DNA from: Bacteroidia bacterium
GTDB lineage: Bacteria > Bacteroidota > Bacteroidia > J057
Reading direction: 5' to 3'
DNA length: 64,000 nt
Assembly (NCBI GenBank): GCA_030430575.1
Contig: JAUIKF010000011.1
Coordinates: forward strand, 62,001-126,000
Part shown: one piece after another, positions 1 to 64,000 of the stretch
Layout of the letters: the number at the start of each line of letters is the position of its first letter
How positions within the stretch are numbered: position 1 is the stretch's first letter
Notes under the pieces: model-generated
What the model was told of the DNA's origin: nothing
Database searches by the model: none
The model's input: the letters and a program-made list of their open reading frames with translations, nothing else
Position numbers and translations under genes: made by a program

Positions 1-2
1 AA

Positions 3-1805
3 ATCGTGCGGATTCTTCATTACACACAACACCATCAGGAAGCCGTCTCTTTTTTTGAACAAAAAGTGCCTCCTCCCGCCCAAAAGACAGAGATTTACTA
101 TTACCTCATTGACCAGTTAGCTGGGTGCTATTATTCCCTTGGTGAGCGCGCCAAGGCAGGGCGTCTGTTCATGGAAGTGGTACTTCACAGTCGAGACCGC
201 AAGGCGTCTGCCTATAGGAGTTTTCGCTACTGTGAAGAATCCTTAGAGGTAAGTGAATACCTGGAAACAGCCACAGACAGCCTGGATTTTGTTTTGCTAA
301 AAAGTCTTAATGGATTCTCTGATGGGTTGGCTGTGCTTAAAGAATTGGCGGAGATGGCCCCAGCTGACGAACGCGTGGAGCTGCTATTCATGCGTACCCT
401 CAATGATATAGAAAGGGAAGTATGGCCTACTCAGATAGGCATGCAGGCAAAAGATTTCCCTCACATTGAACCCAAAACCCAATTGCGTATCGAGGCCCTT
501 GATGACCTTGCCAAAAAGCTGATGGCTGCCCCAGCAGTAACCAACATTTCCTTTTGGCAACTTACAAGCTCCTATCTCTCCTTCCTTCAAGGGAGAATTC
601 CTGAAGCCCAAAAGAAGTTAGACCGCTTGAATGGGAACCAGCATGAAGCGCAGAAGCAATTATTGGCGCGTGTCTACGAGGTGTTTTCTTGGGATAACAT
701 TAGGACAAAAGAAGAGCAATCCCTGGATGAGATGTTAGGTGATCTTATTTCACAGGAATCCATGGAATATTATGACATACTTCCTTCCACTTGGCAAGGC
801 TTTATATTGGAGCGTGTGGGCCATATTTATTACAAAAATGGTCAATTGGCCAAAGCTTTTTTGGTTCACAATAACATAGAAGAACTAGATCGCATCGGTT
901 CACTCCCTTTATTGGATGACTTGCTGGTATTTATGGATAAAGCAGATAAGAATACTTTTGAAAAAAGCTTAGCCAAAAGAAGCAAGACCAAGTCTACAGG
1001 CTATGAAGGGAAAGTTTATATCACTTATCTAAAGGGCCTTTATTACCTCCAACAGGCAAAGCCTGAGATGGCCCTAGCTCCATTAACTGTCAAAACTGCG
1101 ACTGGCTATCCACTCGGCGGCTATGTTTCGGCCAAGGTATTCAGCAACAATACAATGGAGTGCTTTAGCTGCCCTGAGGAGCAGGTGATGGTTGATTCTG
1201 TTTACCTGAGTTTTGCTTTTATCAAAGACCGCTTTAGAAAGTATGAATTGGCGGCTTATCTGATCAAACTAGACTCCATCGCTGAGCATGCGACTGATTG
1301 GAAAAAGAAGCTTGCCCATTACCTGCTCGGCAATTATTATTTCAACGTGTCGAACACGGGATACTACAGGGGGCTGCTGTGGGAGCGACACAATTGCTGC
1401 CACGGTGACTATGCCTTTTATGAACCAAGCAGCCATATAGCCGCGAAGGACCAAGTAACAACAGGAAAAGGATATAATTTTTTTGGAATAGACCGCTTTT
1501 ACACGTCTTCCTTTGGCCTGCAACTACACGCCATGAAGCATTACCAACAAGTCATTTCCCACTCCACCAATAAAGAATTGAATGCGCGTTGTTATTATAT
1601 GATGGCTAAATGTGAGCTAAATGACTTGTACAATACACACGGTAGGGCAGAATTAAGGTATAGGGAAATTAGCGGAAAGCCTACTGAGGTTACCCTGCCC
1701 TATAAGCAAAGTTTTCAGCAACTCAAGGCAGCCTATAGCGACACTGAATTTTATCGACAAATCATTAAGGAGTGTAGTTTTTTTAAAACTTATTGTTCGT
1801 TTTGA
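3..1805 (+). CDS. TPR-like helical-repeat protein, 5'-truncated
   Basis: The frame is open to the left edge. The first possible start, a GTG at 6, falls inside what reads as a helical repeat, so the true N-terminus probably lies outside the window. The roughly 600 visible residues have no signal peptide or membrane segment. They consist of paired amphipathic helices rich in Tyr, Leu and Ala (for example QLAGCYYSLGERAKAGRLF near residue 37 and GHIYYKNGQLAKAF near residue 275), the usual look of degenerate TPR/SEL1-like scaffolds. A Cys pair (CFSC, residues 386-389 counted from the GTG) and a CC in the C-terminal third are not in an obvious metal-site context. No catalytic motif is visible. I do not recognise the family. 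A role as a protein-interaction scaffold is inference. A strong hairpin follows the stop. Confidence 0.7.
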   Translation: MVRILHYTQHHQEAVSFFEQKVPPPAQKTEIYYYLIDQLAGCYYSLGERAKAGRLFMEVVLHSRDRKASAYRSFRYCEESLEVSEYLETATDSLDFVLLKSLNGFSDGLAVLKELAEMAPADERVELLFMRTLNDIEREVWPTQIGMQAKDFPHIEPKTQLRIEALDDLAKKLMAAPAVTNISFWQLTSSYLSFLQGRIPEAQKKLDRLNGNQHEAQKQLLARVYEVFSWDNIRTKEEQSLDEMLGDLISQESMEYYDILPSTWQGFILERVGHIYYKNGQLAKAFLVHNNIEELDRIGSLPLLDDLLVFMDKADKNTFEKSLAKRSKTKSTGYEGKVYITYLKGLYYLQQAKPEMALAPLTVKTATGYPLGGYVSAKVFSNNTMECFSCPEEQVMVDSVYLSFAFIKDRFRKYELAAYLIKLDSIAEHATDWKKKLAHYLLGNYYFNVSNTGYYRGLLWERHNCCHGDYAFYEPSSHIAAKDQVTTGKGYNFFGIDRFYTSSFGLQLHAMKHYQQVISHSTNKELNARCYYMMAKCELNDLYNTHGRAELRYREISGKPTEVTLPYKQSFQQLKAAYSDTEFYRQIIKECSFFKTYCSF

Positions 1806-1813
1806 TAGCAGAA

Positions 1814-1850
1814 AAACACCTCGGAGGTTTTGGAAACCTCCGAGGTGTTT
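1814..1850. terminator. Bidirectional terminator hairpin
   Basis: Perfect 17-base arms (1814-1830 and 1834-1850, core CACCTCGGAGGT) around a 3-base loop. A-rich on the left and T-rich on the right. It lies between convergent genes ending at 1805 and 1876, so it can serve both. Confidence 0.85.
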
Positions 1851-1875
1851 ATGCACTGATAATCAACACTTTACC

Positions 1876-3633
1876 CTACCTCACTACCACCTTCTCCACT
1901 ACCCTCCCTTTAGCTAAAACCAGTTCTACCAAATAAAATCCAGCCGACAAACCCTCAGCCTCCACTGAGACCTTCAATTCCTTCGAAAAATCATTTTCCC
2001 ATGTTTGAAGAACTTGGCCTTGCAGGTTGCGGAGATGGATTGTAGCTGTTTGCGGCTTGGGCCAATTTGCCTCAATGGAAAAAGAACCATTGGTGGGATT
2101 GGGGAAAACCTTTAAATTGCCTTCTACCAACTCCTCGCCAAACCCACTTGCCCCATCTCCATAGCGCAACACACACATATCGAAGTCACCTTTGGAAAAG
2201 CGCAGGTCGCCGCTTTGCTGGTGAAATAGCATGGAGGAAGAATACAAGCCCCCCACTGCGACATCTTTGCCATTAGAAGCCAGCCCCTCAACCTTGGCAT
2301 CCCCCAAGCCCCTGATCATCCAACTGGACTGATAGGCCATATTCGCATCGTATTTTGCTACGAAGATATCGGCCGTTCCTCCCAGAGAGGTGATCTTCGC
2401 TGAGTCAGCAGAAGGGTCGAGGTCTATTCCTGGAACTGAACTCCCATATTCCCCCGCTAGGAAGAAGTCCCCATTGGCAAATACCTCCAATTGCTTTCCT
2501 CTATGGAATCCTGGCCCATCGAAGGTATAGGCCCATTGGTAAGCGCCCTGTCCATCGTATTTGGCCGTAAATGTAGCGATGGAGGTCATGGGGGTAATCG
2601 TCCCATTTGCAGAAGTGAGATCAAAATCTGCTTCTCCTAATAAGCGCCCTGTAACATACACATTGCCCATGCCATCTGTGCCTACATCCATGCCCATCTC
2701 TGGCGTTACATTGGCCCCATTGACGCTGCCAAAACCTTTCACCCAATCGAGTGCCCCCGTAGCGGTGTACTTAGCCAAGAAAATATCCTCTGCGCCGATC
2801 GTTGAAAGCGTACTTCCACCACCTGCCGGGTCGAAGTCCGGCGTGCCAAAGTAGTAGCCTGTCGTAAAGATATTGCCCGAATTGTCAATGGCCAGGGACT
2901 GAATTTGCTGGTCGGAGGCACCGCCCATTTGTTGTCCCCAGATCAGGTTGCCATTGCTATCGTATTTTGCCAAAAACATGTCTCGTAAGGGCCCATCTGA
3001 TACTAGCATTTTGGTAGGCGAAAGATATACCGTGTCCCAAAAAGCCCCACCAATGACCAAATCGCCGTTTCCGTCAATTTCCATAGTCGTAATCGCTAGG
3101 AGCGTGGCGGTCTGGCTAGCAGCCCGGTCTCGGGCTGTGAGCAGGTGTTTTGCCCAGACGAGCTTGCCGTCTGTATCGTATTTGGCGAGGTAGCCATCGG
3201 GCCAGAAGCCTGCGGTATTGGAGGTGAGGATGGTTGAATCTGGTCCTGGATCAAAGTCCACGGAACGTGTAAAAACGCCCCCCATATATGCCGCTCCCTG
3301 ATCGTCGACGGTCATAGCCCACCCTCGGTCCCAGCCGAGGTTCCCAAAGGCATAGGCCCAAAGCTTATCGCCCGAAGGGCTGTATTTCGCTAGAAAAATG
3401 TCTCTCCAGCCATTGCTTTTCACATATTCTACACCTGAGCCATCAATTACATCCAATGAATCTTCGAATGTGCCTATGAAGTAAGTATTGCCCATGGCAT
3501 CCATGGCGAGGTCCGTGACTTCATCTCGGTTGCCACTGCCAAGGCTGAGGCCCCATTCAAAGTCCGTTTGGGCGGATAGAGGATTTAGGATAAATAAAGC
3601 GAGAAGGAGGGTAAATAGTTGATGTCTTTTCAT
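1876..3633 (-). CDS. SBBP-repeat beta-propeller protein with T9SS sorting domain
   Basis: A 585-residue secreted protein. The signal peptide is MKRHQLFTLLLALFILNPLS with cleavage after SAQ. The body is a series of about 50-residue blades that repeat the pattern 'D..GN.Y..G.F', then 'D.FLAKY...G.L.WA..' (IFLAKYSPSGDKLWAYAFGN, MFLAKYDSNGNLIWGQQMGG, IFLAKYTATGALDWVKGFGS). This is the hallmark of SBBP repeats that form a beta-propeller. The last ~75 residues carry a type A sorting domain (VFPNPTNGSFSIEA, ending EKVVVR), so it should be exported by T9SS and anchored or released at the surface. The ligand is unknown. It reads convergently with the truncated gene at the left edge and shares its terminator. 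Confidence 0.9.
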   Translation of the reverse strand: MKRHQLFTLLLALFILNPLSAQTDFEWGLSLGSGNRDEVTDLAMDAMGNTYFIGTFEDSLDVIDGSGVEYVKSNGWRDIFLAKYSPSGDKLWAYAFGNLGWDRGWAMTVDDQGAAYMGGVFTRSVDFDPGPDSTILTSNTAGFWPDGYLAKYDTDGKLVWAKHLLTARDRAASQTATLLAITTMEIDGNGDLVIGGAFWDTVYLSPTKMLVSDGPLRDMFLAKYDSNGNLIWGQQMGGASDQQIQSLAIDNSGNIFTTGYYFGTPDFDPAGGGSTLSTIGAEDIFLAKYTATGALDWVKGFGSVNGANVTPEMGMDVGTDGMGNVYVTGRLLGEADFDLTSANGTITPMTSIATFTAKYDGQGAYQWAYTFDGPGFHRGKQLEVFANGDFFLAGEYGSSVPGIDLDPSADSAKITSLGGTADIFVAKYDANMAYQSSWMIRGLGDAKVEGLASNGKDVAVGGLYSSSMLFHQQSGDLRFSKGDFDMCVLRYGDGASGFGEELVEGNLKVFPNPTNGSFSIEANWPKPQTATIHLRNLQGQVLQTWENDFSKELKVSVEAEGLSAGFYLVELVLAKGRVVEKVVVR

Positions 3634-3651
3634 GGAAGGTTAAGGATTAGC

Positions 3652-3686
3652 GTTCTAGGTTCTAGGTATTATGTTCTATGAGCTAT
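3652..3686. repeat. Heptamer tandem array (GTTCTAG type)
   Basis: Five consecutive 7-base words: GTTCTAG, GTTCTAG, GTATTAT, GTTCTAT, GAGCTAT. It lies just upstream of the SBBP-repeat gene, in its presumed promoter or leader. The same word recurs at 23749 and 25364. Confidence 0.8.
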
Positions 3687-3740
3687 GGGAATACCTTCCA
3701 AAAGGTTAACAGGCCAGAATCATTTAGGACAAAAAAATTA

Positions 3741-3802
3741 CCACGGATTACCCAGATTTTCACAGACAAAAAGATATCCGTGCTAATCCGTGTGATCCGT
3801 GG
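3741..3802. repeat. Inverted array of nonamers (ATCCGTGN type)
   Basis: Three left 9-mers (CCACGGATT, ACCCAGATT, TTCACAGAC), an 8-base spacer, then three right 9-mers (ATCCGTGCT, AATCCGTGT, GATCCGTGG). The outer ends are perfectly complementary (CCACGGAT/ATCCGTGG). It can fold into an imperfect hairpin of about 27 bp. It sits between the 133-aa gene and the SBBP-repeat gene. A sister copy lies at 4808-4872. Confidence 0.85.
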
Positions 3803-3821
3803 CTTATTCTTGCTGCATCGA

Positions 3822-4223
3822 CTAAACTGCCCGCATCCTATTATTGCGCTTATTATGCTCCACCTCCGCTAAGCCTAAGGCTTCCATAAGCGGCGGGATA
3901 TACATCCCAAATCGTCCGCGCAAGCCCTTCTTTAACCCATACCATCCACCGATGGGATTGCTTTCCGAGCGTCCCCAGTGCTCGACCGTGCCTTCTTTAG
4001 TTTCTTTCTTCTCGTCTTTGCTTCCCAGGAGCATCCAGTCTCCATGCTCTTTGAGCATGGCGTGAAGGTCTGCCAGGCAGCGGTAGTCATAATGCAACAC
4101 GGTTTTTCCCACCGTACAGACGATGATTTCTTTGCCGTCTTTTTCGCCAATATGCATCGTATATTCAGAGGTGCCTGGAGGGGTTTTAAGCACCCAAGGG
4201 TTTTCTTTGGTTCGTTTTTCCAT
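3822..4223 (-). CDS. Conserved-looking small cytoplasmic protein, function unknown
   Basis: 133 residues with no signal peptide or membrane segment. It is rich in Lys and Glu, with an aromatic, glycine-rich C-terminal half (GGWYGLKKGLRGRFGMY) and a central HYDYRCLADLHAMLKEHGDW stretch. Its ATG lies 6 bases after the SRPBCC stop, so the two are almost certainly co-transcribed, probably with the upstream sigma factor. I do not recognise the family and see no catalytic motif. Confidence 0.75.
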   Translation of the reverse strand: MEKRTKENPWVLKTPPGTSEYTMHIGEKDGKEIIVCTVGKTVLHYDYRCLADLHAMLKEHGDWMLLGSKDEKKETKEGTVEHWGRSESNPIGGWYGLKKGLRGRFGMYIPPLMEALGLAEVEHNKRNNRMRAV

Positions 4224-4229
4224 GGTTGA

Positions 4230-4733
4230 TTAGTTGTTATTGATTAATTCTGCTTCTTTCTTGAGATCTGCCGCAAATTGTTCAAATGCCTCATCGAATG
4301 GCGGGATGTACTTGGCGTACATCGGGAACATTAGGCCACCGATCTTTTCAGTCATGGTGAAAATCACATTGCCATTGCCGTCGGGTTGAAGGGTGTAAAC
4401 GCGGTTGCCTTTGCCATCTCCCCAGACCATGCGTGTCTCAGGTTCGACCTCCTTGACCTTCAGTTTGAAGGTGCGTTTTTCGTCCAATGTAGACTTGAGA
4501 CGAATTTTTTCGCCTTGCTTGATTTCTCCTTCCAGTGATACAACTGTGCTATTCCAGCGGGGAAAATCAGCCGCGTTCGTCAGTAGGCTCCAGATGATGG
4601 AGACATCTGCCTGGATTTTGATGCTGACTGTGGTTTCGCGGTTAAAAGTTGTCTTGGTGGTGGTCGCTTGGCCGTCTTGGCCCATAGCCGATGAAGTTGT
4701 CATAATGATGAGAATGATGAATAAATATTTCAT
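4230..4733 (-). CDS. SRPBCC/START-like ligand-binding protein, exported
   Basis: 168 residues from the ATG at 4733. A longer frame reaching 4811 runs into the repeat at 4808, and only the 4733 start gives a good signal peptide (MKYLFIILIIMTTSSAMGQ). The mature part has the SRPBCC pattern: a first strand ETTVSIKIQADVSIIWSLLT, 'FPRWNSTVVSLEGEIKQGEK', and a C-terminal long helix (PPFDEAFEQFAADLKKEAEL). Such proteins bind hydrophobic ligands in a helix-grip cavity. Here it would act in the periplasm, which is less common for the fold. It is followed after 6 bases by the 133-aa gene and preceded by the ECF sigma gene. Confidence 0.8.
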   Translation of the reverse strand: MKYLFIILIIMTTSSAMGQDGQATTTKTTFNRETTVSIKIQADVSIIWSLLTNAADFPRWNSTVVSLEGEIKQGEKIRLKSTLDEKRTFKLKVKEVEPETRMVWGDGKGNRVYTLQPDGNGNVIFTMTEKIGGLMFPMYAKYIPPFDEAFEQFAADLKKEAELINNN

Positions 4734-4807
4734 TGGTAAATCGTTTTGCCTCTTGGACGACTGGGCCAAACAAAACGATAGGATTTTTGCAGAAAAAAGA
4801 AGAAAAA

Positions 4808-4872
4808 CCACAGATTATCCAGATTCCCACAGATTTTCTTCTTTAATCCGTGTAAATCTGTGTAATCTGTGG
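4808..4872. repeat. Inverted array of 9-10-mers (AATCTGTGN type)
   Basis: Left units CCACAGATT, ATCCAGATT, CCCACAGATT; spacer TTCTTCTTT; right units AATCCGTGT, AAATCTGTGT, AATCTGTGG. Same design as 3741-3802. It lies in the leader between the sigma factor and SRPBCC genes, where it could fold in the shared transcript. Confidence 0.85.
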
Positions 4873-4901
4873 TGCATGTTAGGGGTGAAATGATTATTCC
4901 A

Positions 4902-5714
4902 CTAATTATCTCCATGAACCTTTTTTTCCAAATATTTTTCCATCACCTCTCTATTGTGTTCCAAATGGTGCAATTGTAGGGCTGCAGCCTTGGACTCAAA
5001 TGGGTCCAATTCCTGCAAAATCTGCATTCTCAGGTCAAAAAGCTCCTCTTTATTTTTCTTCTCTGCATCCCGCGCCATTTTCACTTCCACCAGGGCTTCT
5101 TCCGCTTTTTGTTTCGGATTAAAGATGCCATTCAGCTCAGTACACTGGTGGCATACGCCCTCCTTATTGATCAGCGAACAGCGTTTATCAAACAAGGCGA
5201 TCATCTTGCTCCGCCCCAAGTGCAAATGGTATTTCACCATCGCTTCCGTTAAGTCGGTGATCATAGCAATTTCTTTGACTTTGAAGGCATACACTTCCTT
5301 CAAAAACACCGTCAACTGCTGCTCCAGGGGCAAGGACTTCGACACGCAAGTGAAGCAAAAGGCAATATGCTCTTTGATCTCAAAATGTCCTTGTGGAGAG
5401 GTCTGGCGGATCTGCATAGCTTCTTGGAAAAATTCGCGATTGCCGAGCGCCGCCGTTCTACAAATGTCCGTGACATTCTCCGGCCAGCGTTTTTTGGCCC
5501 GTAAGAGGTCTCTTGCGAGGTTGGAAGCGATGGCGAATATCCAAGTTTTGAGGGAGGAATCTCCTTTGAAAGTATCTAGCTTCGCTACGGCCTTCAGATA
5601 GGTATCCTGAACAATGTCTTCTGTGTCTTGGACACTGGCAGTCATCCGAAGGATGTAGGACTTCAGCTGGCCGCGGGAGGCTTCGAAGGTTTGGGTGAAA
5701 ATTTCTGGGGTCAT
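4902..5714 (-). CDS. ECF-type sigma-70 factor with Cys-containing C-terminal extension
   Basis: 270 residues. Region 2 is at about 10-75 (DTEDIVQDTYLKAVAKLDTF, then LKTWIFAIASNLARDLLRAK, the -10 recognition/core-binding helices). Region 4 is at about 135-185 (LPLEQQLTVFLKEVYAFKVK, then a helix-turn-helix ending MVKYHLHLGRSKM). It has two additions: a Cys pair between the regions (FCFTCV) and a ~90-residue tail with C..., CHQC and charged coiled-coil-like helices. The Cys set could bind metal or sense redox state (inference). No anti-sigma gene with a single membrane span is adjacent. It heads the unit with the SRPBCC and 133-aa genes, which are plausible targets. Confidence 0.88.
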   Translation of the reverse strand: MTPEIFTQTFEASRGQLKSYILRMTASVQDTEDIVQDTYLKAVAKLDTFKGDSSLKTWIFAIASNLARDLLRAKKRWPENVTDICRTAALGNREFFQEAMQIRQTSPQGHFEIKEHIAFCFTCVSKSLPLEQQLTVFLKEVYAFKVKEIAMITDLTEAMVKYHLHLGRSKMIALFDKRCSLINKEGVCHQCTELNGIFNPKQKAEEALVEVKMARDAEKKNKEELFDLRMQILQELDPFESKAAALQLHHLEHNREVMEKYLEKKVHGDN

Positions 5715-5745
5715 AAGATTCAGTTACAAATGTTTTGCGAAAGAG

Positions 5746-5840
5746 GCACGGATTACCCACAAATCAGCCCTACAAATCCAGAAATCCGCGCCAGCTGCTT
5801 TAAAGACAATTCCTATTTTCATTTTAACTTTCATTTTAAC
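5746..5840. repeat. Degenerate nonamer motif plus two 12-mers
   Basis: 5746-5793 has the GCACGGATT/ACCCACAAA start and AAATCCGCG end of the nonamer element but weak pairing. 5817-5840 holds two exact copies of TTTCATTTTAAC. It lies between the sigma-factor start and the end of the GH109-like gene. Confidence 0.55.
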
Positions 5841-5850
5841 TTTGATTCCC

Positions 5851-7206
5851 TCAAAAATCATCTCCCAACGCAAACGTCTGCTTCCTCCGCATCCAACGCC
5901 CACGCGTGAAGTCAGGCACCTGAACAGGTTCCCCGCCACGAGAGATCGACTCCTCAGAAAGGGGCGTAATAGAACTCCACGCCGCTGCGTCGTAGGCGTC
6001 CAGCGGTGTTGGTTCCCCCCGCTTGGCAGCTTCTATAAAGGCATTCAGGACAAAAAAGTCCATCCCGCCATGGCCTGCGCCTTCGGCGTAGGCAGCATAT
6101 TTCTTCCACAAGGGATGATCGTATTTCTCCAAATAAGGCGCAGCCTCTTCCCAGCGATGCGCAGGACTGGTCCCTTCGATGTAGAGTGACTTATTGACAT
6201 CCATCCAGATGCCATTGGTGCCTTGCACACGGAAGCCCAAGGAGTAGGGCCTGGGCAGATTGGTGTCGTGGCTCACGATGATGCTCTCGCCGTTGGCGGT
6301 TTGAATGACCGTCGTGATGACGTCTCCCAGCTTCCACTTCAGCTTGGCGTTGGGATGGTCTTCGCCTGCTTGTTTGACGATGTAGTCTTGAAGGCCTCGC
6401 GCTTTCGAGGCAGTTGAAGTAAGGGCAACAAAACGGTTGCCCCGGTTGATGTTGAGCATAGTACCTATGGGACCGAGTCCATGGGTTGGGTAGACATCGG
6501 CATTGCGATAGAGAGAGTGGTACGTCCGCCAACGCGCCTCTGCATGCGCTTTTTCCCCAAATTCTACCCCTCCTCCCGCATACTGCTTGCCGTCGTTGAA
6601 CTTGACAGCGCGCAAGTCGTGCTGATAGCCACACTCGGCATGCACCAATTCGCCAAATAGGTTTTGGCGCGCCATATTGAGCACCGCCATGACATCGCGG
6701 CGGTAACAGACATTTTCCAAAATCATACAAGGCACGCCCGTCTCTTCAAAAGTATCTACAAGGTCCCAGCACTCTTCTAGTGTCATCGCTGCCGATACCT
6801 CTACGCCCGCGTATTTGCCTGCTTTCATGGCCGCTACGGCCATGCGTGTATGCCATAGCCACGGCGTAGCGATGATGACAGCATCCAAGTCATCTCGGGC
6901 GAGCATTTCTAAAAAAGCGAATTCCCCATCTTTATACACTGCCGGCTTCGGGCGATCTGAGTGTTTGAAGATTTCTAATGCCTGATGAATGGCCTGAGGA
7001 TCGATATCACATATCGCATTTACTACTGTGTCTTCCCTCACCAACGAGAGCCGCAGGTGGTCCCGCCCACGATAGCCCGTACCGATAAATCCAAGTCGCA
7101 CTTTCTTGTCATCTTGTGCCCGCAAGAAATTGGGGGCCAAAAGCGTAGCACTCGCCACGGCTGTTGTCTGAAGGAATTTCCTTCTGCTGAAAGTAGTATC
7201 TGCCAT
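5851..7206 (-). CDS. Gfo/Idh/MocA oxidoreductase, GH109-like
   Basis: 451 residues. The N-terminus has a Tat-type signal (SRRKFLQTTAVASATLLAPN), so the folded protein with its cofactor is expected in the periplasm. A Rossmann NAD-binding domain follows (VRLGFIGTGYRGRDHLRL, then AICDIDPQ and VIIATPWLWH), then the C-terminal beta-sheet domain with GELVHAECGYQHDLR and 'THGLGPIGTMLNINRGNRF'. That pattern matches the GH109 alpha-N-acetylgalactosaminidase family, which cleaves glycosides by an NAD-dependent oxidation/elimination route. The length is normal for the family. Substrate specificity cannot be read from the sequence. It is a single gene with no sugar-transport neighbours. Confidence 0.88.
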   Translation of the reverse strand: MADTTFSRRKFLQTTAVASATLLAPNFLRAQDDKKVRLGFIGTGYRGRDHLRLSLVREDTVVNAICDIDPQAIHQALEIFKHSDRPKPAVYKDGEFAFLEMLARDDLDAVIIATPWLWHTRMAVAAMKAGKYAGVEVSAAMTLEECWDLVDTFEETGVPCMILENVCYRRDVMAVLNMARQNLFGELVHAECGYQHDLRAVKFNDGKQYAGGGVEFGEKAHAEARWRTYHSLYRNADVYPTHGLGPIGTMLNINRGNRFVALTSTASKARGLQDYIVKQAGEDHPNAKLKWKLGDVITTVIQTANGESIIVSHDTNLPRPYSLGFRVQGTNGIWMDVNKSLYIEGTSPAHRWEEAAPYLEKYDHPLWKKYAAYAEGAGHGGMDFFVLNAFIEAAKRGEPTPLDAYDAAAWSSITPLSEESISRGGEPVQVPDFTRGRWMRRKQTFALGDDF

Positions 7207-7503
7207 ATAGTTTGATGTTTTTTAACAAAATTGTGCCTGATAGTTCATTAGCAAAATAGGGCATTTTTATACAAAATGTAGATCCGTGCTCCCTTTTTTA
7301 AAAAGGGTCATTTTTTTTACTGCAATTATTAATGAATTATCAATTCTTATAGATTTCTGGCCCAAGGCCACGGCTTGGAATTCGCCTAAATTCCTGTGAT
7401 ATTAGAAATGATTTCTAGAAAAAACTAGTGCCACTACGCACGTAATGCATTTTTACACAGATGAGTGAGCTGTCCATTGGGCGGCTCTTTTTTTTTGGGG
7501 GGA
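7207..7503. other. Intergenic spacer with short palindrome
   Basis: An AT-rich spacer upstream of the GH109-like gene. The only structure I see is a palindrome at 7291-7307 (CCCTTTTTTAAAAAGGG), too short-stemmed and AT-rich to call a terminator with confidence. No reading frame here looks real. The spacer continues as the octamer array at 7504. Confidence 0.5.
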
Positions 7504-7543
7504 AATGAAAAAATGAGTAGATGAATAAATGATAAAATGGCAA
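7504..7543. repeat. Octamer tandem array (ATGAnnAA type)
   Basis: Period-8 words ATGAAAAA, ATGAGTAG, ATGAATAA, ATGATAAA, ATGGCAAG, directly upstream of the four-helix gene. Bases 7510-7531 are identical to 7976-7997 downstream of the gene, a 22-base perfect direct repeat bracketing it. Confidence 0.85.
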
Positions 7544-7588
7544 GAAATTCCGTATATTATCATTTGTTTATTTCCAAAGCCCCATATC

Positions 7589-7966
7589 ATGAAATACAAT
7601 CAAACTGAGAAAGGAGCCTTCATTGAGAAGATGAAGCTCAAGACCAAGCAATTTGCGATTGACATTATTCACTTCTGCGATGCTTTACCCAAATCACAAG
7701 CCTGTCGCACCATTTCCTTCCAACTTATCAGATCAGCCACCTCAACGGGTGCAAATTATCGAGCATCTTGCCGTGCCAGATCCAAGGCTGAATTTCGTTC
7801 CAAAATCAGTATTACTGTGGAAGAAGCAGATGAAAGCCAGTATTGGCTAGAGATTCTTCAGGGAACTCAGGTGAATTTTGATCGTGAGGAGTTAAAGAAT
7901 TTGCTATTAGAGAGTAGTGAAATCCTCGCAATAGTTACAAAAGCAAGAAAGAGTGTTTCTGAATAA
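7589..7966 (+). CDS. S23/IVS-type four-helix bundle protein
   Basis: 125 residues from the ATG at 7589 (MKYNQTEKGAF). An upstream start at 7529 would translate the octamer repeat. The sequence carries the family signature: KTKQFAIDIIHFCDALPKS, then ISFQLIRSATSTGANYRASC, RSKAEFRSKISITVEEADES and a C-terminal helix with LLLESSEILAIVTKARKS. Members (TIGR02436-type) form pentameric four-helix bundles related to the bAvd accessory protein of diversity-generating retroelements and occur as intervening sequences in 23S rRNA genes. No reverse transcriptase or rRNA is present here, so this is a stand-alone copy. The repeat bracketing is unusual and may reflect how it was inserted (inference). Confidence 0.88.
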   Translation: MKYNQTEKGAFIEKMKLKTKQFAIDIIHFCDALPKSQACRTISFQLIRSATSTGANYRASCRARSKAEFRSKISITVEEADESQYWLEILQGTQVNFDREELKNLLLESSEILAIVTKARKSVSE

Positions 7967-7967
7967 A

Positions 7968-8048
7968 GAAATGATAAAATGAGTAGATGAATAAATGGCA
8001 AAATATCCCACATTTTATCATTTATTCATTTTATCATCTAATCATTTC
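7968..8048. repeat. Inverted octamer array between convergent genes
   Basis: The left 30-base arm (7968-7997: ATGATAAA, ATGAGTAG, ATGAATAA words) is mirrored by a right arm (8019-8048) of reverse-complement words (TTATTCAT, TTTATCAT). It fills nearly the whole gap between the four-helix gene stop and the TamL stop, so it may act as a transcription barrier for both. Confidence 0.85.
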
Positions 8049-8050
8049 CC

Positions 8051-10630
8051 CTAAAACGGATACCCTATCCCGAGTTGATATTGGAAGCGGCTGCCGCCGA
8101 GGTCATTGCGGAAATTCCGAATGACCCATCCCTTGTGGATGGGATCATCCACTAAGTCGGGCGCAAATAGCTGCTGTGCAAGGTCGATGCGGATGATCAG
8201 GAAAGAAAAATCCAGCCTAAATCCTACGCCTACATCCCAGCCAAAGAAAAAGTTTTTCCACCTCAAAGTAGAGCGAGGATCGTCGGGGTCATCTCCGAGT
8301 TCCTCGGCGAGTTCTATTTTTCGGTTGGCTTGGCCAGGGTTGTTGAACCAGACATTCCCCACATCACTGAAAATCGCCATTTCGAGGTAAGACCATACAT
8401 CAAATCTCAGTTCTGCATTGGCCTCGATCAAGTATTCCCCCCCAGGCGCCAGCAGGCTACTGAAAGAGGTATTGGCATCACTGCCTTGGATATCTTCCAA
8501 GGACAATTTTCCTGGGCCTAGTGTGTTGGACTGCCAGCCGCGCATGGAGGTGGAACCACCACTATAAAAGCGACTCTGTGGCGGGACTAGCTGGGTGAAA
8601 TTATAGGCTGCGGAGCCGCCTATGGCACCCCTGAGCACGAGTTCGACGCCTTTTTTCAGCGGAAACATCGCCCGACCCTCCATCGATAGTTTGATATACT
8701 GCCCATAAGAAAGCCCTGCCGCGTCCTGACCGATAAAGAGTGTATGATCTTCTGGTGTATTTTCGGTCAGCAACTCTATGAGGTAAGGGACATTACCGCC
8801 CCCTTCATAGTTAAAGCGGAGCATCGTGGTAGGGAATAACTTCGAGGTCCCATAATCTGAAATGGTATATCCCAAATTCAAGCGAGAATTGAACCGAGAA
8901 GTAAAAGAACGGCGGATGGCAGAAGGTAAGCTATCTACAACTTCCGCCTTGAACGTCGAGTCAAGGGTCACATCGATATACTCGATGGACATGGGCGAGA
9001 GCTGTGTGCGCTCTTTATCACTCAAGGTTCGATTGAACCATCGATAGCCCCAATTGCCATTCAGGGTAAATCGGCTAAACTCTTCGCGCTGCTCCCGTAG
9101 CCCGACCACCGAAAGGTTAGTCACAGGTCTATATCTATTTAGGTCACGATTTTCGACGGGAAGCCACCTTTTGGGAAAAGGTAGTAGAAAACGAGGAAAA
9201 TTCAGTTCTCCTTTTCCCTGAATTTGCCAAAAGACCTTCTGTGAAGAGTCATTCACTGGATAAAGGCCAACATCCCCTGACCCGCTCAGGACCAGGAGTT
9301 CAGATTTCTTAAAAGTGTTTTTGTTCCGAAAACTCAACGAAGCACCCCCTATCGGCAAAATCGCAGAAGCGGCAATATCATTGGTATAAGCTTCTGTACC
9401 GGCCCGCAATTGAAACTGACGCGTCATCCGAGATTCTATGAAGACTGCAAGCTTGCCTGTTGAATCGTCCACTTGGTAATTGACAATTACATACTGCAGC
9501 ATACTCAATTCCTGAAGGCGACTTTGCGTCCTACGCGCATCTTGCTGCTTATATTTTTTGCCCAGCTTAAAATAGACCCTTTCAGCCAAAAAGTTATAGT
9601 TCACCCGATTCACCAACATGGGAGAAACCTTGAATAAGATTTCACAAGAATCAGTTAAATGCTTTTGCCTGACGTCCAATTCTTCTCTCTTCTCAGCAGT
9701 CAAAGCTGGGCCATAAAGATCTATCAATTTACCATCTCGATCTCGGTTATAATCATTCGTTTTAAGTTCCACAGTGATCCTATCAATTGTATATCGCTGC
9801 GGATCATTCTCCATTTCTACCACTAGATCAAGCCACTTGGTCCCATCTGACGGAGGTGTTTTTTCTACCAAAATGGCTGTCGGCAATAGGCCCTCACCTT
9901 TCAGAAAGGTATCTACCCGAAAAGTGATTAAGTTGGGATTCATCGCAAAATACCCATCGTCCCGTAGCAATTGGGTAATGCGGTTCCGTTCGGCAGCCAA
10001 AGAGGTGTACGTGAACCGATTACCCGCTTTTATAGAAGCATTTTTTGGATGACTCTTATAAAAATGGGCGAGCCTTTGATTCTCAAATTCAGCATAAATC
10101 CGCCTGATATGAAAAGGCTGCCCTTCCTGAACGTCAAAATAGACATTGGCTTTTCGTCCATCAAACCAGTTGTCTATGGTGTCAATACGTGGGGTAATTT
10201 GGGTATCAAAATAGCCATTTGCGGCATAGGCATTGAGGAGGTTGAGGCTATCTCGTGTGATGCTTTCTTTATTAAGCAAAATAGGTGGTTCCCCCAGATT
10301 ATATTTCAGCCATTTGATCGTTCTTTCGGCAAAGGCTTTGCGCTTAGGGTGCTTGAGGTATAGGCGTTTCAAAAGAGAGGAATCTCTTTCCAGCGTAGTG
10401 CCAAAGTTATAGATGGAAAGGTAAACCTTGGGACTGATCATCCGGCGATTGGGCTTGGTGCGAATAGCGGAAGTGAGGTCAAGGTCTTTTGCGCCTTTGA
10501 TGACGACTGGATTTTTGAGTAAATATTCACCAGGCTGCACATAACGCGTCACATGACAGGACGTTGCTATCCAGCAGATGCCTACCATCAGTAGCGTGAT
10601 AAGGGGGTATTTTCTTAGCTTTGTCTCCAT
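8051..10630 (-). CDS. tamL: TamL: lipid-anchored BamA/TamA-family outer-membrane protein
   Basis: 859 residues from the ATG at 10630 (METKLRKYPL). A start 5 codons earlier is possible. A lipoprotein signal ends IATSC, with the lipidated Cys followed by HVTRYVQPGEYLL, typical of the Bacteroidota TamL variant. POTRA-like modules fill about residues 30-430 (YFDTQITPRIDTIDNWFDGR, then VYFDVQEGQPFHIRRI). A 16-strand barrel follows, with the conserved FYSGGSTSMRGWQSNTLGPG segment near residue 700 and a C-terminal Phe (GIGYPF). The family inserts outer-membrane proteins together with TamB. No tamB gene is in the window. Its start codon overlaps that of the divergent RNA methyltransferase gene. Confidence 0.9.
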   Translation of the reverse strand: METKLRKYPLITLLMVGICWIATSCHVTRYVQPGEYLLKNPVVIKGAKDLDLTSAIRTKPNRRMISPKVYLSIYNFGTTLERDSSLLKRLYLKHPKRKAFAERTIKWLKYNLGEPPILLNKESITRDSLNLLNAYAANGYFDTQITPRIDTIDNWFDGRKANVYFDVQEGQPFHIRRIYAEFENQRLAHFYKSHPKNASIKAGNRFTYTSLAAERNRITQLLRDDGYFAMNPNLITFRVDTFLKGEGLLPTAILVEKTPPSDGTKWLDLVVEMENDPQRYTIDRITVELKTNDYNRDRDGKLIDLYGPALTAEKREELDVRQKHLTDSCEILFKVSPMLVNRVNYNFLAERVYFKLGKKYKQQDARRTQSRLQELSMLQYVIVNYQVDDSTGKLAVFIESRMTRQFQLRAGTEAYTNDIAASAILPIGGASLSFRNKNTFKKSELLVLSGSGDVGLYPVNDSSQKVFWQIQGKGELNFPRFLLPFPKRWLPVENRDLNRYRPVTNLSVVGLREQREEFSRFTLNGNWGYRWFNRTLSDKERTQLSPMSIEYIDVTLDSTFKAEVVDSLPSAIRRSFTSRFNSRLNLGYTISDYGTSKLFPTTMLRFNYEGGGNVPYLIELLTENTPEDHTLFIGQDAAGLSYGQYIKLSMEGRAMFPLKKGVELVLRGAIGGSAAYNFTQLVPPQSRFYSGGSTSMRGWQSNTLGPGKLSLEDIQGSDANTSFSSLLAPGGEYLIEANAELRFDVWSYLEMAIFSDVGNVWFNNPGQANRKIELAEELGDDPDDPRSTLRWKNFFFGWDVGVGFRLDFSFLIIRIDLAQQLFAPDLVDDPIHKGWVIRNFRNDLGGSRFQYQLGIGYPF

Positions 10631-11402
10631 GAATGTTCTCTCCAAAGCAAAACTAAAACTTTTCTCTTCCCTTCGGGCGAAAAAATTTCGCCAAAAGCAT
10701 CAATTATTCCTGATCGAAGGGAAAAAGATGGTCCAAGAAGCCCTGATGTGTGGCTGGAAATTGGAAGCCATCATTTGTGAGGAGCATAGTTTGGAACAAA
10801 ACGGGCACATCCTAGATGAAGTATCCAGCGCCGAATGTTTACAAACCAATTTGATAGATTTTGGCAAACTAAGTAGTCAGAAGTCTCCTGAAGGCATATT
10901 GGCGGTTGTTCATTTCCCCACGCCCCATTTCTGCAAGCCGCAAATCATCCGCGATCTCCCTCAAAGCCAAGGCTTTCTACTCGAACAACTCCAAGACCCT
11001 GGCAACCTTGGCACCCTGATCCGGACCGCAGACTGGTTTGGCATCCCCCATATTTTTTGTTCAGAAGGTACTGTCGATTTCCTCAATCCCAAAACCCTCA
11101 GAAGCAGTATGGGGTCGATTTTTCGGGTAAAAGTGACGTATGTTTCCAATTGGCGCGAGCTACTGGAAGGTGCTTCCCAACGTGTCTGGTTGGCTGATAT
11201 GGATGGAACGGTTGCCTCCAAAGTCCCATTCGACCAGTCGAGCTGGGTCCTGCTCGGCAATGAAGCCAATGGCATTTCACCTGAGACGCGGGCGATTCCC
11301 CACTTACAGAAGGTGCACCTTCCAGGAGCTGATGGGGCTGAAAGCCTCAATGTCGCGATTGCAGGCGGGATTTTTGGGTATTTGATGGGGGGAGCGGATT
11401 AA
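10629..11402 (+). CDS. TrmH/SpoU-family RNA 2'-O-methyltransferase
   Basis: 257 residues from the ATG at 10629 (MNVLSKAKLKLFSSL), the usual start of this class. The N-terminal domain (about 1-100) is of the SpoU substrate-binding type (KFRQKHQLFLIEGKKMVQEA). The catalytic domain has the three knotted-fold motifs: QDPGNLGTLIRTADWFG, VLLGNEANGISPE and LPGADGAESLNVAIAGGIFG. It methylates a ribose 2'-OH in rRNA or tRNA with SAM. The exact target cannot be told. The start shares the CATG with TamL on the other strand, so its promoter must lie inside the tamL coding sequence. Palindromes follow the stop. Confidence 0.9.
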   Translation: MNVLSKAKLKLFSSLRAKKFRQKHQLFLIEGKKMVQEALMCGWKLEAIICEEHSLEQNGHILDEVSSAECLQTNLIDFGKLSSQKSPEGILAVVHFPTPHFCKPQIIRDLPQSQGFLLEQLQDPGNLGTLIRTADWFGIPHIFCSEGTVDFLNPKTLRSSMGSIFRVKVTYVSNWRELLEGASQRVWLADMDGTVASKVPFDQSSWVLLGNEANGISPETRAIPHLQKVHLPGADGAESLNVAIAGGIFGYLMGGAD

Positions 11403-11431
11403 AGCAAGGCAATTTTGGCTTTGAAGCCAAA

Positions 11432-11467
11432 GACCTGTAACAGATTTTCTTCAATCTGTTACAGGTC
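11432..11467. terminator. Palindrome downstream of the TrmH-family gene
   Basis: Perfect 15-base arms (GACCTGTAACAGATT/AATCTGTTACAGGTC) with a 6-base loop, preceded by a smaller TTGGCTTTGAAGCCAA hairpin. It has no clear T-run. It sits between convergent genes. Confidence 0.65.
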
Positions 11468-11495
11468 AAAGCTACGCGACATACTTCACATGCCC

Positions 11496-14120
11496 TCAAT
11501 AATGCACCACCTTCGTCCCCTCATGCGCCAATTTATACTCCTGCACTTGCGACGCAGGAATCCGCGTATTGAAACACTGGATCGCCTTGAGGTTCTTGAG
11601 GCCATTGATATGCTTAAGCGTCTTGACGTCCGTATTGCTGCAATTGAGTTTTTGCAGGTGGACCAAAGACCGCAGGTCTTTGAGGTCGCGGATTTGTGTC
11701 CCTGCCACATTTAGCGCTTCTAATTGAATCAATGCCTCAATCGGTTCGAGGTCTTCGACCGGCGTATTGCTGCAATCCAGCTCGCGTAAACTTCTCAAAT
11801 TGCTGACCGGCATCAGGTCAGTGATAGGGCTTTGGCTACATTGGAGGACCTCCAGGTCCGTCATGCGGCTAAGCGGCGCCAGACTGATGATCCGTGTATT
11901 GTCAAAGGTCAGCTCTTTTAACCGCAACAATCCCAATAAAGGCGATAAATCCAATACGGCGGGGTTGTCAGAGAAAGTCACTTTCTCCAAGTAGGCCATC
12001 TGATGCAATTCTTCTGGAGCAGGGGGAGAAGAGACGTTGACATGAGCCTGAAAAATGCCTTTCCAGGTAGGCAGGAGGGATTCCCACCATGCTGCAAGCC
12101 CTGTTGATTTAAAAACAACCAGCACCTCCTCCAACTCTGTCATCAAGTGCAATGCACGGACCTCATCCATAGGCGTGCCATCGGCATAGAGCAAGCGCAA
12201 GCGTTCCATTCCTAGTAGCGGTTCAAATTTGCTTGTGGCTGTCTGTGACAAGTCCAGGATTTCTATTTTGGTCAGAGGGGCAAGTGCCTCTACCCCACTG
12301 ATAGCCGTCTCTTGCAGGTATAATTCGCGTAGATTTGTGAGGTTGCCAATAGGTGCGAGGCTATTGACCCGCGTATGGCTGCAATCCAGCAATTCTAGGT
12401 TTCGAAGCTCTCGAATCGGGCCCAAAGACGAAATCCCCGTCCAGCGACAGCGAAGTTGCAACAAGCTTCGGAACTCTTTTAAGGGTTCAAGACTGGTAAT
12501 CTGGCGGTTGCCATCGAGGTTGATGGTATCCACATTGACGAGCAATTGCAATTGCTCTTTGTTGGGCATTTCATCCAACGGTGCGTAGCGGCGCAGGACA
12601 GTTTTCCATTCTCCGGGAAGGTCAGTCCACCATTTGGTCAGGGCAGTAGACTGATAGACCACCAGGATGCGCGGATGTGCTAGCATAAAACGTGTAGCTT
12701 CAGATTTGGGAATTGGGGTGTTGTCGCAATACACCTTGGTCAGATTTTCCAGTCCGCCTAGTGGTTCCAGGCTCAGGAGACGGGTATTGTCCGCATAGAG
12801 GACTCGCAACTCTTTGGCGTAGGCTATAGGGCCTAGATTGGAAATCTCGGTATGATCTATTTGCAATTGCTCCAATCCATTCAACATGCGCAACGGATCC
12901 AATTGACGGATCTTTGTATGCGAAAGGTGTAGAGTCTTAAGGGCTTGAACGCCACTCAGGCCATCGAGGTCATCGATGGGCGTGTGCGAACAACGCAGGT
13001 CCGTTAAATATTTTAACCCAGCCAGCGGCTTAAGGCTTTGAACGGGCGTATAGCGGCAGTCCAGAATCTCTAATTGGGAAAAATTAGCCACGGGTGACAG
13101 GTCAGCGATCTGGGTGCGTTGCAGATATAGCTCGCGCATATTGATGGCATAACGCAACGGGCTCAGGTCGATCACTGGCGAACTAGAGCAATCTAGCATT
13201 TCGAGCTGCGTGAGGTTGCGCAAAGGCACCAAATCGCTGATCAGTGTTTTGGAGATATTTAGCCGCTTCAAACGCGTAAATTTGCTCAACGGCTTCAGGC
13301 TACGAAGCAAAACCCTGCCTGAAAGGTCCAGCTCTTCTTGGGCCAGGATATGCTTTAAGCTATTGTAAATCAGCGGATTGTCGAGCAATAGCGTATCAGA
13401 GAGGGTGTCGTTTTGGGGAATAAACAACGTGTCTGCCAGTTTAATATCTGGGCGTTGTGCCAAGACCTCCGCCATATTGAGTTTTTCGCTCACTTGCACA
13501 TTCGGTGCGAAAAGCATCTGCCAGTCGGCGGTCATATTATTCCACCAGCTTTTGAGCGTCTCTTGTTCACTGAGTTTGGTGGTGTATATACTGACGATTT
13601 TTAGCAAGCGTTCCTGCTCATCGAGGTTAAGTTCGACAAACCGCTGGCGGGTATTATAAATAGAATCACCTTCTACAGACAAGCCTTTAAGATGGCGCGT
13701 CATGGTCACCAGAAAATATAGCTGGTTGTCTTCAGAGAAGTGATGCGTCACCTCATCAATGGTAAATTCGAAATGCGCTTCTTTGAAAAAGAAGTTGACA
13801 TCTTTGAGATAGGCGGGGATGTCCTTATAGGTCACGACCCCACGTCTAGGGACCAGGTCATCCTCAATTTGCACCTTTTCATCTCGAAATACCTTCAGAT
13901 AACTTTCATTGATTATCACCTCCTTCTCAGCGGTCGCCGCAGCAGGGTCTCCGAGTACATTCAGTGCGTATTCCAAAAAATACACCAGAGAGCTGGCTTC
14001 TTCTTTATACTGCTCCACCAACCCACTCACTTCTTGACCAGAGTCTGGTACTTGCGCATTTCCTGAAGAAATAGCAAGGAGCAGACACGCCAGCAGCATA
14101 CTAATGGCTTTGTATATCAT
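11496..14120 (-). CDS. Large exported leucine-rich repeat protein with triplicated module
   Basis: 874 residues from the ATG at 14120, which gives a clean signal peptide (MIYKAISMLLACLLLAISSG, cut after NAQ). An upstream frame start at 14192 lacks one. Residues ~25-190 form an NTF2-like-looking domain (FFFKEAHFEFTIDEVTHHF). The rest is internalin-type 22-23-residue LRRs (LEILDCRYTPVQSLKPLAGL, LKTLHLSHTKIRQLDPLRML). The LRRs come in three blocks, each preceded by the same linker: SWWNNMTADWQMLF (~193), KWWTDLPGEWKTVL (~498), AWWESLLPTWKGIF (~678). A surface or periplasmic binding role is inferred. No sorting domain is seen. It is the last gene of a minus-strand cluster of exported proteins of unknown function. 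Confidence 0.85.
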   Translation of the reverse strand: MIYKAISMLLACLLLAISSGNAQVPDSGQEVSGLVEQYKEEASSLVYFLEYALNVLGDPAAATAEKEVIINESYLKVFRDEKVQIEDDLVPRRGVVTYKDIPAYLKDVNFFFKEAHFEFTIDEVTHHFSEDNQLYFLVTMTRHLKGLSVEGDSIYNTRQRFVELNLDEQERLLKIVSIYTTKLSEQETLKSWWNNMTADWQMLFAPNVQVSEKLNMAEVLAQRPDIKLADTLFIPQNDTLSDTLLLDNPLIYNSLKHILAQEELDLSGRVLLRSLKPLSKFTRLKRLNISKTLISDLVPLRNLTQLEMLDCSSSPVIDLSPLRYAINMRELYLQRTQIADLSPVANFSQLEILDCRYTPVQSLKPLAGLKYLTDLRCSHTPIDDLDGLSGVQALKTLHLSHTKIRQLDPLRMLNGLEQLQIDHTEISNLGPIAYAKELRVLYADNTRLLSLEPLGGLENLTKVYCDNTPIPKSEATRFMLAHPRILVVYQSTALTKWWTDLPGEWKTVLRRYAPLDEMPNKEQLQLLVNVDTINLDGNRQITSLEPLKEFRSLLQLRCRWTGISSLGPIRELRNLELLDCSHTRVNSLAPIGNLTNLRELYLQETAISGVEALAPLTKIEILDLSQTATSKFEPLLGMERLRLLYADGTPMDEVRALHLMTELEEVLVVFKSTGLAAWWESLLPTWKGIFQAHVNVSSPPAPEELHQMAYLEKVTFSDNPAVLDLSPLLGLLRLKELTFDNTRIISLAPLSRMTDLEVLQCSQSPITDLMPVSNLRSLRELDCSNTPVEDLEPIEALIQLEALNVAGTQIRDLKDLRSLVHLQKLNCSNTDVKTLKHINGLKNLKAIQCFNTRIPASQVQEYKLAHEGTKVVHY

Positions 14121-14134
14121 ATGTGGTCGATTAA

Positions 14135-14237
14135 GGAATGGGGAAATTATTGATTGACTAATTGTAAATAGCTGGCAATCAACGTATAACACTTTCGTTT
14201 TTAATTAATAATCAGTCAATTAATAATTAATAATTCC
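14135..14237. repeat. Inverted AT-rich word array (ATTAATAA/ATTGATTG)
   Basis: The left arm (GGAATGGGGAAATTATTGAT...) and right arm (...AATTAATAATTAATAATTCC) are roughly complementary and built of near-8-base words. It occupies the spacer upstream of the LRR gene, so it lies in its leader. Confidence 0.65.
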
Positions 14238-14253
14238 TAAAAGTCTCCTTATT

Positions 14254-15114
14254 TTATTGGTAGTTATTGTAAATGTAACGGGTAAGGATGTCTTTTTTGT
14301 CTTCTGGGATCTGAGTCAATTTGGAAATAAGCCAACCACGATTGGTACCGGGCCGGATGATTTGAGCGATTTCGAAGTACCAATTAGGGACTTGCAAAAA
14401 GTGAAAACGCACCTCCGTAATAGTTTGAAACCGCAATTTCCCCTGCTGCATTTCATAGATAAACAAGGTGAGGAAATCAGGTTGATACTCTTTCGAAGCA
14501 AAAGGAGTAAGTTTATCAGATCGACGAAAAAGCTTTTCGAGGTTCATGAAATCAATTTCATGACTCAATGGGTGGAGAAAGCTATCCGTAGGAATGGAAT
14601 CAGGCGGTAAATAGAATTGGTAGTATCGATCCAGGTATACCCCATCAAAGACCCATTTAGAGCCAATCTCCTGCTCCTGGAGCTTCAGAAAAAGTAGCGC
14701 TTGCTCCTCTTTCCCTTCAAAGGTAAAAGTCGCATGAACCTCGGCGAACCAGTCTCCCCCGTGGAAATCAAGAAAGGCAGGGGCTTCTTCATCCGTGACA
14801 TCCTGAATGAAGGTCTCTCGAAGCACCCGCGTCAAATAAGGGTTTTGTTCATCAAACAAGCCTTCTACGTAGGCCTTCCGCATTTCAGCATTCCTGTACA
14901 AATTGTCATTGGGATAATACCGCTCTCCTTTGATGGATTCCTCACAATTGAACCGACGAAAGAATTGATTGACCTGTTTAGTTTCAGCAGCGAATTGTCC
15001 GTCGTCATCGAGGTCGCCTATTCCCTGCTGCCCTTGCCCCATAAGTGGAAGGAATAAGGTGATAATGGATACCACCAGGCAGACTCGTAGAGAAAACCGT
15101 TTGCCATTCTCCAT
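14254..15114 (-). CDS. Exported protein of unknown function, NTF2-like in appearance
   Basis: 286 residues from the ATG at 15114 (MENGKRFSLRVCLVVSIITL, signal peptide ending GQGQQ). A frame start 27 bases upstream would read MSMNNGELR, which translates a word-repeat found in spacers, so I reject it. Two halves are visible. The first holds NQFFRRFNCEES, RVLRETFIQDV and DWFAEVHATFTFEGKE. The second has a strongly aromatic strand pattern (VPNWYFEIAQIIRPGTNRGW). Curved-sheet NTF2-like folds read this way, but I do not recognise a named family. It lies in a minus-strand run of four exported-protein genes and is probably co-transcribed with its neighbours. Confidence 0.7.
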   Translation of the reverse strand: MENGKRFSLRVCLVVSIITLFLPLMGQGQQGIGDLDDDGQFAAETKQVNQFFRRFNCEESIKGERYYPNDNLYRNAEMRKAYVEGLFDEQNPYLTRVLRETFIQDVTDEEAPAFLDFHGGDWFAEVHATFTFEGKEEQALLFLKLQEQEIGSKWVFDGVYLDRYYQFYLPPDSIPTDSFLHPLSHEIDFMNLEKLFRRSDKLTPFASKEYQPDFLTLFIYEMQQGKLRFQTITEVRFHFLQVPNWYFEIAQIIRPGTNRGWLISKLTQIPEDKKDILTRYIYNNYQ

Positions 15115-15141
15115 TCTTAATTCTCCATTATTCATGCTCAA
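15103..15141. repeat. AATGGAGAATTAAGAATGG word repeat at a gene start
   Basis: Read on the minus strand it is GAATAATGGAGAATTAAG followed by AATGGAGAATGG, an imperfect ~10-base word tandem. It overlaps the start of the exported-protein gene that begins at 15114 and creates spurious in-frame ATGs. Confidence 0.6.
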
Positions 15142-15146
15142 TTCTT

Positions 15147-15722
15147 CTACCTTGTCGTTTCTTTAACCCGAATATCCCCCAATAACACATCCCAGAAGTC
15201 AACGAGCTTGCCACTGATCTGCGTCTGCTTACGCTCGACATAGATGGTAATGTCTTTTTTGGTGACATCCATATATTTCAGGCCATCACCTGACGTCCCT
15301 TCAAATCGCTGGTAGATCGTGATGACGCCTACATATCGACCATCGGGTTGCAGCTCCAGGTCGCTGATATACTGGATTTTGAACCATTTGATGGTGACGC
15401 GGTCGTAGTTCAAGGCTGCGAGTCGCAGGAAATATTTCTTGACAGGGAAATTGAGAATTTCCTTTCGATACAGGGAAGAGACGCCAATCTCACTGCCTTC
15501 AGCAAATAGCTCTGTAGCCCGGTCGATGACGCGGCTGGCCTCAGACCACGGGGTCTCTTTATTGCCAATAATGCTGATGTACTTGCTGAGGTCTCTGACT
15601 TTCTCAAGGGCCAATGAATCAATGGCTGCTTTACGGTCGGGCCCAATATCACTTTGGGCATAGAGTTGTCCTCCCATCAATAAGCAGACGGCGAGGATAA
15701 AATTAAAGGTCTGACGATGCAT
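15147..15722 (-). CDS. Small exported protein, NTF2-like in appearance
   Basis: 191 residues. Signal peptide MHRQTFNFILAVCLLMGG, cut after LYAQ. The order of features, a helix with 'SKYISIIGNKETPWSEASRV' then FPVKKYFLRLAAL and alternating strands ending DVLLGDIRV, parallels the N-terminal domain of the LRR protein at 11496-14120 (FLEYALNVLGDPAAATAEKE, then IPAYLKDVNFFFKE). I infer a shared domain. Family unknown. It is preceded by the coiled-coil lipoprotein gene after 15 bases and followed closely by the exported-protein gene at 14254-15114, so an operon is likely. Confidence 0.75.
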   Translation of the reverse strand: MHRQTFNFILAVCLLMGGQLYAQSDIGPDRKAAIDSLALEKVRDLSKYISIIGNKETPWSEASRVIDRATELFAEGSEIGVSSLYRKEILNFPVKKYFLRLAALNYDRVTIKWFKIQYISDLELQPDGRYVGVITIYQRFEGTSGDGLKYMDVTKKDITIYVERKQTQISGKLVDFWDVLLGDIRVKETTR

Positions 15723-15737
15723 GCTTTTGTGTGTTGA

Positions 15738-16433
15738 TTATTCTTTGGTAAGGATCATTTCAGTGATTTTACCATCGATATTTACAGCTAGGGATTTAAT
15801 ACGATTAATATTTTTTTTCTGATCTTTTAGGTATTCGAGGTACCTGCCGATCGTAGTAGGACGATCGTAGTCTGTTGCGTTTCGATTTTCATTAATGATA
15901 ATCAAAACGGGGATATCTTTTGAAGCAAATAGTTTCATGCATTCTTCGATATGAGAATTGGCAGTGGTTATACTACTTGCATTAGCGATTTGATTAAAAT
16001 AGTTGGCGATACGCGGTTTTCGCGCCTCCGCCTCGGCTTGCGCCTTGGCGAGGGCCTCCTCCCGCTCGCGGGCTTTTCGCGCGCGCTCCAGCTCCGCCCG
16101 CTCCTGGACCAGCTTAGCTTCGACCTGCCTGATCAACTCTTTGATCTCAGGATCGTTTATGTTTTGATTTTTGACCAAAGCCAATTGCCGCTCCTTCTCC
16201 TCCAGGGTGAGTCCACTATTATCATCTAGGAGGGTAAGCAAAATGGCTTTAGCTTTGGCAATGCGATCTGCTTCCATGGCGGCTTCCACGGCTTGTTGTT
16301 CCTGCAGTAGCTTCTTTTTAGACTTACACGCTGGACTGCTCAGCATAGCCACCCCTAGCATGACTATTAATCCAACCCTAGCCAACCGTTGCATACCATT
16401 CATTTGAATTTCTGAATGCCTTTTGTTCATCAT
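15738..16433 (-). CDS. Coiled-coil lipoprotein, function unknown
   Basis: 231 residues from the first ATG. Starts at 16403 (MNGMQRLARVG) or 16394 would give a more compact signal. A lipobox-like LSSPAC precedes KSKKKLLQEQQ, so the Cys is probably lipidated. Residues ~45-145 are a long charged helix (ERAELERARKAREREEALAK), a likely coiled coil reaching from the membrane. A compact C-terminal domain follows (DIPVLIIINENRNATDYDRP, then IGRYLEYLKDQKKNINRI), which reads like an NTF2-like or DUF fold of the kind seen in its downstream neighbours. It is the first gene of the minus-strand exported-protein cluster. The composition of the coiled-coil stretch is GC-rich at the DNA level. Confidence 0.75.
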   Translation of the reverse strand: MMNKRHSEIQMNGMQRLARVGLIVMLGVAMLSSPACKSKKKLLQEQQAVEAAMEADRIAKAKAILLTLLDDNSGLTLEEKERQLALVKNQNINDPEIKELIRQVEAKLVQERAELERARKAREREEALAKAQAEAEARKPRIANYFNQIANASSITTANSHIEECMKLFASKDIPVLIIINENRNATDYDRPTTIGRYLEYLKDQKKNINRIKSLAVNIDGKITEMILTKE

Positions 16434-16534
16434 CTTTTTATGTCATTTGAAGATTAGTAGCGCAAAACTAGCAAAATTCCTTCTTAGGAAAATCACAAGC
16501 TGTATATTAGCTTGACACTTTAAGCATCAATTTC

Positions 16535-17545
16535 ATGAAAATTTGTTATACTTTTATTCTCGCAACCTGTTTTTTAACAGTTTTATTGTCACCAGCCACC
16601 GCTCAACACTCCAAAGGCCTCTTTGAGGGAACGTCTATTTTGACCTTAAACCTCACCACTGATATTCAAAAAATCCAAGCTGATAGGGATATAGACCCCA
16701 AATATCATGATGCAAAAATAGCAGGGATCTCCGAAGATGGCACTACCTATGACATGAAAGTACAGGTAAAAGCGAGAGGAAATTTTCGCAGAAGTGATGG
16801 AACCTGTATTTTCCCCCCGCTTCGTGTCCGATTTTCGAAAAATGATACGCTAGGACCTTTTGAGGGAAATAAAAAACTAAAATTGGTTACACATTGTCAA
16901 AAGGACGAGTATATTTTGCGGGAATACATGATCTATAAGGTTTTCCAGCAGCTGACAGAACATAGTCTTCGTGTCCGACTGTGCAAAATCACCTACCATG
17001 ATAGCGAAGAGGTGTTGGATCCCGAAACGCACTATGCTTTTTTTATAGAATCGGTAGAGTCCGTTGCTGAAAGATTAGGGGGACAATTATTACCAGAAGA
17101 CTCAGTTGTGAGCTTTGATCAGATTCATCGGGAACAATTGACGCTGGTTCATGTATTTCAGTATATGATCGGAAATCCCGATCACAGCCCTGAACGCCAA
17201 AAGAACACCAAATTGATTTATTTTAATGATCCAGAAAAACCGCTTTTGCCGATCCCGTATGATTTTGATTTCTCCTTAGCTGTGGACGCTTCCTATACCA
17301 AGTTGGGCGCGGGCAAGCTTTTCAGCAAACGTAGATTTAAACGACTTTGTAGATCAGAGGAAGAATTTTTGGCGTGCTTCGAGCGTTTGGAAGGTGCCAA
17401 GAAAACGATCTTGACCCTATACAAAGAAGATTCATTGCTCAATAAAGAAAGTAAAGGGCAAGCGACTAAATGCATCAAGGATTTTTTTAAAATTATCAAG
17501 AGCTCCAAAAAAGTAAAAGAGGTTTTCCTCGATTCCTGCAAATAA
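16535..17545 (+). CDS. Exported CotH-kinase-like protein
   Basis: 336 residues with signal peptide MKICYTFILATCFLTVLLSP, cut after ATAQ. Features recall secreted CotH-type atypical kinases: VQVKARGNFRR near residue 78, a lysine-rich KKLKLVTHCQKDEYILREY, 'FQYMIGNPDHSPERQKN' near 210 as a catalytic-loop analogue, and PIPYDFDFS near 240 as the DFD metal site. These proteins fold like protein kinases. Phosphorylation of an exported partner is an inference from the family. The match is to motifs only, so I keep the call tentative. A TPR gene starts one base after its stop, so the two are co-transcribed. Confidence 0.6.
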   Translation: MKICYTFILATCFLTVLLSPATAQHSKGLFEGTSILTLNLTTDIQKIQADRDIDPKYHDAKIAGISEDGTTYDMKVQVKARGNFRRSDGTCIFPPLRVRFSKNDTLGPFEGNKKLKLVTHCQKDEYILREYMIYKVFQQLTEHSLRVRLCKITYHDSEEVLDPETHYAFFIESVESVAERLGGQLLPEDSVVSFDQIHREQLTLVHVFQYMIGNPDHSPERQKNTKLIYFNDPEKPLLPIPYDFDFSLAVDASYTKLGAGKLFSKRRFKRLCRSEEEFLACFERLEGAKKTILTLYKEDSLLNKESKGQATKCIKDFFKIIKSSKKVKEVFLDSCK

Positions 17546-17546
17546 T

Positions 17547-18566
17547 ATGAAGAAATATCTACTGGGCTTATTGCTCTTATTGGTGAGTGTAGCGCTAATG
17601 GCACAGCCGAAGCAGGTCGACGACCTCATCTCGGAAGGCATGCGCTTGCATGACCAGGGAGCTTTTAAAGCCGCAATAGATAAGTACGAAGCAGCCTTAA
17701 AAATTTCGCCCACACACCCCAAGGCTAATTATGAAATGGCATTGAGTCATTTTTCAGTAGGGTCCTATGACGTTTCGATTCGCTATAGCAACATGACCCT
17801 CCGGTCACCTTCGCCTTATCGAAAAGGGGCCTACCTGGTCAAGGGGTCTGCCCTTGACAACCTCGGTCGCACCCAGGAAGCTATCGAAGTATATGAAGAA
17901 GGTATCCGTCAGTTCCCTTCCTATTATTTGTTGCATTACAATCTGGGCCTCAGTTGCTTCAATGGTAACCTGCTACGCCAAGCTGAACAAGCAGTCATCT
18001 CAGCCATCAAAGCGAATCCCAATCACCCCAGCAGCCATCTGCTGATGGCTTACATCATGCGCGACCAGCAAAAGCGCGCTCAAGCCGTCATGCCGCTTTA
18101 TTACTTCCTCATGCTTGAACCCCGATCGAGTCGAGCAGCGCAGGCATATGACTTGCTGCGCACCCTCATGCGTGAAGGCGTCAATCAGGAATTTCCCAAA
18201 CAGGTGAATATCAACCTGAATGTAGAAGAAGTAGGGGCCGATTTTCGAGCCATCGAAGTTGCCCTCGCCTTGATAGAAGCGTCCAATGGGTTGGATGAAA
18301 ATGTGCGTAAAAGTGAAGCGGTTAAATTTTCAGAATCTACCGTTTCTTTTTTTGAGGTGTTAGGAGAAAAGCGAGGGGCTAAAGCAACCGGCTTTTGGTG
18401 GCATGTGTATGGCGACTTTTTTGCAGGAATGGCCAAGGCAGGCTATGCACGGACATTCGCCTACTACGTCAGCCAATCCCGATTTCAATCTGAAATAGAC
18501 ATCTGGCTCGAAGACCACGCCCAAGAGCTTCAAGACCTCGTGAAGTGGGTGGAGAAGTATGAGTAA
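17547..18566 (+). CDS. Exported TPR protein
   Basis: 339 residues with a signal peptide (MKKYLLGLLLLLVSVALMAQ). Residues ~25-200 are 34-residue TPRs: HDQGAFKAAIDKYEAALKIS with PTHPKANYEMALSHFSVGSY, and TQEAIEVYEEGIRQFPSYYL. The C-terminal ~130 residues are a different helical domain (FFEVLGEKRGAKATGFWWHV, then GDFFAGMAKAGYARTFAYYV), common in Bacteroidota TPR proteins of unknown role. It begins one base after the CotH-like stop, so it probably serves as that protein's partner. Confidence 0.85.
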   Translation: MKKYLLGLLLLLVSVALMAQPKQVDDLISEGMRLHDQGAFKAAIDKYEAALKISPTHPKANYEMALSHFSVGSYDVSIRYSNMTLRSPSPYRKGAYLVKGSALDNLGRTQEAIEVYEEGIRQFPSYYLLHYNLGLSCFNGNLLRQAEQAVISAIKANPNHPSSHLLMAYIMRDQQKRAQAVMPLYYFLMLEPRSSRAAQAYDLLRTLMREGVNQEFPKQVNINLNVEEVGADFRAIEVALALIEASNGLDENVRKSEAVKFSESTVSFFEVLGEKRGAKATGFWWHVYGDFFAGMAKAGYARTFAYYVSQSRFQSEIDIWLEDHAQELQDLVKWVEKYE

Positions 18567-18572
18567 AGGCAG

Positions 18573-18608
18573 AATGATAAAATGAATAGATGAGTAAATG
18601 ATAAAATA
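18573..18608. repeat. Octamer tandem array (ATGAnnAA type)
   Basis: ATGATAAA, ATGAATAG, ATGAGTAA, ATGATAAA, the same word family that flanks the four-helix gene at 7.5-8.0 kb, here only 6 bases after the TPR gene stop and without a matching inverted arm. Confidence 0.8.
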
Positions 18609-18660
18609 TTGCTATTACTCCCATATCTGGGGTTTTTCTCAATATTTATTCTTTTGTTTC

Positions 18661-18687
18661 ATTCGTGCGAATCTGTGGAATCCGTGG
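18661..18687. repeat. Nonamer half-array
   Basis: ATTCGTGCG, AATCTGTGG, AATCCGTGG: three 9-mers identical in type to the right arms at 3776 and 4845, with no clear left arm. Confidence 0.75.
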
Positions 18688-18788
18688 TAAATTTCCTGAT
18701 TTAGCAGATTAGGACCACTAATTTTATCTTGATTAGCCTTCAATTTTCATCCTCTTTTATTCAAAATTCACCATTCAATCACTCAAAA

Positions 18789-19547
18789 TTATTCCCCCCC
18801 AACACCTATCTCTGATAGCCCCATTTTGCCCCTTCCTCCTGAAAGCAAGATATTTCCATAAGTCGCATACCCTTCCCATGGCGTCACGAAGTTGGGGGTA
18901 GTTTCAGTGGCTTTTTGGAAAAAGGCCCATTGCGTGACAAGACTGCTGGTCTCGTCGACATATACCCAATACTTATTGCCAGGTGTGCGGCCTACTCCTT
19001 TGAAAGTAAGTTGGAGGACATCAGCAAGTTGTCCAGCTTCTGTGCTGTCCTTGCCTACATAGGTGAGCGTCACGCCCGAGTCCTTGAGCTTAAACGGCAT
19101 GACGAGCCAGTAGCTGTCATTGATCCAGATAGATTCGGTACGGCGGAGGTATTTATCCAAGGAATCTTTGGAGGTTTGTTGGACGCCGTCAAGCCAGACT
19201 TCGCCCTGGCCTGTATTCATGTCTAAATTAGCTATGAAAGAAGAATCCAAATAGGTCACCCCTACCTTATTGTTTTGCTTGTCCCAATTCAAGGCCCGTC
19301 GTCCAAAGAAAGTCCACTGGATGGTCTGCGTCTCATCCCATGCCTTGCGGCCGCCCATGGCTTCCATGACCTCATCTGCGATGGCGATAGCCAGCGAGTC
19401 GGAGCCTTCCAGGTCAAAACCCGCCGCAGGCGGGTTGGGGTCGGTGGCTTCGGAGGCGGTGGCTTGGTTTGTGTCAGCAGTAGGCTGAGGAGAACAGGCC
19501 AGAAGGCTGAGGGCGAGGAGGGAGATAATCCAGCAGTATGTTTTCAT
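18789..19547 (-). CDS. LolA-like-fold lipoprotein of unknown function
   Basis: 252 residues. Lipoprotein signal MKTYCWIISLLALSLLACS with the Cys at 18, then a disordered linker rich in Thr, Ala and Pro. The folded part starts AIADEVMEAMGGRKAWDETQ and continues with long strands (WTFFGRRALNWDKQ, YWLVMPFKLKDSGVTLTYVG, KYWVYVDETSSLVTQWAFFQ). That is the half-barrel pattern of LolA-like or DUF6503-like envelope lipoproteins. I am not certain of the family number. It ends with a glycine-rich tail. It is divergent from the ATPase gene with a 47-base gap, so the two may share a control region. Confidence 0.75.
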   Translation of the reverse strand: MKTYCWIISLLALSLLACSPQPTADTNQATASEATDPNPPAAGFDLEGSDSLAIAIADEVMEAMGGRKAWDETQTIQWTFFGRRALNWDKQNNKVGVTYLDSSFIANLDMNTGQGEVWLDGVQQTSKDSLDKYLRRTESIWINDSYWLVMPFKLKDSGVTLTYVGKDSTEAGQLADVLQLTFKGVGRTPGNKYWVYVDETSSLVTQWAFFQKATETTPNFVTPWEGYATYGNILLSGGRGKMGLSEIGVGGE

Positions 19548-19594
19548 ATCAAGGATATTTTATTCAATTTTGACAAAGAAAGAAACAATTGTCC

Positions 19595-20917
19595 ATGAAA
19601 CCAGCAACTACTATCAATGAATTGGCGAATAATTTGCTGCCGATTTATTTTTTGACCCCTGAGAAGGATAGAGACTTATATGTGCCGATGTATGATGAAA
19701 TTATTCAAACCTTCCGGGATAGTTTGATACATGACCAATTTCACTCCCAAACACTTTATGCAGGGGGGCAGTCTGGCTCAGGGAAAAGCACTGCAATGAA
19801 TTTTCTTCCAAATGATGAGATAGCTGAAAAATTTATTGTATTGCCTGTTAGAGCTGAAAATCTGCTTGATTTATATGATGTTGATATTATTGATGTCTTG
19901 ATCATGCTTGCATATGAACTAATTAAGGATGAAAAAAAGCTAGAGAATCGCTTTAGGAAAGGATTAGAAAAGCTTCGCAAAAAAAATCAAGGTATTTTAT
20001 CTGAAGAAGTAGAAAGAGGGAAACATCACAAATTGGATGGAGGGGGAGGAATAAACTTGAAACTAGAAGCACTTGAGCCTTTTTTTAAATTATTTGAATT
20101 CAAGACTAATTTTTTTGCCAATTATAGAGGAAATAAAGAGTATCGCCGAATTACACGAGAAGCCTTTGAAATCCTAAAAGAAGACCTACTCAACCTTGTA
20201 AATGAAATAATCGGTGCGCGATTAGACTTGGAATCTTCTGATAAAAAATTGCTTTTGCTAATCAGCGATTTGGATCATATGAAGGAACCATCTCAGATTA
20301 CTGATTTATTTGTAAACAACCGGTATTATCTTGAAAGTGTGCAGTGTAAAAAAGTAATAACTGTGCCTTCTACCCTTATGGCAAATGCTACTTTCCCTTC
20401 TGAAATTGAGTATTTAGGATTAAAATTAGGCCACAACCCCAATTCACCTGTAAGGTCCAAGGAAGCCCAAGAAGCCATTACTTATAATGAAAATTTATTG
20501 CGTAAAGTGATCCTAAATCGAATAGCTACGAATGCAAATCTTATAACTGACGAAGCGATTACCCTTGCAATCGAAAAGTCAGGTGGCATTACAAGGCAAT
20601 TTATTTCTATTCTACATGGTGCAGCAACCCGAGTCCGAAGATTGAAAGGCTCACAAATCAGTAAAGAGGACGTTACATTCTCAGTAGATCACTTTCGTAG
20701 AACGGTATTAGAGCGTGCAATAATTGGGAAAGAAAAAATCGATGTACTTGCCAAAATCTTAACCTCCTATTATCCAGGGCAATTAGAAAATAGTACTTTC
20801 CTGGGATTGATTATTGGGAACCAAATCATTGCCTACCACAATGACCCAATTTGGTACGCCATTAACCCCATTATAGAAAATACGGTTAGAATTTACGCCA
20901 ATGCTTCAAGAGAATGA
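19595..20917 (+). CDS. P-loop ATPase (AAA/STAND-like), first gene of an ATPase-TPR pair
   Basis: 440 residues from the ATG at 19595. A TTG at 19589 is in frame but less likely. Walker A is GGQSGSGKST (Lys at 64) and Walker B is LLLLISDLD (Asp at 225). A charged helical insert lies between them (about 105-160, LRKKNQGILSEEVERGKHHK). The C-terminal part has an ORC/Cdc6-like lid (SGGITRQFISILHGAATRVR) and a possible winged helix (VLAKILTSYYPG). No nuclease, TIR or membrane domain is seen. The gene is visibly AT-rich: 20101-20160 has 20 G/C of 60, against 32 of 60 at 18061-18120. It overlaps the TPR gene by 17 bases, pointing to translational coupling. A regulator or defence-type role is inference. 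Confidence 0.85.
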   Translation: MKPATTINELANNLLPIYFLTPEKDRDLYVPMYDEIIQTFRDSLIHDQFHSQTLYAGGQSGSGKSTAMNFLPNDEIAEKFIVLPVRAENLLDLYDVDIIDVLIMLAYELIKDEKKLENRFRKGLEKLRKKNQGILSEEVERGKHHKLDGGGGINLKLEALEPFFKLFEFKTNFFANYRGNKEYRRITREAFEILKEDLLNLVNEIIGARLDLESSDKKLLLLISDLDHMKEPSQITDLFVNNRYYLESVQCKKVITVPSTLMANATFPSEIEYLGLKLGHNPNSPVRSKEAQEAITYNENLLRKVILNRIATNANLITDEAITLAIEKSGGITRQFISILHGAATRVRRLKGSQISKEDVTFSVDHFRRTVLERAIIGKEKIDVLAKILTSYYPGQLENSTFLGLIIGNQIIAYHNDPIWYAINPIIENTVRIYANASRE

Positions 20918-22838
20918 ATTGTTACAGTTGATCTCTCGTAATGACCAAATTCATTATAGTGAATTGGTAGATGCTTTGGGCTACCTAGAACCAGAATTAC
21001 CTGCAGCTTTCTTACTCGGTGTAAATTCAAATCGACTTGGTGATGCATTTCTCTTTGAGCTTAACAGGCTATATCCAGAGGCTTATGTATTAACAAATCC
21101 TCCTCCTAAACGTGTATTACGGGACGTTTTTGCGACATTGCCCAATAGTCAATCCCTCCTGATTTTCCCTTTGTATCAACAAGATGCTGCTCATGATTCT
21201 GCCCTAGCCGCAGAACTTCTTTTTCATAGAGACAGCATTGTTCACGATAATCTTCGTCTTCTCATAATAGCCAGCGAGGGGCTTTATACAGCTATTCAAG
21301 ACAATGCATATGACTTTATTTCTGCTACCAACTTTAGGCATCTTTTCAAAGATCAGGCAGCGGCGGTGGAGGAGGATTTGAGTCATTATGGAGGGAAGTC
21401 AGCAGAAGAAATAGCGTATGAAGAGGCAAAGGCTGATTATGAGGACAATAAATCAGGGAAAGCATCAACCCAGATGCGTAAAGCTTTTGAACTAGCAAAG
21501 GCTGCCTATAACATTTCTAGGTTAGATGAATCCCTTATTGCCTTAAAGGAAACCATTCAAAAGGCTCAAGAACTCAAAGACGATAAATATCTAAGCCTAG
21601 CCTTGAGCAACATTGGTTTGATTTATTCTGTAAAGGGGGAACTTGATATGGCATTAGCGAATCACTTAAAGGCATTGGATCTGCATAAACAAATTGGCTT
21701 TTTAGAGGGGGAATCATCTACTCTGGGCAATATCGGTTTAATATACTCTAGCAAAAGTGAATTCGATGAGGCGTTAGTGTATTACCGCCAAGCATTATCG
21801 ATCAATAAACAAATCGGTTATTTACAAGGAGAAGCGAATCAATTGGGTAATATTGGTTTGATCTATTCCCATAAAGGAGAACTCGATAAGGCACTGGAGT
21901 ATCAATCGGATGCATTAGAGATTTATAAACAAATTAACTTCATCAAGGGAGAAGCCTCTGCCTTAGGCAATATCGGCTTGATTTATAAAAACAAAGGCGA
22001 ATTCGACGAGGCGTTAAAGTATTTCTTGAAAGCTTTGAACTTAAACAAACAAATCGGTTACCTACAGGGAGAAGCTAATCAATTTGGAAATATCGGTTTG
22101 ATCTATTCCGACAAAGGCGAATTTGACGAAGCATTGAAGTATCAATCGCGGGCATTGGAGATCTATAAACAAATCGATTTCTTACAAGGGGAAGCCACTG
22201 TCTTGGGCAATATCGGCGTGATTTATAAAAACAAAAGCGCACTCAATGAAGCATTAAAGTATTTCTTCCAAGCCTTGGAGTTACACAAGCAAATAGGTGA
22301 TCTAGAGGGAGAAGCCAACCAATTGGGTAATATCGGCTCTATGTATGTTGCAATAGAAAAACTCGACGAAGCATTGAAGTATTACTTACATGCATTAGCG
22401 ATCAGTAAACAAATTCACTACTTAAAAGGAGAGGCTACTGACTTAGGTAATATTGGTGTGGTTTATAAAACTAAAGGTGAACTCGATATAGCATTGGAGT
22501 ATTTCTCGAAAGCCTTAGAATTACATGAACAAATCGGCTCTCTACAGGGAGAAGCCTCTGACTTAAACAATATCGGCACGATCCATTTCGATAAAGGTGA
22601 AGTTGATGAAGCATTGAAGTATTTCATTCAATCATTAAAACTTTACAGACAAATCGGCTATCTACAGGGAGAAGCCAATCAATTGGGCAATATCGGGGTG
22701 ATATATAGAACCAAAGGCGAACTCGACGAAGGGGAAAAATACCTCCGCCAAGCACTCGAAATCGCTGAAACCATTGGATTTGCCGAAGGCATCCTAAAAT
22801 TCAAAGCAGAACTTGAAGCCCTCAAAAATCCCTCCTAA
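20901..22838 (+). CDS. TPR sensor-like protein with degenerate NTPase-like N-terminal domain
   Basis: 645 residues. The ATG at 20901 lies inside the end of the ATPase gene. Residues ~1-170 form an alpha/beta domain (AAFLLGVNSNRLGDAFLFEL, LLIFPL, then LLFHRDSIVHDNLRLLIIAS and DNAYDFISATNFRHLF). This resembles the P-loop-derived domain, without a working Walker A, that precedes TPR arrays in many bacterial STAND-type proteins. Residues 232-631 are ten exactly 40-residue kinesin-light-chain-type TPRs with consensus LGNIGLIYKNKGEFDEALKY and KQIGYLQGE. The pair reads as a STAND sensor split into ATPase and TPR chains (inference). No effector domain is visible in either protein. Confidence 0.88.
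   Translation: MLQENELLQLISRNDQIHYSELVDALGYLEPELPAAFLLGVNSNRLGDAFLFELNRLYPEAYVLTNPPPKRVLRDVFATLPNSQSLLIFPLYQQDAAHDSALAAELLFHRDSIVHDNLRLLIIASEGLYTAIQDNAYDFISATNFRHLFKDQAAAVEEDLSHYGGKSAEEIAYEEAKADYEDNKSGKASTQMRKAFELAKAAYNISRLDESLIALKETIQKAQELKDDKYLSLALSNIGLIYSVKGELDMALANHLKALDLHKQIGFLEGESSTLGNIGLIYSSKSEFDEALVYYRQALSINKQIGYLQGEANQLGNIGLIYSHKGELDKALEYQSDALEIYKQINFIKGEASALGNIGLIYKNKGEFDEALKYFLKALNLNKQIGYLQGEANQFGNIGLIYSDKGEFDEALKYQSRALEIYKQIDFLQGEATVLGNIGVIYKNKSALNEALKYFFQALELHKQIGDLEGEANQLGNIGSMYVAIEKLDEALKYYLHALAISKQIHYLKGEATDLGNIGVVYKTKGELDIALEYFSKALELHEQIGSLQGEASDLNNIGTIHFDKGEVDEALKYFIQSLKLYRQIGYLQGEANQLGNIGVIYRTKGELDEGEKYLRQALEIAETIGFAEGILKFKAELEALKNPS
21594..22793 (+). repeat. Ten 120-bp coding repeats with a 240-bp higher-order unit
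   Basis: The 40-codon TPR units alternate. Units beginning ANQ (3, 5, 7) are followed by units beginning AS or AT (4, 6, 8). Units 3 and 5 share YQSxALEIYKQI, and units 4 and 6 share the KYF start and KQIG end. This indicates duplication of a two-repeat block. Confidence 0.85.
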
Positions 22839-22874
22839 CCCCTCCCCCGTTTCCAGCTATTTCTGAAAATTCTT

Positions 22875-22906
22875 CTATTGCACGGCCTTAAAAGACCGTG
22901 CAATAG
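22875..22906 (+). terminator. Hairpin downstream of the ATPase-TPR pair
   Basis: Perfect 11-base arms (CTATTGCACGG/CCGTGCAATAG) with a 10-base loop, 36 bases after the TPR stop. The downstream tract is AT-rich but not a clean T-run. Confidence 0.6.
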
Positions 22907-23032
22907 TCAAATAAATTTCTCCGAAATTGACCTTATTTTACCATATAACAATGTTAGAAAATATTTCTTTGAAATGTTTACAAATACCCTCCCTTATTCC
23001 CAACCTTTTTAGCCCATCTACGTTTTCACCAC

Positions 23033-23060
23033 GGAAACTTTGAACGTATTCAGAGTTTCC
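23033..23060. promoter_or_regulatory. Candidate TetR operator palindrome
   Basis: An imperfect 28-base palindrome: GGAAACT and TGAA are mirrored by TTCA and AGTTTCC, 11 of 14 positions paired, with 7-bp outer arms 21 bp apart. It is 45 bases upstream of the TetR ATG, the expected place for an autoregulatory site. Confidence 0.6.
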
Positions 23061-23105
23061 AGCCAGAAAACGCCCTGCCCTACACATTTTTCCTCCAAAT
23101 TTTAT

Positions 23106-23744
23106 ATGCACTCTACCGAACCAAAAGAAAGCGGTGCCAAGACCCGCATTCTCGAGCAATCTATGGCGCTTTTTATGAAGCGCGGCGTGCGCAGTGTCAC
23201 GATGGATGATATCGCCCAGGAACTGGGAATCTCCAAAAAGACTATTTATCAACACTTTGATAACAAGGCGCATATCGTTCGAGAAGTAGCCCAGGCACAT
23301 TGCCGCCAGAATGAAATGGAGTTTGAAGCCATTGCAAAAGATGCCAAAAATGCCATTGACGAATTGGTGAAAATCATGCAGTGGCTAGTAGAGACGCTGA
23401 AGGAAATGGCGCCTAACCTGATCTATGAAATTCAAAAATATTACCCAGATGCTTGGCAGACTTTTCATCACTATGAAAATGAATTTGTGCTAGCAGAGGT
23501 TAAAGACAATTTACGACGGGGCATTGAAGAAGGGCTTTATCGGCCTGATATCAATGTAGAAATCGTGGCTCGGATGCGCGTAGCTCAAGTAGATATTGGT
23601 TTTGATGAAACTATTTTTCCAAGGAAAAAATTCGGTCAACTGCCCGTCCAAGTAGAAATGCTCAAATTCTATATGCATGGCATCACGACCCCCAAGGGCA
23701 AGGAAGTCTTAGAATCTTACTTTCAACAGTATGACCTGGACTAA
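23106..23744 (+). CDS. TetR/AcrR-family repressor of the efflux operon
   Basis: 212 residues from the ATG at 23106 (MHSTEPKESGAKTRIL). The frame opening at 23040 would translate the candidate operator. The N-terminal helix-turn-helix is canonical: ILEQSMALFMKRGVRSVTMD, DIAQELGISKKTIYQHFDNK. The C-terminal ligand-binding helices (LVKIMQWLVETLKEMAPNLI and onward) are divergent, as is normal. It is the first gene before tolC, adaptor and RND genes on the same strand, so it most likely controls them and itself. The ligand is unknown. Confidence 0.9.
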   Translation: MHSTEPKESGAKTRILEQSMALFMKRGVRSVTMDDIAQELGISKKTIYQHFDNKAHIVREVAQAHCRQNEMEFEAIAKDAKNAIDELVKIMQWLVETLKEMAPNLIYEIQKYYPDAWQTFHHYENEFVLAEVKDNLRRGIEEGLYRPDINVEIVARMRVAQVDIGFDETIFPRKKFGQLPVQVEMLKFYMHGITTPKGKEVLESYFQQYDLD

Positions 23745-23748
23745 AGAA

Positions 23749-23864
23749 GGTTCTAGGTTCTAGGTTCTAGGTTCTAGGTTCTAGGTTTTAGGTTCTAGGA
23801 GTAAGAAAACGCCTGATTTAAAGACATACATTGACCATTAACCATTTACAATTAACCATTACCT
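23749..23864. repeat. Two heptamer arrays in the tetR-tolC spacer
   Basis: 23749-23797 holds seven units of GGTTCTA (six exact, one GGTTTTA). 23830-23864 holds five units related to ATTAACC (ATTGACC, ATTAACC, ATTTACA, ATTAACC, ATTACCT). The second set reads GGTTAAT on the other strand, so the two are partly inverted relatives. They start 5 bases after the tetR stop and lie upstream of the tolC-family start. Confidence 0.9.
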
Positions 23865-23887
23865 CATATAATCGCTCAACTCTCTTT

Positions 23888-25357
23888 ATGAAATCCTCTT
23901 ACCGACCTCTCAAAAACCGAATTCAGCCTTGGCAGTTGTTTTTGATGCTGTTTGTGCTGAGCCCTTGGGCCTCTTTTGCCCAAACCGCTACTTCGGCCAA
24001 CAGCTTTACCCTAGAACAATCTATTGATTTTGCACTGAAAAACAGTGTGAGTCTCAAGAATGCCCAACTCAGTGAGTACATCGCTGATCATCAGGCCAAG
24101 GAATTGATCTCCATGGGGTACCCCCAAATCAATGCTGCCCTGGACTTCAGCCATTATCCAAAACTCCCTGTTTCTATCCTTCCAGGTGTGTTCAGCCCTG
24201 AACAAGAGCAGGTGTCTGTTTTGACAACTAATGGCAGCCGTGACCTCGCTTTTCCCAAAATTGATCCAGAAACGGGCCAGCCTATTCCAGGGCCAGACCT
24301 TGAAGTTCAATTTGGTACACCTTTCCAGGCGACGGCGGGTATTTCAGGACGCCAACTGGTGTTTGATGGAACATTCTTTTTGGGCCTTCGTGCTGCGGAA
24401 GTGTTTGTAGAATTGTCTTCCAGACAGATCGACGCCACCGCAGAAGACATCGCCCTGACAGTCAGTAAAGCGTATTATACCGCCTTGATCGCACAAGAAA
24501 GCCTCAAGCTGATCGATGCCAATATGGCGCGCGTCAAAAAACTTCACGATGATACCAAAGCGCTTTATGAAGAAGGTTTTGCTGAAAAGCTAGATGTAGA
24601 ACGCCTGGAGATTACCTATACCAATCTCCAATTGGAGCGCACCAAAGCAGAGCGTATGGCAGCTCTCAGCAAGGATTTGTTGAAATTTCAGATGGGCATG
24701 CCTGTAGCAGAAGACTTGGCATTAGCTGAAAAGGTCGGAGACCTCAATGCCGCTCCAGAAGTCGCCATTGCGCCTCAAGATTTTAGTTACAGCAACCGAA
24801 TCGAGTATAAACTCCTTGAGACCCAGCAAGAGTTGGAAGGCTTCAATATGCGCCGCTTCAAGGCGGGGTATTTACCTACCCTTTACTTATTTGGTTCTTA
24901 TCAGTTCAATGCTCAGCGCAATAAGTTCAACTTCTTCAACACCAATGAAAACTGGTTTCAAATCGGAGTTTGGGGCTTCAATCTGAACATTCCGATTTTT
25001 GATGGCGGGATGAAAAAACACCAGATCCAGCAGTCCAACCTACGCCTTCAACAACTCGCCAACAGCAAGTCTTTATTGGAAAACTCTATCAACCTCGAAT
25101 TGCGAAACACCCAGGCACAGCTCATGAATAGCTATAATAACCTGGAGGTCTACCGCAAAAATGTGGATCTAGCAAGAAAGGTCTATGAGGTTTCGGAGGA
25201 AAAATACAAAGAAGGCGTAGGCTCTAGCCTGGAGATCAATGACGCAGACACCCAACTCAAACAGTCAGAGACCAATTACCTCAACGCCATGTTTGAGTAC
25301 CTCAACAATAAAGCAGATTATCAAAAAGCGCGTGGCGAATTTTCAAAATACCACTAA
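23888..25357 (+). CDS. TolC-family outer-membrane efflux protein
   Basis: 489 residues from the ATG at 23888 (MKSSYRPLKN). The earlier frame start reads through the heptamer array. The signal peptide ends WASFAQ. Two outer-membrane-factor halves are visible: FTLEQSIDFALKNSVSLKNA at the first long helix, LDVERLEITYTNLQLERTKA in the first half, then GYLPTLYLFGSYQFNAQ and PIFDGGMKKHQIQQSNLRLQ in the second. The protein trimerises into an outer-membrane barrel and periplasmic tunnel and takes substrate from the RND pump encoded downstream. Length is normal. Confidence 0.92.
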   Translation: MKSSYRPLKNRIQPWQLFLMLFVLSPWASFAQTATSANSFTLEQSIDFALKNSVSLKNAQLSEYIADHQAKELISMGYPQINAALDFSHYPKLPVSILPGVFSPEQEQVSVLTTNGSRDLAFPKIDPETGQPIPGPDLEVQFGTPFQATAGISGRQLVFDGTFFLGLRAAEVFVELSSRQIDATAEDIALTVSKAYYTALIAQESLKLIDANMARVKKLHDDTKALYEEGFAEKLDVERLEITYTNLQLERTKAERMAALSKDLLKFQMGMPVAEDLALAEKVGDLNAAPEVAIAPQDFSYSNRIEYKLLETQQELEGFNMRRFKAGYLPTLYLFGSYQFNAQRNKFNFFNTNENWFQIGVWGFNLNIPIFDGGMKKHQIQQSNLRLQQLANSKSLLENSINLELRNTQAQLMNSYNNLEVYRKNVDLARKVYEVSEEKYKEGVGSSLEINDADTQLKQSETNYLNAMFEYLNNKADYQKARGEFSKYH

Positions 25358-25363
25358 AAACCG

Positions 25364-25487
25364 TTTTAGGTTCTACGTTTTAAGTTCTAGGATCGCTCAT
25401 CTACATATAACCCTGAACTCTGAACTCTGAACTCTGAACTCTGAACACTCCAATAAAACTTAGAACCCTGAACATAAAACTTAGAAC
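25364..25487. repeat. Inverted heptamer arrays between tolC-type and adaptor genes
   Basis: The left part, 25364-25391, is TTTTAGG, TTCTACG, TTTTAAG, TTCTAGG. After about 20 bases come four exact CTGAACT (25413-25440), then ATAAAAC, TTAGAAC, CCTGAAC, ATAAAAC, TTAGAAC (25453-25487). TTAGAAC is the reverse complement of GTTCTAA, so the halves can pair. It fills the whole 140-base spacer inside the efflux operon. Confidence 0.85.
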
Positions 25488-25497
25488 TTTTCTCATT

Positions 25498-26661
25498 ATG
25501 AAACGCAAATTCCTTTCACTTACCCTCATCGTACTCACAGGCCTGATTATGATGGCTTGTGGCGGCAAAGAAGAAGCCAATACGCCTGAAGCAAAACGGG
25601 CAGAGCTCAAGGAGCTCAAAAAACAGCAAATTGCCCTGAGCAAAAAAATCAAAGATTTGGAAGCTGAAGTGGGCAAGCTAGATACTTCTCAAGTGGCCAA
25701 GACAGTGCCTATCGTCATGGAGTCCGTCAAGGCGAGCACTTTTAAACATTATGTCAATATTCAGGGACAGGTCGAAGTAGACAATAATGTCCTGGTAAGC
25801 CCCGAAGTAGCAGGGATCCTGACCAAAATCTATGTTAAGGAAGGGCAAAATGTGAAAAAGGGTCAAACCTTGGCAAAAGTGGATGACGCTATCATGCGCA
25901 GCAGCCTAGCAGAGATTCAGACTCAGCTTGACCTGGCCAATATCATGCATGACAAGCAAAAAAGACTTTGGGATAAAGAAATCGGTACCGAAGTACAGTA
26001 CCTGCAAGCCAAAAATGCCAAAGAGTCCCTAGAGCGTCGGATGGCGACCTTAGAAGAGCAGATTTCTCGCACCAACATCAAATCCCCCATCTGGGGAGAG
26101 GTGGAGGAAATTTTGCCCAAAACTGGCGAAATGGTTTCTCCGGGTTTTCCTGCCTTCCGCGTTGTGAATGGCAGTGCGTTGACCCTTAAGGCCCAACTTT
26201 CTGAATCCTATGTTCCCTATATTCATAGAGGTGATAAGGTAACAGTTGCTTTCCCTACCATTGACAAGACACTGGAAGCGTCGGTATCACGTGTGGGGCA
26301 GCAAGTAGACCCCAAGAGTCGAACCTTTACGGTCGAAGTCAAATTGCCCAAAAACCCAGATGTGAAAGCCAATATGTTTGGAGAGCTTTTGATCAATGAC
26401 CGAGTGACTGAGAATGCCATCCAGGTACCGCAGCGTGTGCTTCAAAAAGCAGAGAAAGGCAATTATGTCTTTGTGGCAGAGAAAAAGCCTTCTGGCGAAT
26501 GGGCAGCAGCCCTCAAGGTAGTGGAAATAGGATTGACCTATGAAGGTCAAGTAGAAATCAAAAGCGGCTTATCAGCCGAGGATCAATTGATTACTTCAGG
26601 ATACAAAGGCCTCAGTGATGGGCAGCTCATCTCCCCTACCGGCCCTGTAGCCACCAAGTAA
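25498..26661 (+). CDS. RND efflux periplasmic adaptor (membrane fusion lipoprotein)
   Basis: 387 residues. Lipoprotein signal MKRKFLSLTLIVLTGLIMMAC with the Cys at 21. A short coiled coil follows (KRAELKELKKQQIALSKKIK), then a barrel-sandwich/lipoyl half-motif (VSPEVAGILTKIYVKEGQNV), the hairpin (TQLDLANIMHDKQKRLWDKE), the second half-motif (RTNIKSPIWGEVEEILPKTG) and a beta-barrel with membrane-proximal domain (SRTFTVEVKLPKNPDVKANM). It joins the inner-membrane RND pump to the TolC-like channel. The first helix is long compared with typical adaptors. A 47-base spacer precedes the pump gene. Confidence 0.93.
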   Translation: MKRKFLSLTLIVLTGLIMMACGGKEEANTPEAKRAELKELKKQQIALSKKIKDLEAEVGKLDTSQVAKTVPIVMESVKASTFKHYVNIQGQVEVDNNVLVSPEVAGILTKIYVKEGQNVKKGQTLAKVDDAIMRSSLAEIQTQLDLANIMHDKQKRLWDKEIGTEVQYLQAKNAKESLERRMATLEEQISRTNIKSPIWGEVEEILPKTGEMVSPGFPAFRVVNGSALTLKAQLSESYVPYIHRGDKVTVAFPTIDKTLEASVSRVGQQVDPKSRTFTVEVKLPKNPDVKANMFGELLINDRVTENAIQVPQRVLQKAEKGNYVFVAEKKPSGEWAAALKVVEIGLTYEGQVEIKSGLSAEDQLITSGYKGLSDGQLISPTGPVATK

Positions 26662-26672
26662 TGATGAAATTA

Positions 26673-26704
26673 TTAATTGATTAGATTAATCATTGATTGT
26701 ATTA
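26673..26704. repeat. AT-rich octamer words between adaptor and pump genes
   Basis: TTAATTGA, TTAGATTA, ATCATTGA, TTGTATTA, the same word family as at 14135 and 62230. It occupies the short spacer before the RND gene. Confidence 0.55.
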
Positions 26705-26708
26705 AACA

Positions 26709-29700
26709 ATGAAAAATAAATTCAAAGAATTTGCCATATCGAGCTGGGCCATTGACAATAGAACCACCATTTTTCTCCTGACCTTGGTGATTGTCCTTTT
26801 GGGCTATAGCTCCTATAGATCACTGCCCAAAGAAAATTTCCCTGAAATTTTCTGGCCAGTCATGTATGTCTCTGTCCCCTACCCTGGCACCGCGCCAGCA
26901 GACATAGAGAAACTGATCAACAAAAAGATCGAAGACGAGGTCCAGAACATTGACGGGGTTAAAAAAGTCACCAGTGCTGCTGTTCAGGACTATGGAAGCG
27001 TCTTTGTCGAATTCGAAACGGGCGTAGACTTGTCGGAAGCGAAGCGCGATGTGAAGGATGCCGTCGACCGCGCCCGTGGAGAACTCCCCAACGACTTGCC
27101 TACGGAACCTCAGGTCATGGACATTGACTTTTCGGAGTTTCCGATCATGTTTCTGAACCTATCAGGTCCATTTGACAATGTGGCCTTGAAGGATTATTCA
27201 GAAGCTATTCAGGACCGGATTGAGGACATGAGCGAGATCAGACGAGTAGACATCGTCGGTGCGCTAGAGCAAGAAGTTCATATTGACCTGGACCTTTATA
27301 AGATGCAGGCTGCTTCTATCTCTTTTGGAGATGTGGAGCAAGCAGTAGCAGGGGAAAATGTCATCATTTCTGGAGGAGAGATGGATGTGGATCAGCAGAA
27401 AATTGCGGTCCGCATCAACGGAGAATTTAACGAAGTCAATGACATCGGCGACCTGCTCATCAAATCTGGAAAAGGAAACACCCTTTACCTGAAGGACATC
27501 GCCACTGTCACGGATGGGTTTAAAGACCGTGAAAGCATGGCGCGATTGAATGGAGACCCTGTGATCACGATGAGTGTGATCAAGAAGTCAGGCGAAAACC
27601 TCATCGATGCCGCAGCACAGATAGAGACCATCATCGATGAGATGAGGGCAGAAGAATTTCCGGAAGACCTCACTGTCACTGTCGCTCAAGACCAGTCGGT
27701 CATGACCAAGAATACCCTCAATGAATTGACCAACACCATTATCATTGGATTTATCCTAGTGACCCTGGTACTGATGTTTTTCATGGGGGTAAGAGATGCG
27801 CTTTTTGTTGGATTGGCCGTTCCGCTATCCTCCCTCATTGCCTTTATGGTGATTCCGTTTTTTGGCTTTAGCCTCAACTTAATTGTGCTATTTACCTTTA
27901 TCCTTGCCATGGGTATTGTAGTGGATAATGCGATCGTGGTGATAGAAAATACCCACAGGATTTTTCATGAAGAAGGGCTTCCGATCAAGCTTGCTGCCAA
28001 AAAAGCTGCTGGCGAAGTGATCGCCCCTGTATTTTCAGGCACCCTGACCACAGTGGCTCCGTTTACGCCATTGCTATTCTGGCCTGGTGCCATTGGGGAG
28101 TTTATGGGCTTCATGCCGATGACGATGATCATTACGCTTTTCGCCTCCTTATTTGTTGCCTACGTCATGAGTCCTGTATTTGCGGTGAGTTTTATGAAGC
28201 CCAAAAGTGAGCAAAAGGTGAGTTATAAGACTTTGCTTATTTATAGTGCAGTAATGGCTGCCCTAGGGATTCTATTTCACTTGGGAGAAAGTCCCCTCAT
28301 GGGCAATTTCATGTTCTTCATGATTGCTTTTGTCTGGCTTAATGGGGTTATCCTTCGTCCATTGATTGACCGATTTCAGCAAAAAGTCATTCCTTTCCTC
28401 AAAAATGGCTATAGAAATATCCTCGCATGGTGCTTGAAACCTGGAAGACCAGGATGGGTACTGGCAGGTTCTTTCCTTTTCTTCATCGTGAGCTTTGGAT
28501 TTATTGGGGCTAATTTTCCCAAAGTCATCACCTTCCCTGCTCAGAACCCCAATTTCATTATGGTCTATAATGAAATGCCTGTGGGGACTACCGTTGAGGT
28601 CACAGATTCCATCACGAGAATTATCGAAAAGCGCGTCTATGAAGTAATTGGAGATAATAATCCTAATGTAAAGTCAGTAGTGACCAATATCGCTGTAGGC
28701 GCAGGGGACCCTAACTCCTTTGATCAGGGCGGCGCAAAATCCAATAAAGGCAAAGTCACAGTAGAGTTCGTCGAATTCAAAAAACGTGCAGATGGATTCA
28801 GTACGCTGGAGGTGATGGAGGAAGTTCGTCAGAACATCAAAGGCATCCCTGGGACAAAAGTAACAGTAGATAAAGAAGCTGGTGGCCCTCCAGTAGGAAA
28901 GCCAGTAGACCTACTTTTGACTTCAGAAAACTTTGAAGAATTGGTCACTACAGCTAAAGGCCTATTGGCCTATCTTGATTCCTTGAACATCGGTGGGGTC
29001 GAAGAATTGAAGTGGAATCAGGAAAATGAGCGTTCAGAATTGATCGTCAATATCGACCGAGTCAAAGCCAGTCAATTGGGCATGAGTTCTGGACAAATCG
29101 GAATGGCCCTACGGACAGGCATCTTTGGAAAAGAAATCTCCAAATTTCGTCCTGAAAATACGGAGGATGAGTACGATATCATTTTGAGGTTAGGCGAAGA
29201 CTACCGAGATGATATTTCGGCTTTGCTGAACATGAACATTACCTTCATGGACCAGTCAACGGGAAGTTTCAAATCGATCCCGATCTCTTCTGTAGCCGAC
29301 ATTTCCTACTCTTCTTCTTATGGAAGTATCAACCGTACCGACCTCAAAAAATCCATCAACCTCTCTTCCAATGTCTTGGATGGGTATAATGCCCAAGAAG
29401 TCAATGATGAGATCGCTTATTGGATTGATGAATTTAAGAATCAAGGGCGTTTTAGCGACGAAGTTAGTGTAAAAGCAGGGGGAGAGATCGAGGATCAAGC
29501 CAAGGAGATGGCATTCCTCGGAATGGCCTTTTTAATCTCGATTCTCTTTATTTTCTTAATCCTCGCTACCCAATTCAACTCACTGATCAACGTCTTGATC
29601 ATCCTCAGTCAGGTACTGCTGAGTACCATAGGGGCTATCTTGGGCATCATCATGATGGGCATGGACTTTTCGATCATCATGAATGGGGTTGGGATTATTG

Positions 29701-30245
29701 CACTGGCGGGGATTGTGGTAAATAATGGAATCATCCTGCTAGACTTTATTCATATCAAGCGAAAAGATGGCTTGCCATTGCGTGAAGCCGTAGTAGAAGG
29801 AGGATCAATCCGCTTTACGCCTGTCTTGCTGACAGCATCCTCGACTATCCTTGGGTTGGTACCATTGGCCCTGTCAATGAACATCAACTTCGAGACCTTG
29901 ATTCTGAGCCTCGATCCACAATTGTTTTTTGGAGGAGATAGTGCGGCCTTCTGGGGTCCACTGAGCTGGACCATCATTTGGGGGTTGACTTTTGCTACCC
30001 TGGTGACATTGATATTCGTCCCTGTGCTCTATTTTGCCGTCCACCACTCTAATGAGAAAGTCCTCAAAGCCCTCGGCTTTTCCAATCCTTTCCCAGAATT
30101 TGATGACAATAACAGCGATGAAATCATCCATTTTGACGAAGAGAAAAAAGCCGCATTGATGGAAGAGAATCATACTGGAGGGAGCAACGGCAATGTAGCA
30201 TCCGATTCGACAGATGTTGAAGTTATGTCAGCGGACGAGGTTTAA
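26709..30245 (+). CDS. RND-family efflux permease (HAE1/AcrB type)
   Basis: 1178 residues. The first transmembrane helix is near 19-37 (IFLLTLVIVLLGYSSYRSLP), followed by the porter-domain opening VSVPYPGTAPADIEKLINKK. TM4 carries FILAMGIVVDNAIVVIEN, with Asp in the proton-relay position; the adjacent residue is Asn rather than the second Asp of AcrB. The second half repeats the layout, ending with GIVVNNGIILLDFIHIKRKD and a last TM helix near 1105. The acidic C-terminal ~70 residues (DDNNSDEIIHFDEEKK) are longer than in AcrB. It exports drugs, lipids or metabolites by proton antiport; the substrate is unknown. It closes the tetR-tolC-adaptor-pump operon and is followed by a strong terminator. 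Confidence 0.94.
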   Translation: MKNKFKEFAISSWAIDNRTTIFLLTLVIVLLGYSSYRSLPKENFPEIFWPVMYVSVPYPGTAPADIEKLINKKIEDEVQNIDGVKKVTSAAVQDYGSVFVEFETGVDLSEAKRDVKDAVDRARGELPNDLPTEPQVMDIDFSEFPIMFLNLSGPFDNVALKDYSEAIQDRIEDMSEIRRVDIVGALEQEVHIDLDLYKMQAASISFGDVEQAVAGENVIISGGEMDVDQQKIAVRINGEFNEVNDIGDLLIKSGKGNTLYLKDIATVTDGFKDRESMARLNGDPVITMSVIKKSGENLIDAAAQIETIIDEMRAEEFPEDLTVTVAQDQSVMTKNTLNELTNTIIIGFILVTLVLMFFMGVRDALFVGLAVPLSSLIAFMVIPFFGFSLNLIVLFTFILAMGIVVDNAIVVIENTHRIFHEEGLPIKLAAKKAAGEVIAPVFSGTLTTVAPFTPLLFWPGAIGEFMGFMPMTMIITLFASLFVAYVMSPVFAVSFMKPKSEQKVSYKTLLIYSAVMAALGILFHLGESPLMGNFMFFMIAFVWLNGVILRPLIDRFQQKVIPFLKNGYRNILAWCLKPGRPGWVLAGSFLFFIVSFGFIGANFPKVITFPAQNPNFIMVYNEMPVGTTVEVTDSITRIIEKRVYEVIGDNNPNVKSVVTNIAVGAGDPNSFDQGGAKSNKGKVTVEFVEFKKRADGFSTLEVMEEVRQNIKGIPGTKVTVDKEAGGPPVGKPVDLLLTSENFEELVTTAKGLLAYLDSLNIGGVEELKWNQENERSELIVNIDRVKASQLGMSSGQIGMALRTGIFGKEISKFRPENTEDEYDIILRLGEDYRDDISALLNMNITFMDQSTGSFKSIPISSVADISYSSSYGSINRTDLKKSINLSSNVLDGYNAQEVNDEIAYWIDEFKNQGRFSDEVSVKAGGEIEDQAKEMAFLGMAFLISILFIFLILATQFNSLINVLIILSQVLLSTIGAILGIIMMGMDFSIIMNGVGIIALAGIVVNNGIILLDFIHIKRKDGLPLREAVVEGGSIRFTPVLLTASSTILGLVPLALSMNINFETLILSLDPQLFFGGDSAAFWGPLSWTIIWGLTFATLVTLIFVPVLYFAVHHSNEKVLKALGFSNPFPEFDDNNSDEIIHFDEEKKAALMEENHTGGSNGNVASDSTDVEVMSADEV

Positions 30246-30273
30246 CTAATTCTCGTTCATTCCCTTAAGAGGC

Positions 30274-30327
30274 GATGGGCCAGTTTTTCAAAGAAGGTTA
30301 TATACCTTGTAGAGAAACTGGCCCATC
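30274..30327 (+). terminator. Terminator of the efflux operon
   Basis: 13-base perfect arms (GATGGGCCAGTTT/AAACTGGCCCATC) enclosing a second small hairpin (AAGGT/ACCTT), followed by TTATTT. It lies 29 bases after the pump stop. Confidence 0.75.
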
Positions 30328-30450
30328 TTATTTCACCTACCTACATAAAAGTGTGAGGTGCAAACTTTTTAGTGGTTTTTAGCGATCTAGGGGAAAAGTA
30401 ATTATATTTAGGGATTAAAAACTTTTGGCTACCCTTTAAAAGTCTAATTT

Positions 30451-32106
30451 ATGAAAAACTTTTCCTCTACTTTTTTCACACTTCTTTTTTCCTTTCTAGC
30501 CATCTCCCTCTCCGCTCAAAATGTAGACAAAAACGTAGTCGTCATTGAGATCGGAACAGGTACGTGGTGCCAGTTCTGTCCTGGGTCTGCCTTGGCAGCT
30601 GACGACATGGCTCATTTTGGAAAAAAGGTCGCCATCATAGAGCATCACAACGGGGATGCCTATACTACGACTGATTCGGATACGCGCCTCAACTATTTTG
30701 GGATAACGGGTTTTCCTACGACCTACTTTGATGGAGGCTCTGATATTGTAGGGGGTGATCTGACCTCTTCTATCGTAAGGCAGTATATACCGCCCTATAA
30801 TGCCTTGATCAATCAGCCTAGCCCGATTGACATGGACTTGAAACTCACCAGTGATGGCATGGGTGGATATACCGCTGAAGTGATAGTGGAGCGCGTTTCT
30901 AATGTGGCACCGGCAAATCTCTCCGTACATTTTGTATTGACAGAATCGCACATCGCTGCCAACTGGTTCGGGTTGAAGGAACTCAACTTCGTAAACCGCC
31001 TCATGCTTCCCAATCATGCAGGAACTAGTGTCAACCTCGCACTGAACACGCCTACCACTGTTACCCATAATTTTACCCTGAACGCTAATTGGGTAAAAGA
31101 AAATATGCAGATCGTCGCCTTTGTAGAAAATCGTTCGAATAAAGTCATCTATCAAGGACTGACTTCAGACCTTTCTACCAATGATCATGCGGTCAATGTA
31201 GCGATGGAAGGCTTTGCCGATCAAGATGCGAGTGGACAGTGTGTGGACGTAATCGCTCCCAACATTGAAATTCGCAACCTTGGCACAGATCCGTTGACTA
31301 GCCTCGACATTCGCTATATCGTTAATACTAGTACCAATAGTACTTTCCAGTGGACTGGAAATCTGGGGATGAATGAGGTGGAAGCCATCCAGCTCCCTGG
31401 CCTTTCTTATGCTTCCTTAGATTCTAATAATTCCCTGGTCATTCAGCTCACTAGTCCTAATGGGACCAATGACGGTGATATGAGCAATAATTTCTTCAAT
31501 TATGTATGGGATGCGCCTACACGCTTAGAAGGCGATTATCGCATTCGCATCCAGCCAGATAACTTTGGCTCAGAAATTCGTTGGGAGTTGAAAGATGGGG
31601 CTGGGAATGTTGCGTATTCAGGAGGTCCATACCAAAATAATAACCTCTTCTTGATCAATAAGCGCATCAACTTACAACCTGATTGCTATACCTTCCACCT
31701 TTACGATAGCTTTGGTGACGGACTGGGAACTGACGGATGGGTTGAGTTAAAAGACCCCAGTTCAGATGTGATGTATAAAGGAGGATATTATGGAGATGGA
31801 TTGAGCTATCAGTTCACTGTGGAAAGCACCAATGCTATTGCTCCTCAACTCAGCGCCGATCAGGTAAGCATTTTCCCAAATCCTACCAATGGTCTTTTAA
31901 CTGTAGCCCTGCAGCAAACCCTTCCAGGCAATGCTGCCATGACTGTCTACCAAGCAGATGGTCGCCAGGTTTATACGCAACAGCAGTATGTAGGAGGAGG
32001 AACTGCTTCTTTCCAACTAGACCTTACAGGCTTGGCTCGTGGTCTCTACCTCGTCAAAGTAGAAACAGCCGAAGGCCAGCGGGTGGAAAAGATAAGCTTG
32101 AAGTAA
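30451..32106 (+). CDS. Secreted Omp28-like thioredoxin-fold protein with T9SS sorting domain
   Basis: 551 residues. Signal peptide MKNFSSTFFTLLFSFLAISL, cut after SAQ. An Omp28-like thioredoxin domain follows at once: VVVIEIGTGTWCQFCPGSAL with CxxC at 40 and 43, and later the cis-Pro loop GITGFPTTYFDGG. Beta-sandwich domains occupy the middle. A type A sorting domain closes the protein (SIFPNPTNGLLTVALQQ, ending RVEKISLK). The CxxC suggests thiol-disulfide activity at the cell surface. It is first of three secreted thioredoxin-like proteins in a row. Confidence 0.9.
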   Translation: MKNFSSTFFTLLFSFLAISLSAQNVDKNVVVIEIGTGTWCQFCPGSALAADDMAHFGKKVAIIEHHNGDAYTTTDSDTRLNYFGITGFPTTYFDGGSDIVGGDLTSSIVRQYIPPYNALINQPSPIDMDLKLTSDGMGGYTAEVIVERVSNVAPANLSVHFVLTESHIAANWFGLKELNFVNRLMLPNHAGTSVNLALNTPTTVTHNFTLNANWVKENMQIVAFVENRSNKVIYQGLTSDLSTNDHAVNVAMEGFADQDASGQCVDVIAPNIEIRNLGTDPLTSLDIRYIVNTSTNSTFQWTGNLGMNEVEAIQLPGLSYASLDSNNSLVIQLTSPNGTNDGDMSNNFFNYVWDAPTRLEGDYRIRIQPDNFGSEIRWELKDGAGNVAYSGGPYQNNNLFLINKRINLQPDCYTFHLYDSFGDGLGTDGWVELKDPSSDVMYKGGYYGDGLSYQFTVESTNAIAPQLSADQVSIFPNPTNGLLTVALQQTLPGNAAMTVYQADGRQVYTQQQYVGGGTASFQLDLTGLARGLYLVKVETAEGQRVEKISLK

Positions 32107-32263
32107 TTCCTGTGTATTTTCCCAAGATTGCTTATTATTGTACCTTAAATTTATACAAAAGGAATCCAAATACAGGTTTTGGCTTTTGTTAACCTTTCGC
32201 TCTTTTGCTATTAACTCCGTTTAACAGCTTTGTTTTTAACTATCACAAAATTTACGCTCTACT

Positions 32264-34543
32264 ATGAGAAAATTAATTTTTACGCTTCTTCTCGTCGGCA
32301 GTATGCTGACATCCTATGGCCAGTACTATTACCTGACGCATGCTAATGGTACAAATCCTGGAGGCCTCAACACTTTGAGTGAGTTTCCAGTAGGCGGCGG
32401 ACTTGATGCTTCATGGACGACTATCTTGGGACCTAACCAAACTGTCCCTGCATGGTCTCCTACTATCAACATTCCATTTCCTTTTAGCTTCAATGGTTCT
32501 GCTGTAACGCAGTACAAAGTATCTTCATCAGGGGTTTTGACCTTTGACGTAGCTGCTACAACTGTTCCTTCTGGTACGAATGCTGCCCTTCCAAATGCTG
32601 GTGTCCCAGACCAATCAGTATGTGTATGGGGGCTTGCAGGTCCTGGTACCAATGACAACATCGTGGTTCAGACATTTGGTAATATGCCTAACCGTCAGCA
32701 CTGGGTATTCTTTACTTCTTATAACTACACTGGTGGACCTAATAACTGCTGGGTATACTTCAGTATCGTACTGGAAGAAAGTACCAACAATATCTACATT
32801 GTTGACCAGCGTACGGCTAACTGTACTGCGCCTGCCCTGACATTGGGAATCCAGATTGACAACATGAGTGCGCACTCTGTAACTGGTTCTCCTGCGTATG
32901 TACCTATGGCGACTGACAATGACCCTACCGCAGCGGATAACACTTACTATCAGTTTATCCAAGGGGTACAGCCTCAGTATGACATGTCTGCTCTTGCAGT
33001 GACTAACGGCACGTGGATGGCACTTGCCAATGCACCATTCAGTATCCAGGGTGACTTCACGAACTATGGTACGGCTACCATTTCTTCTTTTGATTTCAAC
33101 TATAGTATCAATGGTGGTGCTACTGTTACGGCCAACATCACCAGTCCACCACTTGTGACACAAGGCGTTGTTAATGCTACTTCTCCTACTACTTGGACGC
33201 CTCCTGCAACAGGTGCGTATACCATTGAAATCTGGGCAAGTAATATCAATGGCAATCCTGATGCTAATACTGCCAATGATAAGGTCACTAAGATGGTGAA
33301 TGTCCATGGACCTGCGATCAACCGTCGTAGCCTACATGAAGACTTTACTTCTTCTTCATGCCCTCCATGTCTACCTGGTGGTATCCAGCTCCGTGGGGTA
33401 CTGGATGCAAATGCTGCTGCTGACCATACGTACATCTCTTATCCGATGACATGGCCTAGCACAGGTGACCCTTACAATACTACAGAGAACAATGACCGTC
33501 GTACGTATTATGGCGTAAATGCCATTCCTAACCTATTCGTAGATGGTCAGTGGGACGGAAACCCTAATGTGTATACACAGGGTATTTTCGATTCTTTCCA
33601 GGAAGTTCCTTCTTTCCTTACCATCAATGCTGATTACACCATTTCTGACCAGACTGTTCAGGTCACTGTAGAATTGGATCCATTGCAAGCAAATGCGAGC
33701 AATGACCTCAGACTACATGTCATGATCATGGAAGATACTTCTTACAACAACCGCTCAAATGACAACCCTAACGGCGAGACTGAGTGGCACCACTATGTGA
33801 AGAAGATGATTCCTGATGCTGGTGGAACTGCCTTGCAGCCATTGACTGCTGGTAATAAAGTAACCATTCCTTTCCCAGCACATACATTCCCAGGAATGTA
33901 TCGCCTACCTAACAACTCTGGTGATGCGGTGAACCTCGCTACTGAGCACAACGTTGAGGACTTCTGTAACTTGGAAGTGATCGTATTTGTCCAGGACAAT
34001 GCTACGCAAGAAGTACTCCAGAGTACGCGTGCGACCAGAGGATGTCCGATGATGGCTGCTGCTGTCACCCAGACTCCTGACAATGGTTCTAACAATGGTA
34101 CTGCTTCTGCACAAGTAGCAGGGGGTGTAGGTCCTTACACTTACCTATGGTCTGATGGTCAGACTACTCCTATGGCTAATGGCCTTGCTGCAGGTACCTA
34201 TACCGTGACTATCACAGACTGTAGTGGATGTCCTACTACCGGTACTATTGACGTAGAGTCTAATGTAAGCATCGACGACCTGCTCGAAGCTGGCATCAAT
34301 GGCTTGAATGTATTCCCTAACCCAAGTAATGGTACATTCACTTATGAAGTAGACATGAACCGCGTAGACAACCTCGCGATTTCTCTCTATGACATCAATG
34401 GAAAAGTTGTTTATACTGACAAAGCTGAAAATGTAAATACATTCAGCAATACAGTAAGCCTAGAGAATGTTTCTGCTGGCATCTATATGCTCGGCGTACA
34501 GACTTCTACAGGTCAGGGATATAAGCGTGTAGTGATTAAGTAA
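32264..34543 (+). CDS. Secreted thioredoxin-like protein with SprB repeat and T9SS sorting domain (CxxC intact)
   Basis: 759 residues. Signal peptide MRKLIFTLLLVGSMLTSYGQ. An N-terminal beta-rich domain (about 25-245) is followed by a CARDB-like beta-sandwich (FDFNYSINGGATVTANITSP). The thioredoxin-like Omp28 domain has EDFTSSSCPPCLPGG (Cys 366 and 369) and AIPNLFVDGQWDG. A SprB repeat comes next (GGVGPYTYLWSDGQTTPMAN, AAGTYTVTITDCSGC), then the sorting domain (VFPNPSNGTFTYEVDMN, ending YKRVVIK). Codon choice is strongly uneven and repetitive, as in highly expressed genes. It is a tandem paralogue of 35043-37331. A clean terminator follows. Confidence 0.92.
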   Translation: MRKLIFTLLLVGSMLTSYGQYYYLTHANGTNPGGLNTLSEFPVGGGLDASWTTILGPNQTVPAWSPTINIPFPFSFNGSAVTQYKVSSSGVLTFDVAATTVPSGTNAALPNAGVPDQSVCVWGLAGPGTNDNIVVQTFGNMPNRQHWVFFTSYNYTGGPNNCWVYFSIVLEESTNNIYIVDQRTANCTAPALTLGIQIDNMSAHSVTGSPAYVPMATDNDPTAADNTYYQFIQGVQPQYDMSALAVTNGTWMALANAPFSIQGDFTNYGTATISSFDFNYSINGGATVTANITSPPLVTQGVVNATSPTTWTPPATGAYTIEIWASNINGNPDANTANDKVTKMVNVHGPAINRRSLHEDFTSSSCPPCLPGGIQLRGVLDANAAADHTYISYPMTWPSTGDPYNTTENNDRRTYYGVNAIPNLFVDGQWDGNPNVYTQGIFDSFQEVPSFLTINADYTISDQTVQVTVELDPLQANASNDLRLHVMIMEDTSYNNRSNDNPNGETEWHHYVKKMIPDAGGTALQPLTAGNKVTIPFPAHTFPGMYRLPNNSGDAVNLATEHNVEDFCNLEVIVFVQDNATQEVLQSTRATRGCPMMAAAVTQTPDNGSNNGTASAQVAGGVGPYTYLWSDGQTTPMANGLAAGTYTVTITDCSGCPTTGTIDVESNVSIDDLLEAGINGLNVFPNPSNGTFTYEVDMNRVDNLAISLYDINGKVVYTDKAENVNTFSNTVSLENVSAGIYMLGVQTSTGQGYKRVVIK

Positions 34544-34562
34544 TCACTACCATTTTATCTCA

Positions 34563-34596
34563 AAAAAAAGCCTCTCCAGTGATGGAGGGGCTTTTT
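34563..34596 (+). terminator. Rho-independent terminator
   Basis: A-run, GCCTCTCCA / TGGAGGGGC stem and CTTTTT, about 20 bases after the stop of the CxxC-bearing paralogue. Confidence 0.9.
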
Positions 34597-34599
34597 GAG

Positions 34600-34676
34600 T
34601 TTAGGGTTTAGGGTTTAGGGTTTAGGGTTTAGGGTTTAGGGTTTAGGGTTTAGGGTTTAGGGTTTAGGGTTTAGGG
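34600..34676. repeat. Perfect (TTTAGGG)11 tandem repeat
   Basis: Eleven exact copies of TTTAGGG, 77 bases, with no interruption. The unit is identical to the plant-type telomere repeat, but it sits between two bacterial paralogues directly after a terminator, and other heptamer arrays occur in the window. Confidence 0.98.
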
Positions 34677-34690
34677 AAATAGTTTTTCTG

Positions 34691-34726
34691 ATCTGTAAAA
34701 ATCCGCTTAATCCGTAAAACCCGCGG
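34691..34726. repeat. Nonamer half-array
   Basis: ATCTGTAAA, AATCCGCTT, AATCCGTAA, AACCCGCGG: four 9-mers of the AATCCGTGN family, just after the heptamer array. Confidence 0.75.
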
Positions 34727-35042
34727 TCCTCTTCAAGTTCGGGGTTTGGGCTTTGAGGAAAGTCAAACAAATCGTCCTTGTATGAGAAATATCTAAAACT
34801 TAAATTGAGTAATGGTTCCTAGGTTTTTGTTTCAATTTAACTGCCAGGACGAAAATCGAGGGAACCTCATTGTTTTAGATTTAACGCCTCGCTCTTGGGC
34901 CAAATATTTCTACTTAACAACCTTTAGGAAAGCTTCAGAATAAATGAAACCAAAATGCACATAACCTACTGATAATCAGATCATACTTTGATTTTGATTT
35001 TCATTTTGATTCTTTCCTTACCCACCACCAAATCCCTCTATT
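34727..35042. other. Intergenic leader upstream of the second paralogue
   Basis: Mostly unstructured, AT-rich sequence. Near its end (about 34986-35020) there is a run of TTTTGATTTTGATTTTCATTTTGATT hexamer-like words before the ATG at 35043. No reading frame or clear promoter box stands out. Confidence 0.4.
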
Positions 35043-37331
35043 ATGAGAAAAATGATTTTTACGCTTCTGCTTGTTAGCAGTATGTTAACCGCTTATGGGC
35101 AGTATTACTATCGGACGTATTCAAATGGGCAGAACCCTGGAGGCCTCAACACCTTGGACGAAAACCCAGTCGGACAGGGCCTTGACCCTTCTTGGTTAGT
35201 GGTCTTGGGGCCTGTGCAAAGTGTTCCAGCATGGTCTCCAACCCTTAGTATCCCTTTTAATTTCACTTTTAATGGCTCAATCGTATCGTTCTACAAGGTG
35301 TCTTCTACCGGTGTATTGACTTTTGATACGGGGTCGTCAACCCTGCCTACAGCAGCCAATTCTTCACTCCCAAGTGCGAGTGTCCCTAATAATGCCATCT
35401 GCGTTTGGGGACTTACAGGTGCGGGGAGTAATGACAATATTGTGACAAAGACTTTTGGTACAACTCCCAATCGTCAACATTGGATTTTCTTTAGCTCTTA
35501 TAGCTATCCAAGCGCTGGGAATAATTGTTGGAATTATTTCAGTATTGTGCTTGAAGAGACTTCAAACAAAATCTATATCGTAGATCAGCGTCACAATACC
35601 GCTTCAAGTTGTACCCCTGCCTTGACTTTGGGTGTACAAGTGAGTAGTACCTCGGCAGTACAGGTAATGGGATCCCCCTCCTATGCCCCTATGGCGACAA
35701 CTGATCGTAGCCCAATGGACAATATTTATTATGAGTTCACCCCAGGAGTAGCTCCTGCCCATGATATGTCTGCTTCAGCAGTGACTAACCCAAGTTTTCT
35801 TGCCTTTGCTTCGAATCCCTTTACCATTTCTGGTGACTTTCTCAACCTTGGCACAGCCCCTGTCACCTCATTTGACTTTAATTACTCCATCAATGGCGGT
35901 ACGCCTGTGACCGGAAATGTGACCGTCGCTTCAACTCCTACAAATAGCACGGTAAATGCCTCCTCCCCTAACCCGTGGATACCACCAGCTACTGGAAACT
36001 TCACCATAGAGATATGGGCATCCAATATCAACGGCAACCCCGACGGGTTTACCAACAATGATAGGACTTCAAAATCAGTATTTGTTCACGGGCCTTCAGC
36101 CAACCGCGTAGTGCTGCATGAGCATTTCACCTCTTCATCTGGCACAGCCAGTTTACCAGCAAATAACTCCCTCCGGGGCATATTAGATGCTAATCCTGCG
36201 GCTAACCATACGCTGATCATGTATCCGATGACTTCGCCAGGACTCGGAGATCCTTACTTCACTGCGGAATGCAATGACCGTCGGGGATTCTATGGCGTAG
36301 GGGGCTTCCCTCGCCTGCTGGTAGATGGTCAGTGGAATGATACCACTCCGAATTATAACCAAGGTGTTTATGACCAGTTTCGAGCTGTCCCATCATTCAT
36401 CGACATCAATGCGACCTATACGATTTCTGACCAAACGGTAGAGATTGATATTGAACTAGATCCGCTTGAAGACAATACAAGTCCTAACCTTACGGTCTTC
36501 ACCATGATTCTTGAGGACACTTCTCGCAATAACGCTTCCACCGTCTCCCCTAACGGAGAAACAGTATGGTACCATTATTTAAAGAAAATGGTCCCTAGTA
36601 CCACTGGAGTTCCTTTATTAGCAGGGGGCTTAACCAAAGGGGTTAAAAGGCCTATTACACATCCCCCTTATACCTTTGCAGGCAATTATCGCCTTCCTAT
36701 GAATTCGGGAGATCCTATCAGCCATTTCACAGAGCATAGTGTTGAAAGCTTCTGCAACCTTCAGGTACTTGTCTTTGTCCAGGATATTGTGACAAAGGAG
36801 ATCTTTCAAAGTGTTTATGCGACGAGGGGATGTCCAACGATTTCTGCTACCGTCACCCAGCAGCCCGACAATGGCACAAATAATGGCAAAGCGACTGCGA
36901 CTGCGACTGGTGGTGTAGGTCCCTATACTTATCTCTGGTCTGATGGCCAGACTACCCAAACCGCCAGAGGCCTTTCTGCTGGCACGTATACGGTGACTGT
37001 CACGGATTGTAGTGGTTGTCCTACCAATGGGTCGATAGATGTCCTTTCGAATGTAGGCATCGACGACATGCTCAATGCGGGAATCAATGGAATGAATATA
37101 TTCCCTAACCCAAGCAACGGCACATTCACCTATCAGATAGACATGAATCGTGTAGATGACCTAGCAATCTCTCTCTATGACATCAATGGGAAGGTAGTTT
37201 ATACTGAAAAAGCGGAAAATGTAAATGTTTTCCACAAAACAGTAAGCTTGGAGAATGTTTCTCCTGGAATTTATATGTTGGGCGTGCAGACTTCTACTGG
37301 GCAAGGGTATAAGCGGGTGGTGATTAAGTAG
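35043..37331 (+). CDS. Secreted thioredoxin-like paralogue lacking both CxxC cysteines, T9SS sorting domain
   Basis: 762 residues, colinear with its neighbour at 32264-34543 from the signal peptide (MRKMIFTLLLVSSMLTAYGQ) to the end (YKRVVIK). The domain order is the same: beta domain, beta-sandwich, thioredoxin-like, SprB repeat and sorting domain (IFPNPSNGTFTYQIDMN). At the thioredoxin active site the neighbour has SSSCPPCLP and this protein has SSSGTASLP, so both Cys are replaced (Gly 367, Ser 370). The rest of the fold is conserved (GGFPRLLVDGQWND). It cannot do CxxC redox chemistry and may keep only a binding role. Codon use is more mixed than in the neighbour. It is an intact frame, not a pseudogene. 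Confidence 0.92.
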   Translation: MRKMIFTLLLVSSMLTAYGQYYYRTYSNGQNPGGLNTLDENPVGQGLDPSWLVVLGPVQSVPAWSPTLSIPFNFTFNGSIVSFYKVSSTGVLTFDTGSSTLPTAANSSLPSASVPNNAICVWGLTGAGSNDNIVTKTFGTTPNRQHWIFFSSYSYPSAGNNCWNYFSIVLEETSNKIYIVDQRHNTASSCTPALTLGVQVSSTSAVQVMGSPSYAPMATTDRSPMDNIYYEFTPGVAPAHDMSASAVTNPSFLAFASNPFTISGDFLNLGTAPVTSFDFNYSINGGTPVTGNVTVASTPTNSTVNASSPNPWIPPATGNFTIEIWASNINGNPDGFTNNDRTSKSVFVHGPSANRVVLHEHFTSSSGTASLPANNSLRGILDANPAANHTLIMYPMTSPGLGDPYFTAECNDRRGFYGVGGFPRLLVDGQWNDTTPNYNQGVYDQFRAVPSFIDINATYTISDQTVEIDIELDPLEDNTSPNLTVFTMILEDTSRNNASTVSPNGETVWYHYLKKMVPSTTGVPLLAGGLTKGVKRPITHPPYTFAGNYRLPMNSGDPISHFTEHSVESFCNLQVLVFVQDIVTKEIFQSVYATRGCPTISATVTQQPDNGTNNGKATATATGGVGPYTYLWSDGQTTQTARGLSAGTYTVTVTDCSGCPTNGSIDVLSNVGIDDMLNAGINGMNIFPNPSNGTFTYQIDMNRVDDLAISLYDINGKVVYTEKAENVNVFHKTVSLENVSPGIYMLGVQTSTGQGYKRVVIK

Positions 37332-37354
37332 GGGTTTTTCTCTTGTCAAAAGAA

Positions 37355-37386
37355 AGACCCCGCAGGTTTTCAAAACCTACGGGGTC
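37355..37386. terminator. Bidirectional terminator hairpin
   Basis: 15-base arms with one mismatch (AGACCCCGCAGGTTT/AAACCTACGGGGTCT), between convergent genes ending at 37331 and 37408. Confidence 0.85.
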
Positions 37387-37407
37387 TATTATTTCCACAC
37401 AGATGAA

Positions 37408-40080
37408 TTAATGTTTCACCACCTTCTTCACAGCGCGCAATCGTCCCTTCTGATCTATTACTTGCAAGAAATATATCCCTTGCGGCAATTTGTTTAACGA
37501 AACCTTCCACTTTTTTTCTCCGACACTCATTTGACTGATAATCAACTTCTTACCCATCACATCTATCAATTCCATCGTGTGGAATTCATCAAGCTTTTGA
37601 TCGGTTGCTAATGTGAGTTGTCCTGAAGTTGGATTTGGGAAAACAGTCAGTGAAATAGGATTAAACAAATCTCCGATTCCCGAATTTCCTCCGGTTAGAT
37701 CCACGCAGTAATCTTCGATTTCTCCAAAATCGTAGTTCCCACAAGCAGTGGCTGCCATGCTGTCTATCATGACGACACGCATACGCGAGCGGCCTGGTAT
37801 CAAGTGCATAGGCACTGTAATGCTTGTTTGAATCGTCGTCGTCGTAGATGTCACGCCATTATAAACATGCTCATCCAGATCATCAAAGTCGCCATCCCGG
37901 TTATAGTCCACCCAGACTTGGAAGTATTCACCAAAAGGGAAAAACAGAAAGCCTGGCGTGAGGGATAGCGGATAGGTCTGGCCACCATCTAGTACAGTAG
38001 ATTCAGTGAAAAATCGACCGTATCCTCCATCAGGGCCAGAAGTATTGTCAATCGTTCCTATCTCGACACGCTCGATCCACTCCAAGGAAGCGTCAACGAT
38101 GCTTCCCACGCAATAGTTCAAGGTCGCGCAGTCTCCACATCCTCCGGATTCGAATTCGTAAATGTCCGAAAATGGTGTCAATGCTGTGTCACAGAGGGCC
38201 TGGACGCGAAATTCAAATTTGGTACAAGCTGGAAGGCCAGGAATACGAAAAGGGATTTGGGTAATGCCTGGAACTAAGTTCCAATTGGGATCTTTCGCAT
38301 TCCGAAATTCGACATTATAGCTTTGGGCCGCAAAATAGACGGAATCCCATCTCAGGTGTGCTACTAGATTAGAATCGACCAATACATCCAAATTATCGGG
38401 GATTCTGCAACAACCATCCGTCATAAAAGTAAAGGAACGCGTAAAATCCCCCCCTGTCGTATCACAAATGGCTGCTACTTGAAATTCCATTTCCGTGCAA
38501 ACAGGCAAGCCATTGACCAGGACTGCATCATTGAGCAGTTGAGGGCGGTCAGTCCAGACCGTGTCTCCTACTGCGCGATAGCGCAGGTGATAGGAAGTAG
38601 CACCAGCACCAAGCCATGAGACAATATAATTATCTCCCCCTACCCGTTTGAGGTCCATTGCCAACGGCTTAGGGCATTGAAGGTCACTGCATTCCGACAT
38701 CAGGTCCAGTAAGCTATTGTTCACATTTAATCGACCTCCTGTGACCGTGATCCCTTGGAGAGAGGGAAGTGGATCTACACCACGCATGATTTTTTCTTTG
38801 ATAAATAAAGCCGTGTATTCGGGATAATCGCGAGCGACCTTCGCAAAGGCAGAACAAGGAGCGGAAAACAGCAAAGCTACTGACCCAGCCACGTGTGGTG
38901 TTGCACCAGAGGTACCTCCAAAAGGGCCATAATCATCCCCATAATCTGTGGTAAATGTACCTTCTCCTGGTGCTCCCAAATCCACGCTGATAGCCCCGTA
39001 GCCCGCAAAGCGGATTTTATTATCGTTCCGATTGGTATTCGTAACGCTGATTAGGTAATCACTTGGGCAACCTGTAGGAAGATCCCCCATCACATCTACA
39101 TCTACTTCATCATTGATCGTTGCTCCAGCGTTCAGAACACCATATTTGCCTAGCGTATCATACATGGCACACCAAAGTGGCGCTTCATCTGGCTGGCCAA
39201 AATCTGTGCCCCAGGAGGCATTGGTAGCAACGACATAGGCACCAGAAGCGCCTTGGCTTTGGTTATAGCGCATCCGCATTTCCAGTGGATAGGAATAGGC
39301 TTCCAGCGCCTCTGCTTCATCGCCACCACCTACAACAATCATCAATTTTACTTGCCAATTGACACCCGAAACGCCTGTTCCATTGTTGCCACGGGCACCT
39401 ACGATGCCAGCCACAGGGGTGCCATGACCTCCCCCAAAGCCCATATCGCCAACATCGTCATTATCTGAATAGGCATTCCAGCCAAGGTAGTCATCAATAT
39501 ACCCATTGCCATCGTCATCCATACCATTATTAGGCACCTCCGCACGATTGACCCACAGGTTTCCTCCAAAATCCGAATGTTGAAGGTCTATTCCATCATC
39601 TATCACGCATACTACAATGGTATCCCCCAGCGCTGTGACCCCTCCTGTGGTGATGTCCCAGGCATCATCTGCATCTATGTCAGCATCGGGTCTGCCTCCG
39701 CCAGCCCCCGTATTATGGTATTGCCATTGGCGATTGATGAGGGAGTCATTGGGCAAGGTAGCGCGCTGGGTGACCAGGTGATTGAACTGCGCAAGCGCAG
39801 TGGCGGGGTGGTTACGGATAACGGATAGCAGGACCTCCTCATTCACTGTTTTTTCATCAAATCCCAGCAACCAAATATCAAGCGGATGTGAGATTTTTTT
39901 ACGGATAAAAAGACCAGATTCATTGCCACGAACAAATTGCAGGTCACTCACAATCGCCTCTACATCAGTAGATTGCACCAAAATTTCACCAGGTTTGTGA
40001 GAAGGATTTTGTCCAGATAATAAGCTAACAGAAAATAAAAGAAATAGGGAAATAAGGAATTCATGTAAATATCTGTGCAT
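37408..40080 (-). CDS. Secreted subtilisin-like (S8) protease with fibronectin-like, GEVED and T9SS domains
   Basis: 890 residues. Signal peptide ending LLSGQ, then a propeptide-like region to ~115. The S8 catalytic triad is visible: VVCVIDDGID (Asp 161), GGGHGTPVAGIVG (His 219) and FGGTSGATPHVAGS (Ser 391). The oxyanion Asn is in VVATNASWGTDFG. Two fibronectin-III-like domains follow (CTEMEFQVAAICD, CTKFEFRVQALCD), then a GEVED domain (WVDYNRDGDFDDLDEHVYNG, ending DFGEIEDYCVDL). A type A sorting domain closes it (VFPNPTSGQLTLATDQ). It acts outside the cell as a protease. All key residues are present. Confidence 0.94.
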   Translation of the reverse strand: MHRYLHEFLISLFLLFSVSLLSGQNPSHKPGEILVQSTDVEAIVSDLQFVRGNESGLFIRKKISHPLDIWLLGFDEKTVNEEVLLSVIRNHPATALAQFNHLVTQRATLPNDSLINRQWQYHNTGAGGGRPDADIDADDAWDITTGGVTALGDTIVVCVIDDGIDLQHSDFGGNLWVNRAEVPNNGMDDDGNGYIDDYLGWNAYSDNDDVGDMGFGGGHGTPVAGIVGARGNNGTGVSGVNWQVKLMIVVGGGDEAEALEAYSYPLEMRMRYNQSQGASGAYVVATNASWGTDFGQPDEAPLWCAMYDTLGKYGVLNAGATINDEVDVDVMGDLPTGCPSDYLISVTNTNRNDNKIRFAGYGAISVDLGAPGEGTFTTDYGDDYGPFGGTSGATPHVAGSVALLFSAPCSAFAKVARDYPEYTALFIKEKIMRGVDPLPSLQGITVTGGRLNVNNSLLDLMSECSDLQCPKPLAMDLKRVGGDNYIVSWLGAGATSYHLRYRAVGDTVWTDRPQLLNDAVLVNGLPVCTEMEFQVAAICDTTGGDFTRSFTFMTDGCCRIPDNLDVLVDSNLVAHLRWDSVYFAAQSYNVEFRNAKDPNWNLVPGITQIPFRIPGLPACTKFEFRVQALCDTALTPFSDIYEFESGGCGDCATLNYCVGSIVDASLEWIERVEIGTIDNTSGPDGGYGRFFTESTVLDGGQTYPLSLTPGFLFFPFGEYFQVWVDYNRDGDFDDLDEHVYNGVTSTTTTIQTSITVPMHLIPGRSRMRVVMIDSMAATACGNYDFGEIEDYCVDLTGGNSGIGDLFNPISLTVFPNPTSGQLTLATDQKLDEFHTMELIDVMGKKLIISQMSVGEKKWKVSLNKLPQGIYFLQVIDQKGRLRAVKKVVKH

Positions 40081-40168
40081 AGGTTTTCATTTAAGGATGA
40101 GACGAAAGCAAATTTGAGGGTCTCAAAGACAATTTTCAAGGTACCCAAAACAACGTAAAATTGTACAA

Positions 40169-40196
40169 AAAAGGGCCACACAATGTGCGGCCCTTA
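40169..40196 (-). terminator. Rho-independent terminator of the DUF4834-like gene
   Basis: Read on the minus strand: AAGGGCCGC / GTGGCCCTT stem followed by TTTT. It lies 3' of the gene ending at 40227. Confidence 0.85.
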
Positions 40197-40226
40197 ATAC
40201 ATGGACAAATTATTTTTTGGTTCCCC

Positions 40227-40520
40227 TTACTCGCGTACTTCTTCAAAATCTATGTCTTCAGCTACGTCTTCCAATCCTGGAGTCGCATCTTGCTGCGCAT
40301 TTTTAGGAATATTCACTTCTACTTCATCATTGACATGGATGCGGTCATGGTAAGGATCTCCGCTATAGTTTCGTTGAAAGTCCTGCATTTGTTTTTCCAT
40401 TTCCTTCCCCATGCGCTGGGCAAGACGGGCTAGCACAAATTTCATTATTTGCTTTCCAAACAGCCTGAATGTCAGCCAGATAGCAAATAATATCAAGAAA
40501 AACCAACCGAAGAATCCCAT
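40227..40520 (-). CDS. Small single-span membrane protein, DUF4834-like
   Basis: 97 residues. The N-terminal hydrophobic segment (MGFFGWFFLILFAIWLTFRL) is followed by a basic amphipathic helix (MKFVLARLAQRMGKEMEKQM) and an acidic tail (DVAEDIDFEEVRE). This pattern fits the DUF4834 family of Bacteroidota. Function is unknown. It lies 93 bases downstream of bshA on the same strand but has its own promoter-like box and terminator. Confidence 0.78.
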   Translation of the reverse strand: MGFFGWFFLILFAIWLTFRLFGKQIMKFVLARLAQRMGKEMEKQMQDFQRNYSGDPYHDRIHVNDEVEVNIPKNAQQDATPGLEDVAEDIDFEEVRE

Positions 40521-40577
40521 GGAATAACAATTAAAACTTGTACTGAGTTTACCGAAGTATGAAAATCGAAATCAAAA

Positions 40578-40585
40578 CAAAAATA
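40578..40585 (-). promoter_or_regulatory. Candidate -7 box (TATTTTTG)
   Basis: Matches the Bacteroidota -7 consensus TAnnTTTG on the minus strand, 58 bases before the DUF4834-like start. I see no convincing -33 TTTG at the usual distance. Confidence 0.3.
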
Positions 40586-40613
40586 TCGCTCTATTGATAA
40601 ACTCCTATATTCA

Positions 40614-41759
40614 TCAGGCGATTACTTTCTTCCCTACTTGTTGTACCACTTTTTGATAGTAGTCTTCATAAAGAGGTACAATATACGCAAGGGAAAACTG
40701 CTCTGCTTGTTTACGTGCATTTTTTGAAAAAATTTGCCATTTTTTGTCGTCTTGCAGCAGGGACAAGGCGTCCTTGGCCATTTTATCGACGTCTCCTATA
40801 GGACTCGTAAATCCCGTCTCCCCATCTATCACCACTTCTGGCAATCCGCCTGCATTGGAGGAGATGACTGGCACGCCGCAGGACATGGCTTCTAGGGCAG
40901 AAAGTCCAAAACTTTCAGATCCTGAGGGGATGATAAATAGATCCCCAATAGAGTAAATTTCTTCTACCGCATTTTGGCTTCCCAAAAAAACAATGTCATC
41001 ACACAGGTTCATCTCACGGCACATGGCTTCAGCGGGGCCTCGTTCAGGGCCATCTCCTATCATCAAGAGTTTGGAAGGAATTTTTTCTCGTACGCGGGCA
41101 AACGTTTTCAGCACATCGCCGATTCGCTTCACTTTGCGAAAGTTGGAGGTGTGGAGCAATAATTTTTCTCCCTGAGTGGCAATCATCTTGCGAAAGTGAT
41201 CTTTGTCATGGCGCTGAAAGCGATCTATATCGACAAAATTGGGGATCACTTTTATTTTTCTCTCCACATGGAAATGATCCAGGGTATCTTTTCTCAAAAA
41301 GTCCGATACGGCAGTCACCCCATCACTCTGATCGATGGAAAAGCTCACCACTGGCTCAAAGCTCTTGTCTTTTCCCACCAAGGTGATGTCTGTCCCATGC
41401 AAGGTCGTTATGACCGGAATATTGAGGCGGTAGCGCTTCAAAATCTGCTTGGCGAGAAACGCCACGGAAGCATGCGGAATCGCATAATGGACATGAAATG
41501 CGTCCAAATTATTGAATCGCGCCACTTCGACCATTGCGCTGGCTAGGGCCGATTCGTAAGGGGAAAACTCAAATAACGGGTAATTAGGTGTCCGGACCTG
41601 ATGGTAAAAAATATTTTCAGAAAATAAATCTAGCCGAATAGGTCGGTTATAAGTGATGAAATGAATGGTGTGCCCTCGGTCAGCGAGAGATTTGCCTAGT
41701 TCTGTGGCTACGACGCCGCTTCCTCCATAGGTAGGGTAACATACAATGCCGATGTTCAT
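40614..41759 (-). CDS. bshA: BshA, N-acetyl-alpha-D-glucosaminyl L-malate synthase
   Basis: 381 residues, normal length. A GT4 glycosyltransferase with the BshA-specific N-terminus MNIGIVCYPTYGGSGVVATE and FHVHYAIPHASVAFLAKQIL. Donor-site features include TTLHGTDITLVGKDKS, NFRKVKRIGDVLKTFARV and the nucleotide-binding PSGSESFGLSALEAMSCGVP. It joins UDP-GlcNAc and L-malate in the first step of bacillithiol synthesis, the low-molecular-weight thiol that replaces glutathione in many Bacteroidota and Firmicutes. bshB and bshC are not in the window. It acts in the cytoplasm. Confidence 0.95.
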   Translation of the reverse strand: MNIGIVCYPTYGGSGVVATELGKSLADRGHTIHFITYNRPIRLDLFSENIFYHQVRTPNYPLFEFSPYESALASAMVEVARFNNLDAFHVHYAIPHASVAFLAKQILKRYRLNIPVITTLHGTDITLVGKDKSFEPVVSFSIDQSDGVTAVSDFLRKDTLDHFHVERKIKVIPNFVDIDRFQRHDKDHFRKMIATQGEKLLLHTSNFRKVKRIGDVLKTFARVREKIPSKLLMIGDGPERGPAEAMCREMNLCDDIVFLGSQNAVEEIYSIGDLFIIPSGSESFGLSALEAMSCGVPVISSNAGGLPEVVIDGETGFTSPIGDVDKMAKDALSLLQDDKKWQIFSKNARKQAEQFSLAYIVPLYEDYYQKVVQQVGKKVIA

Positions 41760-41845
41760 GTGTAGTAGATCTGTTAGTTTTTGAAAATAACTTCGGCTTC
41801 TCTCCTTTGTTTGCCTGAAGAAATATTAGCCTAAATCCTTTCCCT

Positions 41846-44800
41846 TCAACTTTCAGTCTTTTGGGTAAAACGCTTGATAGATGTGTAAATCTGGTCCATG
41901 ACCTGGATGCGTACGTGATTCCTTAGCATCAGGCGGTTACTCGCTCTGGGATAGGTTCGATTTGAAAGAAAAATATATAGGATATCGGCTTTAGGGTCTA
42001 TCCAAATGCACGTCCCTGTAAAACCCGTATGCCCAAATGTCTTTTCGGAGGCAAACTCAGATACTGGGTTTGACTTGGCGGTGTTGGTTTCAGGCCTGTC
42101 CCACCCTAACCCTTTTCGATTATCTGCCCGTTGCTTCTGGGTAAATGTCTCAATGGTGTGGCGGTAAAGAAATTCCTCTCCTCCGTACCTCCCGCCATTT
42201 TTGAGCATCATGCCCAATTTGGCTAGATCATAGATATTGGAAAAAAGGCCAGCATGGCCGGTCCGTCCGCCCAATATGGCGCTTGTCTCATCATGTACAT
42301 ACCCTTGTATGCGGCCCATCCGCCAATAATTGTCATTGACGGTAGGTGGGCAGCGCTTTTCTAATCCTTTCAACGCAGGCTGAAAATACGTACTATTCAT
42401 CCCCATGGGACGATAAAAGATAAATCGCGAATAGCGGTCGATATTCGTCCCGATAACCGCCTCTATGACACGTTGCAACAGCAGCATTCCGATATCGCTG
42501 TAGCGGACGCGTTTTCGCCTAGAGAGTTCCATGCCTTCAATCCATTTCCATACCGTATCCCTGATACTAGGAACGGCATACAATTTATCTGAAATAGGCA
42601 TGGTAAAACTGTCCTTCCGGACCGTGCTATAAAAATGCTTATTGAGTATTTTGGATCGTTTGTTAGAAAAAGTTTGCTGATAAAAGGGATGCCAGGCAGG
42701 CAGCCCTGATGAATGCTCCAGGAGCTTTCGAGCAGTAATTTTGGCCTTTTCGGTCCCCTTCAGTTCCGGAAGGTAAGTCACGATAGGTTCATCGAGTTTC
42801 AGGCGATTGCTCTCTACCAGTTTCATCGCAACCAAAGTCGTGGCAGCTACTTTGGTCACGGAAGCGAGATCGTATGTATGTAAATAAGGGTTAATGGCAT
42901 TTCCCGTACTTCCCCTCATCGTCTGCCCAAACCCTTTTTCATATACAATATTATTTCCCCGCGCTACCAAGATCGCACATCCTGGGAAAGCCCCTTGAGA
43001 GATATAGTGCGTAGCAAGCGAATCTATTCGCGCCAATACTGTCCCATCCATGCCTTCCTCTTCAGGCAATGCAAATCCAAACCGGACCACTTCGTCTATC
43101 TTGACGCCAGTCCCCTCTGGGAAGCGCTCAGAGGCCGTAACAGGCAAGCGCCCATCTACCTTCAGTCCCCCAAAAATAGCCGATGCTGTAGCACGCTGAG
43201 CGTCTCCAGCAGACTCGTAAGCCATAAGGATCGCATGCTCTTCCCCAAAGTATCTGAGAGAATAAGGGGAACCAAAAATAGCCAAGACCACTTCTTTTCC
43301 CGCTTCACGCAGGGATCGTCCCAGCGTCGTCATCTGCTCTGTCACGCCATACTTCTTCGAAGCAGAACGATTCATGTCATGTGCCCCCAAAATCACTGTA
43401 TTGTAATTTTTTAAAGTGGCCAACAATTTTTTCAGATCGGACGGAGTGAAATATTTACGCAACCGATAGCCCTTCACAGGGCCATATTTTTTCATTTCCT
43501 TACTGAAGACACTTTCTGCGGCTCCCCCCACCTGAACAAAAGCGATTTTGCGTTTGTCTAAAGATTTGAGGGGCAATAAGTTGTTTTCATTTTTGACCAA
43601 GGTCAATGCTGATTCATATAACCGTTTGCGCAGTGTGCGTGTCTGCGGATTCCGCAAAACGAGGTCCAGGCTATCCGCAGGTTGAGGCGAGTAATCGGCA
43701 AGTCCTACGCGGTATTTGGCAGCCAGAATTCTCCTTACTTTTTGCTCCAAATCACTCGCAGAAATTTCTCCTTCTTCCAAAGCCTTCTTAAGCGCGGCAA
43801 TCCCCTTGGGAACGTTCACAGAATACAATAAGACATCATTTCCAGCCTTAAACGCCATTACCTCCACTTCCCCAGAGGGAAAATACTTGGTGACGCCATG
43901 CATATTTAATGCATCAGTGAAGATCAGCCCATCATACTTCAGGCCCTTTCTGACAAGGCCATTGACAATTACTGGAGAAAGCGTTGAGGCCCTGTTTGGG
44001 GTAGGGTCAATCGCGGGGATATAAAGATGCGCGATCATCATCGCTCCTACACCAGCTTCTATGCCCTTGACAAAGGGATACAGTTCTAGCGTATCCAACC
44101 GCTCTCGGCTGTGGCCGATGACTGGCAGGTCAAAGTGGGAGTCTGTATCGGTGTCCCCATGCCCAGGAAAATGCTTCATACAAGGCAAGACGCCATGGTC
44201 TTGCATCCCTCTACTCACCATAATGCCCTTGCGTGCTACATTAAATTTATTTTCCCCAAAAGACCGTGTATTGATGACGGGGTTCCGTGGATTGTTGTTG
44301 ATGTCAATGACTGGGGCAAAATTCACGTGAATGCCCACGCGCTTCAAGTGTGTCGCTAGTTGTGTACCTAGGGTATAAAGCAGCGAATCATTCCTAATCG
44401 CCCCGAGGGTCATGTTTCGGGGAAATCCAACGGTCTCTTTCAATCGCATATTGAGGCCCCATTCGGCATCTTGGGCCATCATAAGGGGAAGTTCTGAGGC
44501 TTCTTGGAAAGCATTGCTGAGCCTTACCTGCTCGCTAGGGGTTCCCTGCATAAAAATAATTCCCCCGATGTGATGTTGTTGGATCAATTGCTTCACATAA
44601 GCCGCTTCGCTGGCTTTACCTTTGGAATAGGTCGCCACCATAAATAGTTGACCGATCCGCTGCTCAGGGGTCATTTGCGCCAGGACACTGTCCACCCATT
44701 GTTGTTCTGTTTGATGAGGGGCACCTGAGCTTGCGGAGGATTGCCCGATCGACAATTGCCAACAAAGGATTCCCAGCCATCCTAATAGAAATATTTTGGA

Positions 44801-44872
44801 GAAAGGCAGGAACCCTGTATACCGGGAAATTCGGACAACATTTTCGAGTGGCTTCATGAAGGCGAAGGGCAT
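41846..44872 (-). CDS. Glycoside hydrolase family 3 (NagZ-like) fused to serine beta-lactamase-like domain
   Basis: 1008 residues. A start at 44857 (MKPLENVVRI) is also possible. After a signal/anchor segment the GH3 domain spans about 55-400, with KHFPGHGDTDTDSH near 232-245 (NagZ-type acid/base His-Asp loop) and GLIFTDALNMHGV near 313 (nucleophile Asp). A GH3 C-terminal domain follows. From ~610 on there is a class C beta-lactamase/DD-peptidase-like domain: SVTK (SxxK, near 668), YSDIG in the YxN position and FGHTGFTG in the HTG position. The fusion is common in Bacteroidota and suggests removal of GlcNAc plus hydrolysis of a peptide or ester during peptidoglycan turnover in the periplasm. 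In the YxN motif Asp replaces Asn. Confidence 0.92.
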   Translation of the reverse strand: MPFAFMKPLENVVRISRYTGFLPFSKIFLLGWLGILCWQLSIGQSSASSGAPHQTEQQWVDSVLAQMTPEQRIGQLFMVATYSKGKASEAAYVKQLIQQHHIGGIIFMQGTPSEQVRLSNAFQEASELPLMMAQDAEWGLNMRLKETVGFPRNMTLGAIRNDSLLYTLGTQLATHLKRVGIHVNFAPVIDINNNPRNPVINTRSFGENKFNVARKGIMVSRGMQDHGVLPCMKHFPGHGDTDTDSHFDLPVIGHSRERLDTLELYPFVKGIEAGVGAMMIAHLYIPAIDPTPNRASTLSPVIVNGLVRKGLKYDGLIFTDALNMHGVTKYFPSGEVEVMAFKAGNDVLLYSVNVPKGIAALKKALEEGEISASDLEQKVRRILAAKYRVGLADYSPQPADSLDLVLRNPQTRTLRKRLYESALTLVKNENNLLPLKSLDKRKIAFVQVGGAAESVFSKEMKKYGPVKGYRLRKYFTPSDLKKLLATLKNYNTVILGAHDMNRSASKKYGVTEQMTTLGRSLREAGKEVVLAIFGSPYSLRYFGEEHAILMAYESAGDAQRATASAIFGGLKVDGRLPVTASERFPEGTGVKIDEVVRFGFALPEEEGMDGTVLARIDSLATHYISQGAFPGCAILVARGNNIVYEKGFGQTMRGSTGNAINPYLHTYDLASVTKVAATTLVAMKLVESNRLKLDEPIVTYLPELKGTEKAKITARKLLEHSSGLPAWHPFYQQTFSNKRSKILNKHFYSTVRKDSFTMPISDKLYAVPSIRDTVWKWIEGMELSRRKRVRYSDIGMLLLQRVIEAVIGTNIDRYSRFIFYRPMGMNSTYFQPALKGLEKRCPPTVNDNYWRMGRIQGYVHDETSAILGGRTGHAGLFSNIYDLAKLGMMLKNGGRYGGEEFLYRHTIETFTQKQRADNRKGLGWDRPETNTAKSNPVSEFASEKTFGHTGFTGTCIWIDPKADILYIFLSNRTYPRASNRLMLRNHVRIQVMDQIYTSIKRFTQKTES

Positions 44873-45302
44873 ATTTTCTGTACTTATTTATGGGTGCTGA
44901 TTTTCAATTAGGTGAAGCCAAGGCTTCAAAAGGATACTGGATACTATTAGGCATAAATCGTGCCTTTGAGACAGGGATCCTCTGTTGGCAAGTTATATGT
45001 TTTATCGCTTTTAGGATGAGTGTTTTTGGGGATTAATTCTGATTTCTATTTTGCAGGACCAGCAATAGGTCTAGTCCACGTTCAAAACGCTTGAAAATAC
45101 TTTAACTTTTGGCAAGGTAATAATTCCTAAAATCCGCAATGCGCTTAATAACGCACATTGCGGATTTTAGGAATCGAGGGAGGTAAGTAGGGATTCTAGC
45201 TCAATATATCCCAATCAATGGGGAGCAAAGGCATTGAGCACTTGGCTGGGAAAGGCTGTAGATGAAATGCTTGTCCCACAGAACAAGTAATTTCCCAAAT
45301 GA
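44873..45302. other. Long spacer, mostly featureless, with one hairpin
   Basis: Between the GH3 fusion start and the acyltransferase stop. I see no real reading frame. The one clear structure is the hairpin at 45123-45174, listed separately. Confidence 0.5.
45123..45174 (-). terminator. Long hairpin downstream of the acyltransferase gene
   Basis: 22-base arms with one mismatch (ATTCCTAAAATCCGCAATGCGC and its complement) around an 8-base loop. It may end the methyltransferase-acyltransferase transcript; it has no T-run. The core AATCCGC also occurs in the nonamer repeats. Confidence 0.65.
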
Positions 45303-45929
45303 TTATGCAGCTTTTCTGAGGCGTGGAAGCAAGGTAGCCTCCATCTTGGACGCACGTTCTTCTAAGCGAATATGCACCATAGGGTTTGTGGTATATTTCA
45401 TTAAGCATAGATCACCATCGATAAATTGGGTCTTTTTATGCTTTTTATCAATGACTTGGCCTCCCATCAAGAGCTTTTCATAAAAACCTGTATGCTCTGA
45501 TACAAAGCTCAAGTAAGACTGGCGTACCCCTATTTCAAAAGAGTGCTTATGTACGGCTGCTACCAAGCGCATCGCGATCAAGGGTTGCATCCGAGGATTT
45601 TTGAGGGTGGTCGCCATCCTCCATCCCGAAAAACTCATATCCCCATCTTCTACATGGGTATCCAATGCATCTTTGAACACTTTATAATTATATACCTTTT
45701 CAGAGGTATTATGTACAGTAAAAGAAATGGTTCCAACCACTTCTTCCCCCCAATAAGCCACAAATACAGTGGTGTCTGGCGAACGGTCGAGTGACAAATT
45801 ATTCATCAAGCGTCCATTCGCTTGCGGGGACAGGATACCTCTTTCGACAAAAGTGTCATGGACTAGGCGGTATACAGCATCCATTTCTCGTCTACTGGTG
45901 GCAGGTCTTACGGTGATAGTATCGTACAT
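45303..45929 (-). CDS. GNAT-fold N-acyl amino acid synthase-like (FeeM-type) protein
   Basis: 208 residues from the ATG at 45929 (MYDTITVRPATSRREMDAVY). A longer frame start at 45989 overlaps the upstream gene's end and lacks support. The layout is of the FeeM/autoinducer-synthase-like GNAT group: an N-terminal helix pair with VYRLVHDTFVERGILS, SPDTTVFVAYWGEEVVGTIS as the core strands, then MRLVAAVHKHSFEIGVRQSY and FVSEHTGFYEKLLMG. Such enzymes transfer a fatty acyl chain from acyl carrier protein to an amino acid, making N-acyl amino acids with signal or lipid roles. Family placement is tentative. It follows the methyltransferase gene by 56 bases. Confidence 0.65.
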   Translation of the reverse strand: MYDTITVRPATSRREMDAVYRLVHDTFVERGILSPQANGRLMNNLSLDRSPDTTVFVAYWGEEVVGTISFTVHNTSEKVYNYKVFKDALDTHVEDGDMSFSGWRMATTLKNPRMQPLIAMRLVAAVHKHSFEIGVRQSYLSFVSEHTGFYEKLLMGGQVIDKKHKKTQFIDGDLCLMKYTTNPMVHIRLEERASKMEATLLPRLRKAA

Positions 45930-45985
45930 AATTCGGGGCTCTTCTGGATAACAGGTGGAGGATAAAAAATAAATTGTTCTATAGA

Positions 45986-46810
45986 TCAAGGAAATGGCTT
46001 TTGTCCGGAAACGCTGAAAACGCCGATCATTCCAAAAATATCCTGGGCAGCGATGGCTTCATCAATTTCCTTCAGCAGATAGTCTGGGTGGGATGTGCCA
46101 GTCTCCCTGCGTACTATTTCCTTTTTAAATCGTGTTGTGATCTGAATAAATGTATCTATTCCAATCATATCAGAGTTCACTGGTATAATGTCATTTTTGA
46201 TCTGTGAGTAACCAGCTCCTTTGAGTAAATGCCTTAAGGCCCGCCCTATATATCGATTTCCCCCTTGTAGAGCCTGATGCGCTCCCGCCAACTTCCGCAA
46301 TTGATCAAAAGCAGGCACTTCTGGATGAAGAAACAACCATTCATCATCCACATCTGTGATACACAAGATCCCACCAGGCTTGAGGGCATTAAAAAGCGAC
46401 CTCATCGCTTTTTCAGGTTCTGCTAAATGTTGGAACAGAAATCGGCAATAGATGAAATCAAATTCATTCTCAAAAGGGAGTTCAAGCGCGTTGGCTTGAT
46501 GGAACTCCACCTCCTTTCCTCTTTTGGCTGCTGCGGATTGGGCATCTTTGATCAATTCAGGATCAAGGTCTACCCCTACAACAGAGCCTGTCGTAAGGAA
46601 ATCATCTATCATAAAACTAACCACACCAGGCCCACAAGCTGCATCCAGCACCTTCATATCCTGCGCCATCCCATGACGCACCAAAAACTCTAATTCCAAT
46701 TTAGGAAGTAGAGCCGCTTGCTTTTTCAGCCGCGATAGTTCCCCATCACTATCCGAAAAGGAGGATAGATGGTAGGTGCTATTGGGTGATACATTTGAAT
46801 CCTCCCGCAT
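45986..46810 (-). CDS. Class I SAM-dependent methyltransferase
   Basis: 274 residues. Motif I is MKVLDAACGPGVVSFMIDD near residue 52. The acidic end of strand 2 is VVGVDLDPELIKDA. The FDFIYCRFLFQHLAEPEKAM and LKPGGILCITDVDDEW segments are strands 4 and 5 of the fold. A C-terminal extension of ~90 residues (LRKLAGAHQALQGGNRYIGR) probably forms the substrate site. The substrate is unknown. The downstream acyltransferase gene on the same strand suggests joint action on a small molecule (inference). Confidence 0.9.
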   Translation of the reverse strand: MREDSNVSPNSTYHLSSFSDSDGELSRLKKQAALLPKLELEFLVRHGMAQDMKVLDAACGPGVVSFMIDDFLTTGSVVGVDLDPELIKDAQSAAAKRGKEVEFHQANALELPFENEFDFIYCRFLFQHLAEPEKAMRSLFNALKPGGILCITDVDDEWLFLHPEVPAFDQLRKLAGAHQALQGGNRYIGRALRHLLKGAGYSQIKNDIIPVNSDMIGIDTFIQITTRFKKEIVRRETGTSHPDYLLKEIDEAIAAQDIFGMIGVFSVSGQKPFP

Positions 46811-47166
46811 TTTTTAGATATATTACCTCTATGATTATGAAAGATTTATATTACAATAATCCTTTAGCGCGTCTATTTTTGTGGCAGATTTTTTGAGGTA
46901 TCTGTGTGGTTTTGCGAGAAAATTTATTCGCAAACTAAATTATTTACGAAATATTTTTCCCTTGAGTAATACCTTTTATCTCCCCAAATGATTGGGAAGC
47001 CTGTAAGGTTTATGACCAAAATGGTCATTCATAAGTGAGGTGGAAATAAAAAGGGCCTTCCATCCTAAAAAAAGGGACATTTTACCAAGAAAGCCGTATT
47101 TTTACTGAGGTGGTATACGTGAATATACGAATTGTTATATTTGCACCAAAATAACACTGGAATTTT
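46811..47166. other. AT-rich divergent control region
   Basis: Spacer between the divergent methyltransferase gene and the exported CxxC-type gene. Apart from the -7-like box at 47136 I see no repeat array or reading frame. Confidence 0.45.
47136..47143 (+). promoter_or_regulatory. Candidate -7 box (TATATTTG)
   Basis: Exact match to the Bacteroidota consensus TAnnTTTG, 23 bases before the ATG at 47167. No clear -33 TTTG is seen at the normal spacing. Confidence 0.45.
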
Positions 47167-47589
47167 ATGCACATTTCTAGCCTTCTTCTAACAAGTTACC
47201 TGGTTTTCTCATTTTATTGTGCCATAGGACAGCACAAAATGAGTTGGGATGATTTTTATGATGTTAGATTTGAGGAGAAAAGTGAAGGGTATCTCCTCCC
47301 GATATTTGGACAATCTTTATTATGGATGGATGGCGAAGAGATTTACATTTCGGGATATGTGATCCCATTAGATTTCCAACAAAATATCTATGTAATCTCA
47401 GCTTTTCCTAACGCTTCCTGCTTCTTTTGTGGAGGTGCAGGTCCAGAGTCAGTGATGGAACTCCAGTTAAAAAATGCCACGAGAAATTATCGGACGGATG
47501 AGTGGAAAAGATTCAAGGGAAGGCTGTGCCTCAATAGGGACGACGAAAACCACATGCACTATATACTGGAAGACGCAGAGGAATATTGA
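47167..47589 (+). CDS. Small exported protein with CxxC, DUF3299-like in pattern
   Basis: 140 residues with a signal peptide (MHISSLLLTSYLVFSFYCAI, cut after GQ). The conserved-looking core is IYISGYVIPLDFQQNIYVIS followed by FPNASCFFCGGAGPESVMEL and FKGRLCLNRDD. The 'GYVIPLD ... CFFC' arrangement recalls DUF3299-type periplasmic proteins, and the CFFC pair could bind metal. Function is unknown. It is a single gene with its own promoter-like box, convergent with the amine oxidase. Confidence 0.75.
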   Translation: MHISSLLLTSYLVFSFYCAIGQHKMSWDDFYDVRFEEKSEGYLLPIFGQSLLWMDGEEIYISGYVIPLDFQQNIYVISAFPNASCFFCGGAGPESVMELQLKNATRNYRTDEWKRFKGRLCLNRDDENHMHYILEDAEEY

Positions 47590-47668
47590 GGAAGGAATAA
47601 AAATTAAAATGAAAATTAAAACAATTGCATTTGAACTTGTACTTGAGTTTGAATTATTCGTCAGCACC

Positions 47669-49048
47669 CTATTGCCTAATTTTGGCAATTACTTCATCTG
47701 CGGCGCGCTTCCCCGCCCGAATCGCTCCTTCCATATACCCATTCCATACAGTCGCAGTTTCTGTCCCAGCCCAATGAATTCTTTCCACTGGCGTGCGAAG
47801 TGCCGGCCCATACGCTGTCAAAAATCCAGGCCCTAAGGGAGAGACACACCCTGAAGTATAGGACTCCTTTGCCCAATCCATTACAACATAATCCAAAACA
47901 TTGTCGGCTTCTGGCCCCCAAAGGCGCTTCAATTCCTTGATAATTGACTTTTGCTGGTCTTCCTTGGAAAGTGTTAATAATTTTTTATTCGCAAAACAGG
48001 TAAAGATGCCACTTGAAGCGTCTGATGGGGAATTGTCAAAACCCATGCTAAATGGGCCAGACGCTAAGAATACATCTCCGCTGTATCCCTGAGATCGCCA
48101 AAATGGTCGGGGATATAGCAAACTGCATTTGGCACCTGAGGCAGTCGGCCAGTTGGCCATCAAGTCCTGTCGTTGCTGGGGCAGTGGAGCGTCAAATCCC
48201 AACTTATGGGCGTCTTTGGGCATCATGGCTACAATGATCCGTTTAGCCCGTAAGGGTTTCTCATTAGCGGTGACTAGCACCTCATCATTTTCTATTTTTA
48301 TGCTTGTCACGGGAGCCTTTAGCCTGATCACCTCCCCTAATTGAGTTGCCATTTTTTGAGATATCTGCTGAGCGCCCCCTCGAATCCGAAGGTCTTGAGC
48401 ACTTTCAAGTAAATTGTGAATTCCCCCAGCAGATTTCACATAGAACAAAAAATACAGCATCGATAAGTCATTGACATCTGCACTGAGGAAACTCGCTATT
48501 CCATAGGTCATTTCGAGCCGAACTGCCATGGAATCAGTTGCCTTTTTTAGCCACTTCCCTACTTTCATTTTATCCCATTCGGCTGCATAAGGCGTCAACC
48601 AAGGAGCTTCTAGGGGTACGACCGAGGCTAGCTCATCGATTTGGCTTTCCAACCTGGCAAAGGCTAATTCTTGGGGCTTATTCATACTCCCTCCACCTAT
48701 GGCTCGCCCTGCCATGAAAGAAGGGAAGCTTTTGATGTCTAACTCACGCATAAGCCGGCGAATTTCCGTCTGTCCAGGGGCGATCCACTGCCCACCAGCT
48801 TCAGCTATATTTCCTCCTGTCATCTCTTGATTATAGGTACGCCCCCCTACCCTATCCCGTGCCTCTAGCAGGAGGACCTTGGCGTTTGCCTGGTGAAGTA
48901 CACGGGCTGCCATCAGGCCTGAGAGGCCGGCACCTATGACAATTACGTCCCATGTATTTGTTTTTGGAGCAGATATTAGGGAAGGCATAAGGGCCATTCC
49001 TAAGCCCGCAACGCTGGTGGTTTTGAGAAAGTTTCTTCTTGAAGACAT
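47669..49048 (-). CDS. Flavin monoamine oxidase-family protein, Tat-exported
   Basis: 459 residues. A Tat-like signal (SSRRNFLKTTSVAGLGMALM) suits an enzyme that folds with FAD before export. The dinucleotide fold is VIVIGAGLSGLMAARVLHQA, followed by LLLEARDRVGGRTYN and EAGGQWIAPGQTEI. The C-terminal FAD segment is RIHWAGTETATVWNGYMEGA. All main FAD-binding motifs of the amine-oxidase family are present. It oxidises an amine with release of hydrogen peroxide; the substrate is unknown. Confidence 0.9.
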   Translation of the reverse strand: MSSRRNFLKTTSVAGLGMALMPSLISAPKTNTWDVIVIGAGLSGLMAARVLHQANAKVLLLEARDRVGGRTYNQEMTGGNIAEAGGQWIAPGQTEIRRLMRELDIKSFPSFMAGRAIGGGSMNKPQELAFARLESQIDELASVVPLEAPWLTPYAAEWDKMKVGKWLKKATDSMAVRLEMTYGIASFLSADVNDLSMLYFLFYVKSAGGIHNLLESAQDLRIRGGAQQISQKMATQLGEVIRLKAPVTSIKIENDEVLVTANEKPLRAKRIIVAMMPKDAHKLGFDAPLPQQRQDLMANWPTASGAKCSLLYPRPFWRSQGYSGDVFLASGPFSMGFDNSPSDASSGIFTCFANKKLLTLSKEDQQKSIIKELKRLWGPEADNVLDYVVMDWAKESYTSGCVSPLGPGFLTAYGPALRTPVERIHWAGTETATVWNGYMEGAIRAGKRAADEVIAKIRQ

Positions 49049-49232
49049 TCCTCGAAAATAGGAAGAATCTTTTAAATTGGTTGAATTTCTTACAAGTATT
49101 ACAGCGGGGTAATTTGCGGTTGAATTGATAATCTATTACTTTTAAAAAGGTTAGATTTACAATCCTACCAAATCCAGACCATGCAAAACGGAAACCATAC
49201 CCACACATCTCCTTTAATCCCATCATTGCTGA

Positions 49233-49712
49233 ATGGAACACCCCAGTCAGAAACCCATCAATGTCCTCATGATCGAGGATAACCCTAGCGATGTATTACT
49301 GACTCAAGAAGCATTTAACAGTTCACCTCAATATCCAATCACCCTACATGCTGCCAGTGACGGCGTGGCTGGCCTTGACTTTCTCAAAAAAAGAGGTATT
49401 TATTCTACTTCTGCAACTCCTTCCCTCGTATTGCTGGACCTCAATCTCCCACAAAAGACGGGTTTTGAGGTATTAGAAGAGGTGCGCAATACACCAGAAA
49501 TATGCTATATCCCCATTATTATCCTCAGTACCTCTACCAATTTCCAGGAAGTGAGGCGCTGTTATGAATTGGGTGCCAATAGCTATATAGCGAAGCCCGT
49601 AGATTTTGAGGAATTTGTCAATTTGACTTATTGGCTACAGCAATTTTGGTTTCGGGGATGTATTTTACCTTCCTATGAGGAGGCCAAATATGCCGAACCC
49701 AGTATGTATTAG
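49233..49712 (+). CDS. Single-domain response regulator (Rcp1-like)
   Basis: 159 residues, receiver domain only. Acidic pocket E15-D16 (VLMIEDNPSDVLLTQEAF), phospho-acceptor Asp 69 (LVLLDLNLPQKTGFEVLEEV), the Thr/Ser switch in IIILSTSTN and the conserved Lys in SYIAKPVDFEEF. The short C-terminal tail has no output domain. Such proteins usually serve phytochrome-type or hybrid histidine kinases encoded elsewhere. Its stop codon overlaps the rhomboid stop by 4 bases (49709-49712), with no terminator between. Confidence 0.92.
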   Translation: MEHPSQKPINVLMIEDNPSDVLLTQEAFNSSPQYPITLHAASDGVAGLDFLKKRGIYSTSATPSLVLLDLNLPQKTGFEVLEEVRNTPEICYIPIIILSTSTNFQEVRRCYELGANSYIAKPVDFEEFVNLTYWLQQFWFRGCILPSYEEAKYAEPSMY

Positions 49713-50392
49713 TCAGGATGTTGGAAGCCTGATGGGGGAGGGTTATTTTTCTGATAATTCCAATATTCAAACCCTTCATCTTCCTTATCAGGCGCATCTT
49801 CCCAGTCATAGCGCTTTTGAGGGGGCAAGCCTTGCTTGCGCATAAAGAATGCGGCCACTACTCCAGCGATCCCTCCAAATAAGTGAGACTCCCAAGACAC
49901 ATGTTCAGGGGTAAAAAAGGGTAAGGTTCCCCATACCATACTACCATGAAAAAAAACTACTACCAGAGCAACTGCCATAGCTACTAACTCTTTTCTAAAT
50001 ACCCCACTAAAGAAAAGGAAAAATGCCAAGCCGTAAATTATCCCACTGACTCCAATATGCAGACTAGTTCTGGCAGCTATCCAGACCCATACACCGCTCG
50101 CAATTTGGATAAACATCACTACCTGCCAAGCAATGGGTCGGTAGAAGAAAAAGAGCGCAACCGCCAAAGGTAAAAGGGAGATGCTATTGGAAAGTAAATG
50201 ATCCATGATATTCCCATGGACAAAGGGAGCCGTCAAAATCCCGACCAACCCCTCGGCATGGCGAGGGTAAATTCCCAACCGGCTAAAACTAGTATCAGAG
50301 AATATCTCTATCAATTCTACTGCCCATAGAATTCCTACCCAAATTCCAGCAATCAATAAGGACGATCCAAATAATTGTTTTTCTTTTTTCAC
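49709..50392 (-). CDS. Rhomboid-family intramembrane serine protease
   Basis: 227 residues, GTG start. Its GTG overlaps the upstream hydrolase TGA in the four bases GTGA, so the two are translationally coupled. Six transmembrane segments are visible. The catalytic Ser 116 is in HIGVSGIIYG and the His 170 in SWESHLFGGIAG; the HGNIMDHLLSN loop is in the first half. The C-terminal ~35 residues are soluble (DWEDAPDKEDEGFEYWNYQK). It cleaves single-span membrane proteins within the bilayer; the substrate is unknown. Confidence 0.92.
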   Translation of the reverse strand: MKKEKQLFGSSLLIAGIWVGILWAVELIEIFSDTSFSRLGIYPRHAEGLVGILTAPFVHGNIMDHLLSNSISLLPLAVALFFFYRPIAWQVVMFIQIASGVWVWIAARTSLHIGVSGIIYGLAFFLFFSGVFRKELVAMAVALVVVFFHGSMVWGTLPFFTPEHVSWESHLFGGIAGVVAAFFMRKQGLPPQKRYDWEDAPDKEDEGFEYWNYQKNNPPPSGFQHPD

Positions 50393-51156
50393 TGTAAAAA
50401 AGCTATTACTTCTTTCAAAAAAGCGTCTGGTGCCTCTGCGTGCACCCAGTGCCCGACGCCAGGTAAAGTGACAAACTGCACATTGGGAAACATCTCTGTG
50501 ATCGCTTCATGATCTGATTTCTCCACATACGGAGAAGCGCCTCCTGTTAAAAACAAGGTTTCCCCGTCAAAGGGCTCTTCCATCTCTATAGAAGCTAATA
50601 TGTGTTCATAATCCGCCAAAATTGTTGCAAGGTTGAACTTCCATTGGAATTGATTGTTTTTATCCCGTTTCAAACTTTTCAGTAAAAACTGACGAACCTC
50701 AGGTTCCACAATGGTTTTTCCCAAATGATCTGCAGCCTCTTTTCTGCTACTGAGCTGATCCAAAGGAAGGCTTGCAAGTGCTTCCAGCACGACATTGTGA
50801 TGAGGTTCATAGGCTTTTGGCGCCATATCCAGAACGACAAGCTTGTCGATCCGGTCTCCATGCTGACCAGCAAAATGCATCACAGTCTTCCCCCCCATAG
50901 AATGGCCGAGCAAATGCGCCTGGTAAATCCCCTGTGCATCCAGGAAGGCAAGTAAGTCATCTGCCATAGCTTCATAGTCCATACGGTCATGATGTGGAGA
51001 TCGTCCATGATTACGCTGGTCCACTAAGTAGACACTATAGGATTCCGCCAATTTCTTGGCAAGACTTACCCAATTGTCAAGTGATCCAAAAAGACCATGT
51101 AAAATGACCAAAGCAGGGCCTTGACCAAAAATTTTCACATTTAATTCTAATCCCAT
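50389..51156 (-). CDS. Alpha/beta-fold hydrolase (YbfF-like)
   Basis: 255 residues with no signal peptide. Oxyanion motif ILHGLFGSLDNWVSLAKKL, then VYLVDQRNHGRSPHHDRMDY. The nucleophile elbow is LLGHSMGGKTVMHFAGQ (Ser 86), and the catalytic His is in PGVGHWVHAEAPDAF near the end. This closely follows the YbfF/esterase group, which act on short acyl or thioester substrates. It is the first gene of a two-gene unit with the overlapping rhomboid. Confidence 0.9.
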   Translation of the reverse strand: MGLELNVKIFGQGPALVILHGLFGSLDNWVSLAKKLAESYSVYLVDQRNHGRSPHHDRMDYEAMADDLLAFLDAQGIYQAHLLGHSMGGKTVMHFAGQHGDRIDKLVVLDMAPKAYEPHHNVVLEALASLPLDQLSSRKEAADHLGKTIVEPEVRQFLLKSLKRDKNNQFQWKFNLATILADYEHILASIEMEEPFDGETLFLTGGASPYVEKSDHEAITEMFPNVQFVTLPGVGHWVHAEAPDAFLKEVIAFLQ

Positions 51157-51232
51157 GCAACGAAGTTCAGTTTATTGATGTCATTAGCATACAAAAGTAT
51201 TGAATTTCTTCGATGCCATAAGCCAGAAGTTC

Positions 51233-51556
51233 ATGAAGTTGTTTAAAACGCTTATATATTGCCTCCTCTTGTCAATAGCTGTACCAACTACAGCTGCCCC
51301 TATGTTAATGAGTATTTCCCCAAATACTTCCGACATATACTTACCTACTTGCGTTCCGCACCCTAGTTCTTGCCAGGCAAGGACCTTCAATTTCGAAAAG
51401 AGTGCTTTTCACCCGCCTGTAGTGCCTACCACAGAAGCTCCATCCATTTCAGAATGGATCAATGATCATCATAAGAGATTATTTTGGGGAGCAATAGGAT
51501 TTCTTTACCTATCGCTTGTAGGCGTGTCTACCTTGAAAATCCTTAGAAAAGCCTAA
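51233..51556 (+). CDS. Small exported protein with C-terminal membrane span, unknown function
   Basis: 107 residues from the ATG at 51233 (MKLFKTLIYCLLLSIAVPTT), which gives a proper signal peptide. The frame extends to 51200 but that part looks spurious. The mature part is short and low in structure (YLPTCVPHPSSCQAR, two Cys) and ends with a transmembrane helix (LFWGAIGFLYLSLVGVSTLK). It is convergent with the BlaI-type repressor; the two stops are 8 bases apart. It is not a recognisable BlaR1-type sensor. Confidence 0.6.
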   Translation: MKLFKTLIYCLLLSIAVPTTAAPMLMSISPNTSDIYLPTCVPHPSSCQARTFNFEKSAFHPPVVPTTEAPSISEWINDHHKRLFWGAIGFLYLSLVGVSTLKILRKA

Positions 51557-51564
51557 TCACCTTT

Positions 51565-51957
51565 TCACTTTCCTTTTTCTAATTGATCCAAGAAGTCTCT
51601 GATCTCGTTGAGATCCGAAGCAGTCGACTTTCGATTGCCAAGTGCTTGCATGACCAGTTTTAAAGCAGACCCCTGAAAAGCTTTATCTATCAATTTGTCT
51701 ACCAGCTGATTTTGAGCATCTCCTTCACTTACCAAAGTCTTATATATATGTGTCTTTCCAGATTTGGATCGAGTCAGTAGCCCTTTGTCATGCATGATCT
51801 GCATGAGCTTGAGGGTTGTGGTATATCCAACCTCCCCAGGTTTTGCCAAATTGAGGGCTTCGTTGACCGTTCTCACATTTGAAGGGCCTTGGCGCCATAG
51901 GATTTGTAAAATCTCTAATTCTTTATCCGTGGGACGGGGTAGTTTTAGGTCGGCCAT
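51565..51957 (-). CDS. BlaI/MecI/CopY-family transcriptional repressor
   Basis: 130 residues from the ATG at 51957 (MADLKLPRPTDKELEILQIL). The winged-helix N-terminus is canonical: LWRQGPSNVRTVNEALN, then GYTTTLKLMQIMHDKGLLTR. The C-terminal dimerisation helices carry VDKLIDKAFQGSALKLVMQA. Partners are usually BlaR1/MecR1-type membrane peptidases in the same operon. None is adjacent, so this is an orphan. Two perfect palindromes lie 21 and 48 bases upstream of its start (see the sites at 51978 and 52005). Confidence 0.9.
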   Translation of the reverse strand: MADLKLPRPTDKELEILQILWRQGPSNVRTVNEALNLAKPGEVGYTTTLKLMQIMHDKGLLTRSKSGKTHIYKTLVSEGDAQNQLVDKLIDKAFQGSALKLVMQALGNRKSTASDLNEIRDFLDQLEKGK

Positions 51958-51977
51958 ATCGCACAATACGTTTTTAC

Positions 51978-51993
51978 TACGAACAATTTCGTA
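51978..51993. promoter_or_regulatory. BlaI-type operator 1
   Basis: TACGAACAATTTCGTA, a perfect TACGAA-N4-TTCGTA palindrome next to the repressor start. Confidence 0.75.
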
Positions 51994-52004
51994 CTACAAG
52001 TATA

Positions 52005-52020
52005 TACGAAAGTCTTCGTA
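52005..52020. promoter_or_regulatory. BlaI-type operator 2
   Basis: TACGAAAGTCTTCGTA, a second perfect TACGAA-N4-TTCGTA site, 27 bp centre-to-centre from the first. Confidence 0.75.
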
Positions 52021-52448
52021 AAGGCAAGTTTTTTACACTATTGATTCAAATCTAACGTCTAATCGCTAAAAGAAAAGGGTAACATATTTTCTCTACTCCT
52101 CCCCTATTTTTGCCCAATATTGGGCAACCGTTGGAAGAAATGTTTGAATTTATCAAAATATCCAAGGGTATAAGGTTGTTAGTTTCTTTGCCCAAAATGC
52201 AGGTCCTGACCGAAAAAAAATGATATATTTGACCCTAATAGTGTTCTTTTTCTACAGTATTTCCTTCACACGAATCCTCACCTACGCACAAATACGTAGA
52301 TATTGTACCCGATTTCACAGACTACTTGTTTTACTAATTTCCTAGCTGGACCCCAGATGCTGCGTTAGCGCCAACTACTTTTTTACTTAAAAGTTCCATT
52401 TAAAAAAAGGTAAGTTTGTCGACATACTGCATAAATAACCAGCGTGCC
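52021..52448. other. Spacer/leader upstream of the first T9SS paralogue
   Basis: It contains TATATTTG at 52224-52231, a match to TAnnTTTG, about 220 bases before the ATG at 52449, so a long 5' leader is possible. No reading frame or repeat array is evident. Confidence 0.4.
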
Positions 52449-53555
52449 ATGAACTATCAATCCTTACTCTTATTCATCTTACTTCCCCTCCTAGCTTTTA
52501 ATCTTACTTTTGGTCAAGCAAAACTTGGCTTTTCCATTCAGAATCTAGTTGTCTCCAGCAACACACTTGAGTTTGACATCTATGCTGTTGCCAATGTGAA
52601 CAATACATTTCATAGCCGTGGTCAGGTTTACCTTGACTACAACATGCTTGCATTTGGAGACTCTATTGTCCATAGAGGAAATGTTTCCTTTACTCCTTTG
52701 TCCTTGGTGAGTGAAACCGTCCCAGTTTTTGGGAATAAGTATTCGACTATTGGTTTTATTGACAATAGCCCTAGTCGTCTCGCTATTACCTGGCAGACCA
52801 ATTTTCCTGCGGCCTCTCCGACTTCGCTGACCCATACTTTGGTCCCTGCAGCCTTTACGCCCTTATATCATATAACCATGCAGATCCAGAACACCACGGT
52901 CCCTATCCAGGTGTCCTTAGCTGAGTATCTGATGATCGGACAACAATTTCATATCACAGCTCCGAACTGGGAAGTTCCTTATCACGATTGGCCTTTGCCA
53001 GTTGAGTTGATGCATTTTGATGGGCGTCCCATCAATGACCAAGAAGTACAGCTAGATTGGTCGACCTCGTCTGAAATCAATAATGATCATTTTGTATTGG
53101 AAAAAAGACTAGGTCAACAAGGCCCATTCCTGGAAATAGCCCAAATTGAAGGAGCTGGGACAACAGACGAACCCACTTTTTATGACTTTATTGACAGGTC
53201 TCCCATGGATGTGGTGAATTATTATCGACTGAAGCAGGTCGATATTGATGGCCTGTTTAGCTATACAGGTATGGTAGAGGTAAAATTTGAGGAACTAAAA
53301 GCCTTTGATCTTACTATTTATCCTAATCCTACTACCGATATAGCTTATCTTAAACTCCATTCGGTGGAGAAAGAAGATTTTCATTACCAGCTAGTAGATC
53401 AGTCAGGCAAGCGCATGACAAGTGGGCAAATATTGGGTTTGACCAGTCAAGAAGAGATTCAATTAGATCTTACAGAATTTCCCGCAGGGGTGTACTATTT
53501 GCAACTAGTAGGGCCTTCAGGAGAAGTACAGTATGTAAAACTCGTAAAGATTTAA
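52449..53555 (+). CDS. T9SS cargo protein, tandem paralogue 1
   Basis: 368 residues from the ATG at 52449 (MNYQSLLLFILLPLLAFNLT, cut after FGQ). The N-terminal beta domain contains the motif NNTFHSRGQVYLDYN. A second beta domain begins LPVELMHFDGR and continues WSTSSEINNDHFVLEK, then YYRLKQVDIDGLFSY. A type A sorting domain ends it (IYPNPTTDIAYLKLHSVEK). Function is unknown. It is first of three paralogues in the same direction and the most diverged of them. Confidence 0.88.
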   Translation: MNYQSLLLFILLPLLAFNLTFGQAKLGFSIQNLVVSSNTLEFDIYAVANVNNTFHSRGQVYLDYNMLAFGDSIVHRGNVSFTPLSLVSETVPVFGNKYSTIGFIDNSPSRLAITWQTNFPAASPTSLTHTLVPAAFTPLYHITMQIQNTTVPIQVSLAEYLMIGQQFHITAPNWEVPYHDWPLPVELMHFDGRPINDQEVQLDWSTSSEINNDHFVLEKRLGQQGPFLEIAQIEGAGTTDEPTFYDFIDRSPMDVVNYYRLKQVDIDGLFSYTGMVEVKFEELKAFDLTIYPNPTTDIAYLKLHSVEKEDFHYQLVDQSGKRMTSGQILGLTSQEEIQLDLTEFPAGVYYLQLVGPSGEVQYVKLVKI

Positions 53556-53637
53556 GGTTTGTTGCAAAAGCCGATTCATCCACGTAAATTGCGCTAAGCT
53601 TGATCTATTATTCCACTCTATGTAAAATACACTACTC

Positions 53638-54825
53638 GTGAAGCATCCTGTTGCACTCTCTCATTACTTTAAAAAACCCCTGCTTCCTGTAATTAGAGTG
53701 CCTTTCTTCCGCCTAATAGCGTTTCTTTTCATGGTTGCTGGCTTTGGGCCAAGTCTCATTGGCCAGACAGTTTATTTCGAAATCAAAAACGAAGTTCAGA
53801 ACGGTTCTGACTATGATTTTGATGTATATATGTATGCTGACCAGTTAAATACCTATCATAGTCGTGGTCAGGTATACATGTATTATGATACTGCCGCTTT
53901 TGGCCAAACCCTAGTAAATAATGGAAAGGTTACTTTTCAGCATTTGACTTTGCTAAATGGCATTATTGGTCCTCCTTTCAATACGCCCCAGTATAATACT
54001 ACCCTAAATGACAATGGAAATAGGGTGGTAGCTACCTGGGGATCTGCTTTTGGGGGGTGTGATCCTGCATCGGTTTCACTTATTTATACCATTGTCCCTG
54101 ATACACCTACCCCACTGTACCACTTTACTTTTCGGATGAAGGATCCCAGTAAGCCTGCGAATATATTATTTGATGGCGGACTGATGGGTGGGCAGCAATT
54201 TTTTGTCAATCCTAATCCTCCGCCAAATCCTCAACCATCAGATTGTGAGCTTCCCTATTCTGACGGGATTCTCCCTATTCTGCTGTCTGACTTCCATGCT
54301 ATGCCCTCAGGCGTAGAGGAAAATGAAGTTAAGGTGACATGGGCGACCTCGATGGAGCGGAATAGTAGCCACTTTGTGCTGGAACGTAGAATTGGCAATA
54401 ATGGAACGTTTAAGCCGATAGCAATGATTCCTACCATGGATGAATTAGCGGGTGGATCATATACCTTTATAGATAAATCTGCGATCGGGAAAGACATCTT
54501 CTATCAACTTAAATCCGTCAACATGGATGGCCATTTTGCCTATTCGCATGTCATCCATCTACATCGTTTCTTCCCCACCAGTTCTCCTTATACCATTTAC
54601 CCCAATCCAACCAATGGCTTGATCCATATTCAGCCTATGAATGAGTCCCTTCAGGTACAACATTTATCTCTGTACGATATGCAAGGAAGGCTTATATCAC
54701 AAACGGCTGTACCATCAGCTGAGGTAATTGAAGTAGACCTGGCTACCTATCCTAAAGGAATCTACTTAATAGAACTCCAACATACAGATGGGTCTACTTT
54801 TAGAAAACAGGTTATTAGAAAATAG
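53638..54825 (+). CDS. T9SS cargo protein, tandem paralogue 2
   Basis: 395 residues, GTG start; no better ATG precedes the signal segment (FFRLIAFLFMVAGFGPSLIG). The mature N-terminus is YFEIKNEVQNGSDYDFDVYM with the shared motif TYHSRGQVYMYYD. The second domain begins LPILLSDFHAMPSGVEENEV with MERNSSHFVLERR. The sorting domain is IYPNPTNGLIHIQPMNES. It has an extra Pro-rich loop (NPNPPPNPQPSDC) before the second domain. Function is unknown. It is followed by a strong terminator. Confidence 0.88.
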   Translation: MKHPVALSHYFKKPLLPVIRVPFFRLIAFLFMVAGFGPSLIGQTVYFEIKNEVQNGSDYDFDVYMYADQLNTYHSRGQVYMYYDTAAFGQTLVNNGKVTFQHLTLLNGIIGPPFNTPQYNTTLNDNGNRVVATWGSAFGGCDPASVSLIYTIVPDTPTPLYHFTFRMKDPSKPANILFDGGLMGGQQFFVNPNPPPNPQPSDCELPYSDGILPILLSDFHAMPSGVEENEVKVTWATSMERNSSHFVLERRIGNNGTFKPIAMIPTMDELAGGSYTFIDKSAIGKDIFYQLKSVNMDGHFAYSHVIHLHRFFPTSSPYTIYPNPTNGLIHIQPMNESLQVQHLSLYDMQGRLISQTAVPSAEVIEVDLATYPKGIYLIELQHTDGSTFRKQVIRK

Positions 54826-54847
54826 AAATCCATTTTCAATATATATA

Positions 54848-54880
54848 AAGAGTGTGCCTGGGTAAGGCGCACTCTTTTTT
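54848..54880 (+). terminator. Rho-independent terminator
   Basis: Stem AAGAGTGTGCCT / AGGCGCACTCTT with a 5-base loop, one G-T style mismatch, then TTTT. Confidence 0.9.
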
Positions 54881-55189
54881 ATTCTATTTTTTTAATTTTG
54901 TATAAGAAAGGATTGCGGTTGATCTCAATTCCCCCTAGCTTTACAGCAATTTCTTACCCATGTTAATCATTAATTATTATCATTTCGATTTGTGTGATTG
55001 ATTGAGAGATAAAAAAAAAACATTAATTCATGGACTATTTCCTATATTTTCAATTTTTATTCTAAAAAAATCACGAATTGGCCTATATTTTGTTCTAGTG
55101 TACACCATACCAATTAATGCTATTTTTCTTACATATTTTATCGCCATATTTCTATATAAACCATTAATAGCCAATTGTAATTGATCCTT
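54881..55189. other. AT-rich leader of the third paralogue
   Basis: Very AT-rich, with poly-A and poly-T runs. No repeat array, hairpin or credible gene. It probably holds the promoter. Confidence 0.45.
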
Positions 55190-56359
55190 ATGAAAAGCAA
55201 CAATATACTTTCAACCATGTGGCGTTCATCTTTTTGGCGAATGAAAAGCAAAACCTTATCATTCTTACTCTTGTGTCTTGGAATCTGTACTAGTTCTGTT
55301 TGGGGGCAGGTAAATATCTATTTTACCATTCAGAACGAGGTAGTCAACGGAAGTTTTTACGAATTTGATGTATATATGTATGCTGACCAAACGGGGACTT
55401 TTCATAGCCGTGGTCAAGTTTATGTCTACTACAATCCTGATGCTTTTGGATCATCAGTCGTCTCAAATGGAAATGCTACTTATTCGCACCTTTCTCTTTT
55501 GAATGGAAATGGAATCGTACCTCCTAGCAATGTTGTAGTAGGTCCTAAATACACGACTCTTACCTTTGTTGATAACGGCCCTAGGGTGGCCCTGACTTGG
55601 CGCACCAATTTCCGCGCTGCCAATCCCTCTACTTCTGCACACAACGAAGTACCGATTACTCCTACCCCACTCTATCACGTCAGGCTTGCGATCCAAGATG
55701 GCACCAAACCTGCCAACCTCGCACTTGACTTTGGATTGATGGTAAATCAGCAGTTTTATCTGGTAGCTCCTAATTCAGAGACACCTTATACAGACGGTGT
55801 GCTCCCTGTAGAATTGACAAACTTTACAGGAAAGAAACTAAATGATCAGCAAGTCAATTTGAACTGGTCTACTGCTTCAGAGACGAATAATGACCACTTT
55901 GTCATTGAAAAGAAAATTGGGGAAGAAGGAACATATGAGGAAATTGGAACAGTAAATGGTGCTGGGACCACTAGTGTCCCCACGCATTACCAATACCTCG
56001 ATCGTAGTCCTATGGGACAGGACAATTATTATAGACTGAGACAAGTCAATCTGAATGGTGGCATTGCCTACTCAGATGAAATCAAGATATCTTTTGACCT
56101 TTCTTCTTTGCCCGTTGTTACAGCTTTCCCTAACCCCGTTACATCCTCCACTACCCTAAGGGTCAATGGATCATTGGAGGGGACGTATGCTTATCAAATC
56201 AATGACCTGAGCGGCAAAATGCTCAAACGAGGAACCATTTCTCCAGAAGATCAAGGAGAAGTAACCTTAGATTTGACAGACCTTGCCGAAGGGATTTATA
56301 TCCTTCGCTGGGCAGACCCTAATGGAAAAGTGTATGTCGACAGATTGGCAAAACGGTAA
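55190..56359 (+). CDS. T9SS cargo protein, tandem paralogue 3
   Basis: 389 residues from the ATG at 55190. The ATG at 55241 (MKSKTLSFLLLCLGICTSSV) would give a more standard signal peptide and may be the true start. The mature part begins YFTIQNEVVNGSFYEFDVYM, with the family motif GTFHSRGQVYVYYN, and is closest to paralogue 2 at this end. The second domain (LPVELTNFTGKKLNDQQVNL) is closer to paralogue 1. The sorting domain is AFPNPVTSSTTLRVNG, ending YVDRLAKR. Function is unknown. Confidence 0.88.
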   Translation: MKSNNILSTMWRSSFWRMKSKTLSFLLLCLGICTSSVWGQVNIYFTIQNEVVNGSFYEFDVYMYADQTGTFHSRGQVYVYYNPDAFGSSVVSNGNATYSHLSLLNGNGIVPPSNVVVGPKYTTLTFVDNGPRVALTWRTNFRAANPSTSAHNEVPITPTPLYHVRLAIQDGTKPANLALDFGLMVNQQFYLVAPNSETPYTDGVLPVELTNFTGKKLNDQQVNLNWSTASETNNDHFVIEKKIGEEGTYEEIGTVNGAGTTSVPTHYQYLDRSPMGQDNYYRLRQVNLNGGIAYSDEIKISFDLSSLPVVTAFPNPVTSSTTLRVNGSLEGTYAYQINDLSGKMLKRGTISPEDQGEVTLDLTDLAEGIYILRWADPNGKVYVDRLAKR

Positions 56360-56382
56360 AAGTGACTGACCATTTGTTTACT

Positions 56383-56412
56383 AAAAAAGCCACCTGAGAG
56401 GGTGGCTTTTTT
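56383..56412 (+). terminator. Rho-independent terminator
   Basis: AAAAAAGCCACC / GGTGGCTTTTTT with a 6-base loop, 23 bases after the stop of paralogue 3. Confidence 0.92.
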
Positions 56413-56427
56413 GTATATCATTCTATG

Positions 56428-56516
56428 GGTTCAAGAAGCGTTCAAATCGTTCAAAAGCTAACGAGCTATATCATTCCTTTCTTGAACGACTTGAACCGTT
56501 TGAACGTCTTGAACCA
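56428..56516. repeat. Inverted nonamer arrays (CTTGAACGN type)
   Basis: Left: GGTTCAAGA, AGCGTTCAA, ATCGTTCAA. Right: CTTGAACGA, CTTGAACCG, TTTGAACGT, CTTGAACCA. The left words are reverse complements of the right family; the outer ends pair exactly (GGTTCAAGA/TCTTGAACC). It fills the gap between the terminator of paralogue 3 and the stop of the convergent dipeptidase gene. Confidence 0.88.
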
Positions 56517-56539
56517 TCTTCTTTTTATAGAACCTTCTT

Positions 56540-57916
56540 CTACTTCTTCGCCATCTCAGCAAAATGCTGATGGAATCGAGGAATCGTCTCTATTCCTTTC
56601 AGGTAATTGAAGATCCCATAGTGCTCATTCGGGCTATGAATCGCATCAGAATGTAGACCAAAGCCCATCAATACGGTATTTAGTCCTAGGACTTCCTGAA
56701 ACAACGCCACAATGGGGATAGATCCTCCTTCGCGGGTTGGAATGGGCGTTTTCCCAAAACTATCTTCCATCGCTTTGCTAGCAGCTTCATAGCCTATGGA
56801 TTCTATTGATAGAGCTGCCGCTTCGCCGCCATGGTGAGGATTCACCGTGACCTTGACGGAATCAGGTGCAAGGCTGGAGAAATAGTCACTAAAGAGCTTA
56901 GTGATCTCATCTGAGTCTTGATTGGGGACCAGGCGCATAGAGATTTTGGCAGAAGCCTTCGAAGGCAGAACTGTCTTGGCTCCTTCTCCGATATATCCTC
57001 CCCAGATGCCATTGACATCCAAGGTAGGACGAATGGTAGCACCTTCCAGCGGTGAATAATCACTTTCTCCTCCGCCAGTAGCTGATATGCCAATAGAATC
57101 TTTGAATTCTTGCAAATCAAATGGGCGTTCGGCCAGTTTTGCCCTTTCGGCATCACTTAATACTTCTACTTTGTCATAAAAACCAGGAATGGTGATCTTG
57201 CCTTGCTCATCTTTGAGCGCTGTAATCATTTCACACAATACATTCACAGGATTGGCTACAGAACCGCCATATACGCCAGAGTGTAAATCTCTATTTGGCC
57301 CCACTACCTCAACTTCTACATAGGAAAGTCCTCTTAAGCCTACTGTGATTGATGGGGTGTCATTGGCAATCATAGAGGTGTCGGAGACCAGGATGATGTC
57401 AGCTGCCAACATGTCCTTATAAGTGCGGATAAAATCGCCCAAATTGACGCTACCGACTTCCTCTTCACCTTCAATGATGAATTTCACATTGCAAGGCAGT
57501 TCCCCTTGATCATTGAGGACCTCAATGGCTTTCACGTGCATATAGGCTTGGCCTTTGTCGTCACAAGCGCCACGCGCGTAGATCTTCTCATCTTTGATGA
57601 CAGGCTCAAATGGAGGACTCGTCCACAAGTCTAGCGGATCTGGTGGCTGGACATCATAGTGCCCATACACCAAGACGGTAGGACGCTGATCATCTATGAT
57701 CTTTTCAGCATATACAATCGGATGTCCCGCTGTTGGATATTTTTCCACCCTATCCATTCCCAATTTTCCAAACTCCGCGACCAACCAATCAGAGGCCCGC
57801 TCCACATCGCCTTTATAAGCTGAATCCGCACTGATACTCGGAATCTTCAACCAATCAACGAGTTCATCTAAAAAGCGGGATTTGTGGGTCTCTACGTATT
57901 GTCTTATTTGTTGCAT
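56540..57916 (-). CDS. M20-family dipeptidase
   Basis: 458 residues, cytoplasmic, normal length. The zinc site is complete: VLVYGHYDVQPPDPLDLW, YARGACDDKGQAYMHVKA, FIIEGEEEVGSVNLGDFI (general base Glu and ligand Glu), and a His near the C-terminus in GFGLHSDAIHSPNE. The lid/dimer domain is inserted between (LRGLSYVEVEVVGPNRDLHS). It hydrolyses dipeptides or small N-acyl peptides. Single gene. Confidence 0.92.
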   Translation of the reverse strand: MQQIRQYVETHKSRFLDELVDWLKIPSISADSAYKGDVERASDWLVAEFGKLGMDRVEKYPTAGHPIVYAEKIIDDQRPTVLVYGHYDVQPPDPLDLWTSPPFEPVIKDEKIYARGACDDKGQAYMHVKAIEVLNDQGELPCNVKFIIEGEEEVGSVNLGDFIRTYKDMLAADIILVSDTSMIANDTPSITVGLRGLSYVEVEVVGPNRDLHSGVYGGSVANPVNVLCEMITALKDEQGKITIPGFYDKVEVLSDAERAKLAERPFDLQEFKDSIGISATGGGESDYSPLEGATIRPTLDVNGIWGGYIGEGAKTVLPSKASAKISMRLVPNQDSDEITKLFSDYFSSLAPDSVKVTVNPHHGGEAAALSIESIGYEAASKAMEDSFGKTPIPTREGGSIPIVALFQEVLGLNTVLMGFGLHSDAIHSPNEHYGIFNYLKGIETIPRFHQHFAEMAKK

Positions 57917-58090
57917 AATGTATTTAGGTACTAACTATAGGTATGAATCCTCTTTTTTAAAGGACCAAAGTTAGAAAATATCCTGAATACTTTAGCATAT
58001 GAAATACGGGCATGCCCTGTTATTTCCACAGTCCTCACTGTGAAAAAAACAAGGTCGAATGAAACGCTTTCGAAGGAAATATTCCGTTTC

Positions 58091-59392
58091 TTACCTTACC
58101 ACTAAATACTTTTGTTGAATATCCCCTTTACCTGAAATAAATCGCGCTACATATAGGCCCTTACTAATACTTCCAATAGGAATAGTCTGAGGGGATTCTG
58201 CCTGAATATAGCGCTTCATCAATTGGCTTCCATTTATATTAAATAAAGCCACCTGACAGGAATTATTTGCTTTCACCAGTAACAGGTTATCTTCATACTT
58301 CACATCAACAAGAAAATCCTCGGTATGCAAATTTGAAAGACTATCTGCCCTATTTTCTTCAGGCCATAATGCCAAAATCGAAAAAGGACAAATCGTCAAC
58401 GAATAAGTCCTTTGAGGAATGATCAAGGGGGGAAAAGGAGGGAAGGTAATATTGACTGATTCTGTCGCAGCCAAGATTTCTGAGCTGGACATAAATGCCA
58501 AGGATTCCACTTGGCCGAGAGCTGTGGTAGCGCCCAAAGTCATTTGGCGTACTTGGCCTGAGAAAAAATCAGATCCACTAAAGCCATCAAAATAGAACAT
58601 GATAACCTGTGGGTTGGCAGTGTTGACATTATTGCCAATCAGTCCTAACGCACCATTTGGGGCAATATCGGCCCCCGTGATCAACCCCGATACATTAAAG
58701 CTGTCCTCTAATGTCGCTACATGGGTCCCCGCCATGTCAGGCACGCTGTAGTGGCGCGTCCAGTTATTCAGCCAATTTTTGGTAAAAAGGTGCAACTTCC
58801 CATTGTGATAGACCATGGCTTCGCAGTCGAAGTCATTGGCTTGAGGGGCGGAGGCAAAGGGAGGCATTCCTTGGTTGGGGTAAGAAAAATTGATAACATC
58901 AGCTATGACACTTACAGTTGCCCCTGCTCCTATACTCGATTTCGCGACGCGATAGATTTTGAGGTTTTCGCGATTGCCATCGTTATTGCCAACATCTGCC
59001 AGGTAGATATGGGTGGAAGAGGTAGCAATATCCTCCCAATCTTCCGTTGTGGTCACCGAACCCGTACTGGTATTGGTACCGTTGGTGATGGTCACAGTCT
59101 GAAGGATAGCGCCTGTACTTCGATTGATTCGATAAAATGCATTAGGATTACCGCCATCAGCTTGAGCCCAAAGATCAGTGCCACACTGAACCAGGCCTGA
59201 GATTTCTGCCAATTGGGCCGGCAAATTGACCTCAGTGGTCATGGTGTAGGTACAGGAGCCGTCGTCTGTACTAGCAGCAGCATTATAGTTGGAGGCACAA
59301 GGGTCTGTGCAGCCGAGCTGGGCATGCAGCGTGAAGGGGGCAATGGCCAGCCAGCAATAAACGGCTATTGGGATACAAAAAACTAGTTTCAT
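58091..59392 (-). CDS. Secreted propeller-like protein with T9SS-type C-terminus
   Basis: 433 residues. Signal peptide ending TLHAQ. It opens with a Cys-containing motif (GCTDPCASNYNAAASTDDGS, then CTY) found in many secreted Bacteroidota proteins. The body has repeated strand pairs (ISGLVQCGTDLWAQADGGNP, EDWEDIATSSTHIYLADVGN, FDCEAMVYHNGKLHLFTKNW), which read as a beta-propeller of the esterase-like phytase/SdiA-regulated type. The C-terminal ~75 residues (LFNINGSQLMKRYIQAE, ending QQKYLVVR) resemble the sorting domain, although the FPNP motif is absent. Function is unknown. Confidence 0.78.
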   Translation of the reverse strand: MKLVFCIPIAVYCWLAIAPFTLHAQLGCTDPCASNYNAAASTDDGSCTYTMTTEVNLPAQLAEISGLVQCGTDLWAQADGGNPNAFYRINRSTGAILQTVTITNGTNTSTGSVTTTEDWEDIATSSTHIYLADVGNNDGNRENLKIYRVAKSSIGAGATVSVIADVINFSYPNQGMPPFASAPQANDFDCEAMVYHNGKLHLFTKNWLNNWTRHYSVPDMAGTHVATLEDSFNVSGLITGADIAPNGALGLIGNNVNTANPQVIMFYFDGFSGSDFFSGQVRQMTLGATTALGQVESLAFMSSSEILAATESVNITFPPFPPLIIPQRTYSLTICPFSILALWPEENRADSLSNLHTEDFLVDVKYEDNLLLVKANNSCQVALFNINGSQLMKRYIQAESPQTIPIGSISKGLYVARFISGKGDIQQKYLVVR

Positions 59393-59406
59393 GGGTGAAA
59401 TTTATT

Positions 59407-59486
59407 AAACCATATAAGGCATATAAGAACATATAAGATAACCGCATATTTTGACCTTAAATGCCCTTAAATGTCTTATATGGTTT
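59407..59486. repeat. Inverted array of ~10-mers (CATATAAGN type)
   Basis: Left arm, 59407-59437: AAACCATATAAG, GCATATAAG, AACATATAAG. Right arm, 59456-59486: CTTAAATGCC, CTTAAATGT, CTTATATGGTTT. The 31-base arms pair with few mismatches. It lies between two minus-strand genes (59392 start and 59500 stop). Confidence 0.85.
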
Positions 59487-59499
59487 CAAAGAATGTATC

Positions 59500-60951
59500 T
59501 CAAAAATCCTCATACAGCAAATAATTTTTCCGAATTTCTCTAAACTGATCCACCTCTGCTTGCCAGCTCAGATACACCGTCTCGGGGTTCACATCATCGA
59601 TAATGACCTGGCGAAAGCCACTATAGCCTGGCCAGCGTTCAAAATTTTTCTTGAAAAAGTTCCCTTCCTGCTCCGTCACTTCAAATTCGCTATAGAATCT
59701 CCGCATGGCATAAATGCCCATCATGAAAAGCGATTTACCATCTACCCGCCCTTCAAAGCGCATGCCTTGGCACATCTTGTTTTCGTGCTTGGGGTATTTG
59801 GACTTGCCTGGAAGGGAGATAGGCAGGAATTGGTGGGGTAAAATATTCATCCCATAGATGTCAATGCCCTGCTCCACGCTTCGCGCGGCAGCAAATTCGT
59901 CCCCACGAAACCATGGAGCGCCCAGCATGGTGAAGGCATCATCCGTCCCGCGCCCTACACTCACCGGCGTAGGCTCAAACCAGCAAATGGCTGGGTAGAG
60001 ATAAGCTGAATACTCGGTAGCCAGATTCGGCGAGGGCGCGATCCATGGCAGCCCAGTCTCCGTCCAACGCATCGCGTGGGTATAGCCTTCAACGGGGATG
60101 ACCTGAAGAGGTACTTTGACGCCATTGGGCAGCCAGCCTTCTTCATTGACCATCGTCGCATACTCGCCGATAGTCATGCCATGCACGATAGGAATGTTGT
60201 GCATTCCAATAAACGATTGATAGTCAGGCTTCATCACAGGCCCATCCACATACCACCCGTTGGGATTGGGACGGTCGAGGACCATAAAGCGAATCCCCGC
60301 TTCGGCACATGCTTCCATGACATAACTCATCGTCGAGATGTAGGTGTAAAAGCGTGTCCCCACGTCTTGAATGTCAAAAAGGACAATGTCTAGCCCCGCA
60401 AGTTGTTCTTGCGTAGGCTTTTTATTTTTGCCATACAGGGAAATGATGGGCAAACCCGTTTTTTTATCTAGGCCACTTTTGACCGTTTCTCCGGCATCAG
60501 CTGTACCCCGAAACCCATGCTCGGGAGCAAACACTTTCTTGAGGGCTATTCCCCTTCCTAGCAAGGTATCCACCAAATGTACCCCAGGATAGACTTGAGA
60601 AGTATGGTTGGCGACAAGGCCCACACGAAGTCCCTCAAGGTCCTTCAAGTGTTTATTCAGCAACATTTCTGCCCCTACCAATACCTTTGGCCCATCTCTC
60701 ATCCCCTCCAGTACAGCCATATAATCCGTCTCGACTGTATCAATCACAAAATCCTGCAATTCATCGGCTACAGAATCTACTGGATCATGGGTTTCCTGGA
60801 CGGGTTCTATATTTGAAACAGAATTGACAGAATCGGTTCCGCCCAATTGTGATGTGCTTCCAGTTGGCTCACTGCTACAAGCCACCCCCAGAAATAGACA
60901 CATGGCGATTAGGAAATAAATGCTAGTTTTGTTTTTCAATTGAGACCTCAT
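59500..60951 (-). CDS. namZ: NamZ-type exo-beta-N-acetylmuramidase (DUF1343), lipoprotein
   Basis: 483 residues from the ATG at 60951 (MRSQLKNKTSIYFLIAMCLF, lipobox GVAC, Cys lipidated). A longer frame start at 61050 overlaps the divergent permease gene. Linker rich in Ser and Thr, then the DUF1343 domain: VGLVANHTSQVYPGVHLVDT, KVFAPEHGFRGTADAGE, LFDIQDVGTRFYTYISTMSY and MVLDRPNPNGWYVDGPVM. This family removes MurNAc from the non-reducing end of peptidoglycan fragments. It would act in the periplasm or at the outer membrane and could supply the substrate for NagZ-type GH3 enzymes (one is at 41846-44872). Divergent from the permease, 51 bases apart. Confidence 0.9.
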   Translation of the reverse strand: MRSQLKNKTSIYFLIAMCLFLGVACSSEPTGSTSQLGGTDSVNSVSNIEPVQETHDPVDSVADELQDFVIDTVETDYMAVLEGMRDGPKVLVGAEMLLNKHLKDLEGLRVGLVANHTSQVYPGVHLVDTLLGRGIALKKVFAPEHGFRGTADAGETVKSGLDKKTGLPIISLYGKNKKPTQEQLAGLDIVLFDIQDVGTRFYTYISTMSYVMEACAEAGIRFMVLDRPNPNGWYVDGPVMKPDYQSFIGMHNIPIVHGMTIGEYATMVNEEGWLPNGVKVPLQVIPVEGYTHAMRWTETGLPWIAPSPNLATEYSAYLYPAICWFEPTPVSVGRGTDDAFTMLGAPWFRGDEFAAARSVEQGIDIYGMNILPHQFLPISLPGKSKYPKHENKMCQGMRFEGRVDGKSLFMMGIYAMRRFYSEFEVTEQEGNFFKKNFERWPGYSGFRQVIIDDVNPETVYLSWQAEVDQFREIRKNYLLYEDF

Positions 60952-61002
60952 TTTCAATAATTCTTTAGAGCAAGTTACAGCGAGGAAAAGGAAGATCAAA
61001 TT

Positions 61003-62232
61003 TTGAATTTCGAATACTTTTTTGCGAGACGTATCACCTTCAAGCACCAACGGTCTGTATCGAGCCTGGTGGTGAAGCTAGCGGTATTTAGTATCGCTCT
61101 GGCGATCGCGGTGATGGAAATTGCGCTGAGCATTGTTCAGGGATTTGAGACGGAGATTCAGAATAAAGTAGTGGGTTTTGGCTCCCATATCCAGATTGGG
61201 AACTATTTCAGTATGGACGAGGAGGAAATTCCCGTGATGATCGACACGGCTTTTATGGAACAAGTAGATGCGCTATCTTCTGTTGTTTCTATTTCTCCAT
61301 ACGTTCTCAAATGGAGCATTCTCCAGACCCGCAAATCCGAGGCACATCCCGCTTACAAAATAGGCTTGATCATGAAAGGGGTGGATAGCACCTTTGATTG
61401 GACATTCTTTTCTTCTGCTTTGGTAGAGGGAGAATTGCCAAATTTCAATCAAGAGAAACCTTCCCGAGACATCCTAATTTCTCGTAAACAAGCCCGTCAG
61501 CTCGCCCTTTCTGTCGGCGACCGAGCCACACTTTTCTTCCTCGACGATCCGCCCAGGCGGCGTCCTGTGGTCGTAAAGGGCATTTACGAGACAGGCATGG
61601 AAGAATTTGACCTAAATATCGCCATCTGTGACATGCGGATGCTTCAGCGCATTCGGAGGTGGGAACCTGAACAGGTTACAGGCTTTGAAATCAACTTGAC
61701 TAGTCTAGAAACACTGGAAACCACTGCTGACACCATCAATGAGATGTCGATCAAGTATGCGGTGTACCCCATCACAAGATTACATCCTGAAATCTTTGAC
61801 TGGCTCAGACTACAGCACCAGAATGTCTATTTTATCCTGATCCTAATGACTATCGTGGCCGTCATCAATATGACCTCTGTCGTGCTCATTCTCATCATCG
61901 AGCGCACACGCGATATAGGCATACTCAAGGCCCTAGGTCTTTCCAATATTCGCCTCCAGAAGATGTTCACTTGGAATGCCTTTTTCTTGATCTTAATAGG
62001 CGTTTTAATTGGGAATGTGTTGGGACTAGGCTTATTGGCAGCCCAAGACTATTTTGGGTTTATCAGGATGGACCAAGAGAATTACTTCGTCGATGTGATT
62101 CCCGTCGCCTGGGTCTGGGCACGCTTTTTTCTGGTCAACCTGGGAGTTATCCTGGTATGTACGGCTTTTATGATCGTGCCTACAATCATCATCGGACGTA
62201 TCTCCCCTGTGAAGGCGATTCGGTTTGGATGA
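61003..62232 (+). CDS. FtsX/LolE-like ABC transporter permease
   Basis: 409 residues, TTG start; the N-terminus MNFEYFFARRITF is typical for this group. Four transmembrane segments: near 25-45 (KLAVFSIALAIAVMEIALSI), 275-298 (VYFILILMTIVAVINMTSVV), 323-345 and 370-395. A large periplasmic domain lies between the first and second. The FtsX signature follows TM2: LIIERTRDIGILKALGLSNI. It probably moves lipoproteins or another envelope substrate with an ATPase that is not encoded here. It is divergent from the namZ gene. Confidence 0.9.
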   Translation: MNFEYFFARRITFKHQRSVSSLVVKLAVFSIALAIAVMEIALSIVQGFETEIQNKVVGFGSHIQIGNYFSMDEEEIPVMIDTAFMEQVDALSSVVSISPYVLKWSILQTRKSEAHPAYKIGLIMKGVDSTFDWTFFSSALVEGELPNFNQEKPSRDILISRKQARQLALSVGDRATLFFLDDPPRRRPVVVKGIYETGMEEFDLNIAICDMRMLQRIRRWEPEQVTGFEINLTSLETLETTADTINEMSIKYAVYPITRLHPEIFDWLRLQHQNVYFILILMTIVAVINMTSVVLILIIERTRDIGILKALGLSNIRLQKMFTWNAFFLILIGVLIGNVLGLGLLAAQDYFGFIRMDQENYFVDVIPVAWVWARFFLVNLGVILVCTAFMIVPTIIIGRISPVKAIRFG

Positions 62233-62491
62233 TTAATTGATTAATTATTGATTGACTGATTATTGATTTGGCGTAGCCGTTTTTATGATACAGTCGCGGA
62301 TTACCCACAAGCAAGTGCACAAGCCGAAATCCACGACAGCACGTTAAAAACGCACTATTTACGCATCTTTTATGCGCTGGGCTGGATTTCCGGACAGTGC
62401 GATCTGTGGTGATTCTCTCGCTTTAAATCTTATCGGAGACTAATCACAGCATTCCCCAATCAATAATCAATCAATTCATAATTATTAATCC
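62230..62491. repeat. Nested inverted repeat: AT-rich octamers around nonamer elements
   Basis: The outer arms, 62230-62268 (ATTAATTGATTAATTATTGA...) and 62457-62491 (...CAATAATCAATCAATTC), pair with few mismatches. Inside, GTCGCGGATTA (62293) pairs with AAATCCACGAC (62327-62337), and ATCTGTGG recurs near 62402. The element spans the whole spacer between the convergent permease and MscS genes and overlaps both stop codons. Confidence 0.8.
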
Positions 62492-64000
62492 TTACCCGGC
62501 AATTGCTCCACATACAGCGATGTAGAAGGGAATGCGAATTCAACGCCCATTTCTTGAGCCTTGTCCATGATCCCTAGGTAGATCTCTTGGCAGGCTATCA
62601 TATACAAGTCGTAGTCTGGTTTGGTAAAAATGGTGGTCAACACTACATCCAGGGATGAGCTGGACATTTGATTAAACTGGACCACCGTTTTGCCAGGGGT
62701 AACGTCCGGACGACTTTCCACAATCTCCCGCACAGCATCCACAAACGCCTCCATTTGGGCACGGGAAGTGGCATAAGTCACTGTTAGGCTCGTAGATAAG
62801 CGACGATGTGAACGCAAGCCATGGTTGGTGATGGTCATATTGACCAATGTTCCATTGGGAATGGAAACCAGCGAACCGCCCAGTTCTCTCAGACGAGTAG
62901 AGCGGACGCCTACTTCCTCTACCACCCCAGCCATCGAACCCGATTCGATATAATCTCCGATCTGGAACGGACGGTCTAGAAAGATAGAGAGTGAACCGAT
63001 GAAGTTTTTCACCGTATCCTGTGCCGCCAAGGCCAAAGCCAATCCACCGATGGAAACCCCTGCCAGTAGAGCAGTGACGTTTACCCCCAAATTTTGCAAA
63101 ATGAAGATCAAACCAAAGGTCACCACAATGATCTTGACAATCCTTGTCAGAAGAGGGATGAGTTGATCATCCATGGTGGTATCGGTGCGTGAGGCCATCA
63201 GGGCAGCGATCTTAGCCGCCAGCTCGATCAGGCGATAAGCCACCATGATGCCAAAGAGGGAAGAGAGGATGCGTAGGCCCGATGTCACATATTGGCTCAA
63301 GGCAATATCAAATTGGAGGATGGGGACAAATTTTGCAATCACCAACGTCACCAGCAGCCAACTAAGGGGCTTGGCCACAGGATGGACGTCCTTCATCGAC
63401 ATATCTAATTGGGCAGAAATCAGTTTCACTACGCGTTTGAGTACCCAAGAAAGTAGCTTATCTACTACGTAATACAGGACAAAAGCCCCCAACAATAGGA
63501 GCAATATGCCTACGTATTGCCATACTTTAAGGCCTAAGAAGCTTTTGTTGCCAATAGAGGCAGGTACCAGGTGCACCAGCAAATCTGCCCCATAAGGATA
63601 AATCTCCTTGTGGATAGCGGGGATAGCCTGAACTGTCCTTCGGGAATATAGCCATTGATCTCCGTATTTCTGAACATAGATTTGGGGATATTGATCAAAA
63701 ACAACAAATCGATTTCTGCCCGCAGAGTCAACAAAGGTCTCATTTTTGGGGATTTCATCAGGGTCAATAAAATAGCCAGCACCGTCATATATCTGGATCA
63801 GCATCCGGGCTATAGTCTTCAAACGCGCTGGGCTTAGATCCCCAGGATAGAGCGCTTGGGCAGAAAGGTCGGGTTGATAATTGCTTTGTTGGAGATAAAT
63901 CAAATGGCTCGAAATGGTTGCACGTGGCGATGCTAAACTAAACGTCGGTTGTTCGCTGTCCTCAACCTCAACCGGCACTTCGATAAAAGGCCCCACGCTA
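62485..64000 (-). CDS. Mechanosensitive channel of the MscS family, N-terminus beyond window
   Basis: At least 503 residues; the frame stays open past the right edge. A long N-terminal extracytoplasmic region (~170 visible residues, HLIYLQQSNYQPDLSAQALY) is followed by several transmembrane helices (VGILLLLLGAFVLYYVVDKL, LLVTLVIAKFVPILQFDIAL) and the pore helix GVSIGGLALALAAQDTVKNF. The cytoplasmic beta-domain follows (IFLDRPFQIGDYIESGSMAG, LRELGGSLVSIPNGTLVNMT). This is the large MscK/YnaI-like subtype. It opens under membrane tension to release osmolytes. Convergent with the FtsX/LolE-like permease. Confidence 0.92.
   Translation of the reverse strand, partial: SVGPFIEVPVEVEDSEQPTFSLASPRATISSHLIYLQQSNYQPDLSAQALYPGDLSPARLKTIARMLIQIYDGAGYFIDPDEIPKNETFVDSAGRNRFVVFDQYPQIYVQKYGDQWLYSRRTVQAIPAIHKEIYPYGADLLVHLVPASIGNKSFLGLKVWQYVGILLLLLGAFVLYYVVDKLLSWVLKRVVKLISAQLDMSMKDVHPVAKPLSWLLVTLVIAKFVPILQFDIALSQYVTSGLRILSSLFGIMVAYRLIELAAKIAALMASRTDTTMDDQLIPLLTRIVKIIVVTFGLIFILQNLGVNVTALLAGVSIGGLALALAAQDTVKNFIGSLSIFLDRPFQIGDYIESGSMAGVVEEVGVRSTRLRELGGSLVSIPNGTLVNMTITNHGLRSHRRLSTSLTVTYATSRAQMEAFVDAVREIVESRPDVTPGKTVVQFNQMSSSSLDVVLTTIFTKPDYDLYMIACQEIYLGIMDKAQEMGVEFAFPSTSLYVEQLPGKD

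Follow-up and report, generated by a model that had tools for sequence, protein, structure and literature searches.

An S23 gene between octamer arrays

The window, that is, the whole 64,000-nucleotide stretch of Bacteroidia DNA analysed here, carries a forward-strand gene for a 125-residue protein of the S23/23S_rRNA_IVP family at positions 7589 to 7966, antisense to both flanking genes. The protein matches TIGR02436 (E = 5.9e-22) and PF05635 (E = 2e-13), each above the curated cut-off, and no other family in Pfam or NCBIfam. A longer frame opening at 7529 was rejected as the gene, as it starts inside an array and its additional region lies beyond the reach of the family match. AlphaFold2 predicts a four-helix bundle (pLDDT 93.7), so that the S23-type four-helix assignment made in the first-pass annotation was borne out by both family and fold. 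The nearest solved structures retrieved with Foldseek are the S23 proteins 2rld (E = 2.1e-5) and 2gsc (E = 2.7e-3), followed by a plant inhibitor and Avd (PDB 4dwl and 8ub7), the two Avd structures each giving a TM-score of 0.71 of the query with weak Foldseek E values (0.02 and 0.08).

Repeat and pattern analysis placed an array of octamers of the form (A/G)ATGANN(A/G) upstream of the gene (left arm, 7503 to 7540, forward strand), accompanied by a weaker inverted arm at 7554 to 7571 (reverse strand). Immediately downstream, a direct copy of this array (7968 to 8004, forward strand) is followed by an inverted octamer array (right arm, 8011 to 8048, reverse strand), which is complementary to both of the others. 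The perfect 22-base direct repeat reported earlier is exact at 7510 to 7531 and 7976 to 7997, the only two window positions of this 22-mer; both copies belong to the octamer arrays, and the downstream one does run on as an inverted array. The two direct arrays had been called identical, which is true of the 22 shared bases, but outside these they differ. The outer arms are mutually complementary across 46 nt (7494 to 7539 with 8011 to 8056, 83%), thus placing the S23 gene in a loop. Given its weaker inverted arm, the upstream side is an imperfect hairpin, as is the downstream one. The sense strand from 7494 to 8056 folds 5.3 standard deviations better than shuffled sequence (z = -5.3).

With up to two mismatches allowed, the three-unit octamer pattern matched the window 15 times, against 0.63 expected from shuffles. 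Pattern matches define a solo array of the octamer, devoid of an S23 gene, at 18573 to 18609 (forward strand). Solo runs of motifs that bracket other S23 genes of the same genome also occur in the window: ATTCAAAATTC of locus L005 at 18740 to 18790 (reverse strand; genome-wide match C12:80759), GGTTCTA of L001 at 23744 to 23801 (forward strand; array scan and arm matches), and an array resembling the L004 unit, TTTCATTTTAA, at 5817 to 5847 (forward strand; arm matches). Further long solo heptamer arrays lie at 34590 to 34680 (GTTTAGG, about 11 copies) and 25406 to 25453 (AACTCTG, about 5 copies). A 120/240-base tandem repeat at 21807 to 22731 probably represents repeated coding units.

Paired arms at S23 loci and in other organisms

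The source genome has six PF05635 matches, the sixth of which (L006) is short and under the cut-off. As the first-pass annotation had asked of the other S23 genes in this genome, all six are bracketed, each by runs of one short motif that is unlike between loci (assessed by eye); the L002 arms consist of a motif that is longer and irregular and do not form a clean tandem run. Bracketing was measured by local alignment of the 250 nt upstream with the 250 nt downstream. L006 failed the S23 profile of this analysis and was left out of these flank statistics, its flanks being hand-added to the dispersal count alone. In the family of the source organism, all 13 measured S23 loci (5 of them from the source genome) scored 15 to 53 in one orientation, whereas 182 control genes of the same loci peaked at 16.5 and had their 99th percentile at 13.7. 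This set leaves out two sub-cut-off matches, L041 and L045, the latter devoid of an array by eye. Both adjoin sequence that resembles, by eye, the target of a diversity-generating retroelement, and these weak PF05635 matches may be Avd genes.

The same comparison was extended to the class. Of its first 42 loci, 28 exceeded the 95% point and 12 the 99% point of 558 controls. Among 129 distinct S23 loci, all kept and mostly the strongest S23 matches among those listed, the inverted score had a median of 16.5 versus 9.0 in 745 neighbouring control genes (p = 1.5e-41); it lay above the control 95% point in 90 and above the 99% point in 24, and about a third (39) failed to exceed the 95% point. Direct matches were less common (19 of 129 above the 95% point). 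Pairing is specific to the locus: own flanks averaged 16.52 versus 8.81 when permuted (2000 permutations, sd 0.149; z = 52), the own downstream flank was the best of the 129 for 66 loci and among the best five for 94, and arms of different S23 loci remained unmatched, with a cross median of 8.5, as in controls. Of the 16 control genes that scored at least 16, 7 are within 150 bp of an S23 gene. Control genes without brackets rule out bracketing as a general gene trait in these genomes.

The arms are periodic as well as paired. Of the 129 loci, 65 had a periodic stretch upstream and 53 had one downstream, with period 7 in 42 and 41 and period 8 in 16 and 9, respectively; 94 and 118 of the 745 controls had such a flank, likewise mostly of period 7. 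At 70 loci, G exceeded C in 63 upstream arms and fell below it in 3, the arm ended a median of 30.5 nt 5′ of the start codon, and the next arm lay 9.5 nt 3′ of the stop. Stop codons in all frames were not convincing as the cause of the period, with frequencies of 36% versus 33% for permuted units upstream and 24% versus 14% downstream. Where the neighbours are collinear, S23 genes lie on their strand 96 times and on the opposite one 3 times (controls, 353 versus 58), a bias that is compatible with a transcript-linked route as well as with selection and favours neither.

Bracketing extends beyond the Bacteroidota. When one genome per species was scanned, with the best 80 of 589 loci kept and 79 measurable, flank scores exceeded 12.5 at 31 of 49 loci from Bacteroidota and 20 of 30 from other phyla, grouped by record title. 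S23 genes on plasmids were mainly from cyanobacteria, going by the names of 21 of 23 records; 8 of the 13 plasmid loci examined scored above 12.5, and clear heptamers were seen in Nostoc, Pseudanabaena, and Calothrix. According to the annotations, some cyanobacterial plasmid copies (L395, L400, and L401) lie within CRISPR operons on the operon's strand, in the arrangements cas6-S23-cas4 on two plasmids and cas10-S23-cmr3. A phage origin of S23 genes was discarded, since a search of the phage collection for S23 yielded no match.

Brackets are not confined to S23 genes. In 23 of these genomes, GxxExxY genes (PF13366; L404 to L433) also have brackets, made of another motif, with an own inverted median of 16.0 versus 8.5 across loci and own scores of at least 15 in 16 of 27 loci usable out of 30. 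A CACAGA-like motif was present on both sides at 15 of 27 GxxExxY loci, as opposed to 2 of 129 for S23 and 18 of 745 for controls; these counts are descriptive, the word list having been written after viewing the GxxExxY flanks. Period 7 or 8 on either side was found in 84 of 129 S23 loci, 1 of 27 GxxExxY loci, and 156 of 745 controls. Since GxxExxY arms are unlike the S23 arms of the same genomes, the type of arm seems to track the protein family. The stretch at 4807 to 4871 of the window (ACCACAGATT / TAATCTGTG) may be a gene-less copy of a GxxExxY-type bracket.

Occupied sites, empty sites and dispersed repeats

Operon junctions at which S23 genes recur, assigned by purpose-written sequence motifs, permitted comparison of arms at one position. 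At junctions of genes that we take to be sufB and sufC, own pairing was 16.1 versus 9.6 across loci for the arrangement sufB-S23-sufC (7 loci); at those of the presumed fadB and fadA, it was 16.7 versus 10.1 for fadB-S23-fadA (5 loci), single cross-locus values reaching 19.5 at both sites. Similarly, when S23 proteins with no less than 50% identity were compared (219 pairs), complementarity averaged 17.3 for own and 10.4 for cross pairing, with some of the closest pairs retaining similar arms. Higher own than cross pairing, both at shared sites and in similar proteins, suggests that the arms evolve fast and jointly. The S23 gene adjoining comM in both species of the genus (L002/L060 and L044/L067) has related, diverged repeats, altered alike on either side.

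The first-pass annotation had proposed that the 22-base repeats mark insertion between pre-existing copies. Empty sites speak against this: across the fadB-fadA, sufB-sufC, and comM 3′ sites, 43 of 45 S23-free junctions had no period-7/8 array at threshold, indicating that arrays mostly arrive with the S23 gene. For fadB-fadA, 24 junctions were recognised among 30 loci, 4 with S23, and the remaining 20 were without an array at threshold; 5 of these 20 carry another insert, the L106 junction shows by eye a short heptamer-like run (a borderline array), and L103 and L125 show by eye palindromes of the CACTAAG/CACATAG kind. The inserts in L101 and L118, from S23-free genomes, look nucleotidyltransferase/HEPN-like by eye and are devoid of arrays. 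For sufB-sufC, 26 junctions were found among 30 loci, 7 with S23, and 1 of the other 19 has a solo hairpin array (L135). Eight comM 3′ flanks could be read among 12 loci, 2 with S23; one of the other six (L164) has an array by eye, yet no S23 gene was detected in its genome. At the window's own site, the single array that had been expected 3′ of tamL in the empty state was absent in all 12 relatives, one of which (G001) has another gene following tamL. A lag-8 score at tamL in L055 was dismissed as an array, the sequence being A-rich instead. We prefer to see in the 22-base repeat the terminus of an element and not a scar.

Abundance of arrays elsewhere in the genome also followed the presence of S23. 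Sixty sampling regions were checked and contained no S23 genes. Strict period-7/8 arrays numbered 0 in S23-free genomes (14 genomes, 20 regions, 390 kb) and 20 in S23-rich ones (20 regions, 396 kb), with none in either set after shuffling; a threshold one step laxer gave 0 versus 31, and two steps laxer 9 versus 42 (shuffled, 6 and 9). In a second comparison, of 58 genomes from which S23 genes and 600 bp around each had been cut out, the 15 S23-free genomes had no array in 409 kb, and density rose with S23 copies from 1.9 per 100 kb (1 to 2 copies) to 3.7 (3 to 5), 4.1 (6 to 8), and 6.8 (at least 9). The correlation (Spearman 0.60, p = 6.5e-7) ignores phylogeny. Within the family of the source organism, arrays were absent from 115 kb of three S23-free genomes and from 35 kb of two single-copy genomes, and numbered 21 in 327 kb of three genomes with 2 to 6 copies.

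Dispersed arrays resemble the S23 arms of their own genome. The arms of each of the six S23 loci of the source genome match 2 to 6 further places in 163 kb of that genome; those of 124 foreign loci match a mean of 0.32 places in the same 163 kb (median 0; maximum 7, from the same genus). Genome-wide, the window octamer has 770 overlapping matches versus 2 for the reversed pattern, the ATTCAAAATTC unit 199 versus 17, and the TTCTAGG unit 130 versus 0. Every S23 gene of the source genome thus seems to be matched to its own scattered repeat family. The first-pass annotation had allowed for a chance link should the arrays be lacking at other S23 loci and scattered elsewhere. Half of this is the case: the other five loci each have a unit of their own instead of the octamer, and the octamer matches are scattered. 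However, the first 100 of the 770 matches make up 43 places, and the sole pair 300 to 1200 bp apart surrounds the window S23 gene. With this locus the only paired one of the 43 places listed, the bracket appears special to the gene. Solo arrays (n = 63) were nearer to the S23 arms of their own genome than to others (10.05 versus 7.69, p = 5e-6), a likeness to which common base composition may add, and 15 of them had an inverted arm within 200 nt (random flanks, 0). The Geobacter genome that carries L358 has 24 matches of the unit of this locus, 22 of them at the S23 locus itself; this indicates little dispersal there and counts against generality. In L278, one heptamer array occurs twice (11441 to 11472 and 16157 to 16188) in similar, seemingly coding sequence, and arrays may therefore enter genes too.

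Interpretation and relation to known systems

Arm anatomy, pairing of the arms, scarcity of arrays where the gene is missing, the relation to copy number, and the agreement of units in the source genome are observed features. They lead us to regard stand-alone S23 genes as, probably, residents of IVS-like elements whose arms are arrays, each gene having a dispersed repeat family as its counterpart, much as RAYT genes have REP sequences. Gene and arrays would form one element, a four-helix-bundle gene between inverted tandem arms with a unit usually of 7 or 8 bases, in which the arm sequence would be private to each element and the period and mutual complementarity of the arms common to all. 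The S23 protein, presumably an oligomer with a fold related to that of the diversity-generating retroelement protein Avd, may recognise its own array as a hairpin or single strand, and host machinery may then copy the bound array into intergenic gaps. The S23 gene would thereby be the resident gene and the solo arrays its gene-less copies, in parallel to RAYT and REP. In operons, the stem of such an element may in addition be cleaved in the manner of a 23S rRNA IVS. Two arms can be kept alike by copying from one template or by palindrome correction, and both fit the S23 arms. From the sequence patterns above we infer binding of the array by the protein, movement of the copies, and any role of RNA, as well as mobility of the S23 gene itself. 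A broader proposal, which we put forward tentatively, is that stand-alone S23 proteins drive heptamer and octamer repeat families in a sequence-specific manner, as a two-part mobile system that operates without a transposase and whose arms, private to each element, change in concert; the excess of seven-base repeats in bacteria would be its footprint.

Spread of the arrays alone, by slippage, template switching at palindromes, or another mover, with S23 genes landing in hairpin loops as passengers, is the more serious of the alternatives, and we deem it rather unlikely. It would account for arrays being far more numerous than S23 genes (the first 100 of 770 octamer matches fall at about 43 places), for the 15 of 63 solo arrays that consist of an array and an inverted array with no gene, for the two solo arrays that occupy known S23 sites in genomes without S23 there, and for an array and its inverted partner at most 50 nt apart at 7968 to 8048. 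Against it, 43 of 45 empty junctions and 409 kb of S23-free genomes contained no array; dispersed relatives of the arms at all six source-genome S23 loci are something that passengers allow and do not require.

Selection for pairing would instead be at work if the arrays were host signals, such as RNA-processing or insulating hairpins in operons, alongside which S23 is merely tolerated. The location of the junctions within operons, the S23 strand bias (96 of 99), and stem pairing retained despite sequence change agree with such a role, as does cleavage of the Coxiella IVS stem by RNase III at the first heptamer, described in the excerpted text of PMC4990558. Nonetheless, control genes of the same operons lack paired arms, S23-free genomes manage without arrays, a hairpin needs no fixed period of 7 or 8, and the units show no stop-codon pattern, all of which make host signals improbable. 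Chance or a low-complexity background would draw on the frequency of arrays in the source genome and on the one-sided arrays at 94 (upstream) and 118 (downstream) of 745 controls, yet it is contradicted by control genes of the same loci, by the permuted pairings, and by the S23 locus alone being paired among the 43 octamer places listed, and is extremely improbable.

A system of resident S23 genes and dispersed arrays would join two old puzzles, the unsettled S23/IVS genes and the unexplained excess of bacterial heptamers, and may help to explain the seven-letter repeats of bacteria. The repeat families are candidate targets for each S23 protein, and the source genome, with its six proteins and as many units, offers a built-in test of specificity. 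Excerpts of the work on the Coxiella 23S IVS report tandem heptamers (GACAGAT) directly upstream of the S23 open reading frame, with neither the function nor the route of movement of S23/IVS genes settled (PMC4990558), and the IVP domain is called uncharacterized in excerpts of a study of CPR rRNA insertions (PMC11270868). The window locus shares with the 23S rRNA IVS an S23 frame within a stem of complementary ends; unlike the IVS, it lies between two protein genes, outside rRNA, and S23 arms here vary by locus and have dispersed solo relatives. None of the S23 loci examined for a 23S rRNA location had two of ten 23S words, so that the tie to a true IVS depends on the literature.

Heptameric repeats are described, in the portions available, as over-represented in bacteria without a detailed account, the examples being GGGAATC of Xanthomonas together with comparable repeats of Nostoc (PMC4692102). 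Beggiatoaceae, Cyanobacteria, and five Bacteroidetes are reported to carry TAACTGA (PMC4679880), and Geobacter metallireducens to have four heptanucleotides in 49 elements (PMC2700814). From these excerpts, the published families resemble the solo arrays in being intergenic, tandem, partly in inverted pairs, dispersed in many copies, and unexplained in cause, and differ in that no resident gene is proposed for them there. S23 and four helix go unmentioned in the available text of PMC4692102 and PMC4679880, as does S23 in that of PMC2700814, and a literature search of titles and abstracts, outside subscription journals and preprints, returned only the Coxiella paper as linking S23 genes with hepta- or octamer repeats. 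Diversity-generating retroelements are comparable in protein fold, which the window protein shares with Avd (4dwl and 8ub7; weak E values). Insertion sequences and MITEs differ, in that S23 arms have no conserved sequence among element copies (cross median 8.5). In REP/RAYT systems, a resident gene lies between palindromes and many gene-less copies of the repeat occur in the same genome. The S23 elements are alike in having a resident gene flanked by arms and gene-less solo copies in the same genome, and dispersed repeats akin to those flanking the resident gene are present in the source genome. They differ in that S23 is a four-helix bundle instead of a Y1/HUH tyrosine transposase and in that the repeats, tandem 7- or 8-mers, come in many different sequences.
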